From Fibrobacter sp. (GTDB taxonomy: Bacteria; Fibrobacterota; Fibrobacteria; Fibrobacterales; Fibrobacteraceae), in NCBI GenBank assembly GCA_017530965.1, contig JAFXLS010000011.1, positions 1-35,118 on the forward strand: a stretch of DNA of 35,118 nt, given 5' to 3'. Every line of letters starts with the position of its first letter. Within the stretch, counting starts at the first letter, position 1. The notes under the pieces are model-generated. The model was not told where the DNA came from, ran no database searches, and worked only from the letters and a program-made list of their open reading frames with translations. Shown here piece after piece: positions 1-35,118 of this stretch. A program made the translations under genes and the position numbers.

Positions 1-2091
1 AATCCAGAGGCTACCGCAGTACACGGAAATGCCGTGGCTGGAGAGGTTGTCGAACGTGTCGTCGGTACCGTGGGTGAGCGGGAAGTTTTCGCCTTCGTTC
101 ACCATCTTTTCGAGGTACTGCATGGCGGCGTAAACAGCTTCCTTGCAATCCTTCAGGTTTTCGATGTCCTGCGTCTTCACGTAATGACGGAGAACCATCA
201 AAACATACTTCGGAGCGAGATCCTTCCATTCCTTCACGTTGTGCCAGTCGTAGGCATCGGGTTCGGCGTCGAAGGGGCTTCCGAGGTCATGAATCACGGC
301 GCCACGCACGGCGCGCGGGCCTTCGAGTTTCGGGTCCGGAAGGTCGGCGAACGGGTGGTTCACGTATTCGTGGTGGCGGCGACGGTTGTCGTTCACGGCG
401 AGAATCGCATCACCGAAGCGCTTCATCACCACACCGTCGAGGCGCGGCATCAGGGCCATCAGGCTGAAGCTGCCGTAGAAGTAAACGTCGAGGGAGTTGA
501 AGAACGGATAGTCGGCGCATTCACGAACGAGGAAGCGGTCGTCCTTGTCCCACACGGTGGCTTCGGCGAGGAAGCTGAGCGTGTTGAGGGCGAGGCTCTT
601 GAATTCGTCCTGCTTGGCGGCCGTCTTGTAGAGCTTTGCCACAGCCTTCTTCGGGACGAGCGCTTCGAATGCCTTGAGGCGTGCGTCAAAGTTCTTGTCG
701 GCGGCGAGGGCTTCTTCGAGGATGGCGCCCACGCGGCCGTATGCTTCGGGGAAGAACGCGGTGTACTTCTTGGCAGAAGTGAGCTTGTTCAGCTTGATTT
801 CGGGGAAGTCGAGCACCAGGTTGAACTGGAAACTGACTTTCTGCTTCGGCTTGAGAACGGCGGTAACGGCAACAGCACCGGCCATGGTTTCGCGGCCGCT
901 GTAGACGTTTTTGACCCAGGCTTCGCAAACGCGACCGCTGCGGAGTGCGCCCTTCAGCACAGAGGCTGCGTCATCCTGGTAGAACATCGGCTTCACGGAA
1001 ACGTTCAGGTTGTCCTTCTTGTTCCAAGCGACAGACACGCCCATGCAACCGTTAAAATCGCTTTCGGCGAGCGGCTTTTCATTGTAGAATTCGAGACCGC
1101 GGACTTCGCGGCCGTCGCCTGCTTGCTTGCTGAACTTGACACCCTTCGGGAAACGTGCAGACGGCACGAGCACAAAGCTAGAGTCCTGAACGCCCTGGCG
1201 GTCCTTCTTGGCCATGTAACCGGCGATGCAGTCCTGCACCTGCACGATCGTGATTTCGCGGGTTTCTTTGGTGGTATTTTCGAGAGTGAACACGGTGGCA
1301 TTCACCGGGAGGCTGGAGAGGCGTTCGTCACCCGGAGTCACGTAGCTAGACTGGGTCTTGGTAATCGAGATACCCTTGCCTTCGTATTTGGTTTCGCTCA
1401 CCGGGTAGAGAGCGGCGTACTGCATCTTGGCGGCATCGTAGCCGGCCTGACCCAAGAATTCATTGTCATTTGCCCAGGCGGCGGTGAGAGCGCCCTGGCG
1501 CACAACCTTTTCGCCCACAACACCGTTGAAGAAGTCGATGACGGCGCTGCGGTTGAGGTCGGCACCGGCCTTGTTCAAAAGGGCCGCGGTGCGGTCGCTC
1601 CATTCGATGTGCCAGCGTTCAAAGTCGGCAGAGTTGTTCTTGAAGAAATCCTTTTCGGCAATAGCCTTGTTGAGTTTGGCTTCGGCCTTCTTCTGGTTCG
1701 CAAGTTCAGCAGCGCTGAAGAGTGCTTCGCCCTTGGTGTCCACCAGCGGGTACTTGGCGAGCATCTGCGTAAAGCCTGCGAAGTCGCCGATTTCGAGAGT
1801 GGCCTTTGCGTCAACCACGGATTCGCGGAAGAAGAAGTTGTTGAAGCGGAGGTCAGAGGGCTTTTCGGTGCGAACCTGCACGCCCGGCATCACGTTCATC
1901 ACGGGAGTGGTGCCTGCAGGCGTTGCGGTGAATGTCGAGCCGATACCGCCGACAGCAATACCCGTGGTAGAAGGGGTCGTAGAAAGCGGGGTGTACCAGG
2001 GCTGGATAAATTCCACGGCGAGGCCCGGGGTCATCAGCTTCTGGACGGAACCGGCCTGTTTGGCGCCGGCGAGGTAATCTTTAATGCTCAT
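1..2091 (-). CDS. GH116-family glycosidase (GBA2-like beta-glucosidase/xylosidase), C-terminus cut off by the window
   Basis: The frame is open from an ATG at 2091 to the window edge, giving 697 residues with no stop. Near residue 45 is a glycine-rich G-I-A-V-G-G-I-G-S stretch, as at the start of the GH116 N-terminal domain. Residues 523-540 (R-E-C-A-D-Y-P-F-F-N-S-L-D-V, then F-Y-G-S-F) match the region around the GBA2 nucleophile, so E524 is the likely nucleophile. I-H-D-L-G-S-P followed by W-K-D-L-A-P-K-Y-V-L resembles the (alpha/alpha)6 barrel. D-D-T-F-D at 677-681 fits the acid/base region, and Y-C-G-S-L-W follows. There is no signal peptide, so it is probably cytoplasmic and acts on imported glucosides or xylosides. 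An in-frame ATG at 2103 is an alternative start, but the 2091 start has a weak GGAA upstream and the other has none. Family assignment is from remembered motifs; the exact substrate is unknown. Confidence 0.75.
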   Translation of the reverse strand, partial: MSIKDYLAGAKQAGSVQKLMTPGLAVEFIQPWYTPLSTTPSTTGIAVGGIGSTFTATPAGTTPVMNVMPGVQVRTEKPSDLRFNNFFFRESVVDAKATLEIGDFAGFTQMLAKYPLVDTKGEALFSAAELANQKKAEAKLNKAIAEKDFFKNNSADFERWHIEWSDRTAALLNKAGADLNRSAVIDFFNGVVGEKVVRQGALTAAWANDNEFLGQAGYDAAKMQYAALYPVSETKYEGKGISITKTQSSYVTPGDERLSSLPVNATVFTLENTTKETREITIVQVQDCIAGYMAKKDRQGVQDSSFVLVPSARFPKGVKFSKQAGDGREVRGLEFYNEKPLAESDFNGCMGVSVAWNKKDNLNVSVKPMFYQDDAASVLKGALRSGRVCEAWVKNVYSGRETMAGAVAVTAVLKPKQKVSFQFNLVLDFPEIKLNKLTSAKKYTAFFPEAYGRVGAILEEALAADKNFDARLKAFEALVPKKAVAKLYKTAAKQDEFKSLALNTLSFLAEATVWDKDDRFLVRECADYPFFNSLDVYFYGSFSLMALMPRLDGVVMKRFGDAILAVNDNRRRHHEYVNHPFADLPDPKLEGPRAVRGAVIHDLGSPFDAEPDAYDWHNVKEWKDLAPKYVLMVLRHYVKTQDIENLKDCKEAVYAAMQYLEKMVNEGENFPLTHGTDDTFDNLSSHGISVYCGSLWI

Positions 2092-2355
2092 AGTCAATTC
2101 CATGAATTGGGGTTAAATTTTTACGAGTATAAAATTAAAAATTCTAAGCACTACGAAAAGGAACCATTTTCTTAAATGTGTACACAAATTGAATGTTTTC
2201 TCCAACTTGTCTTTCCTCACACAAATTTGCAGAAAAAACAGATTTTTCATAAAAATGGGTGAAAAGGCCGATGAAATGCAAAAATCAGGTTTCAGAATGT
2301 TTGCATTGTGATTTGCAATAAAGTATATTTAGGAAGGATTAAAAAAGGAGAACTT
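2092..2355. other. Divergent intergenic region
   Basis: This AT-rich stretch separates two divergent genes. On the + side it holds a clear sigma70-type promoter (2301-2329). On the - side a TATACT box (complement of 2126-2131) could serve the glycosidase gene, but no convincing -35 box sits 16-18 bases away. I see no RNA gene or longer repeat. Confidence 0.5.
2301..2329 (+). promoter_or_regulatory. Sigma70-type promoter of the envelope gene run
   Basis: TTGCAT at 2301-2306 and TATATT at 2324-2329 are separated by exactly 17 bases. The predicted transcript start near 2336 gives a 5' UTR of about 20 bases, containing an AAGGAG ribosome site at 2345-2350. Confidence 0.65.
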
Positions 2356-3402
2356 ATGAGAAAGATCCTGTTAAGTGTACTCGCTCTTGCTGTTGCCCTG
2401 TTTGCCGCCGAAAAAGTTTATCTTGCCCCGGTTGGCCTCACGGGTATGCATGACGACTATGCCGTGGCTTCGTCCAAGCTGATGAAGGCTTATATTGAAG
2501 ATGATGGCCGTTATATATTGGTGGTGGGTACTGCCGAAGATGGTGTCAAGGCCGACAATCAGGCTGCCGTTAGCCAGAAGGCTGCAGAAAAGGGGTGCTC
2601 CAAGTACATCATCGCTGAATTTACTCGCCTTGGTGAAAATGTCATCATGTCTTTCAAACTTTATAATGTCGGTTCCGAAGCCCCGATTTGGGATGACCGC
2701 CTCAAGGCCCGTAACCCCGATGACTTCGATCCAATCATTCAGCGCGTCGCCCGTAATATCGGCACCAAGCACAAGGCTGTGGACGATTCCGATATTTACA
2801 GTGTAACTGAACAGGAAACTAAAACTCCCAAGCGCAAGGGCGTAAACGCCTACATTGGTATGTCCGTGGGTGGTCTTATGGCTGTTCAGCCCGAAGTGGA
2901 AGTGTTTGCCGGACTTGATTTCTGGTTGCTCTACGATGCTCAGGTGATTTTGTTCGGTATCGACTGGGATATGTACGGCCTGGGTGACGATACCCCCCTT
3001 GACTATATGGACTTTGCCATTTCTGCCTATTATCCCTTTGGCACCAGGGCAATCACCCCGTTTGTGGGCGGTGGCCTTGCCTTTAGCCAGACCGAATACG
3101 AAAGCAAGGTTCCGAGAGCAGATCGTTATACCGATAGCGATGTCTACTCTTACAGCTATAGCAGCGATGACTATGAATACAACGATAAAAGCTCGGGCCT
3201 TACGGGTTTCGTGGGCGGCGGTGTGATGTTCAACCGTTCTAGCCGTGTGACGTTCGTTGCTCAAGTGAAGTACATGCTGAACTTCTACAAGAACGATATC
3301 TACAAATCGAAGAAGGACGAAAAGAATAATACGATTATTTCCGTCAAGGATCACGCCATTCAAGGTATGATTTTCAACGTGGGTATCGGTTACGGGTTCT
3401 AG
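2356..3402 (+). CDS. Envelope protein: CsgG/TolB-N-like domain plus outer-membrane beta-barrel-like domain
   Basis: The protein has 348 residues. The ATG at 2356 is chosen over an upstream in-frame start because AAGGAG lies 5 bases before it and it begins a clean signal peptide (M-R-K-I-L-L-S-V-L-A-L-A, cleavage near A-L-F-A-A). Residues about 20-140 (K-V-Y-L-A-P-V-G, Y-A-V-A-S-S-K-L, a Y-I-L-V-V strand, Y-I-I-A-E-F, W-D-D-R-L) resemble the small alpha/beta fold of LpoB, CsgG and TolB N-terminal domains. From about 165 onward there are alternating strands, repeated glycine-rich turns (F-V-G-G-G-L-A-F, F-V-G-G-G-V-M-F) and a final aromatic G-Y-G-F, typical of outer-membrane beta-barrels. A low-complexity Tyr/Ser/Asp loop lies at about 255-275. 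Function is unknown. It is followed after one base by a lipoprotein gene, so the two are probably co-translated. Confidence 0.7.
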   Translation: MRKILLSVLALAVALFAAEKVYLAPVGLTGMHDDYAVASSKLMKAYIEDDGRYILVVGTAEDGVKADNQAAVSQKAAEKGCSKYIIAEFTRLGENVIMSFKLYNVGSEAPIWDDRLKARNPDDFDPIIQRVARNIGTKHKAVDDSDIYSVTEQETKTPKRKGVNAYIGMSVGGLMAVQPEVEVFAGLDFWLLYDAQVILFGIDWDMYGLGDDTPLDYMDFAISAYYPFGTRAITPFVGGGLAFSQTEYESKVPRADRYTDSDVYSYSYSSDDYEYNDKSSGLTGFVGGGVMFNRSSRVTFVAQVKYMLNFYKNDIYKSKKDEKNNTIISVKDHAIQGMIFNVGIGYGF

Positions 3403-3403
3403 C

Positions 3404-3868
3404 ATGTTTGCTAAACGTATTAGCCGGATTGTGCTAGTCGCTTTAGCGACGGCTACGCTTTCCGGCTGTTATTTTGGAAGAACTGCCGTCAGGGCATCAG
3501 ATGGCGGAAGTTACGACATCTATGCCGATGGACGCTATATTTGTTCTACCGACGAAGAATGCTCCGTAACGACTCGTGGTGCAATGGGCAAGACCCTTTT
3601 TGAAGCCCAGAAAGGTGAAACGGTTGTTGGCCAGGATATCGTGTCCCGTGAGGTTACGTTTGCCAGCGTTATTTGGATGCCCTTCACTTATTGCCTTTCG
3701 TTATTTTTGTATCAGGCCTATCCTGACGAAATTGTAATTCCCGTTGATCAAGAAAAGGTGCCCCTGGCAGGCAATACCTGGCAACCGGAATCCTCTCCTG
3801 TTCCTTCGTCGTCTTCAGGGACGACGCAGACGACGGGCGGAAGCGTCTGGGATAAACCTATTTATTAG
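3404..3868 (+). CDS. Small lipoprotein of unknown function
   Basis: The protein has 154 residues. The signal peptide ends in the lipobox L-S-G-C (Cys22), so it is probably lipid-anchored. A PEGA-like start (G-G-S-Y-D-I-Y-A-D-G-R-Y-I-C-S-T) suggests a small beta domain. A hydrophobic stretch near 90-105 (V-I-W-M-P-F-T-Y-C-L-S-L-F-L-Y) could be a second membrane contact, and the C-terminus is a Ser/Thr/Gly/Pro-rich tail. The start lies one base after the upstream stop and the next gene follows after 10 bases, so it sits in a three-gene run. No family beyond lipoprotein is recognised. Confidence 0.75.
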   Translation: MFAKRISRIVLVALATATLSGCYFGRTAVRASDGGSYDIYADGRYICSTDEECSVTTRGAMGKTLFEAQKGETVVGQDIVSREVTFASVIWMPFTYCLSLFLYQAYPDEIVIPVDQEKVPLAGNTWQPESSPVPSSSSGTTQTTGGSVWDKPIY

Positions 3869-3878
3869 TTGAGGTCCT

Positions 3879-5213
3879 ATGAAGTCTTTGTGGAGCCTTG
3901 TTTCGGGAGTATTTTTATTTTCCGTATTCCTTTCGGCATGTTCAGAAGGTGAAGAAGAAGTCGTCAAGACTATTTCCGATTACGAAATGAACGGGATGAC
4001 CATCAAGAATGGAATCTATACCGATAAGCGAAATGATCGCGAATACCGGATTACGAAAATCAACAAGCCTCTGTCATTGGCTAGTGATAATTTTAGCCTG
4101 TGGTTTGCAGAAAATCTGGATTATGTTGATTCTACGCTAGAAAAATCTTCCTGGTGCTATGAAAACAGCAAGGATAGCTGCAAGGTTTACGGTCGACTCT
4201 ATACTTGGGAGGCTGCCCAGAAGGCTTGCCCGGAAGGTTGGCATTTGCCCACTCATGAAGAGTGGAATGAGCTTTACCAGGCTGTTAGTGACAGAATTGA
4301 ACCTGCCGGAACCAAACTGAAAACCATTGACCATTGGCAGAATGCAGAATCTATTTTGCAGGGGTCAAACCGTTATGGTTTTTATGGACTCCCTGCTGGC
4401 CGAAAGAATGTGGAAGGCGGGTGGCTTCCTACGGGCAAGTTCGCTTATTTTTGGTCAAGTTCGGCTTTTTCAGAGGATGCTGCCTATGGTTGGCAGTTGA
4501 CTTATGAAACGGATATGTTCAACTATGGGGAATATTATAAAGGCCATGGCATGTCTGTGCGTTGCATGGCGAATTATCCCTCTTCGTGGAATTACAACGA
4601 TATTCACATCGAAGGAGACTTTGATTCGACTTTCCTGGATGAAATCCCGCTTCATACGGGCACATTGAAGTATGAAGGCCAGACTTATAAAACGGTGGAA
4701 ATCCGGGGCACAACCTACATGGCCGAAAATATGAATTACAAGACGGGCAATAGCTGGTGCTATAGCAATAGTGCAGACTCCTGCAAAAAGTATGGCCGCC
4801 TTTACGACAGGGAAACTGCTGCAAAGGTATGCCCTGAAGGCTGGAAACTGATGACGATCGACGTTTCTGATGATGTAGATACTAGCGAACGTGCGGCCAT
4901 ATTGCGTATGATGGGAACCTCACAAGCCTTCTATGATTATACTGCTGAAGAAACCAAGTCCATAGAAGGCTGGGTAAAGGAACCGGGCAACAATTTGTCT
5001 GGCTTTAATCTGCTCCCCGCTGGTGGCTATGATATTGGCTCCGAATCGTTCTTTGATGTGGGCTATACGGCCTATTTGTGGGTGAATCGCGAAGGTTCTG
5101 CAAAAGGCGCGAACGATATTGTTTCGGTGGCTTTGCGGTATTTTGACGTGAACTTTAATCTGGCCGAAAACGGCGAAGATTTTGCCTACGCTGTCCGCTG
5201 CATGAAAGAATAA
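3879..5213 (+). CDS. Lipoprotein with two FISUMP domains
   Basis: The protein has 444 residues with a signal peptide ending L-S-A-C (lipid-modified Cys21) and a GAGG ribosome site upstream. Two tandem FISUMP (TIGR02145) copies follow. Copy one is at about 50-230 (W-F-A-E-N-L-D-Y, then W-C-Y-x-N-S, Y-G-R-L-Y-T-W, C-P-E-G-W-H-L-P, G-L-P-A-G, F-W-S-S-S, closing V-R-C-M). Copy two is at about 265-444 (Y-M-A-E-N-M-N-Y, W-C-Y-S-N-S, Y-G-R-L-Y, C-P-E-G-W-K-L, L-L-P-A-G-G, closing V-R-C-M). Copy two lacks the H of W-H-L-P and the W-S-S motif, so it is more diverged. The family is abundant in Fibrobacter and resembles formylglycine-enzyme/C-type-lectin-like folds; its role is not established. It is the last gene before the hairpin at 5235. 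Confidence 0.85.
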   Translation: MKSLWSLVSGVFLFSVFLSACSEGEEEVVKTISDYEMNGMTIKNGIYTDKRNDREYRITKINKPLSLASDNFSLWFAENLDYVDSTLEKSSWCYENSKDSCKVYGRLYTWEAAQKACPEGWHLPTHEEWNELYQAVSDRIEPAGTKLKTIDHWQNAESILQGSNRYGFYGLPAGRKNVEGGWLPTGKFAYFWSSSAFSEDAAYGWQLTYETDMFNYGEYYKGHGMSVRCMANYPSSWNYNDIHIEGDFDSTFLDEIPLHTGTLKYEGQTYKTVEIRGTTYMAENMNYKTGNSWCYSNSADSCKKYGRLYDRETAAKVCPEGWKLMTIDVSDDVDTSERAAILRMMGTSQAFYDYTAEETKSIEGWVKEPGNNLSGFNLLPAGGYDIGSESFFDVGYTAYLWVNREGSAKGANDIVSVALRYFDVNFNLAENGEDFAYAVRCMKE

Positions 5214-5234
5214 TTAGAAGAATCATTAAACAAC

Positions 5235-5260
5235 AAACGCCTCGTTTATACGAGGCGTTT
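5235..5260 (+). terminator. Hairpin terminator after the double-FISUMP gene
   Basis: A perfect 10-bp stem (AAACGCCTCG against CGAGGCGTTT) closes a 6-base loop 21 bases after the stop codon. The following tract is only moderately T-rich. The structure is symmetric enough to act in both directions. Confidence 0.8.
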
Positions 5261-5277
5261 TACTTATAGAAAACGAG

Positions 5278-5387
5278 TTGGGCGCGAGCGGTCCTACCGT
5301 GAGCAACAAAGCCCCAGGCGTTAAGCTGGGGCGGTGGTGAGAGCGAGCGCTCTGGGTACGTACTTATACGATTGGGCGCGAGCGGTC
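5278..5387. repeat. Pair of 16-bp direct repeats flanking the nuo terminator
   Basis: TTGGGCGCGAGCGGTC occurs at 5278-5293 and again at 5372-5387, the second copy ending one base before the nuoN stop codon. Between them lie the terminator hairpin and a GAGCGAGCGCTC stretch. It looks like a fragment of an extragenic repeat family. Confidence 0.6.
5311..5332 (-). terminator. Terminator of the nuo operon
   Basis: A perfect 7-bp stem (GCCCCAG with CTGGGGC) closes an 8-base loop. Read on the - strand it is followed by TTTGTTG, and it sits about 57 bases beyond the nuoN stop. Confidence 0.65.
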
Positions 5388-5388
5388 T

Positions 5389-6822
5389 TTAGAAAGTGAA
5401 GCCGGCGAAGATGTTGTCGCTCAGGAACGGTACCACGCCAAGCACAATCACGGCAACGGTCAAGAGCCCGATCACACCGCGCTGACGCTTGGTCATGCGG
5501 AGCGGATTTAGGTGCTCGTCCGTATCGTCAATCCATGCGCTTTTAATCAGCTGCAAGTAGTAGTAGAGGGCGAGTACGTTATTGAGGACCGCAAAGGCGA
5601 CGATGCCGTAATGTCCGGTAGAAGCTCCGCTGAAGAACAGGTGGAACTTACCGAAGAATCCTGCAAGGGGCGGAATGCCTGCAAGGCTGAACATGGCAAC
5701 GGCAAGAGCGATGGCAAGCATGGGTTTCTGCTTGGAAAGTCCACGCAAGGAATTGAAGGTCTCTTCGCGGTGGTGACCGATAATGCCGAAGATAAAGAAC
5801 GCGAGGTAGTTCGAAACCGCATACACGAACAGGTAGTAAATGATGGCAGTTTTTGCCGTTGCAGCCGGACCGAGGAGAGCTACCATGATGTAACCCGCTT
5901 GAGCGATAGAGCTGTAAGCCATAAAGCGGCGGAGCCTGAACTGCTTCAAGGCGCCCAGGTTGCCGACAAAGAGGGTGGTGCCAGCAAGGAGCGCGATGAA
6001 CGGGGCGACCTGTTCTTGAATCGGGGCCAGGGGGCCAAAGACAAGTACCACGAGGAATGCGATGGCGGTAGCCTTAGACGTCACCGAGAGAATGGCGGTT
6101 ACCGGAGTGGGTGCGCCTTCGTAGACGTCGGGAGCCCAGGTGTAGAAGGGGAACAGGGTCAACTTGAAACCGATGCCTGCAAACAGGAACAGCACGGCAA
6201 TCCATAGAAGTGGAGAGGGGCCGTTTGCCACGGCGTCTTGAATGGCGTCGAAGTGGATGGAACCTGCAAAACCGTAAAGGTAGCTGAATCCGAAAAGTTC
6301 AAAGGCTGTTGCCACTGAACCCATCAAAATGTACTTAGTGGCCGCTTCGGAACCGTATTGGTCTTGCTTGTTCCAAGCGGCAAGGGCGTACATAGGGATG
6401 GTTGCGATTTCTAGGCCCAAGAAGAAGGTGAGCAGGTCGCAAGCCGAAACGACGGTGACTCCGCCGAAAGTGGCGAAGGCAACGGTTCCGATAAATTCTG
6501 CAATCTGGTGCATGGCGGGTTTTCCGTCACCACCGTGTTCAAAGTAATCCTTGGCAAGCCAGATTCCGAGAATGGCGGACACCATGAGGACTTCGCGCAT
6601 GAGTACGCCAAAGTCATCGATATGCCAGTTGCTAATGAAGAATCGACCCGTTCCGCTGGCCAGGGGAATGAAATTCAGCAACACAAAAATCAGAACGAAT
6701 CCGATGTTTGCGATGCGCCAGGACACCTTGGAACGGCTGGTGCAAAAGAGCCTGCTCCCGATAACGATAAACGGGAATAAAAGCAATAGCAGGTCTGGGA
6801 TAATGAAGTTATGTATATACAT
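5389..6822 (-). CDS. nuoN: NADH-quinone oxidoreductase subunit N
   Basis: The protein has 477 residues and is an antiporter-like membrane subunit of complex I with about 14 helices, translocating protons in the membrane arm. Diagnostic sequences include the channel glutamate in F-L-G-L-E-I-A-T-I-P-M-Y (near 143), the lysine in G-I-G-F-K-L-T-L-F-P-F followed by W-A-P-D-V-Y-E-G-A-P-T-P-V, a second lysine in V-T-S-K-A-T-A, and G-F-F-G-K-F. All channel residues I would expect are present. It is last in the nuo run, starting 8 bases after the nuoM stop with only a weak ribosome site, so coupling to nuoM is likely. Length matches the family. Confidence 0.96.
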   Translation of the reverse strand: MYIHNFIIPDLLLLLFPFIVIGSRLFCTSRSKVSWRIANIGFVLIFVLLNFIPLASGTGRFFISNWHIDDFGVLMREVLMVSAILGIWLAKDYFEHGGDGKPAMHQIAEFIGTVAFATFGGVTVVSACDLLTFFLGLEIATIPMYALAAWNKQDQYGSEAATKYILMGSVATAFELFGFSYLYGFAGSIHFDAIQDAVANGPSPLLWIAVLFLFAGIGFKLTLFPFYTWAPDVYEGAPTPVTAILSVTSKATAIAFLVVLVFGPLAPIQEQVAPFIALLAGTTLFVGNLGALKQFRLRRFMAYSSIAQAGYIMVALLGPAATAKTAIIYYLFVYAVSNYLAFFIFGIIGHHREETFNSLRGLSKQKPMLAIALAVAMFSLAGIPPLAGFFGKFHLFFSGASTGHYGIVAFAVLNNVLALYYYLQLIKSAWIDDTDEHLNPLRMTKRQRGVIGLLTVAVIVLGVVPFLSDNIFAGFTF

Positions 6823-6830
6823 AGTAAAAT

Positions 6831-8342
6831 CTATAATGCGGAGTTAATCTTTGCAAAAATAGGTGCAATACTTTGGTCAAGCATGTCTGCAATCCATCCG
6901 GGGAACACACCAATCAAAAGGAGGCAAAGTACCAGCACCACCACCACAATCTTTTCGCGGAAGCAAGCGTCGGTAAGCGTTTCGTACTTGGCGGGCATAT
7001 TGCCGTGCAACATACGGTTAGCTGTTTGCAAGATATAGACAGCCGTTGTCGTAATGGAAAGGATTGCCAAAACGGTCACTATGCGTGTAATGGTGGAATC
7101 TTGCTGGAAGGCTCCGATAAAGATGTTGCTTTCGGCAATGAAGCCGCTAAAGCCCGGGAGACCGAGGCCTGCAAAGCCTGCAATCACAAAGCCCACGCCA
7201 AGGAAGGGGAGCTTTCTCATGATGCCGCCCATTTCGGTGATGTCGCGGGTGTGGGTGCGTTCGTAAATCATGCCGATGGTAGCGAAGAACAGGCCCGTCA
7301 AGAAACCGTGAGAAATCATCTGGAGGCTGGCGCCGCGGAGACCCACGGGAGTCATGGCCGCAAGGCCGAGGAATATGAGGCCCAAGTGGCTAATGGAACT
7401 GTAGGCGGTGATGTACTTGAGGTCTTTGTGGCGGAGTGCAATGAAGGGGCCCAGCACCACGTTAAAGATTAGGAGTGCTACCACGTAGGGGAGCCAAATC
7501 TTGGCGGCTTCGGGCATCAGGAACATGGCGATGCGCAAGCATCCGTAGGCGCCCATCTTCATCATCACGCCGGCGGCAAGCATAGATACCGCAGTCGGTG
7601 CGGCGGAGTGACCGTCGGGGCTCCAGAAGTGGAACGGGAACAAGGAACTGGAAACGGCGAAGCCCATGAACATGAGCGGAAATGCCCACATCTGGAAATC
7701 CATGGGGAGCGTCACCTTGGAAAGTTCCACGATGCTCCAGCTATTGATTCCGCTTTCAAAATAAAGACCGAACAGGGTTGCCAAAATCATGGAAGAACCG
7801 AAGGCGAGCGTAAGGGTCAGCTTCTTACCGCCGTAATCCTTACGGCCCGAACCGTAGCCTGCAATCATTAGGTACATGCAGAGGGCTTCCATTTCGTAGA
7901 ACACAAAGAACAGCACCAAGTCCATGCTCATGAACACGCCGTAGACGCTGGTTGCCAAGAGCTGAATAAGTGCGAAGAATACCTTCTGGTTTCCCTTGAT
8001 GTTCCAGCTGACGAGAATGCCGCCCCATACGATTACTGCCGTAAGGAACAGCAGGAACATGTTCAGTCCATCGGCGCCGATAGAGTAGTGGGCGTTCAAC
8101 GTATGGATCCAGGGAATGTCCATGTAGTAGTGCAGAAGCAGCGGGGCGGAATCGGCACTTGCAGATTCAATGCCCAGCGTGTAGAGCCTATAAGTCAGGT
8201 GGCCTACAAGTAACAGCACGATGGTTCCCGAAAACGCGTGGATGGTCTTCAGGAGAGATTCCTTATGGGAGGGAATCGGAGCGCAGACCAGCACCGTGAA
8301 AAGCGGGATAATCCAGATTAAGTTAAAAAGCAAAGTATCCAT
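6831..8342 (-). CDS. nuoM: NADH-quinone oxidoreductase subunit M (atypical channel residue)
   Basis: The protein has 503 residues from the ATG at 8342. A TTG two codons earlier is less likely, because AAGG lies at a good distance only for the ATG. It is an antiporter-like subunit of the membrane arm. The TM5 glutamate is present (F-Y-E-M-E-A-L, E150), as is the downstream lysine (G-V-M-M-K-M-G-A-Y-G, K262) and the TM12 glutamate (F-I-A-E-S). The TM7 motif normally reads F-A-[VI]-K-x-P-x-x-P-x-H-x-W-L-P; here it is F-A-V-S-S-S-L-F-P-F-H-F-W-S-P, so the conserved channel lysine (K234 in E. coli NuoM) is serine at position 231. The reading is from unambiguous codons at 7644-7652. Proton transfer through this subunit may therefore differ. 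It starts 14 bases after the nuoL stop. Confidence 0.95.
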   Translation of the reverse strand: MDTLLFNLIWIIPLFTVLVCAPIPSHKESLLKTIHAFSGTIVLLLVGHLTYRLYTLGIESASADSAPLLLHYYMDIPWIHTLNAHYSIGADGLNMFLLFLTAVIVWGGILVSWNIKGNQKVFFALIQLLATSVYGVFMSMDLVLFFVFYEMEALCMYLMIAGYGSGRKDYGGKKLTLTLAFGSSMILATLFGLYFESGINSWSIVELSKVTLPMDFQMWAFPLMFMGFAVSSSLFPFHFWSPDGHSAAPTAVSMLAAGVMMKMGAYGCLRIAMFLMPEAAKIWLPYVVALLIFNVVLGPFIALRHKDLKYITAYSSISHLGLIFLGLAAMTPVGLRGASLQMISHGFLTGLFFATIGMIYERTHTRDITEMGGIMRKLPFLGVGFVIAGFAGLGLPGFSGFIAESNIFIGAFQQDSTITRIVTVLAILSITTTAVYILQTANRMLHGNMPAKYETLTDACFREKIVVVVLVLCLLLIGVFPGWIADMLDQSIAPIFAKINSAL

Positions 8343-8356
8343 AATCAAACCTTACC

Positions 8357-10312
8357 TTACAGCGGGAGCTGCCCCAAAAAACGCCACAACAGAAGGCCTA
8401 CAATCAGGGTGCCCAAATAGAAACTCAAGTTGCCTCTCTGGGCGTAACGTACCAAGTCGCCCAGCTTGTGGATAAACCAGACGCAGAAGGCGAGAATTCC
8501 TTCGATAATGTAGTCTTGAATGAATCTGGCTACACGAGCGATTCCGCCAATGACGAACTGGCGAACTACGGCGTAGTACATTTCGTCAAAGTAGAACTTG
8601 TGATAGACCACTTTGTACAGACCGCTGCGGTTGGTGTCGTCGAGTGCGCGTTCCACTTTAGCCTTGGGGCTTGCGTAGAAGAACCAGGCAATCAAAAGAG
8701 CGACGGCTGCAACAGCCACGGCAACGTACGGAATCCATTCGGCGTGGGGGAGCAACACCAGCTGCGGAACACGGAGTCGACCCGGCACAAAGTAATGTTC
8801 GAAGAGTCCCTTGCCCAGGATACCGCTCAAGAGAGCCGGTACGGCGAGAATCACGATGGGAAGTGTCATGAAGAAGTCTTCGTGCACATGGCCTTCGGCA
8901 ACGGATTTGCAACGGGGCTTGCCGTGGAAGGCAAGGAAGAACAGACGGAACATGTAGAAGGTGGTAAGGCCGCTTGTGAGGAGTGCCAAGGCGAATACCA
9001 CGTAGTGGTGACCCTGGAAGGCCGCCAAGATGATTTCGTCCTTGGAGAAGAATCCGGAGAAGGGCGGAACACCTGCGATAGCCAGCACGCAAATAAGGCT
9101 GCTCCAGTAGGTGAGCGGCATTTTCTTGCGGAGACCGCCCATGGCGTCCAGATCATTCGTATGCACCTGGTGAATCAAGCTACCTGCAATCAAGAACAAG
9201 GCGCACTTGAAGAAGGCGTGCGTAAAGATGTGGAAGGTGGAAGCTGTCCAACCGGTGGTAATCACTGCGTCGCCGATTTTGCAGGCGCCCAGTGCAAACA
9301 TCATGTAGCCCAGCTGCGAAAGAGTGGAGTAAGCTAGAATGCGCTTGATGTCTTTCTGCGTGCAGGCGATGACTGCGGCAAAGACCATGGTGAATGCGCC
9401 CACCCACATGATCAGCGTGAGGGAGTTGCCGCAAACGGCAAAGAAGGGGAAAAGTCTTGCAACTAGGTAAACGCCGGCCACCACCATGGTGGCACTGTGA
9501 ATGATGGAAGAAACCGGGGTCGGACCTTCCATGGCGTTCGGAAGCCAGATGTGCATCGGGAACATGGCGGACTTGCCCCAGCCGCCGGTAAAGATGAGGA
9601 TGGAGCCCAGGATGAGGGCGTCTGCCTTGGTAACCACCATCAGACCCAAATCAATGGTCTCTTTCTTGAATGCGGAAAGGGTGAGGCCGTTCAGTGCGAA
9701 GAAATCAAAGCTCTGTACCACATAGCTCACGATGACGATGCCCAGCAAGAAGAAGCTGTCGGCAAAGCGGGTGAGAATGAATGCCTGCTTGGATGCGCTC
9801 ACGGCCGAGGGCTTATGGTACCAGAAACCGATGAGGAGGTAGCTGGATACACCCACCAGTTCCCAGAAGATGAACATCTGGAAAAGGTTGGTGGCGGCAA
9901 CGAGGCCAAGCATGCTGAAGCTAAACAGCGAAAGGATGGAGAAGAATCGGCCGGCGCTGCGGTCGCCCTTCATGTAGCCGATGCTGTAGATGTTCACCAG
10001 GAAGGAAATCACGGTGACCACCACAAGCATCATGACAGACAGCGGGTCAATCAGGAGCCCGATTTTTGCGGCGAAATTTTCCGCAAAATTCAGGAACGGG
10101 AAGTCGAACAGAACCGCTTTCTGTGGGGCGAAGGTGGAGCCGAAATAGTGGACTGCCACAATCAGCGCGGATATCATGGCGATTCCGTTGCCGATGACGG
10201 CGAAGCCTGCGGCGGCCTTGTCCGATTTGCGGCCCAAGAAGAGGCCGTTTACCGCGAATACGAGAAGCGGCATCAAGAAAATCAAGTAGCTGATGGAAAC
10301 GTCATTAATCAT
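8357..10312 (-). CDS. nuoL: NADH-quinone oxidoreductase subunit L
   Basis: The protein has 651 residues and is the distal antiporter-like subunit with the long lateral helix. Signatures are F-W-E-L-V-G-V-S-S-Y-L-L-I-G-F-W-Y (TM5 glutamate), G-G-W-G-K-S-A-M-F-P-M-H-I-W-L-P (TM7 lysine intact, unlike NuoM) and F-F-S-K-D-E-I-I (TM12 lysine/aspartate). The C-terminal portion is predicted amphipathic helix ending in a membrane anchor. The start overlaps the nuoK stop by 8 bases, implying translational coupling. Length is within the family range of about 600-670. Confidence 0.97.
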   Translation of the reverse strand: MINDVSISYLIFLMPLLVFAVNGLFLGRKSDKAAAGFAVIGNGIAMISALIVAVHYFGSTFAPQKAVLFDFPFLNFAENFAAKIGLLIDPLSVMMLVVVTVISFLVNIYSIGYMKGDRSAGRFFSILSLFSFSMLGLVAATNLFQMFIFWELVGVSSYLLIGFWYHKPSAVSASKQAFILTRFADSFFLLGIVIVSYVVQSFDFFALNGLTLSAFKKETIDLGLMVVTKADALILGSILIFTGGWGKSAMFPMHIWLPNAMEGPTPVSSIIHSATMVVAGVYLVARLFPFFAVCGNSLTLIMWVGAFTMVFAAVIACTQKDIKRILAYSTLSQLGYMMFALGACKIGDAVITTGWTASTFHIFTHAFFKCALFLIAGSLIHQVHTNDLDAMGGLRKKMPLTYWSSLICVLAIAGVPPFSGFFSKDEIILAAFQGHHYVVFALALLTSGLTTFYMFRLFFLAFHGKPRCKSVAEGHVHEDFFMTLPIVILAVPALLSGILGKGLFEHYFVPGRLRVPQLVLLPHAEWIPYVAVAVAAVALLIAWFFYASPKAKVERALDDTNRSGLYKVVYHKFYFDEMYYAVVRQFVIGGIARVARFIQDYIIEGILAFCVWFIHKLGDLVRYAQRGNLSFYLGTLIVGLLLWRFLGQLPL

Positions 10313-10610
10313 GGAGGTCCCTCAACTGTTCTACGTCCAGACTCTTGTAGCGGCGGTACATCGACACGATAATGGCGAGTGCAATCGCCATTTCGCAGGC
10401 GGTCACTGCAATCACGAAGATGCTGAAGAGCGCACCTGCGGTGGAGTCCTTCGCGCTAAAGTAGGCAAAAGAAATAAAGTTGATGTTGGCGGCGTTCAGC
10501 ATGAGTTCGATAGAAATCAGCATGCCGATCAAGTGGCGACGGCGCATGAGGCCCCAGACGCCAATGCCGAACAGCAAAAACGCAAGAATAAGACAATTCA
10601 TCAAAGTCAT
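10305..10610 (-). CDS. nuoK: NADH-quinone oxidoreductase subunit K
   Basis: The protein has 101 residues and three membrane helices (MrpC-like). The two conserved glutamates needed for proton transfer are present: I-S-I-E-L-M-L-N-A-A (near 35) and T-A-C-E-M-A-I-A-L-A (near 71). Its start overlaps the nuoJ stop in an ATGA junction and its end overlaps nuoL. Length and order match typical nuoK. Confidence 0.96.
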   Translation of the reverse strand: MTLMNCLILAFLLFGIGVWGLMRRRHLIGMLISIELMLNAANINFISFAYFSAKDSTAGALFSIFVIAVTACEMAIALAIIVSMYRRYKSLDVEQLRDLHD

Positions 10611-11185
10611 TTTTCTTCGTCCTCCTTCCCTTTACGGGCGATAGTGATGGCGCATACCAGAGTCATCAGCAGGAGAATACTTACTACTTCAAAAGGAATC
10701 ACGAAACCGTCGGGGCCGTAACCCAAAAGTCTGAGTGCAAAAGCCTTCAGCGAGGCGTAGCCTTCGGGGGCTGCCACGGCGTTGCTTGCGAGACCTTCGA
10801 TGGGCAACAGGCACTTGACCATGACCAGGGTGAAAATAATGGAAAGGGCGAATGCTGCAAACACTCGCGGAATTTTCACTGCGAAGGCGTCTTCGCCGAG
10901 GCGGCTTGTCAAGAGAATGGTGAATACCACGAAAATCACCACGCCGCCCACGTAGACCATCACCTGTGCCAGGGCCGTAAATTCAGCGTGCAGCAGCAAG
11001 TAAAGGATGGCGGTTCCCACAAAGGAGAAAATCAGGAACACGGCACTCTGCAGAATGTTCTTGACGGCTACCGTGCAGACGGCGGTCACCAACATGAAGA
11101 GTGCGACTACATAAAATGCAAGATCCATGCCGCCGGTGGGGAAGGCAAGGTTCTGGGGAATTAAACCGGAAAGCGTTGCAAGCAT
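10607..11185 (-). CDS. nuoJ: NADH-quinone oxidoreductase subunit J
   Basis: The protein has 192 residues and five predicted helices. The central Q-V-M-V-Y-V-G-G-V-V-I-F-V-V-F segment is the conserved NuoJ TM3 motif (V-x-Y-V-G-A-V-x-V-L-F-L-F-V in other species). The start overlaps the nuoI stop by one base (TAATG) and its end overlaps nuoK. A Lys/Glu-rich cytoplasmic tail ends the protein. Confidence 0.95.
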   Translation of the reverse strand: MLATLSGLIPQNLAFPTGGMDLAFYVVALFMLVTAVCTVAVKNILQSAVFLIFSFVGTAILYLLLHAEFTALAQVMVYVGGVVIFVVFTILLTSRLGEDAFAVKIPRVFAAFALSIIFTLVMVKCLLPIEGLASNAVAAPEGYASLKAFALRLLGYGPDGFVIPFEVVSILLLMTLVCAITIARKGKEDEEK

Positions 11186-11658
11186 TAGCCTTGGCCCTCC
11201 TTCTTGTTAAGAATCATTTCCAGCGTGGCTGGGTCGGTGGTGGCGACTTCGAAGGCCTGGCTCATACGGATGGCTCCGAAGGGGCATGCCTCTACGCAAA
11301 GGCCGCACTGGGTACAGCTGGCAAAATGATAAACGTAGCGGCCCAGCACCTTCTTACCTGCGATGTTCTTGGTCGAAAGCACGTTGATGGAGGCGTTGGG
11401 GCATGCACGTTCGCACATGCCGCAGGCGGTGCAGTGGTTGTTGCCGTCGGCGTCTTCGATCATTTCGAGACGGCCACGGTAACGTTCGTGCATCTTGAGG
11501 GTCTTCTTGTTCTCGGGGTATTGTTCCGTCACAATGCGCCGAGGATCAAAAAAGTACTTTAACGATACGGACAAACCGCAGATAAGGCTCCACGGGCCCG
11601 TAATGCAGCGCTTCAGGTAGCGCTTGATGTATCGACGTGTTGAAATTCGTTCTTGCAT
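11185..11658 (-). CDS. nuoI: NADH-quinone oxidoreductase subunit I (2 x 4Fe-4S ferredoxin type)
   Basis: The protein has 157 residues. Two C-x2-C-x2-C-x3-C-P motifs bind clusters N6a and N6b: C76, C79, C82, C86 and C115, C118, C121, C125. The N-terminus is basic and amphipathic (R-R-Y-I-K-R-Y-L-K-R), as in NuoI proteins lying along the membrane interface. In a complex without NuoE/F/G this subunit is a plausible entry point for ferredoxin or flavodoxin electrons (inference). It starts one base after the nuoH stop and overlaps nuoJ by one base. Confidence 0.96.
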   Translation of the reverse strand: MQERISTRRYIKRYLKRCITGPWSLICGLSVSLKYFFDPRRIVTEQYPENKKTLKMHERYRGRLEMIEDADGNNHCTACGMCERACPNASINVLSTKNIAGKKVLGRYVYHFASCTQCGLCVEACPFGAIRMSQAFEVATTDPATLEMILNKKEGQG

Positions 11659-11659
11659 A

Positions 11660-12778
11660 TTAGACCAAAATCATGTAAATTGCGCCGGCGGCCAAGAGAA
11701 CCAGGTTTACCGGCAAAAGGAACTTCCATTCAAAGGCCATGAGCTGGTCCACACGGGGGCGGACAAAAGTCCAGCGAACCATCATGTAGCACCAAATCAT
11801 GAAGTAAATCTTCGCGAAGAGCCACACGACTCCGGGCACCATCTGCAGAACGCCATCGATAGCGGCAACGCCGATGCAGGGGGCATGGAATCCACCCAAG
11901 AAGCAGGTGGCGGCAAGTGCCGAGTTCGTCACCAGGGCGATGTATTCGGCCAGGTAGAACATGGCAAACGGGGTGCCGTTGTATTCCGTGTGGTAACCGC
12001 CGGTGAGTTCCTGTTCCGCTTCGGCGATGTCGAAGGGAGCGCGGTTCATTTCGGCCGTACTGGAAATAAAGAAGAGAATGAAGGCGATAAAGCCGAGCAC
12101 CGGAATCTTGAAGATAAGCCAGTCAAGAACCGTGCCGTCCTGGGCCTGGGCGATATCCATCAGGCTCGTAGAACCCGAAATCATCACGACGAACAGAAGA
12201 ATCATCGCAAAAGAGATTTCGTAGCTGATCATCTGGGCACCGCTACGGAGAGCGCCGAGCAAGGAATATTTGTTGTTGCTGCTCCAGCCGCCAAGCAAAA
12301 TGCCCAATACGCCAAAGCCGTTCACCGCGATAATCATCGGGATGCCCATATCGATGTCGGCGACAATCAGGTTGTGGTCGAACGGAATGAGCGCTGCGAT
12401 AATGAACGGGGCAATCAGCACAATCATCGGAGCCACATAGAACATCAGTTTGTCGGCGCCGCTCGGGGAATAGACTTCCTTGAAGAGCATCTTGATCACA
12501 TCGGCGATGGTCTGCAGCGTACCATGCCAGCCGAGGCGCATCGGGCCCAAGCGGCATTGCACGTGGGCGCAAACCTTGCGTTCCATGTAGATGAGGATTG
12601 GGGCAGAGCCGATGTTTACCGCGCACACGGCCACGATGCAAATCAAGGCGTTCACGAGGAATGCGGTGATGCTATCGAGAGTTGCATTGTGCAAGGCATC
12701 CGGCAAGTATGCCGTGAGTTTAGGAACCCAGCTGCGAACAAAGTCGCCAATCGGATGTGTTACAGAAGGTACAAACAT
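11660..12778 (-). CDS. nuoH: NADH-quinone oxidoreductase subunit H
   Basis: The protein has 372 residues with about eight helices; it forms the quinone chamber with NuoB and NuoD. Conserved loops are visible: M-E-R-K-V-C-A-H-V-Q-C-R-L-G-P-M-R (usually E-R-R-x-x-x-R-x-Q-x-R-x-G-P), A-D-V-I-K-M-L-F-K-E, and R-A-P-F-D-I-A-E-A-E-Q-E-L-T-G-G-Y-H-T-E-Y. It follows nuoD after only 3 bases. In canonical operons nuoE, nuoF and nuoG would lie between nuoD and nuoH; here there is no space for them. Confidence 0.96.
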   Translation of the reverse strand: MFVPSVTHPIGDFVRSWVPKLTAYLPDALHNATLDSITAFLVNALICIVAVCAVNIGSAPILIYMERKVCAHVQCRLGPMRLGWHGTLQTIADVIKMLFKEVYSPSGADKLMFYVAPMIVLIAPFIIAALIPFDHNLIVADIDMGIPMIIAVNGFGVLGILLGGWSSNNKYSLLGALRSGAQMISYEISFAMILLFVVMISGSTSLMDIAQAQDGTVLDWLIFKIPVLGFIAFILFFISSTAEMNRAPFDIAEAEQELTGGYHTEYNGTPFAMFYLAEYIALVTNSALAATCFLGGFHAPCIGVAAIDGVLQMVPGVVWLFAKIYFMIWCYMMVRWTFVRPRVDQLMAFEWKFLLPVNLVLLAAGAIYMILV

Positions 12779-12781
12779 AAA

Positions 12782-13921
12782 TTACCTGTCAATCTCCGGA
12801 ATCACGGGGTCAAGTGTTGCCATAATGGTCACGAGGTCCGAAATCTTGTGACCCTGCGCCATCTTATTGAGGGCGGCAATATGGGGGAAGCTTGGGCCGC
12901 GAGTGTGGATGCGGTAAGGCTTTTCGCCTGTGGTGGCTGCAACCACGTAGGTGGCGTACAGGCCCTTGGCCGTTTCGATTTCGCTGTAGTAGCGACCCAC
13001 GGGCAGACGCACGGGCTTTTCTTTGCTACGCCACGGACCGTCTTTCGGGAACTTCTCGATGCACTGGTACAGAATTCGCATGGACTCGTGGATTTCGGCG
13101 ATACGGACGGTGTAGCGGTCGTAGCAGTCGCCGGTGTAGGTCACGGGCACATCGAATTGCAACTGGTCGTAAATGCTATAGGGGTTCGCCTTGCGGACGT
13201 CGAAGTCGACGCCGCTTGCGCGGAGCACCGGGCCGGAGCATCCGTAAGCGATGGCGTCTTCGGCGGAAAGGATGCCGATGCCCTTGCTACGTTCGAGCAC
13301 GATGATGTTCTTGGAAAGGAACCTTTCGTAGTCCTTCATGGCGCCTTCGAGGTGCTTGAGGAATGCCTTCACGCGGTCGATAAAGTTTTCGGGGATGTCA
13401 AAGCGGCTGCCACCCGGTCTAAAGAAGTTGGTGGTGAGGCGAGATCCGGTGACTTCTTCCAGAATGTCATGGATCATTTCGCGTTCCTTGAAGCCGAACA
13501 ACAAGCAGGTCTGGCCGCCAAGGTCGCCGCCGAAGCAGCCGAAGAATACCAAGTGAGATGCGATACGGCCAAGTTCCGAAAGCATCACGCGGATGTATTC
13601 GCCCTTTTCGGGAACGCCGATGTTCATGCCTTTTTCAAGTGCGATGACTACGCCCAGGTTGTTCTGGATGGCCGTCAAATAGTCTTGACGGTCAGACATG
13701 GCAATGTACTGGAGGTAGCTCATGGATTCCGCTTGCTTTTCCATGCCGCGGTGGATGTAGCCAAAGTGCGGCACCACTTCCACGATGGTTTCGCCGTCCA
13801 TACGCAGGGCGAGACGAAGTGCGCCGTGGGTACTCGGGTGCTGCGGACCCATGTTGATGAAAAATTCTTCGGTATTGGTATCGCGGGTAATCTTGAATCC
13901 CGGGGGAAGTCTCGTTGTCAT
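12782..13921 (-). CDS. nuoD: NADH-quinone oxidoreductase subunit D
   Basis: The protein has 379 residues and is the 49-kDa homologue, related to [NiFe]-hydrogenase large subunits. It has M-G-P-Q-H-P-S-T-H-G-A-L-R with the quinone-binding histidine, and Y-L-Q-Y-I-A-M-S-D-R-Q-D-Y with the quinone-binding tyrosine region. L-F-G-F-K-E-R-E, R-x-G-G-S-R-F-D-I-P and the C-terminal D-P-V-I-P-E-I-D-R also match. The start overlaps the nuoBC stop by one base (TAATG). It is not fused to NuoC, unlike E. coli NuoCD; NuoC is fused to NuoB instead. Confidence 0.96.
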   Translation of the reverse strand: MTTRLPPGFKITRDTNTEEFFINMGPQHPSTHGALRLALRMDGETIVEVVPHFGYIHRGMEKQAESMSYLQYIAMSDRQDYLTAIQNNLGVVIALEKGMNIGVPEKGEYIRVMLSELGRIASHLVFFGCFGGDLGGQTCLLFGFKEREMIHDILEEVTGSRLTTNFFRPGGSRFDIPENFIDRVKAFLKHLEGAMKDYERFLSKNIIVLERSKGIGILSAEDAIAYGCSGPVLRASGVDFDVRKANPYSIYDQLQFDVPVTYTGDCYDRYTVRIAEIHESMRILYQCIEKFPKDGPWRSKEKPVRLPVGRYYSEIETAKGLYATYVVAATTGEKPYRIHTRGPSFPHIAALNKMAQGHKISDLVTIMATLDPVIPEIDR

Positions 13922-15180
13922 TATACGGGCCTCCTGATGATTTCGGGATGGGTAAAGTCTTTACGCAAGGGGTAACCTACAAAGTCCTTGTCCAAGAAGA
14001 TGCGGCGCAGGTCGGGGTGACCCACAAAGTCGATGCCGAACATGTCATAAACTTCGCGTTCCTTGACTTCGGCACCCGGGTACAGGTGGCTAATTGTCGG
14101 GACTTTTCCGAGGAGGGCTGTCGGGCGTTCTTCTTCGGGAATGTCGAAGTTCTTCTTGATCTGCACGCAGAAGAACACCTTGTGGCCTTTTTCGATGCTG
14201 CGCAATTGCGTTACCATGTCAAAGTGGTCGTCGTAGTCAATGGCGGTCACGTCGATCAGGTAGTCCATTTTGAATTCAGGATCGTTCTTCACGTATTCCA
14301 CGGCGGGAATGTAATCTTCGACGCTGATCATCACTTCCAGCGGACGATCGGCTGGCATAGCGGCAACCACGTCTTCGATGGGGTCTTCGCTGTGGGTATG
14401 CACGGTGATGTCCGGGAATTTGGCCTTGAGTTTCTTGTAAATATCCAGCTGGCTCAAACCGTAGCGCTTGCAGGCAACGCGTTCCACTTCGGGGAAGTCT
14501 TCCTTCTTGACGCGCACGGGCTTGAAGCTGCTCTTGTAATCCGGATTTTCTTCCTTGAACTTGGCGCGGGCTTCGGCCATTTCTTCGTCCTTGATGCGTT
14601 CAAGGGCGGCCCAGGCTTTTGCGGCTTCGCGGTAGCGGTCCATGGTCGACACGTTGCGGATGTCGCCTTCGTGCCAAGGATCGCGGCAAGTTTCCTTAAG
14701 GATCTTTTCGCGGAGAGTCAAGAGTCCGTGGAACAATGCTTCAGGGCGTGGCGGGCAGCCGGGAACGAAAACGTCTACCGGAATCAGGTTCTGCGCCCCG
14801 CGCACCACAGCGTAGTTGTCGTAAATGAAGGGGCCACCGCTGATGGTGCAGGCGCCCATGGCGAGTACGTACTTCGGGCCGGGCATCTGTTCCCACAGCA
14901 TCTGGAGTGCGGGCGCCATACGGCGGGTAATGGTTCCTGCGATAATAAATAGGTCCGCCTGGCGGGGCGAAGCGCGGAACACTTCGGAGCCGAAGCGGGC
15001 GATATCGTAGCGGGCCATGGAGCTCGACATCATTTCGATGGCGCAACAGCTTGTACCATAAGTAAGGGGCCAAATAGAGTTGGCACGAGCCCAGTTGACA
15101 ACGTAGTCAATTGCGTTGACGACGTACTTTCCACCGGGTATCGGATCTAAAATCTTAGGAGCTAGGTTTATAATTCCCAT
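13921..15180 (-). CDS. nuoBC: Fused NADH-quinone oxidoreductase subunits B and C
   Basis: The protein has 419 residues from the ATG at 15180 (M-G-I-I-N-L-A-P), 4 bases after the nuoA stop with a GGGA site. Longer in-frame starts would overlap nuoA. Residues 1-about 175 are NuoB: C45-C46 in [10 protein letters not shown]111 in M-G-A-C-T-I-S-G-G and C142 in V-P-G-C-P-P-R-P-E are the four ligands of cluster N2. Residues about 180-235 form a charged, helical linker. From about 240 comes NuoC, with [13 protein letters not shown] (strand), then [21 protein letters not shown] and a closing Y-P-L-R-K-D-F. The frame is uninterrupted through the junction, so the fusion is real. B and C are adjacent in the assembled complex, making a fusion structurally sensible. 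Confidence 0.95.
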
Positions 15181-15184
15181 AGGG

Positions 15185-15565
15185 TTATTCCCACTTAAGG
15201 ATTCCTTTTTTCCATGCGTAGGCAAGACCAGAAACCAGAATTGCCATGAAAATCACTAAGTCAATGACGACAATCGTAGGCGAGAGGGGAGAATTCCCGG
15301 CCATGATTTCCTTGAAGTTCGCCAATACGGGGAACAGGAAAAGGGCTTCGATGTCGAACACTAAGAACAAGAGCGCGAAAAGGTAGTACCCTACCTTGAA
15401 CTGGATTCGTGCATTGCCGATGGTTTCCATGCCGCATTCGTAGGGCGCCATCTTGTTCTTGGAATTCTTGGTACGGTACCCTAGCAGAAGGCCGGTAACG
15501 GTCGCCGCTGCCGCGATAAACGCGCCCAGAAAAAGGAATATTGAAAGGATGATGTACTCTGACAT
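15185..15565 (-). CDS. nuoA: NADH-quinone oxidoreductase subunit A
   Basis: The protein has 126 residues and three membrane helices. Signatures are P-Y-E-C-G-M-E (quinone-site loop, with the conserved cysteine) and [13 protein letters not shown]. It is first of the nuo genes. The 30 bases separating it from the upstream unknown gene show no promoter or terminator, so it is probably co-transcribed with rel and that gene. Confidence 0.96.
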
Positions 15566-15595
15566 AGCTTGTGTCTCTTGCCTTGCGTATCTCGT

Positions 15596-16189
15596 CTAGT
15601 AAAAGTTCTGTAGCTCTTGAACCGTCCCGAATAGCGTGTTTCCTATCTGGAATCGGTCCAGCACGTGTTTGAGCAAATCCTTGAATTCGTCCAGGGTGGC
15701 GGCGTTCATTTCGTTCAATTTTTCTTGAATGGCGTTCACGTAACCCGAGGCCACCGGCTTGGTCTTCAGGTCCTGCATTTCGCCTGCCCAGCGCTGCACC
15801 ATTTGGTCCGTTTCGATTCGTGCAATCACGTAGCGCGTGGTGGAAAGCAGCTCCTGCAAAAAGTGAACCAGGAAGATTTCTTCTTGCAGAATACCCCAGC
15901 GCTTGTCCTTGGAATACATGGCCTTGTTTTCGGCCTTGCCATAGAAAATGGCTGCCTGCGCATATTCCAGGCAGGTCATGATCAATCTTTCGTAGCGCTT
16001 GATTTCTTTGCTCAGGTTCTGGAACCAGATGGTGTCCACCACGGGATTTTTCTCGGTCCGCTCGGCGACTTCGTTAGGAAAAATGGCCCTGAACGCATAG
16101 TACACTTCTTCGTAGTAACGGTTGCGCATTCTGCAGTTGAAGGCGCGGTTCTTTAAAGTGTAGTCGCTGTGGTGGAGCTTTGAAATCAT
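15596..16189 (-). CDS. Protein of unknown function between rel and nuoA
   Basis: The protein has 197 residues and I do not recognise it. It is rich in predicted helix, Tyr/Arg/Glu-rich, without signal peptide, membrane segment or metal-binding cysteines, so probably cytoplasmic. Notable stretches are R-N-R-Y-Y-E-E-V-Y-Y-A-F near 22 and K-E-I-K-R-Y-E-R-L-I-M-T-C near 60. The start overlaps the rel stop in an ATGA junction and nuoA begins 30 bases downstream. The coupling to rel suggests a linked role, for example as a partner or modulator, but nothing in the sequence proves this. Confidence 0.8.
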   Translation of the reverse strand: MISKLHHSDYTLKNRAFNCRMRNRYYEEVYYAFRAIFPNEVAERTEKNPVVDTIWFQNLSKEIKRYERLIMTCLEYAQAAIFYGKAENKAMYSKDKRWGILQEEIFLVHFLQELLSTTRYVIARIETDQMVQRWAGEMQDLKTKPVASGYVNAIQEKLNEMNAATLDEFKDLLKHVLDRFQIGNTLFGTVQELQNFY

Positions 16190-18330
16190 GATTTTACCAC
16201 CTGCTTAACGCCAGCAATGTTCTTGATAGCGGTAATGATTGAATCCACTTGTTCTTTGCGGAATGCCTTGAACACCAGTTTGATTCGTCCTGAATAATGT
16301 TGGCTTGCTGCAGTGATTCGTTCCAAGAACACGTTGGCTCGCTTGAGTTCCTGCAACACGTCGAAAGTCATGTTCTTGCGGTTTTCCGTTTCGATGGTCA
16401 GGTGAGTCTCGAAGGAATGCTTGATGTCTTCGCTCCATTCCACGGCAATGCGTTGTTCCATGGGCAGGTTCTTAAGTTGCGGACAGTCGGCATTGTGGAC
16501 TTCGATACCGATCTTCGGGCGCAAGACACCGACGACCGGGTCGCCAGGAATCGGGCTACAGCACTTGGCGAAGTGGACCACGAGACTGGTTTCTTGGCCA
16601 ATCTGCAGGGGCATCTCGTCTCTGCGGTCTGCCTTCAGGTCCTTGTTGAACATGGGGAAGAACCGGAGGGAATTCGATTCCTTCTGTGTGGTTTCGCCAT
16701 CGTTCAAGAAACGCTGGATGTCCGACAGGGGCAGTTCTCCCTGGCCCAGTCGTTCGTAAAAGTCGTCCAGGGTGGGGGTGCCAAAGTACTTGCAGATTGA
16801 CTCTTCGGAAGGACGCTTGTCCTTTTCGATTTTCTGGAGTCTGAGTTCGCGAACCCAAATTTCTTTACCCAGGTCAAGAGCCTGCTTCATGATGCTGGTT
16901 TTCATCCAGCGGCGTAGTTCCTGCTTGGCCTTGACTGTCTTGACCATATCCAGCCATTCGGGGCTGGGTTCCTGGTTCGGGCTCTTGAGCACCTGGATGG
17001 TGGCTCCATGTTCGACCACCGTGTCCAGATTCACCACTTCGTCATTGATTTTGGCGCCAATGCAGTGCAGGCCCAGTTCGGTGTGGACGGCAAATGCAAA
17101 GTCCAGGACGATGGAGCCTTGAGGCAGTTCAATAGAGGTTCCCTTGGGGGTAAACACCGTCATGCCCGAAGGTTTCAGGTCCACCTTCAAGAAGTCGAGA
17201 TACTCTTTGGAGTCGGAAATTTCCGATTGGAGCTTCACCATGTGGTTGAGCCATTCCAGTTCTTCGCCTTCGTGCTGGGTTTCCATTTTATAGGCCCAGT
17301 GGGCGGCGAATCCCTTTTCGGCAGTCAGGTCCATGTCCTTGGTGCGGATCTGGACTTCCACCATCTTGTTTTCGGGACCAATCACGGTGGTGTGAATGCT
17401 TTGGTAAAGGTTTGGCTTCGGGGTTGCGATATAGTCTTTAAAGCGGCTTTGCAGGGGCGTCCATAGGTTGTGGACGTAGCCCAAGGCCAGGTAGCATTCG
17501 GGGATGGTATCGACGATAATGCGTATGGCGAAAATGTCGAAGATGTCTTCGAACTGGCAACCGCGGCTGAGCATCTTGTTGTAGATGCTGTAAATGTTCT
17601 TGGTGCGGCCCTGGATGGTGCAGTCAAAATCTTCCAACGCCATCTTGATTTGCAACGGTCCGATCACCGACTGGATATACTTTTCGCGGGATTCCTTATT
17701 TTCGATAAGGAGGTCCACCAGCTTCTGGTATTCGTCGGGGTTCACGTACTTGAAACTCAAGTCTTCAAGTTCGTTTTTAAGCTTATAGAGACCGAATCGA
17801 TGGGTAAGCGGAATGTATATGTCCAGGGTTTCCTGGGCAATCAACTGCCTTTTTTCGGGTTTCATGTACCGCATGGTGCGCATATTGTGGATGCGGTCTG
17901 CGATTTTGATCATGATGACCCGGGGGTCTTTGGCCATGGCAATAATCAGCTTGCGGTAGGTTTCCGCTTTTTGGGCTGTTTTGCTTGATTCTTGGGCAGC
18001 AGTAATCTTAGTGACGGCATCCACCATGAAGGCGGTGTCGTTTCCAAATTTCTCGGCTATTTCCTCGAGGGAATGGTCGGTATCTTCGACCACGTCATGG
18101 AGCAACCCGGCCAAGACCGTTGACTGGTCCTGTTTGAGGTCGGCAAGGATTTTGGCCACTTCATAGGGGTGCTCGGTGTAGGGCATGCCGCTCTTGCGGT
18201 ATTGACCCTCATGAGCCTCGGCAATAAAGGCAACAGCCTTTTCAAGAATCTCCCGGTCAAGGTTGGGATTCTTCTTTAATAGCACATCTACAATGTGCGT
18301 TTGGTTCGATGTGAGGCTCGCTTGTAACAT
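16186..18330 (-). CDS. rel: Bifunctional (p)ppGpp synthetase/hydrolase (Rel/SpoT)
   Basis: The protein has 714 residues from the ATG at 18330; a GTG one codon earlier is also possible, and AGGG lies unusually close to both. Hydrolase domain (about 25-190): T-E-H-P-Y-E-V-A, L-L-H-D-V-V-E-D-T and I-A-D-R-I-H-N-M-R-T keep the HD residues, so hydrolysis should be active. Synthetase domain (about 230-350): I-Y-S-I-Y-N-K-M, D-I-F-A-I-R-I-I-V-D, R-F-K-D-Y-I-A-x-P-K-P-N-x-Y-Q-S-I-H-T-T-V and V-E-V-Q-I-R-T; R-F-K-D is the bifunctional form. A TGS domain (M-T-V-F-T-P-K-G) follows at about 390-450. The zinc-finger region has C-C-S-P-I-P-G-D and H-N-A-D-C-P near 605-640. A C-terminal ACT domain ends the protein. 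It controls the stringent response. It is the first gene of a run that continues into complex I. Confidence 0.95.
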   Translation of the reverse strand: MLQASLTSNQTHIVDVLLKKNPNLDREILEKAVAFIAEAHEGQYRKSGMPYTEHPYEVAKILADLKQDQSTVLAGLLHDVVEDTDHSLEEIAEKFGNDTAFMVDAVTKITAAQESSKTAQKAETYRKLIIAMAKDPRVIMIKIADRIHNMRTMRYMKPEKRQLIAQETLDIYIPLTHRFGLYKLKNELEDLSFKYVNPDEYQKLVDLLIENKESREKYIQSVIGPLQIKMALEDFDCTIQGRTKNIYSIYNKMLSRGCQFEDIFDIFAIRIIVDTIPECYLALGYVHNLWTPLQSRFKDYIATPKPNLYQSIHTTVIGPENKMVEVQIRTKDMDLTAEKGFAAHWAYKMETQHEGEELEWLNHMVKLQSEISDSKEYLDFLKVDLKPSGMTVFTPKGTSIELPQGSIVLDFAFAVHTELGLHCIGAKINDEVVNLDTVVEHGATIQVLKSPNQEPSPEWLDMVKTVKAKQELRRWMKTSIMKQALDLGKEIWVRELRLQKIEKDKRPSEESICKYFGTPTLDDFYERLGQGELPLSDIQRFLNDGETTQKESNSLRFFPMFNKDLKADRRDEMPLQIGQETSLVVHFAKCCSPIPGDPVVGVLRPKIGIEVHNADCPQLKNLPMEQRIAVEWSEDIKHSFETHLTIETENRKNMTFDVLQELKRANVFLERITAASQHYSGRIKLVFKAFRKEQVDSIITAIKNIAGVKQVVKS

Positions 18331-18615
18331 CACCCTAAATAATATCTAAAAAAAAGCTTCTTGGAATGACGAATTTCGCGAAATAAGCGAAAAATAAGGG
18401 TTTTTGCAGAACAGTTGTCTGTTGTTTTTGTGAACAACACTTTGTTTTCGTTGGGGATTTAATTTTGGCCTTTAAAATCCTAATTTGCCGCAAAACTAAT
18501 ACACCAAAGGCTAGGGCTGGTTTGGGCAAAATGATGGCCGCAAAGGGAGTTATTTGGGGGAAAGAAAAAGCCGCGGTCATTCCCTAGCTCCGACATGTTG
18601 ATCTGTCGGAAAAAG
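18331..18615. other. Intergenic region upstream of rel
   Basis: About 285 bases without a convincing gene. It contains a perfect 12-base palindrome ATTTCGCGAAAT at 18373-18384 and a 7-bp hairpin (TCCGACA at 18589-18595 with TGTCGGA at 18604-18610). No confident promoter for rel was found: a TATTAT box lies near 18343 (- strand) but has no good -35. An 81-codon open frame on the - strand has codon use unlike neighbouring genes and was not accepted. Confidence 0.4.
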
Positions 18616-18634
18616 CCGCACCCAAAGGGTGCGG
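18616..18634 (-). terminator. Terminator of the radical SAM/lipoprotein operon
   Basis: An 8-bp GC-rich stem (CCGCACCC with GGGTGCGG) closes a 3-base loop. On the - strand it is followed by CTTTTT and lies 27 bases past the radical SAM stop. On the + strand it is followed by TTTTTT, so it is probably bidirectional. Confidence 0.85.
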
Positions 18635-18660
18635 TTTTTTGTTGCTTTTTTAGAGGATTA

Positions 18661-19737
18661 TTATGCGCCGGCGTCTTCGAGGCGTTTTACGTGGCAGTAT
18701 GCGAGTTCCTTGGTTTTCTCGTCTCTGAGGTGGAGGCTGGAGCCTTCGCAGTAGCGCCAGTACTTGCAGGTCTTGCAGTCGCCGATTTTAGCCCAGCTGC
18801 GGTCGCGCATCACCTGGTAGCGGTTCTGCCATACGTCCCAGAGGTCGTCCTTGTAGATGTTACCCTGGATGTAGTCGCCGCGGAGGCTCGGGCAAGCCGA
18901 GATGCTTCCGTCGCAAAGTACGGAACTGACGTTCACGCCGGCACGGCAGAAGAACGGGTAGTTGCGGGCTTCTTTTTCGTAGCTGCCGAGGAACCCTTCG
19001 CAGCCGTAGTTCACGTTGATGACGTTCAGCTTCTTCACTTCGCGGATGAAGTCGAACACCTGGCGGAATTCCTGGTTCGTGAGCTGGAACAGCGGATTGT
19101 CCTTGGCGCGGCCCTTCGGGAACACCGTCGCGATGCGCCAGCGCTTCACGCCGATTTTCAGGAGAATGTCGAGAATCTTCGGGAGTTCCTTCAAGTTCTG
19201 GCGGTTCACGCACGTCATCACGTCGAAGGTGAGGCCCTGCGTGTGGGCGGCCATGTCGATGGCGCGGAGCGCGTTGTCGAAACTCGTGGGGGCGCCGCGG
19301 AAATGGTTATGGCTTTCCTTGAGGCCGTCCAGGCTAATCGTGAGTGAGCGGAGGCCTGCGTTCAGCAGCTTGGTGTAGCGTTCGGGAGTCATCGCAAGGC
19401 CGTTGCTGACCATTCCCCAGGGGTAACCGCGCTTCTTGATTTCCATGCCGCATTCTTCGAGGTCCTGACGCATCAAGGGTTCGCCGCCGGTAATTACCAC
19501 GATAAAGTGCTTCGGGTCAATGTGCGGGGCAAGTTTGTCGAGCACGCCCATGAAGTCTTCGCGGGGCATGTCGGGGATGGCGTCCTTCACGCAGTCGCTA
19601 CCGCAGTGTAGGCAGTGCAGGTTGCAGCGCAGTGTGCATTCCCAGAAAAAGTAAGTAAGGGGGTGCGCTTTGATTTCGTTGTGACGGTAAAGGCGATAAG
19701 CTTCGAGAGCGAGTTTCTTTTTAAGAGAGAGCTTCAT
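18661..19737 (-). CDS. Radical SAM/SPASM enzyme of an rSAM/lipoprotein system
   Basis: The protein has 358 residues. The radical SAM cluster motif is C38-x3-C42-x2-C45 (in R-C-N-L-H-C-L-H-C-G-S-D-C). The SAM-binding G-G-E-P-L-M-R follows near 90, and S-L-T-I-S-L-D-G-L near 130. The C-terminal SPASM region (about 265-350) carries many cysteines (F-F-C-R-A-G, V-L-C-D-G-S-I-S-A-C-P-S-L, D-C-K-T-C-K-Y-W-R-Y-C-E-G-S-S, A-Y-C-H) for auxiliary 4Fe-4S clusters. Such enzymes usually modify peptides or proteins. The N-terminus (F-F-W-E-C-T-L-R-C-N-L) resembles, from memory, the TIGR04133 group that occurs beside lipoproteins in Bacteroidetes. Three lipoprotein genes lie immediately upstream on the same strand, making them the likely substrates (inference). 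The start lacks a ribosome site; the 35-base gap before it carries a 7-base tandem repeat. Confidence 0.9.
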   Translation of the reverse strand: MKLSLKKKLALEAYRLYRHNEIKAHPLTYFFWECTLRCNLHCLHCGSDCVKDAIPDMPREDFMGVLDKLAPHIDPKHFIVVITGGEPLMRQDLEECGMEIKKRGYPWGMVSNGLAMTPERYTKLLNAGLRSLTISLDGLKESHNHFRGAPTSFDNALRAIDMAAHTQGLTFDVMTCVNRQNLKELPKILDILLKIGVKRWRIATVFPKGRAKDNPLFQLTNQEFRQVFDFIREVKKLNVINVNYGCEGFLGSYEKEARNYPFFCRAGVNVSSVLCDGSISACPSLRGDYIQGNIYKDDLWDVWQNRYQVMRDRSWAKIGDCKTCKYWRYCEGSSLHLRDEKTKELAYCHVKRLEDAGA

Positions 19738-19743
19738 AAAAAA

Positions 19744-19768
19744 TGTGAAGTGTGAGGTGTGAAGTGTG
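19744..19768. repeat. 7-bp tandem repeat before the radical SAM gene
   Basis: Units TGTGAAG, TGTGAGG, TGTGAAG and a partial TGTG follow one another in the gap between the last lipoprotein gene and the radical SAM start. The tract occupies the position where a ribosome site is expected on the - strand. Confidence 0.8.
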
Positions 19769-19772
19769 TAAT

Positions 19773-20141
19773 TTAGTGAATGCGTTCGCTTTCAACGTAG
19801 TATTTTGATTTGAATTCGTCTTCCGTGATTGAAAAGTCTTTGTCTTGCTTGTCGGAGCAATTTAGAACGGTATCACCTTCATTAGCCCAACAAGTCACAT
19901 TGTCTTCGCATTGATAATATCTGGAACATGTTGGTGCTGGAATGAAGGTGCAGTTCTGACCGTTATCGTCTCCGTAAAAGCCGTCATCGCAAGAATAACC
20001 GGCGACGCCGTATTCGGGACAGATTTGCTCCAAATCGCAGTCAGTCAGCTCCTTGCTGTCACTTGACGAATCATCGCTGCAACCGTTCCAGAACAAGGCG
20101 AACAGGCTAAAAAGAATTTTTTTCCAATGCTTGTGAATCAT
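19773..20141 (-). CDS. Cys-rich lipoprotein 3, putative rSAM substrate
   Basis: The protein has 122 residues. The signal peptide K-H-W-K-K-I-L-F-S-L-F-A-L-F-W-N-G-C has Trp at lipobox position -3 and Cys21 as lipidation site; it closely resembles those of the two upstream lipoproteins. The mature part has eight further cysteines (35, 41, 51, 64, 72, 78, 84, 95). It contains I-C-P-E-Y-G-V at 40-46, almost identical to I-C-P-D-Y-G-V in lipoprotein 1, plus F-Y-G at 55-57. Its tail (T-E-D-E-F-K-S-K-Y) resembles lipoprotein 1 near 166-174. The start overlaps the lipoprotein 2 stop in an ATGA junction, and the radical SAM gene follows after 35 bases. Confidence 0.85.
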   Translation of the reverse strand: MIHKHWKKILFSLFALFWNGCSDDSSSDSKELTDCDLEQICPEYGVAGYSCDDGFYGDDNGQNCTFIPAPTCSRYYQCEDNVTCWANEGDTVLNCSDKQDKDFSITEDEFKSKYYVESERIH

Positions 20142-20857
20142 TTGTCGATCTCGTCGTTAGAACTGTTTAGGCACTTGTTAATCCGCTGTTCGATTTCCTT
20201 CAGCTTGTCTTCATAAGCTTTCTGGAGTTCTTCGTCCAGGGCGGGCTTGTTCGCTTCCCATTCTTCCTTCATCTTCAGGAATTGTGCGTATTCTTCGCTA
20301 GGCCTGATGGTGCCGTCAATGCATTTTTCTACCGCATTTCTAATGATGGTCGGAGCGCCATAAAGCGCCACGAATTGGTCGAGTTCCATACGCAGGTGTT
20401 CAAGACACATGGGCGTTTCGGCCAACGTCTCCTTGACGGAATCTATCTTGGCTACTGCATCGTGCTTGGCCGCTTCCTCTTTCCAGAATTTGGCATTGTC
20501 TGCACTGTAATCGTTGGGGAAATACGATACACTGGAATCCATGGGGAAACATTTGACGTCAATGGAATCGGGAGGCTCGACACCATAAAGAAGGCCGGCG
20601 ACGAATTCGCTGCTGGAACTTTCGGGCTTGGCTGCTTCGGAACTAGATGAAACGTTCTTCTTGCTAGAACTGGACAGCACGCCGCTAGTCTCGCTGGAAC
20701 TGGATTCATCGTTGTTCGAATCGCTGCTTTCGGGCTCATCGTAGCAACCGTCCGGAGGGCATCCGTAAAGTGGGGTATCCTCGGTTGTTTCGCTACAGCT
20801 GGCCCAGAAGAATGCGGTCAGCGAAAGGGCGATTTTTTTCCAGTGCTTGTAGAACAT
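20138..20857 (-). CDS. Lipoprotein 2, putative rSAM substrate with Ser-rich linker
   Basis: The protein has 239 residues from the ATG at 20857. An upstream in-frame TTG would add five residues, but the ATG gives the same M-F-Y-K-H-W-K-K-I-A start as lipoprotein 1 and has GGGGAA upstream. The lipobox is W-A-S-C (Cys21). A low-complexity Ser/Glu linker spans about 44-84. Tyr-Gly motifs occur at 31-32 (P-L-Y-G-C-P-P), 91-92 (L-L-Y-G-V-E-P-P) and 166-167 (A-L-Y-G-A-P). The C-terminal third is charged and helical (about 185-230), unlike the other two lipoproteins. It has fewer cysteines: 21, 33, 38, 103, 151, 179 and 229. It is the middle gene of the operon. Confidence 0.85.
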   Translation of the reverse strand: MFYKHWKKIALSLTAFFWASCSETTEDTPLYGCPPDGCYDEPESSDSNNDESSSSETSGVLSSSSKKNVSSSSEAAKPESSSSEFVAGLLYGVEPPDSIDVKCFPMDSSVSYFPNDYSADNAKFWKEEAAKHDAVAKIDSVKETLAETPMCLEHLRMELDQFVALYGAPTIIRNAVEKCIDGTIRPSEEYAQFLKMKEEWEANKPALDEELQKAYEDKLKEIEQRINKCLNSSNDEIDK

Positions 20858-20890
20858 CTTCAATTTCCCCAAAAGTTTTCTGACTAATTT

Positions 20891-21523
20891 TTATTTCTCT
20901 GCATCGTCGCAGGTGCCGTTGAATACGCAGGGCGGACCATAAAGGACAGGTTCTTGTTTAAATATGGTATCTTGAGGTTCCTCGACTACAGTTATCTTTC
21001 CGTAGCGGGCACGGAATTCAGCTTCGCTGTATACCTTGCCGTCGCATTCGTAGGTGTTTTCGGAAATCTGCACCACGCCGTAATCAGGGCAGATTTCGTC
21101 GCTACAGGGGAATTCGGGTGCCCAACGTTCTTCAGTCACTTGCTTGCAGGTGGCGCCGTCAGCGCAAGTCATCGTAGCTTCGCCTTTTAACTGGGTGCAA
21201 ACGTATTTGTCCAAGACCACACCGTATAAAGGTTGTGCTTCGACTAGCGTGTCTCCGCTGCTGCTGGAATTCAAAATGGGATCGTCCGGAACGCCGTAAG
21301 CAGGCATAATCTGTTCGAAGCTGCTGGAACTAGCTTCGGTCGCTTCGCTAGAACTGGATGTCGTTTCGTTTCCGGTTGCTATGCTGGAACTAGATTCGGG
21401 TGTCGCGACGCTACTGGAACTGGGTTCTTCAGATCCGTTTGCAGAGGTGGTATCGCTGTCACAACTGGCCCAGAAAAATCCGGTCAGGGCAAGCGCGATC
21501 TTTTTCCAATGCTTGTAGAACAT
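20891..21523 (-). CDS. Lipoprotein 1, putative rSAM substrate with repeated Tyr-Gly motifs
   Basis: The protein has 210 residues, preceded by a strong GGGAG ribosome site. Signal peptide M-F-Y-K-H-W-K-K-I-A ending W-A-S-C (Cys21). A Ser-rich linker with four S-S-S-S runs spans about 35-68. Tyr-Gly motifs occur at 76-77 (P-A-Y-G-V-P), 100-101 (P-L-Y-G-V), 148-149 (I-C-P-D-Y-G-V), 174-175 (R-Y-G-K) and 195-196 (V-L-Y-G-P-P). Eight cysteines lie beyond the anchor (109-205). The recurrence of [PDL]-Y-G-[VP] in otherwise unrelated contexts suggests a recognition or modification site for the downstream radical SAM enzyme (inference). It is first in the operon, with its own promoter. Confidence 0.85.
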   Translation of the reverse strand: MFYKHWKKIALALTGFFWASCDSDTTSANGSEEPSSSSVATPESSSSIATGNETTSSSSEATEASSSSFEQIMPAYGVPDDPILNSSSSGDTLVEAQPLYGVVLDKYVCTQLKGEATMTCADGATCKQVTEERWAPEFPCSDEICPDYGVVQISENTYECDGKVYSEAEFRARYGKITVVEEPQDTIFKQEPVLYGPPCVFNGTCDDAEK

Positions 21524-21556
21524 ACTGTTCTCCCTTCTTAGTGTCTCTCGATAACG

Positions 21557-21585
21557 AATATATATAAATGGTTATTACCCTGCAA
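21557..21585 (-). promoter_or_regulatory. Promoter of the lipoprotein/radical SAM operon
   Basis: Read on the - strand, TTGCAG (21585-21580) and TATATT (21562-21557) are separated by 17 bases. Transcription would start near 21550, giving a 5' UTR of about 27 bases. Confidence 0.65.
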
Positions 21586-21677
21586 TGTGGGGGCAAAATT
21601 GTGTGATAGCTAGGGTTGTTTTTTGCTTGTTTTATTCGATAATTTCAATTTTTTTACGAAAATTCATCGCAAACCCC
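21586..21677. other. Short AT-rich spacer between two divergent promoters
   Basis: No gene or clear RNA structure seen; it separates the lipoprotein promoter from the trpE leader promoter. Confidence 0.4.
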
Positions 21678-21706
21678 TTGCCAAGGGAAATTTTGTTAGG
21701 TATTTT
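21678..21706 (+). promoter_or_regulatory. Promoter of the trpE leader
   Basis: TTGCCA (21678-21683) and TATTTT (21701-21706) are separated by 17 bases. The -35 lies in ACCCCTTGCCA, an 11-mer also found at the LysR-gene and trpB-leader promoters, and in a local inverted repeat CCCTT-GCC-AAGGG (21676-21688). The predicted start, about 7 bases past the -10, coincides with the leader-peptide ATG at 21714. Confidence 0.7.
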
Positions 21707-21713
21707 TGGTGCC

Positions 21714-21770
21714 ATGATGAACTTTGTGACATGTGCAACCCTGAACCGTCGTTGGTGGCGCGGACTCTGA
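21714..21770 (+). CDS. trpL: trp leader peptide of trpE (18 residues, Trp-Trp)
   Basis: This short frame (M-M-N-F-V-T-C-A-T-L-N-R-R-W-W-R-G-L) has tandem TGG codons at 21753-21758. They are directly followed by a hairpin whose 3' arm can pair with the downstream terminator, the classic layout for Trp-dependent transcription attenuation. There is no ribosome site, and the ATG falls at or next to the predicted transcript start, suggesting leaderless translation. Confidence 0.85.
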   Translation: MMNFVTCATLNRRWWRGL

Positions 21771-21842
21771 CATAGAGCCCGGTATTTGTCGCAAATCACC
21801 CAAGATTTTAAAGCAAAGGCTTCCGGACTCACGGAGGCCTTT
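21762..21842 (+). promoter_or_regulatory. Trp attenuator of trpE with intrinsic terminator
   Basis: Hairpin A pairs GGACTCT (21762-21768) with AGAGCCC (21774-21780, one mismatch) just after the Trp codons. The terminator pairs 21815-21825 with 21832-21842 (11 bp, one G-U, 6-base loop) and is followed by CTCTTTT. GAGCCCGG (21775-21782) can instead pair with CCGGACTC (21823-21830) at 7 of 8 positions, opening the terminator. A ribosome stalled at Trp codons would cover the 5' arm of hairpin A and favour read-through. Confidence 0.85.
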
Positions 21843-21937
21843 CTCTTTTACCAAAATCGTTGAAATCCTCCGGGACCTAAGCCTTTGCAGAACCTGAAAC
21901 GAAAAGGCTAATGAATTTTTAAACCAGAGGATCAAAA

Positions 21938-23386
21938 ATGACAACGAACATAAGGCACATTACTGAAAGCCCAAACTTCGAACCCCGTACCGACAGTATC
22001 TACGTGGCACTGCCCGGTGAACGTTACACTCCGTTTTCGCTCGGCAAGAAGCTCGGTGCGAAGGCAATTTTCGAATCCGCTAGCTTTTCCCACGGTCGTA
22101 GCCGTTATTCGACCCTGATGGTGGACGAAGGCTTCCGTCTGCGCCAGAACGACAAAGACGTAAGCATCGTTGTCGACGGCAAGGAAAGTGTGTTCCTCAA
22201 GGAAGGCGAGGGCGATATTCTCGATGCCCTGACGCTGATTTCTGCCGAAAATACGGTGCCGCCTAACCAGATTCCTATTCCTTCTTCGGGCGTGGGCTAC
22301 CTCGGCTACGAATTCTGCGCCCGCTGCGATACCATTCGCCTCGCCCCGCAGGTCGACGAACTCAATATTCCCGAAGCGGAATTCCTGGTGGGCCACATTT
22401 ATATCGTGTTCGACCACTTTACCGAAAAGCTTCACCTGTTCGCATTGAACTACGAAGAACACCAGATTGACCTGAAGGCCGCGATTGAAAAGGTGAAGGC
22501 CCGCCTCGCTGACCTCGACTTCAGCTACCTCGCTCCGGAAAAGCAATACGGCAAGGGCATCACGATGACGGACTTGGAACAGTCCCGCAAGGAATACACT
22601 GAAAAGGTCGAAGCACTGCAGAAGCATATCATCGCCGGTAACATCGTGCAGGCCGTGCCTTCTCGCCGCATCCAGTTTGCAAGCGATATCGAAGCTCTCG
22701 ACATTTACCGTCGCCTTCGCACGGTGAACCCGTCTCCGTACATGTTCTTCCTCGATTACGGAACGCATCAGTTTATCGGTGCATCGCCGGAAAGCTTGGT
22801 GCGCGTGCGTGACGGCATCGCCACCATCCACCCGATTGCAGGCACCCGCCGCCGCGGCAAGGACGACGTGGAAGACGAAGCCTTGATGAAGAACCTGAAG
22901 GGTGACCCGAAGGAACGCGCCGAACACTTGATGCTCGTGGACTTGGCCCGTAACGACCTCGGCCGCGTCTGCGAAGCGGGTACGGTGGAAACCACCAAGT
23001 ACATGGAATGCGAAAAGTTCAGCCACGTGATTCACCTGGTCTCTGACGTGCAGGGCCGTGTGGCAAAGAACAAGAAGGCCATCGAAGTGCTGCGCTCCAG
23101 CTTCCCGGCAGGTACAGTGAGCGGCGCCCCGAAAATCAGCGCTATCGAAATCCTTTCTGGCCTCGAAAAGGTCAAGCGCCGTTTCTACGCCGGTGCAGTT
23201 GGCTACATGGAATCCGACGGTGATTTGGATTTCTGTATCGCTATCCGTTGCTGCTTGAAGCAGGGTAAGACCATCAGCCTGCAGGCCGGTGGTGGCATTG
23301 TCGCGGCCTCGAATGCTGACCGCGAATTTGAAGAAACGAATGAAAAATTGGGTGCCATCCGCGCCGTGCTCGAAGGAGAAAACTAA
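21938..23386 (+). CDS. trpE: Anthranilate synthase component I
   Basis: The protein has 482 residues; AGAGG lies 8 bases before the ATG. It converts chorismate to anthranilate using ammonia from the TrpG domain. The N-terminal domain has F-E-S-A-S near 45, matching the L-L-E-S region where tryptophan binds for feedback inhibition. The catalytic half has P-S-P-Y-M-F-F-L, G-A-S-P-E-S-L-V-R, P-I-A-G-T-R-R-R-G, L-M-L-V-D-L-A-R-N-D-L-G-R, F-P-A-G-T-V-S-G-A-P-K and Q-A-G-G-G-I-V. Length is typical of standalone TrpE. trpGD starts one base after the stop. Expression is controlled by the attenuator at 21762-21842. Confidence 0.97.
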   Translation: MTTNIRHITESPNFEPRTDSIYVALPGERYTPFSLGKKLGAKAIFESASFSHGRSRYSTLMVDEGFRLRQNDKDVSIVVDGKESVFLKEGEGDILDALTLISAENTVPPNQIPIPSSGVGYLGYEFCARCDTIRLAPQVDELNIPEAEFLVGHIYIVFDHFTEKLHLFALNYEEHQIDLKAAIEKVKARLADLDFSYLAPEKQYGKGITMTDLEQSRKEYTEKVEALQKHIIAGNIVQAVPSRRIQFASDIEALDIYRRLRTVNPSPYMFFLDYGTHQFIGASPESLVRVRDGIATIHPIAGTRRRGKDDVEDEALMKNLKGDPKERAEHLMLVDLARNDLGRVCEAGTVETTKYMECEKFSHVIHLVSDVQGRVAKNKKAIEVLRSSFPAGTVSGAPKISAIEILSGLEKVKRRFYAGAVGYMESDGDLDFCIAIRCCLKQGKTISLQAGGGIVAASNADREFEETNEKLGAIRAVLEGEN

Positions 23387-23387
23387 G

Positions 23388-24983
23388 ATGATCGTCATTA
23401 TCGATAACTACGACTCTTTTACTTACAACGTTTATCAGGCGTTGGCCAAGATTACTACTGAAGAAATCCGCGTGCTCCGTAGCCGCGAATGCACCATTGC
23501 AGACATCGAAAAACTGAATCCGAGCCGTCTCATTGTGAGCCCGGGTCCGGGTCGCCCCGAAGATGCTGGCATCTCTGTCGAAGCCATCAAGCACTTTGCT
23601 GGCAAGCTCCCGATTCTCGGCGTGTGCCTCGGTCACCAGGCCATCGGTTATGCCTTCGGCGCAAAGATTGTGCAGGCCAAGTTCATCAAGCACGGCATCG
23701 CCGAAGAAATCGATCTGGACGGCAAGGGACTCTTCCGCACCATCGGTAAGAAGAACATCTTTACGCGTTACCACAGCCTCGTCATCGACGAATCGACGCT
23801 CTCTTCTGACTTCGAAGTGACTGCCCGCGCTACCGACGGCGATATCATGGGCATTCGCCACAAGACGCTCCCGATTGAAGGCGTGCAGTTCCACCCGGAA
23901 TCCATCGCCAGCGGTCGCGCCGACGAATTCTTCAAGGCTTTCCTCAACTACCGTCGCGAACCGCTCGACATTCGCGGAATCCTGAACACGCTTACCGCAG
24001 GCAAGGACCTGAGCCGCGAAACTGTCGAAATGTTCATGGAAGACCTGACCGATGGTATCATGGACGAACGTCAGATGGCAGCAATCCTTACCGCACTTTC
24101 TAGCAAGGGCCCCGTGACCGAAGAAATCGCAGGCTGCGCCAAGGTGCTCAGCAGCAAGAAGCGCAAGTTCCCGTACAGCGGTGACGAACTCACCGATATC
24201 GTGGGTACCGGTGGCGACGGCAAGGGTAGCTTCAACGTGAGCTCGCTCTCTGGCCTGATTGCCGCAAGCTGTGGCGCCAAGATTGCCAAGCACGGCAACC
24301 GCGCTGTTTCCAGCAAGTCCGGTGCTGCCGACTTTTACACCGCAGCCGGCTTCAAGCTGGACATGACTCCGGACAAAGCCGCCAGCGTCATCGACAAGAC
24401 GAACTTCGTGTTCCTCATGGCTCCTGTTTACCACAGCGCCATGCGCTTTGCCGGCCCGGTTCGCGGTGCCCTCGGCGTGAAGACCATCATGAACCTGCTC
24501 GGCCCCCTCACGAACCCGGCCGAAGCCAAGTACCTGATGCTCGGCGTTTACAGCAAGTCGATTCTGGAACCCTTCACCAAGGCCGCAAAGTCCCTCGGCG
24601 CCAAGCGCGTGATGGTCGCCATCTCCGACGACGGTTACGACGAAATCTCTCCGTGCGTCCCGACGACCATTGCCGAAATCCTCGAAGACGGTGAATATCG
24701 CGAATACCGCATCGACCCGAAGGACTTCGGCGTCCCGGCCGTGGACCCCGAAGACCTCGCCGGCGGTACGGGCGTGGATAACTTCAACCTCGCTCTCGAC
24801 GTGCTGAACGGCAAGGGCCGCCCGGGCATCAAGTATGCCTGTGCCCTGAACGCCGGTGCCGCCCTCTACATCAGCAAGAAGGCGGAGAGCATCAAGGAAG
24901 GCTTCGACAAGGCCATGAAGGCGATGGAAGACGGCTCGGTCCTAAAAAAGATCGAAGAGGTCAAGGTCGCGACGAACTCGTAA
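23388..24983 (+). CDS. trpGD: Fused anthranilate synthase glutaminase and anthranilate phosphoribosyltransferase
   Basis: The protein has 531 residues from the ATG at 23388 with GGAG upstream; longer starts lie inside trpE. Residues 1-about 190 are the TrpG glutaminase with C80 in G-V-C-L-G-H-Q, H169 and E171 in F-H-P-E-S. From about 197 comes TrpD, which transfers a phosphoribosyl group to anthranilate: G-T-G-G-D-G at 273-278, F-N-V-S-S, K-H-G-N-R-A-V-S-S-K-S-G-A-A-D, N-L-L-G-P-L-T-N-P and the later D-D-G-Y-D-E. The same fusion occurs in enterobacteria. It is followed by a strong terminator at 24990. Confidence 0.96.
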   Translation: MIVIIDNYDSFTYNVYQALAKITTEEIRVLRSRECTIADIEKLNPSRLIVSPGPGRPEDAGISVEAIKHFAGKLPILGVCLGHQAIGYAFGAKIVQAKFIKHGIAEEIDLDGKGLFRTIGKKNIFTRYHSLVIDESTLSSDFEVTARATDGDIMGIRHKTLPIEGVQFHPESIASGRADEFFKAFLNYRREPLDIRGILNTLTAGKDLSRETVEMFMEDLTDGIMDERQMAAILTALSSKGPVTEEIAGCAKVLSSKKRKFPYSGDELTDIVGTGGDGKGSFNVSSLSGLIAASCGAKIAKHGNRAVSSKSGAADFYTAAGFKLDMTPDKAASVIDKTNFVFLMAPVYHSAMRFAGPVRGALGVKTIMNLLGPLTNPAEAKYLMLGVYSKSILEPFTKAAKSLGAKRVMVAISDDGYDEISPCVPTTIAEILEDGEYREYRIDPKDFGVPAVDPEDLAGGTGVDNFNLALDVLNGKGRPGIKYACALNAGAALYISKKAESIKEGFDKAMKAMEDGSVLKKIEEVKVATNS

Positions 24984-24989
24984 TCAAAT

Positions 24990-25027
24990 AAGGTTGGCAA
25001 CGGGTTTTATAACCCCTTGCCAACCTT
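24990..25027 (+). terminator. Terminator of the trpE-trpGD unit
   Basis: An 11-bp stem (AAGGTTGGCAA with TTGCCAACCTT), one C-C mismatch, then 5 bp (GGGTT with AACCC) closes a TTAT loop. T-rich DNA follows. Its 3' arm also contains the -35 box of the next promoter. Confidence 0.85.
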
Positions 25028-25045
25028 ATAGCTTTTAACTATATT
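25017..25045 (+). promoter_or_regulatory. Promoter of the LysR gene, overlapping the terminator
   Basis: TTGCCA (25017-25022) and TATATT (25040-25045) are separated by 17 bases. The -35 sits in the shared 11-mer ACCCCTTGCCA (25012-25022). Transcription would start near 25052, leaving about 58 bases of 5' UTR. Confidence 0.6.
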
Positions 25046-25083
25046 TTTATTCCTACTAAACAACTAGGAAAATAAAAAAGCTA
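25029..25083 (+). repeat. Imperfect inverted repeat before the LysR gene
   Basis: TAGCTTTT (25029-25036) pairs with AAAAGCTA (25076-25083), and TTCCTA (25050-25055) with TAGGAA (25065-25070). It spans the -10 and transcript start and could be an operator for the LysR protein itself or a 5' UTR fold. Confidence 0.45.
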
Positions 25084-25109
25084 CGATTTTTAACAGGAGG
25101 CCGAAAAAC

Positions 25110-26036
25110 ATGACTCTACAACAATTACGTTATGCCATCGGCATTGCAGAAACCGGTTCCTTTAACAAGGCCGCCGAAAAACTTTATATTTCGCAGCCGT
25201 CGCTGACCGCCGCTATCAAGGATCTTGAAGATGAATTGAATATACTCATTTTCAATCGTACCAGCCGCGGTGTCAAACTCACCAGCGAAGGCGAAGAATT
25301 CGTTGCGTACGCCCGCGAACTTTACCATCATTACGAATCGGTGCTCGACAAGTACGGCAAAATCGGCAAGCGCAAAAAGAAGTTCGGCGTCTCGACGCAG
25401 CATTATTCCTTTGCGGTCAAGAGCTTTGTGGAAACCGTCAAGCTCTTCGATACCGACAAGTACGAATTCGCTATCCGCGAAACCCGCACCAAAGAAGTCA
25501 TCGAAGATGTGGCCTCATTCAAGAGCGACATCGGTATTCTTTACCTGAGCGATTTCAACCGCAAGATTATCATGAACTTGCTGAATGCCCGCGACCTCGC
25601 TTTCCATAAGCTCATCGACTGTAAGGCTTATGTGTACCTGTGGAAGGGCCACCCGCTTGCCAACAACAAGTTCATTACGCTCGATGAACTGGCTGAATAT
25701 CCGTGCCTTTCTTTTGAACAGGGTGACAACAGCTCGTTCTATTTTGCCGAAGAAATCCTGAGTACGAACGAATACAAGCGTACCATCAAGGCGAACGACC
25801 GTGCTACCATGCTGAACTTGATGATTGGCTTGAACGGTTACACGCTTTGCTCCGGCATTATCTGCGAAGAATTGAACGGCTCCGATTACTTGGCTGTGCC
25901 CTTCAAGGACAAGAGCGAAGAATCCCGCCGCGTTATGGAAATCGGCTACATCGCGAAGCGCAACATGCTGCTTGGCCTGGTGGGTGAGCGCTATGTCGAA
26001 GAACTGCAACGTTATCTTGCAACATGCAACTCGTAG
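25110..26036 (+). CDS. LysR-family transcription regulator in the trp cluster
   Basis: The protein has 308 residues with AGGAGG 9 bases before the ATG. Residues 1-60 form the winged helix-turn-helix (L-R-Y-A-I-G-I-A-E-T-G-S-F-N-K-A-A-E-K-L-Y-I-S-Q-P-S-L-T-A-A-I-K-D-L-E). A linker helix follows, then a periplasmic-binding-protein-like effector domain (about 92-300). The effector is unknown. Its place between trpGD and a transporter coupled to trpCF, and the shared -35 11-mer, suggest it senses a tryptophan-pathway compound (inference; TrpI of Pseudomonas is a precedent for a LysR regulator of trp genes). Confidence 0.93.
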   Translation: MTLQQLRYAIGIAETGSFNKAAEKLYISQPSLTAAIKDLEDELNILIFNRTSRGVKLTSEGEEFVAYARELYHHYESVLDKYGKIGKRKKKFGVSTQHYSFAVKSFVETVKLFDTDKYEFAIRETRTKEVIEDVASFKSDIGILYLSDFNRKIIMNLLNARDLAFHKLIDCKAYVYLWKGHPLANNKFITLDELAEYPCLSFEQGDNSSFYFAEEILSTNEYKRTIKANDRATMLNLMIGLNGYTLCSGIICEELNGSDYLAVPFKDKSEESRRVMEIGYIAKRNMLLGLVGERYVEELQRYLATCNS

Positions 26037-26077
26037 TTATCGATTTTTACTATAACGAAACATCAAAAAACAGTATG

Positions 26078-26106
26078 AGCCCAAACCTTGTATAAGGGCA
26101 TGGGCT
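26078..26106 (+). terminator. Probable terminator of the LysR gene
   Basis: AGCCC (26078-26082) pairs with GGGCT (26102-26106), and inside CCTT (26086-26089) pairs with AAGG (26094-26097). TTTCTAATTTT follows. The internal asymmetric loop makes it weaker than the other terminators here. Confidence 0.5.
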
Positions 26107-26116
26107 TTTCTAATTT
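26088..26116 (+). promoter_or_regulatory. Possible promoter of the transporter-trpCF unit
   Basis: TTGTAT (26088-26093) and TAATTT (26111-26116) are separated by 17 bases. As at 25017, the -35 lies within a terminator hairpin, and it is part of CCTT-GTAT-AAGG, resembling the inverted repeat at the trpE promoter. The boxes are less close to consensus. Confidence 0.45.
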
Positions 26117-26147
26117 TGCGCGCGTTAATCATCAGGAGTTTATAGAC

Positions 26148-27338
26148 ATGAAAAAGCGTTATGGCTTGCTTACGAATGGAATTGTTTGGTTCGGTGTAGC
26201 CGTTTCGGTTTCCGAAATTGAAGCCGGTATCGAAATAGGTGCAGAATCTGCTCACGATACCCTGTGGTTGCCCTTGGTGCTGGGACATATTCTGGGTGGT
26301 ATTTTGCTGTTCTTCGTGGGACTTATCGGTGCCCGCGTTCGCCTGAATGCCATGCAGACCACGGAATCTACATTCGGAAAGTACGGTTCCAAGTTCTTTG
26401 CGACCCTTAACGCATTCCAGTTGCTTGCGTGGGTGGCTGTGCTGAACGCCCAAGGTGCCCGCGCCCTGGGTGGCCTGAATTTACCGATATCGTTCCCGGC
26501 CTCGTGCGTGATTCTTGCGGTACTGATTGCGATTTGGGTCAAGGTCGGTCTCAAGCGTTCGGCAAATGTGACGACGGTCGTTGTTGCGGCGCTTACGGTT
26601 TTACTTGTTGCTTTCTCGGTGAAGTTGCTTGGAATCGACGTGGCGCCGACGGACTCTACTGCAAAGCACCTGTTTGGTTTCTGGACCATTTTTGAAATTT
26701 CAATTGCCATGCCGCTTTCTTGGTTGCCGGTGATTTCGGACTATACGAAGGATGCTGAAAATCCGCTTTCGGCCACAGCAACATCAGCTATTGCGTATAC
26801 GATTGCAAGCCTTTGGATGTATATTCTGGGTGTCGAAATTTCTGGACTTGGCGTGAATAACGATATTGCCCAGGCTATTTTGCTTGCCGGTTTTGGCGTT
26901 CCGGGGATTATCATTGTGGTTGCATCTACGGTTACGACCAATTTTCTCGCGGCAAACTCTGCGGGTGAATCGATCAAGGTCATTCATGGTAAGGTAAAGC
27001 ACAAGACGGCGGGTGTTGTTGTTGCCCTTCTGAGTTCCGTTCTTGCCATTTCGGGTATTATGGAACATTATATCAGCTTCCTTTACCTTATAGCTTCGGT
27101 GTTTGCTCCTATGGCGGCTGTGCTTTTGGTGTCGTTCTACCTTACAGACCACAGCAAAGTCGGCAAGGCGTTTTGGATTGGAAACCTGTTCGCCTGGCTG
27201 GTTGGCTTTGCGGTGTACCAGTATGCGGCCCATTTGGAATCGGTATTCCTCGGTCCCACGCTGCTTTCTGTCGTCGTGTCTTTTGTAATTTCCTATCTTT
27301 TCTCAAAAACCTTGACTTTGAAGCCTAAGGGAAATTAA
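26148..27338 (+). CDS. NCS1-family transporter (CytX-like), translationally coupled to trpCF
   Basis: The protein has 396 residues with about 11-12 hydrophobic segments. The ATG at 26148 has AGGAG 9 bases upstream; an upstream in-frame TTG lies in the terminator hairpin and is rejected. The start (G-I-V-W-F-G-V-A-V-S-V-S-E-I-E-A-G), L-G-H-I-L-G-G-I-L-L-F, I-G-A-R-x-R-L-N-A-M and F-G-K-Y-G-S resemble CytX, the putative hydroxymethylpyrimidine carrier. P-L-S-W-L-P-V-I-S-D-Y also fits the cytosine/purine permease superfamily. No thiamine-pyrophosphate riboswitch is visible upstream, and the stop overlaps the trpCF start (TAATG). The substrate may therefore be a tryptophan-related aromatic compound rather than a pyrimidine (inference). 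Confidence 0.85.
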   Translation: MKKRYGLLTNGIVWFGVAVSVSEIEAGIEIGAESAHDTLWLPLVLGHILGGILLFFVGLIGARVRLNAMQTTESTFGKYGSKFFATLNAFQLLAWVAVLNAQGARALGGLNLPISFPASCVILAVLIAIWVKVGLKRSANVTTVVVAALTVLLVAFSVKLLGIDVAPTDSTAKHLFGFWTIFEISIAMPLSWLPVISDYTKDAENPLSATATSAIAYTIASLWMYILGVEISGLGVNNDIAQAILLAGFGVPGIIIVVASTVTTNFLAANSAGESIKVIHGKVKHKTAGVVVALLSSVLAISGIMEHYISFLYLIASVFAPMAAVLLVSFYLTDHSKVGKAFWIGNLFAWLVGFAVYQYAAHLESVFLGPTLLSVVVSFVISYLFSKTLTLKPKGN

Positions 27339-28825
27339 TGAGCGAAGACATTTTAGCGAAAATCGTACGGATGCGCCGCGAAGATATTTCGCGGTTGGGT
27401 TTGAATTTCGGAATTGAAATTCCCGAAAAACGCCGTGGCGGTCATACCGAATTTCTCGGAAACGCCGGTGCGATTCTCGAAGTCAAGCGAGCTTCGCCTT
27501 CTAAAGGCGACATTGCGCCGGATTTGGATCCTGTGGCGTTAGCGACGACTTATGCCGAGGCCCATGCGCAGGCGGTTTCGGTGCTTACCGAAGGCAATTT
27601 CTTTAAAGGCTCGCTGCGCGATTTGATTGCGGTTGCCGACTTGATGGAACGCCGTCGTCAGCAGGGTTTGCATGCGTGTGCCGTGCTTCGCAAGGATTTT
27701 CTCTTGTTCGAAGATGAAATCGATATCGCATACCGTTGCGGTGCCGATGCGGTGCTGTTGATTGCTCGAATTTTAGATGACGAACAGCTTGTACGCATGG
27801 CGAAGCGTGCGCAGTCTTTCGACATGCAGGCTTTTGTCGAAGTCCGCGAAGTCGATGACTTGCGCAAGCTGAAAGTCGTGACCGAAGCCCTTGGCGAATC
27901 TGCGGCCAAAACGATTGTCGCGGGCGTGAATTCTCGCGATTTGGCAACCTTCCATACAGACCCGCTGGTGCCGGCATCGGTGCGTAGCAAGCTTCCGGCG
28001 AAGGCTGTTTTTGAATCGGGGATTTTATGCCCGGCCGATGCGACTTATGCGCGCAACCTCGGCTTTACGGGAATCCTGGTGGGCGAGGCTGTTGCCAAGA
28101 ACCCACCGCTTGCTAAAGAAGTGGTGCATGCATTTGAATCGGGCTCCGAAAATGCCCGCGGCAAGTTCTGGAAAAAGTTTGCAGAACGCAAGGCTGCCCA
28201 AAAGGCGGGCCCGCTCGTTAAAATTTGTGGCATTACTCGCGACGAAGATGGTAAGCTTGCCGCTGAACTCGGCGCCGACATGCTCGGCTTGGTATTCAGC
28301 ACTACCAAGCGCCTGACCACTGAAGAATTCGTGCGCAGCTTTGCCGAAAAGATAGGCCCGAACCGTCCGATTCTTGTTGGAGTCATCACCGATCCCGAAT
28401 CCGTTGAAGGCAAAACTGCTATCAAGCTTGCTAAAGAAGGCGTACTTGATGCAGTCCAGTTCCACGGTGTAGCTCCCGAAGCCGAATACAGCGACTTGCC
28501 GCATTACTGTGCCGCCCGCGTGGGCGAGGAATCCGATTTCGACAAGGTTGTTGCTCTCCGCAAGAATGGTGAACCACGCATTCTCTTAGATGCCAAGGTC
28601 GAAGGAATCCCTGGCGGCACGGGTAAGACCATTCCCGAAAACTTGCTTCGCGAAAAAGCGGGTGAGTTACCGCTCTGGCTTGCCGGCGGTATCACGCCCG
28701 AAAATGTGGGTGCGATTGTCGAAAAGTTCCACCCCGAACTCGTCGATGTTTCCAGCGGTGTCGAAGACGCCCCCGGAATCAAAAACAGTGAAAAACTGAA
28801 GGCGTTGTTTGCGGCTCTTTCGTAA
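27338..28825 (+). CDS. trpCF: Fused indole-3-glycerol-phosphate synthase and phosphoribosylanthranilate isomerase
   Basis: The protein has 495 residues. TrpC (about 1-260): I-L-E-V-K-R-A-S-P-S-K-G, V-L-T-E-G-x-F-F-K-G-S, V-L-R-K-D-F-L, A-D-A-V-L-L-I-A-R-I-L, V-N-S-R-D-L and E-S-G-I carry the phosphate-binding and catalytic Lys/Glu residues. TrpF (about 290-495): V-K-I-C-G-I-T-R with the catalytic cysteine, A-D-M-L-G-L-V-F, V-Q-F-H-G, L-L-D-A-K (catalytic Asp), P-G-G-T-G-K, L-A-G-G-I-T-P-E-N-V and D-V-S-S-G-V-E. Both active sites look complete. Gene order and fusion are as in E. coli TrpCF, but the unit is separated from trpGD by the LysR and transporter genes. The start overlaps the transporter stop by one base. 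Confidence 0.96.
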   Translation: MSEDILAKIVRMRREDISRLGLNFGIEIPEKRRGGHTEFLGNAGAILEVKRASPSKGDIAPDLDPVALATTYAEAHAQAVSVLTEGNFFKGSLRDLIAVADLMERRRQQGLHACAVLRKDFLLFEDEIDIAYRCGADAVLLIARILDDEQLVRMAKRAQSFDMQAFVEVREVDDLRKLKVVTEALGESAAKTIVAGVNSRDLATFHTDPLVPASVRSKLPAKAVFESGILCPADATYARNLGFTGILVGEAVAKNPPLAKEVVHAFESGSENARGKFWKKFAERKAAQKAGPLVKICGITRDEDGKLAAELGADMLGLVFSTTKRLTTEEFVRSFAEKIGPNRPILVGVITDPESVEGKTAIKLAKEGVLDAVQFHGVAPEAEYSDLPHYCAARVGEESDFDKVVALRKNGEPRILLDAKVEGIPGGTGKTIPENLLREKAGELPLWLAGGITPENVGAIVEKFHPELVDVSSGVEDAPGIKNSEKLKALFAALS

Positions 28826-28902
28826 ATTGCCCCAAATGGTCGAATTTAGGCCGTTTTGTACAAATTACGAAGGAAATTTTACAAAAATCTTACGCTAACC
28901 TA

Positions 28903-28931
28903 TTGACAGACAACGAATTAGTATATATATT
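28903..28931 (+). promoter_or_regulatory. Strong promoter of the first leader before trpBA
   Basis: TTGACA (28903-28908) and TATATT (28926-28931), 17 bases apart, are the closest match to the sigma70 consensus in the window. The start near 28938 leaves only about 6 bases before the first leader ATG at 28944. Confidence 0.8.
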
Positions 28932-28942
28932 GAAGACATAAA

Positions 28943-29025
28943 GATGAAATTGGCAATCCGCTTTGACGCTAGCGCCGCTATCGACGAGGTTCTCAAAGAA
29001 GGGATTTAGGCATTGCCATTTCATC
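28943..29025 (+). promoter_or_regulatory. Long-range stem of leader 1
   Basis: Bases 28943-28957, covering the leader start codon, are complementary to 29012-29025 just after the leader stop: 13-14 pairs with one bulge. The same geometry with different bases recurs in leader 2 (29127-29200), so the pairing is supported by covariation. Both are followed by AAGTGTTT. Confidence 0.65.
28944..29009 (+). CDS. Leader peptide 1 upstream of trpBA (21 residues, no Trp)
   Basis: The frame reads M-K-L-A-I-R-F-D-A-S-A-A-I-D-E-V-L-K-E-G-I. It begins like the downstream Trp leader (A-I-R-F in both) and has the same flanking pairing elements and its own promoter and terminator, but no Trp codon. It has four Ala, three Ile, two Asp and two Glu codons, with no strong run of any one. 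No ribosome site is present. What it senses, if anything, is unknown. Confidence 0.6.
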   Translation: MKLAIRFDASAAIDEVLKEGI

Positions 29026-29037
29026 AAGTGTTTAACA

Positions 29038-29064
29038 GAAGACTCTCGATCGTCGAGAGTCTTC
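29038..29064 (+). terminator. Strong intrinsic terminator of leader 1
   Basis: A perfect 12-bp stem (GAAGACTCTCGA with TCGAGAGTCTTC) around a 3-base loop, followed by ACTTTTTTT. TCGACGA inside leader 1 (28981-28987) is complementary to TCGTCGA (29050-29056) in the loop and 3' arm, a possible antiterminator. Confidence 0.9.
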
Positions 29065-29085
29065 ACTTTTTTTGAGCAGTACCCC

Positions 29086-29114
29086 TTGCCATGTTAAGGA
29101 GACATTCCTAAATT
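29086..29114 (+). promoter_or_regulatory. Promoter of the Trp leader of trpBA
   Basis: TTGCCA (29086-29091) and TAAATT (29109-29114), 17 bases apart. The -35 lies in the shared 11-mer ACCCCTTGCCA (29081-29091). The predicted start near 29121 falls at the first leader ATG (29122). Confidence 0.7.
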
Positions 29115-29121
29115 AGGGCGC

Positions 29122-29178
29122 ATGAAGATGAATTCAGCAATCCGTTTCAACCGCTGGTGGTGGGGCTCTACTAAATAG
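29122..29178 (+). CDS. trpL: trp leader peptide of trpBA (18 residues, Trp-Trp-Trp)
   Basis: The frame reads M-K-M-N-S-A-I-R-F-N-R-W-W-W-G-S-T-K, with three consecutive TGG codons at 29155-29163. A second in-frame ATG at 29128 aligns with the leader 1 start. No ribosome site is visible and the first ATG lies at the predicted transcript start, so translation is probably leaderless. The triple Trp stalls ribosomes when charged tRNA-Trp is scarce. Confidence 0.88.
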   Translation: MKMNSAIRFNRWWWGSTK

Positions 29179-29200
29179 AGTCCGTTTTGCTGATTTCATC
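29127..29200 (+). promoter_or_regulatory. Long-range stem of leader 2
   Basis: Bases 29127-29140 are complementary to 29187-29200 at 13 of 14 positions. Compared with leader 1 both arms changed together (GGCAAT/ATTGCC there, CAGCAA/TTGCTG here), keeping the pairing. It would enclose the leader coding region and include the ATG at 29128. Confidence 0.65.
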
Positions 29201-29240
29201 AAGTGTTTGTAAAAGGCTTTCGGACTCTCCGAAGGCCTTT
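29163..29240 (+). promoter_or_regulatory. Trp attenuator of trpBA with intrinsic terminator
   Basis: Hairpin A pairs 29163-29170 with 29176-29183 (8 bp, one G-U), beginning at the last Trp codon. The terminator pairs 29212-29223 with 29229-29240 (12 bp, one G-U, 5-base loop) followed by AATTTTTT. AGAGTCCG (29177-29184) is perfectly complementary to CGGACTCT (29221-29228), forming the competing antiterminator. The terminator sequence is nearly the same as that of trpE. Confidence 0.88.
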
Positions 29241-29284
29241 AATTTTTTACCCCGAGATTTTAAACCTAAACCCCAAAACCCAAT

Positions 29285-30559
29285 ATGACAACTTCTTCAA
29301 ATAACGGTTTCTTTGACAAGTTCGGTGGCAAGTATGTTGCCGAAATCATCCGCCGTCCGCTCGACGACCTTGAAGCGGCCTTCAACAAGTACATCCATGA
29401 TCCGGAATTCCTCGAAGAGCTCCGCATTATTCAGCGTGATTACATTGGCCGCGAAACGCCGCTGTACTTTGCCCCGACCGCGACGGAACTCCTGGGCGGT
29501 GCGCAGATCTACATCAAGCTAGAAGGCCTTGCCAACACGGGTGCGCACAAGATCAACAACGCCATCGGTCAATGCCTGCTCGCTAAGAAGATGGGCAAGA
29601 CCCGCATCATTGCAGAGACTGGTGCCGGTCAGCACGGCCTTGCGACGGCTGCCGCTTGCGCCAAGCTTGGCCTCGAATGTGTGGTGTACATGGGCGAGGT
29701 GGACGTGCGCCGTCAGCAGCCGAATGTGGCGACTATGGAAATGTATGGTGCCAAGGTCGTGCCGGTCACGAGTGGTGCCCGCACCCTTAAGGACGCCGTG
29801 AACGAAGCCATGCGCGACTGGGCTACGAATTTCAAGAACACGCACTATGTGCTCGGTTCAGCTCTCGGCCCGGCTCCGTTCCCGGATATTGTTCGTACCT
29901 TCCAGTCGATTATCGGTGAAGAAGTCAAGCGCCAGGCTGCTGAACGTAACATCGACATCGCGGCCGTTGTCGCCTGCGTGGGTGGCGGTAGCAATTCCAT
30001 CGGCGTGTTCACCCCGTTTATCGAAGACAAGAATGTGCGTCTGATCGGTGCCGAAGCCGGTGGCATCGGCCCGAACAAGGGAGAAAACGCTGCTCGCATG
30101 ACGGGTAACGCAAGCCGCGAAGGCATTCTGCAGGGTTACAAGAGCCGCTTCCTCATCGATGAAGACGGTCAGTCGCTGCCGACCCGTTCTATTTCGGCAG
30201 GCCTTGACTACATGGGAATCGGTCCGCAGCTCGCTGCTCTCGGCGAATCGGGCCGTGTGGAATTCACGGCAATCCTCGACAAGGAAGCTCTTGAAGCGGT
30301 CAAGTTCTTTGCCCGCAACGAAGGCATTCTCTTTGCACTCGAAAGCGCTCATGCTGGTGCCGCCGCCATGAAGATTGCGAAGGAACTTCCGAAGGACAAG
30401 GCGCTCGTCATCAATATGAGTGGCCGCGGTGACAAGGACATCTTTATCACGAGCCCGGTGTTCCGCCCCGAAAAGTGGAAGGAATTCCTGAAGGCCGAAC
30501 TTGTTCGCCTCGAAAACAACGAAGATATCCACGACGCCGAAATTATGACAAGGAAGTAA
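29285..30559 (+). CDS. trpB: Tryptophan synthase beta chain
   Basis: The protein has 424 residues. It joins indole and L-serine to form tryptophan using PLP. K-L-E-G-x-A-N-T-G-A-H-K-I-N-N-A contains the PLP lysine (about residue 89), E-T-G-A-G-Q-H-G the catalytic glutamate, G-A-x-V-V-P-V-T-S-G the indole tunnel, V-G-G-G-S-N-S-I-G the phosphate-binding loop and L-E-S-A-H-A the C-terminal active-site edge. This is the standard TrpB1 type that works with TrpA. There is no ribosome site in the roughly 40 A/C-rich bases between attenuator and ATG, unlike trpE. trpA follows after 5 bases. Confidence 0.97.
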   Translation: MTTSSNNGFFDKFGGKYVAEIIRRPLDDLEAAFNKYIHDPEFLEELRIIQRDYIGRETPLYFAPTATELLGGAQIYIKLEGLANTGAHKINNAIGQCLLAKKMGKTRIIAETGAGQHGLATAAACAKLGLECVVYMGEVDVRRQQPNVATMEMYGAKVVPVTSGARTLKDAVNEAMRDWATNFKNTHYVLGSALGPAPFPDIVRTFQSIIGEEVKRQAAERNIDIAAVVACVGGGSNSIGVFTPFIEDKNVRLIGAEAGGIGPNKGENAARMTGNASREGILQGYKSRFLIDEDGQSLPTRSISAGLDYMGIGPQLAALGESGRVEFTAILDKEALEAVKFFARNEGILFALESAHAGAAAMKIAKELPKDKALVINMSGRGDKDIFITSPVFRPEKWKEFLKAELVRLENNEDIHDAEIMTRK

Positions 30560-30564
30560 TCACC

Positions 30565-31317
30565 ATGAATTTAATGTCTCATCTTATTGCGGGTTTTCCT
30601 GACGCAGAAACTTCTATCGCCATCGCCGACGCACTTGTGAAGGGTGGCGCAAATATCCTTGAAATTCAGCTTGCCTTCAGTGATCCGAGTGCCGACGGTC
30701 CGGCCATTCAGACGGCTTCGACTATCGCTCTCGACAAGGGCTATTCTACCAAGCAGGGCCTTGAAATCGTGAAGAAGATTCACGAACGTCACCCTGAAAC
30801 GCCGATCTACATCATGACTTATGGTTCCCTCGCCTTTACGCCGGGCATTGAGAACTTTGTCAAGATGTGCAAGGACGCTGGCGTGTCCGCTTGCATCATT
30901 CCGGACTTGCCGTTCGACGGTGACGAAGGTCTGACTGAAGCTTGCAAGAAGCATGGCCTTGAAAACATCCCGGTGGCAGCACCCAGCATGACCAAGGAAC
31001 GCCTTGAAGCAATGGCTTCCAAGGGCTTCAAGTACATCTACGCTGCACTCCGCGCGGGTACGACCGGTAGCGAAACCACGATTGACCAGGCAACGCTTGA
31101 CTTTATCGATACTGTCGGTAAGGGTGGCGCGAAGGTTCTCGGCGGCTTCGGTATCCGTAACGGCGAACAGTCCAAGGTGCTCTGCAAGCATGTGTACGCC
31201 GTGGTCGCGGGCTCCGTGTTCGTGAACATCGTACTCAATAACGAAGACTCTGCCGAAGGCCGCAAAAAAGCCATCGCCGAAATCGAGGCGAAGGCTAGAG
31301 AAATTGCGGGAAAGTAG
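30565..31317 (+). CDS. trpA: Tryptophan synthase alpha chain
   Basis: The protein has 250 residues from the ATG at 30565 with AAGGAAG upstream; longer in-frame starts lie inside trpB. It cleaves indole-3-glycerol phosphate to indole, which is channelled to TrpB. The catalytic acids are E33 (I-L-E-I-Q-L-A-F-S-D-P) and D44 (S-A-D-G-P). I-x-I-M-T-Y, P-D-L-P-F-D, A-A-P-S-M-T, Y-A-A-L-R-A-G-T-T-G and G-G-F-G-I-R-N are also present. It is about 18 residues shorter at the N-terminus than E. coli TrpA, starting right before the first barrel strand. It ends only 3 bases from the convergent ybjQ-like gene, with no terminator between. Confidence 0.95.
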   Translation: MNLMSHLIAGFPDAETSIAIADALVKGGANILEIQLAFSDPSADGPAIQTASTIALDKGYSTKQGLEIVKKIHERHPETPIYIMTYGSLAFTPGIENFVKMCKDAGVSACIIPDLPFDGDEGLTEACKKHGLENIPVAAPSMTKERLEAMASKGFKYIYAALRAGTTGSETTIDQATLDFIDTVGKGGAKVLGGFGIRNGEQSKVLCKHVYAVVAGSVFVNIVLNNEDSAEGRKKAIAEIEAKAREIAGK

Positions 31318-31320
31318 AAA

Positions 31321-31635
31321 CTACTTCTTGAATTTGACGGCGGTTCCGTAGGCAATGATTTCTGCGGAGCCTGCCATCACCGAGGCGGTGGCGAAGCGCA
31401 CATTCACGATAGCGTCTGCACCGATGATTCCGGCCTGGTTTTCCATACGTTCAACTGCGATGTTACGGGCGTCGTTCAGCATCTCGGTGTAGCCGGCGAT
31501 TTCGCCACCTACAAGCGTTTTGAGCCCGGCAAATACGTCGCGCACCACGTTCTTGCTAAAGACTACGCTCCCGCGCACCATCTGAAGAGTTTCGATTTCT
31601 TTGCCGGTGATAAAGTCTGTTGTGTAGAGTTTCAT
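31321..31635 (-). CDS. ybjQ: YbjQ/UPF0145 family protein
   Basis: The protein has 104 residues from the ATG at 31635 with GGAG 5 bases upstream. It matches the family in length and in T-T-D-F-I-T-G-K-E-I, V-R-G-S-V-V-F-S-K-N, A-R-N-I-A-V-E-R-M, G-A-D-A-I-V-N-V-R-F and I-I-A-Y-G-T-A-V. The family forms small oligomers of unknown function, once described as possible heavy-metal-binding proteins. It converges on trpA. Confidence 0.92.
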   Translation of the reverse strand: MKLYTTDFITGKEIETLQMVRGSVVFSKNVVRDVFAGLKTLVGGEIAGYTEMLNDARNIAVERMENQAGIIGADAIVNVRFATASVMAGSAEIIAYGTAVKFKK

Positions 31636-31728
31636 AATTTCTCCTTGTTGTGATAATATACAAAACAATGCCCTTGAATAAATTAAATTTACCTTGAAAA
31701 TTCTTTTTTTAGGGAAAACGGAGACTAT

Positions 31729-32397
31729 ATGAAGTTTGGTAAGGTGGTGTGGCAATCTCTAGTTGCTTTTCTTGTGGTAATTCTTGTCGCCTGCAGCGGC
31801 GACGGTTCTTCTACCGGTGCAAATGGGGACTCTGACAATGGTGGCGGCAGCGAATACGATGCTTCCTCGAATACCCTCAAGGACTCTCGCGACGGCAAGA
31901 CTTACAAGACCGTGAAAATCGGCAACCAGGTCTGGATGGCGGAAAACCTTGACTATGAAATGGGAAACGCAGTCTGCGGCGAAAAGGAATATATGACCTT
32001 GTACGGCTGTCTTTATTCTTGGGACGAAGCGAAGACCGTATGCCCCGGCGGCTGGCACTTGCCGAGTCAGACGGAATGGAATACGTTGATTGAATTTGTC
32101 GGGGATTCCTCGACGGCAGGGAAGATTCTCAAGGCCACGAATACCTGGAGCGATAAAGGGCATTACAAAGACGGCACCGACGATTACGGCTTTACCGCAT
32201 TGCCGGGCGGCGTGCGCCTTCCGCAACGGGGCAAGACGCATCAGTCGTTTGTCAGTTCGGGAGCCTTTTTTTGGAGTGCCACTGAGGTCGATGACGACGA
32301 GTCAATCACCTTGGTTTTGCGTTACGAAAACGATGCAGCGACATTGTTCGAAAACTACAAGGACGCCGGTGTCAGTGTCCGCTGCGTGAAAAATTGA
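31729..32397 (+). CDS. Lipoprotein with one FISUMP domain
   Basis: The protein has 222 residues, with GGAG 5 bases before the ATG. Signal peptide ending L-V-A-C (lipid-anchored Cys22), a Gly/Ser/Asp-rich linker to about 45, then one FISUMP domain: D-G-K-T-Y-K-T-V-K-I-G-N-Q-V-W-M-A-E-N-L-D-Y, L-Y-S-W-D-E-A, C-P-G-G-W-H-L-P-S, W-N-T-L, L-P-G-G, F-W-S-A-T-E and the closing V-S-V-R-C-V-K-N. All core motifs are present, more canonical than the second copy in the 3879-5213 gene. It is divergent from the ybjQ-like gene and ends one base from the next convergent gene. Confidence 0.88.
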   Translation: MKFGKVVWQSLVAFLVVILVACSGDGSSTGANGDSDNGGGSEYDASSNTLKDSRDGKTYKTVKIGNQVWMAENLDYEMGNAVCGEKEYMTLYGCLYSWDEAKTVCPGGWHLPSQTEWNTLIEFVGDSSTAGKILKATNTWSDKGHYKDGTDDYGFTALPGGVRLPQRGKTHQSFVSSGAFFWSATEVDDDESITLVLRYENDAATLFENYKDAGVSVRCVKN

Positions 32398-32398
32398 G

Positions 32399-33301
32399 TT
32401 AGAAAAATACCCTGTAGGGAACGGTTTTCTGCTGCTTCCGCCCCTTGGTGTCAAAGTAGAAGTCGCGGCGGAGTCTGTTCATCTTTGCGAGATGCCGCTT
32501 CGCAATGGATGTTGTTATTCCATCGGAATAAATCATGAAGTATTGGTTCGTTCCGTTGTGTCGGATTTCTTCTATCATGAACCCGTTTTTATTTTCTGTA
32601 ATTGTGTGGTCGTATGACTGTACAATGTCTCCATCTTTTATCGGATTCCCATTGTTATCTGTGCAACCATCTTCGCAATCTTGAACTCGGTAGAATTCGT
32701 GGCAAATATGGCTGTCATTTGAGTCGGCAACATAGATTTCAAAACGAGCAGTATCCATCGGTGCGCCGTCTTCTGATCCAAGATGCAGTATGAACAAGGT
32801 GTCGTTTTTTAATGATACTTCAATATGGGTTGCATAAGTATCGTTTTCTTCTTCTAAAGATTCAGTGTCGTCAAGAATAAGGCTGTCTTTATATACTTTC
32901 GTAGTAGATCTGATTGTTCGAATATCTTGCTTACGTTCAATGGAATCCCTTTCAAGAAATTCAATAGATATAGTGTCGTTTGAAATTTTTTTGTTCGCAA
33001 TGCTGCGGTGGTCAGACTGAAAATTAAAATCGTCTACTAGGTAAACTAGAGTCGACGTATCGATTTGGATTGTTCCGTTACGATTCGATTCAACAATACT
33101 TCTAAGGTAGTCTTTTTCTCTTAGAATTTTCTCGGAACGAAATTCTCCATCGCTGTAGGTAAAAATAGTACTATCAAGGAAAGCATCTGTTCCCCCTAGA
33201 TAAAGCCCATACCACTCTTTGTAATACATCAGCAGTCCTTCTGTGCAGGTGATGGCGTGGACTGTAGGGACAAGGAACAGAAGAAAAAGAAGATAATGCA
33301 T
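32399..33301 (-). CDS. Secreted protein of unknown function, AT-rich
   Basis: The protein has 300 residues from the ATG at 33301. A GTG start 48 bases upstream is possible, but the ATG gives a clean signal peptide M-H-Y-L-L-F-L-L-F-L-V-P-T-V-H-A with likely cleavage after A16. There is no lipobox, so it is probably periplasmic or released. The mature protein is rich in Asp, Thr, Ser and Ile with alternating strand patterns. It has a cysteine group near 215-230 (H-I-C-H-E-F, Q-D-C-E-D-G-C-T-D-N) and a basic C-terminus. Base composition is clearly more A+T-rich than its neighbours and codon choice is more relaxed, consistent with a fast-evolving or acquired gene. No family recognised. Confidence 0.75.
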   Translation of the reverse strand: MHYLLFLLFLVPTVHAITCTEGLLMYYKEWYGLYLGGTDAFLDSTIFTYSDGEFRSEKILREKDYLRSIVESNRNGTIQIDTSTLVYLVDDFNFQSDHRSIANKKISNDTISIEFLERDSIERKQDIRTIRSTTKVYKDSLILDDTESLEEENDTYATHIEVSLKNDTLFILHLGSEDGAPMDTARFEIYVADSNDSHICHEFYRVQDCEDGCTDNNGNPIKDGDIVQSYDHTITENKNGFMIEEIRHNGTNQYFMIYSDGITTSIAKRHLAKMNRLRRDFYFDTKGRKQQKTVPYRVFF

Positions 33302-33667
33302 TATTTGAAGCCTGTTTTTTTGCAACCTAATATAAAAAAAAGAATACACTTGTCAATGAAAGTGATGCTGCGTACGTTTTGCAGAAACTGTTTGTGCTCG
33401 GCCATAGCCAAGCCCGCATAGCTGCTACTTTCGCTTACAGGGGTTTTAGGGGGCGGAGCCCCACCTTGGTGGCCATGCGCACTAAGCAACAAGTTGCTAA
33501 GTGCTGTCCGCCATTAGGCGTGGGGGTGGAGAGCAACGGAGTGCGAACTAGGGGGACAACAGCTTCAAGGCGAGTGTTGTGGCAAACGGAGTTTGACATA
33601 ACCGAGCCGATCTGTTGGGGCTTGAGCGTAGCGAAAGACCAACCTTCCCCCCTTTTCTTTGTTCTAA
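33302..33667. other. Extragenic region with hairpins and repeat-like sequence
   Basis: No gene is supported. It begins AT-rich, then holds GGGGC-GGA-GCCCC (33450-33462), a 10-of-11-bp hairpin (33480-33490 with 33493-33503) that can extend through flanking GGTGG/CCGCC pairs, and G-rich stretches. CAACGGAGTGCGAAC and CAAACGGAGTTTGAC are two similar phrases near 33535 and 33592. It lacks tRNA, RNase P, tmRNA or SRP RNA signatures. It resembles a mosaic of extragenic repeats. Confidence 0.45.
33480..33503. repeat. Inverted repeat (hairpin)
   Basis: CACTAAGCAAC and GTTGCTAAGTG are separated by two bases and pair at 10 of 11 positions. No T-tract follows in either direction, so it is not an obvious terminator. 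Confidence 0.6.
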
Positions 33668-34285
33668 TTACAGTGTTGCCTGGAACTGGTGGAACTTTTC
33701 CAGGAGCTCGGCGTAGGTCTTGGTGGCTTCGAGCTGCGGGAACTGGGCAACGATGGAATCCGGCGCGCAGAAGAAGCAGCCCTTGTCGGCCTGCTTGAGC
33801 ATGCCCGTGTCGTTGAAGGAATCGCCCGAGGCGAACACCTTGAAGTTGAGGTCCTGCAGGTGCTTCACGACTTTTGTCTTCTGGTCGGTGAGGCGCAGGT
33901 GGTAGCCCTTAATCATGTCGCTTTCGACTTCCAGGTTGTGGCAGAAGATGGTCGGGAATCCGAGGTTCTTCATGATGGGGTAGGCGAATTCCTGGAACGT
34001 GTCCGAAAGAATAATCACCTGGGCTTCGTCGCGGAGTTTGTCCATAAAGTCGCGGGCGCCGTCGAGAAGTCCGAGGTTTGCGATCACGTTCTGGATGTCC
34101 GAAAGCTTGATGCCTTCGCGTTCGAGAATCTTGATGCGGCCCTTCATGAGCACGTCGTAGTCGGGAATGTCGCGAGTAGTCAGGCGCAGGTCCTTGATGC
34201 CGGTCTTTTCGGCGACGGCAATCCAAATTTCAGGGGCGAGGACTCCTTCAAGGTCCAGGGTAACGACACATTGCTTGGTAAACAT
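33668..34285 (-). CDS. thrH: ThrH-type HAD phosphatase (phosphoserine phosphatase/homoserine phosphotransferase)
   Basis: The protein has 205 residues from the ATG at 34285, the same length as Pseudomonas ThrH. The family motif L-D-L-E-G-V-L-A-P-E-I-W-I-A carries the HAD nucleophile D11 and E13. R-D-I-P-D-Y-D-V-L-M-K, V-I-L-S-D-T-F (motif II), L-G-F-P-T, and G-D-S-F-N-D-T-G-M-L (motif IV) follow the Pseudomonas protein closely. It dephosphorylates phosphoserine and can move phosphate to homoserine, linking serine and threonine synthesis. It starts 4 bases after the hslO stop, so the two are one unit. No clear terminator follows. Confidence 0.93.
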   Translation of the reverse strand: MFTKQCVVTLDLEGVLAPEIWIAVAEKTGIKDLRLTTRDIPDYDVLMKGRIKILEREGIKLSDIQNVIANLGLLDGARDFMDKLRDEAQVIILSDTFQEFAYPIMKNLGFPTIFCHNLEVESDMIKGYHLRLTDQKTKVVKHLQDLNFKVFASGDSFNDTGMLKQADKGCFFCAPDSIVAQFPQLEATKTYAELLEKFHQFQATL

Positions 34286-34289
34286 AGGG

Positions 34290-35118
34290 CTATTTCTTTC
34301 GTTCGTTGATGATGGAACGCAAATCCGCAAGCGTAATCTGGTACGGGGTGCGGCAGAAGTCGCAAATCACTTCGAGGTCCTTGCCTTCTTTTTCGAGGTC
34401 CTGCAAGTCCTTGAGCGGGAGCGTTGCAAGCGTTGCCACGGTGCGTTCGCGGCTGCAGGGGCAGTAAGCCTTCGGGTCGATTTCTTTCACGATATCGATT
34501 TCGTAGGGGCCGCGCAGCTGGTCCAGGAGCTCGTCCAGGTCAAAGCCTTCGGGCGTGTTCATGTCGCAGAACTTCGGCAAGTTCTGGATGATGACTTCGA
34601 TCAGGTTGATGTCCTTGTCTTCGAGGTCGGGGAAGGCTTCGATGTAGAAACCGGCGGCGTAGTCGAGCTTGCTCGGGTCTTCTTTGTTGAAGGCGGCTTC
34701 GATGCCCACGGCCGAGCGGATCTGTTCGGACTGCAGAAGGTAGGTGGCGAGGTTCTGGCCCATCGATACGGCAGGTGCCTCGATAATGCTTTCGTGGACG
34801 CGCTTGCCCTGTTCGTTCAGCTTGACGACGCGGACGCTCTGCGGAATGAGGGCGGGTTCGTTACCACCTACGGCCTGGAGTTCCGGCTGCGGAATCATGG
34901 CTCGCACCAGGCCCTGCGGCGTGGAATCCGACTGCACCAGAGTGATTTCGCCCGAAAAGCGGGTGGTAAAGCTTACGGTGCCCGGGAACTTGAGCGAGGC
35001 GCTCAAGAAAATGCTTGCGATGGAGTTTTCGGCCAAGAGCTTGAGGGCGAAACCCTGTGCGTTATGCTTTTTGCCGATTTCGTTCATCGTCGCGGTCAAG
35101 TCGACGACAATCAGGCGG
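34290..35118 (-). CDS. hslO: Hsp33 redox-regulated chaperone, N-terminus beyond the window
   Basis: The frame stays open to the window edge (275 complete codons plus the stop). The visible protein begins R-L-I-V-V-D-L-T-A-T-M-N-E, so a short N-terminal part is missing and no internal start is needed. F-S-G-E-I-T-L-V-Q-S-D-S, G-L-V-R-A, Q-N-L-A-T-Y-L-L-Q-S-E-Q-I, G-F-Y-I-E-A-F-P and the C-terminal C-P-C-S-R-E-R plus C-D-F-C-R-T-P-Y give the C-x-C and C-x2-C zinc switch. In Hsp33 these cysteines release zinc upon oxidation and activate holdase function. Confidence 0.93.
   Translation of the reverse strand, partial: RLIVVDLTATMNEIGKKHNAQGFALKLLAENSIASIFLSASLKFPGTVSFTTRFSGEITLVQSDSTPQGLVRAMIPQPELQAVGGNEPALIPQSVRVVKLNEQGKRVHESIIEAPAVSMGQNLATYLLQSEQIRSAVGIEAAFNKEDPSKLDYAAGFYIEAFPDLEDKDINLIEVIIQNLPKFCDMNTPEGFDLDELLDQLRGPYEIDIVKEIDPKAYCPCSRERTVATLATLPLKDLQDLEKEGKDLEVICDFCRTPYQITLADLRSIINERKK

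Follow-up and report, generated by a model that had tools for sequence, protein, structure and literature searches.

The window, a stretch of 35,118 nucleotides from Fibrobacter sp. (GCA_017530965.1, contig JAFXLS010000011.1, positions 1 to 35,118, forward strand), carries on its minus strand three predicted lipoproteins followed by a radical SAM/SPASM enzyme. The open reading frame coordinates bear out this single gene row, which an earlier note on this DNA had described: LP1 (210 aa; 20891..21523), LP2 (239 aa from its ATG; 20138..20857), LP3 (122 aa; 19773..20141) and the enzyme (358 aa; 18661..19737), with gaps of 33 nt between LP1 and LP2 and 35 nt between LP3 and the enzyme, and a 4 nt overlap of LP2 and LP3. 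An alternative TTG start for LP2 is possible at 20872. The upstream end of 21585 given in that note lies ahead of the coding start, the first start codon being at 21523, and the single promoter it proposed did not emerge from a promoter scan, which returned 3 sites against 3.3 expected. A terminator-like stem (18616..18634, minus strand) follows the stop codon of the enzyme at a distance of about 27 nt; the count of such stems in the region equals chance, and only the position suggests a terminator role. The operon encodes no peptidase or transporter, and its products are predicted lipoproteins of 122-239 aa, thereby differing from RiPP or spliceotide systems with a dedicated peptidase/exporter and a small secreted product. 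LP2 additionally gives a PF20278 match (E 0.0011, 18.7 bits) below the cut-off of 25.

Signal peptides and lipobox

Each lipoprotein begins with a signal peptide, read by rule and by eye, in which a hydrophobic stretch precedes the lipobox Cys: MFYKHWKKIALALTGFFWAS-C in LP1 (21461..21523, minus strand), MFYKHWKKIALSLTAFFWAS-C in LP2 (20795..20857, minus strand) and MIHKHWKKILFSLFALFWNG-C in LP3 (20079..20141, minus strand). All three have the K-H-W-K-K motif and the F-W-[AN]-[SG]-C end that had been pointed out for them. Across the genus, the combined KHWKK...FW..C pattern is found only in enzyme-bearing genomes (56 of 71, leaving 15 of the 71 without it), and for 118 of its 130 occurrences an enzyme is no more than 7 kb away. 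The Trp at -3 of the lipobox Cys is present in all 166 strong-YG lipoproteins near Fibrobacter-type enzymes. Outside these loci, -3 is Phe in 10 and Trp in 2 of 46 cases, and we accordingly rejected an aromatic residue at this position as a general feature. Likewise, a signal-peptide motif common to the phyla, searched for with the rule [WYF]x[KR][ILVAFM], was rejected: the rule holds in 58 of 77 cases within Fibrobacter-type loci, but it fits 16 of 40 substrates from outside Fibrobacter and 14 of 61 controls found by rule (p 0.08).

Tyr-Gly sites of the lipoproteins

The counts of five, three and two Tyr-Gly motifs previously given for LP1, LP2 and LP3 are correct for the bare YG pair; the frame [PDEL]-Y-G-[VPCA] stated with them fits only three, three and one. 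Of these ten pairs, homologues retain six at frequencies of 0.87 or above and two at roughly 0.55, the other two being unconserved; eight of the ten are kept above their own flanks. In LP1 (67 homologues, minus strand), these are MPAYGVP at aa 76 (21293..21298; Y 0.55, G 0.57, flank 0.23), QPLYGVV at aa 100 (21221..21226; Y 0.99, G 0.96, flank 0.28), CPDYGVV at aa 148 (21077..21082; Y 0.97, G 0.97, flank 0.48) and PVLYGPP at aa 195 (20936..20941; Y 0.88, G 0.88, flank 0.35). LP2 (39 homologues, minus strand) has TPLYGCP at aa 31 (20762..20767; Y 0.87, G 0.97, flank 0.42), GLLYGVE at aa 91 (20582..20587; Y 0.54, G 0.54, flank 0.41) and VALYGAP at aa 166 (20357..20362; Y 1.0, G 1.0, flank 0.63), while LP3 (50 homologues, minus strand) has CPEYGVA at aa 44 (20007..20012; Y 0.92, G 0.92, flank 0.39). 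The remaining two pairs, ARYGKI of LP1 (aa 174; 20999..21004, minus strand; Y 0.94, G 0.07) and GFYGDD of LP3 (aa 56; 19971..19976, minus strand; Y and G 0.06), were rejected as sites on account of their background-like scores and unconserved YG. Hence, four sites in LP1, three in LP2 and one in LP3 are likely from conservation and site scores, the weakest of the eight being GLLYGVE, whose score is equalled or exceeded by 3.8% of background contexts. Other Tyr residues of LP2 and LP3 show good conservation too (0.81 and 0.80).

To place these sites in a broader context, we collected 109 non-redundant Fibrobacter lipoproteins, which contain 323 YG pairs where shuffling gives 61 +/- 7 (at most 89 in 1000 shuffles), a five-fold enrichment; 107 of the 109 carry at least one. 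Around it, the consensus frame is [PA]-[LK]-Y-G-[VI]-[PV], in which the residue X before the Tyr varies (L, K, D, E, A, V) and is itself preceded by P or A. The view that YG sites are both enriched and conserved is thus upheld by both homologue conservation and the shuffles; its loss in homologues, named beforehand as the outcome that would speak against it, is not what we found. Sites were scored with a matrix trained only on these lipoproteins, against a background of 497 YG contexts, from which ORFs were excluded if they had HW[KRDE]K close to the start, combined YGV with SSSS, or contained the Cys motif of the enzyme. Lipoproteins of the LP type in Fibrobacter have up to eight strong sites each, and the rule counts as many as nine YG lipoproteins in the neighbourhood of a single enzyme. 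The proposal of several multi-site candidate substrates per enzyme is supported by the locus survey, the site counts and the conservation.

The TIGR04133 enzyme and its neighbours across genomes

The enzyme belongs to TIGR04133, as had been surmised, with 623.4 bits against a curated cut-off of 425 (residues 5-354 on profile positions 1-350 of 350), and is matched by both the Pfam Radical_SAM and SPASM profiles. Its radical SAM CxxxCxxC motif (C38/C42/C45) and seven further Cys consistent with a SPASM set (246, 264, 282, 321, 324, 330 and 348) are invariant in 17 sequences. The AlphaFold2 model (pLDDT 91.5) is a confident prediction of the SPASM peptide-maturase fold; structure searches with it returned ordinary SPASM matches, with SuiB, SkfB, anSME and PqqE among the nearest solved folds. 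In the model, we found no RRE domain but a single helix (residues 5-24) preceding the core, and the operon has no gene for an RRE partner.

The companion suggestion, that the lipoproteins belong to TIGR04134, failed: LP1, LP2 and LP3 give no match at E up to 1 (cut-off 39.8 bits), while a Parabacteroides lipoprotein scores 207. The TIGR04133/TIGR04134 pair nevertheless resembles the present system in that, in Parabacteroides, Treponema and Phocaeicola loci, the neighbour of the enzyme is likewise a lipoprotein whose YG site comes early; the Fibrobacter version differs in the multiplicity of both sites and lipoproteins noted above. We know of no reaction assigned to this pair.

A profile scan of genome contigs confirmed at least 577 relatives, of which the 80 kept belong for the most part to Fibrobacter and Bacteroidota; Spirochaetales, Neomarinimicrobiota and Bacillales contribute one record each. 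From 181 enzyme matches we obtained 160 distinct ones and, after removing 4 under 300 bits and 4 with less than 600 nt upstream, a set of 152 from Fibrobacterota, Bacteroidota and a few other groups. A first automatic pass for YG within 300 nt recovered 63/76 and 73/76. By rule, 130 of the 152 enzymes have a nearby YG lipoprotein; inspection by eye found a YG ORF near each of the remaining 22, with a signal-like start in 20. As for the concern that relatives of the enzyme might lack YG lipoproteins, it does not apply to these 152 and does apply to three relatives of 37-38% identity (L093, L066 and L067), which have no YG ORF nearby; L093 and L067, the two that were scanned, fall below the TIGR04133 cut-off. 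A bare exported-YG neighbour is frequent by chance (114 of 249 control genes against 143 of 152 enzymes, and 147 of 327 against 145 of 152 with another control set), and was judged weak as evidence. With a site score of at least 4, such a neighbour is seen for 36 of 249 controls, 46 of 76 other enzymes and 72 of 76 Fibrobacter-type enzymes, the matrix having been trained on proteins like the neighbours of these last.

Tyramine excision as a candidate reaction, and its alternatives

The earlier note had named no chemistry; comparison with the PlpX/PlpY spliceases, which we take to be TIGR04103, points to tyramine excision. A review gives IPR026482 as the identifier of the PlpX-type spliceases; PlpX works with the RRE protein PlpY, and PlpXY reportedly cuts at MYG and LYG. 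The two systems share an X-Tyr-Gly site, often with L or M before the Tyr, the possibility of several sites per precursor, and a group in the tree; LP1-LP3 qualify as candidate splicease substrates by enrichment, site scores and conservation. On the lipoprotein-trained matrix, two published tags outscore 96% of the 497 background contexts; about 85% of the lipoproteins' own sites score higher than the PlpA tags, and neither the Treponema nor the DUF1843 sites conform to the matrix. A Nostoc PlpX-type enzyme adjoins a precursor ending in ALYGLPPELF. The systems differ in that PlpX/PlpY use leaders of the Nif11 or nitrile-hydratase type together with an RRE partner, where the present operon has signal peptides and no RRE gene. 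The enzymes themselves are distant: ours is only 28% identical to that of Nostoc and scores 135.3 bits on TIGR04103 against a cut-off of 725, no closer than on TIGR04053 (139.8) or AhbD (136.1).

In a 37-row tree with long branches and few rows, including 4 of the 6 fetched PlpX-type proteins, TIGR04133 and the PlpX/GDL types fall on one side with support 96/92 (93/99 in a first tree that included the long-branched PqqE, omitted from the second). A grouping of TIGR04133 with TIGR04053 was rejected (p 0.007), as was one with the AhbD/NirJ2 type (p 0.002), the tested groups having been named after the tree was seen; the AhbD/NirJ haem-synthesis enzymes lie elsewhere in the tree despite their similar profile scores. 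H-C-G-S at the SAM cluster marks all 24 rows inside the TIGR04133 and PlpX/GDL group and none of the 13 outside. The TIGR03913 GDL-motif maturases, which come with DUF1843 peptides, are 47-48% identical to the Nostoc enzyme; P-Y-G stands early in two of the five DUF1843 peptides that were read, but these peptides are small, have no signal sequence by eye and place YG in a frame outside the lipoprotein matrix. As L093 and L067 fall on the TIGR04133 side, the clade alone does not imply YG substrates.

Taking these observations together, we propose that the TIGR04133 enzyme is probably a multi-substrate, multi-site splicease that excises tyramine at X-Tyr-Gly of LP1-LP3 before export. It would remove most of the Tyr from the backbone, leaving α-keto-β-amino acid residues with reactive keto groups in the lipoproteins and a mass change of -135.0757 Da per site. 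Splicing would take place in the cytoplasm, on unfolded preproteins. Since neither an RRE domain in the enzyme model nor a partner gene in the operon was seen, the signal peptide, which is nearly constant (K-H-W-K-K...F-W-x-x-C), may double as the recognition leader. The end products would be lipid-anchored envelope proteins with keto-amides at one site in LP3, three in LP2 and four in LP1.

Conservation of YG by itself would fit any Tyr-directed reaction, and SPASM enzymes are chemically diverse, as the variety of nearest solved folds illustrates. A different chemistry that keeps the backbone intact, such as cross-linking of the Tyr to a side chain nearby or alteration of its own side chain or C-alpha, is the rival we take most seriously, even if we regard it as unlikely: the Gly is kept about as strictly as the Tyr at conserved sites, potential cross-link partners at +2/+3 vary, and the PlpX type is the nearest tree group of known chemistry. 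The thioether or other links at nearby Cys that the earlier note allowed draw on the 20% of the 323 sites that have Cys at -3 and the 18% that have it at +7, and on I-C-P-[DE]-Y-G-V, which is indeed present in LP1 and LP3. With about four-fifths of the sites devoid of Cys at -3, and LYGVE and LYGAP of LP2 devoid of it within four residues on either side, Cys near YG is not a general feature and such links are highly improbable.

It is also conceivable, if rather improbable, that YG serves for docking or structure, the target of the enzyme being another part of the lipoproteins such as the Ser-rich linkers or the signal peptide. Recognition motifs can stay conserved unmodified, and the signal peptide is itself conserved, down to its invariant Trp at -3; against this, no other common target is apparent, because the mature parts of substrates from different phyla are alike in little but the YG site, often xYGxP. 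That the lipoproteins and the enzyme merely share regulation, with no enzyme-substrate relation, would be in keeping with a reaction read from sequence alone. We give this very little credence, given the YG ORF near 152 of 152 examined enzymes and the absence of the signal pattern from all nine genomes of the genus that lack the enzyme (Fisher p 6e-6, although completeness is below 85% in seven of them).

A bolder and distinctly doubtful extension of tyramine excision is that TIGR04133 enzymes make ribosomal, lipid-anchored arrays of keto-amide electrophiles from exported protein families, with the Sec signal peptide as leader and the variable X as the P1 residue of protease-inhibitor warheads, which in Fibrobacter might act as tunable surface protease traps. 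Were the splicease proposal itself true, it would provide a reaction for the widespread TIGR04133 family, to our knowledge its first. Natural splicease homologues would thereby become available and, according to PMC10533398, would widen the labelling method presented there. A Sec signal peptide would be seen to serve as a modification leader, and backbone tyramine excision would reach beyond small peptides to surface lipoproteins with several sites each in fibre-degrading bacteria.

The operon and its enzyme

Four consecutive genes on the minus strand make up the window operon: the predicted lipoproteins LP1 (21523-20891), LP2 (20857-20138) and LP3 (20141-19773), with the gene for a radical SAM enzyme (19737-18661) coming last. 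There is a 4-nt overlap between LP2 and LP3, and the remaining intergenic gaps are 33 and 35 nt. The earlier note had placed all four genes under one promoter; a promoter scan of the region yielded sites at chance level only, and hence does not bear out a single promoter. Its proposal that the enzyme belongs to TIGR04133 was borne out by a score of 623.4 bits (cut-off 425), the next-best profiles being TIGR04053 (139.8 bits), AhbD (136.1) and TIGR04103 (135.3), the last of which we take to be IPR026482. The SAM-cluster cysteines and seven further cysteines are invariant in the 17 members compared, which span three phyla (Fibrobacterota, Parabacteroides, Treponema), and the closest named relative among the matches listed is a 99% identical enzyme in a Fibrobacter succinogenes metagenome assembly. 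In the AlphaFold2 model (pLDDT 91.5) a single helix lies ahead of the enzyme core, with no domain the size of the RRE recognition domain found there; SuiB and SkfB, both SPASM peptide maturases, are among the best Foldseek matches of this model.

As had been observed previously, K-H-W-K-K in the signal peptide and an F-W-[AN]-[SG]-C lipobox are common to the three lipoproteins, which differ beyond that point. The motif counts of five, three and two first given for LP1, LP2 and LP3 hold for bare YG (Tyr-Gly) pairs, while the pattern then specified, [PDEL]-Y-G-[VPCA], fits three, three and one. In profile searches none of the three passed any family cut-off, and the suggested likeness to TIGR04134 failed: a Parabacteroides partner lipoprotein scores 207 bits on this profile, whereas the window's lipoproteins give no match at all. 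LP2 (20138-20857) gives a weak match, at E 0.0011 and below the cut-off, to PF20278 (CTD2 of ABC-three-component systems).

Linkage of the enzyme to YG proteins

The enzyme is matched at E 1e-60 in 90 of the 167 genomes of the phylum, and a scan of genome contigs recovered at least 577 confirmed relatives, from which 80 loci were kept. The 181 matches in fetched loci reduced to 160 distinct enzymes, 152 of them scoring above 300 bits and having more than 600 nt of upstream sequence. With limits of 4.5 kb on the upstream and 2 kb on the downstream side, a rule-defined YG lipoprotein accompanies 130/152; in 119/152 there is one within 300 nt upstream. Inspection by eye of the 22 rule-negative enzymes revealed a YG ORF within 700 nt in every case, 20 with a signal-like start, several of them not lipoprotein-type (e.g. 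L072, with RYGIMPDYGIMPEYGVSAWYGI); the two exceptions are truncated by the contig end (L073) or without a signal in the frame inspected (L080). The bare YG-neighbour criterion is weak, because it captures 114/249 control genes as against 143/152 enzymes. A neighbor scoring at least 4 on a site matrix trained on Fibrobacter-type lipoproteins accompanies 72/76 Fibrobacter-type enzymes, 46/76 others and 36/249 controls.

Several loci depart from the window's arrangement. Six Fibrobacter arrays (L048, L051, L064, L076, L108, L111) carry a second enzyme copy with 80-86% identity to the window enzyme. In other Fibrobacterota (L068-L072, L090-L092, L103) the YG protein directly upstream begins with MGK, resembling an ordinary signal peptide with no lipobox by eye; the maximum among these is four consecutive YG sites, in L072. 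Two tandem enzymes adjoin two YG proteins, a small one with NCLYGxPS and a larger one with LYGCPYAxYK, in Paludibacteraceae and another Bacteroidales (L163, L175, L183). A Fibrobacter sister group of TIGR04133, 37-38% identical to the window enzyme (L093 6982-8082, L067 6992-8086, L066 4010-5110), showed no YG neighbor when one was looked for; L067 and L093 score 270-273 bits on TIGR04133. A conserved ORF (MGTGFVKT.PDTTRLTFEV), presumably SIMPL-like, lies upstream of the enzyme in L093 and L066.

Conservation of YG sites and signal peptide

Across 109 non-redundant lipoproteins there are 323 YG pairs, compared to 61 +/- 7 (maximum 89) in 1000 shuffles, and 107 of these lipoproteins have at least one. 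The frame favors P (51%) or A (26%) at -2, L (46%) or K (22%) at -1, V (54%) or I (12%) at +2 and P (36%) or V (12%) at +3. Of the 323 sites, 284 score 4 or higher, with 0 to 8 such sites per protein, and in 47/50 proteins with three or more of them the residue (X) before the Tyr varies, two or more kinds being present. Among homologs, paralogs included (LP1 n=67, LP2 n=39, LP3 n=50), six window sites are conserved at 0.87 or above (LYGVV, DYGVV, LYGPP, LYGCP, LYGAP, EYGVA) and AYGVP and LYGVE at 0.54-0.57. RYGK (Y 0.94 but G 0.07) and FYGD (0.06) were rejected as sites. Other tyrosines are well kept too (0.67, 0.81 and 0.80 in LP1, LP2 and LP3), with other glycines lower (0.42, 0.46 and 0.18).

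A DNA pattern for K-H-W-K-K...F-W-x-x-C, run against 80 genomes of the genus, found 130 sites in 56 genomes, 118 of them within 7 kb of the enzyme and the remaining 12 all in genomes with the enzyme elsewhere; YG is present in 11/11 ORFs inspected at these distant sites (L210 left out). The pattern is absent from all nine enzyme-less genomes, two of which are 99% complete, and also from 15/71 enzyme-bearing ones. Near Fibrobacter-type enzymes, W occupies lipobox -3 in 166/166 distinct strong-YG lipoproteins and HW is present in 148/166, as against 6/47 and 5/47 rule-found candidates without YG. Thus, the signal peptide is preserved even as the mature sequences drift apart, a pattern expected of a leader. 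A comparison with other phyla did not establish a common signal-peptide motif.

Relation to spliceases and a proposed mechanism

PlpX (IPR026482) acts together with the RRE protein PlpY, according to PMC11002830. Two published PlpA-derived splicease tags (PlpXY is reported to cut MYG and LYG) and the Nostoc precursor site ALYGLPP each outscore 96% of 497 background YG contexts on the lipoprotein matrix; the tags nevertheless rank below about 85% of the sites in the lipoproteins themselves. The YG sites of DUF1843 and Treponema proteins score background-like. DUF1843 peptides with YG near the start adjoin TIGR03913-type enzymes (L127 3290-3502, RPYGPAM; L126 3699-3869, QPYGAGI), possibly a further YG-directed system.

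A 37-row tree places the TIGR04133 and PlpX/GDL types on one side of a branch (support 96/92); constraints grouping TIGR04133 with TIGR04053 (p 0.007) or the AhbD/NirJ2 type (p 0.002) were rejected. H-C-G-S at the SAM cluster is found in 24/24 rows inside this side and 0/13 outside, and D-G-x-[IV]-x-[AG]-C-P-S-L in 16/24 and 0/13 (TIGR04133 9/12, PlpX type 5/5, GDL type 2/3). As many SPASM families are absent from the tree, and L093 and L067, which have no YG neighbor, fall inside, homology alone is no proof of common chemistry.

The literature searched contained no mention of the TIGR04133/TIGR04134 accessions or the NCBI product and model names, and combining splicease, keto-amide or SPASM with lipoprotein returned no title on such lipoproteins among the matches listed. 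Their splicing is untreated in the available parts of PMC10533398, PMC11002830, PMC8326336, PMC11117315, PMC10373908, PMC5442110 and PMC10352776; proteins of this kind may already be covered by Scott 2022.

We propose that the enzyme would encounter the lipoprotein preproteins in the cytoplasm, guided by the signal peptide, and might travel along Ser-rich, probably disordered linkers, excising tyramine at every xYG; export and lipidation would follow. Each excision would leave a ketone on the former residue X, adjacent to the Gly amide. Spliceotide products are described as protease inhibitors in PMC11117315. Here the P1 position would be taken by X and P2 by P or A, an arrangement that appears to agree with common protease preferences and hence leads to a bold reading, in which the lipoproteins would be surface protease traps.
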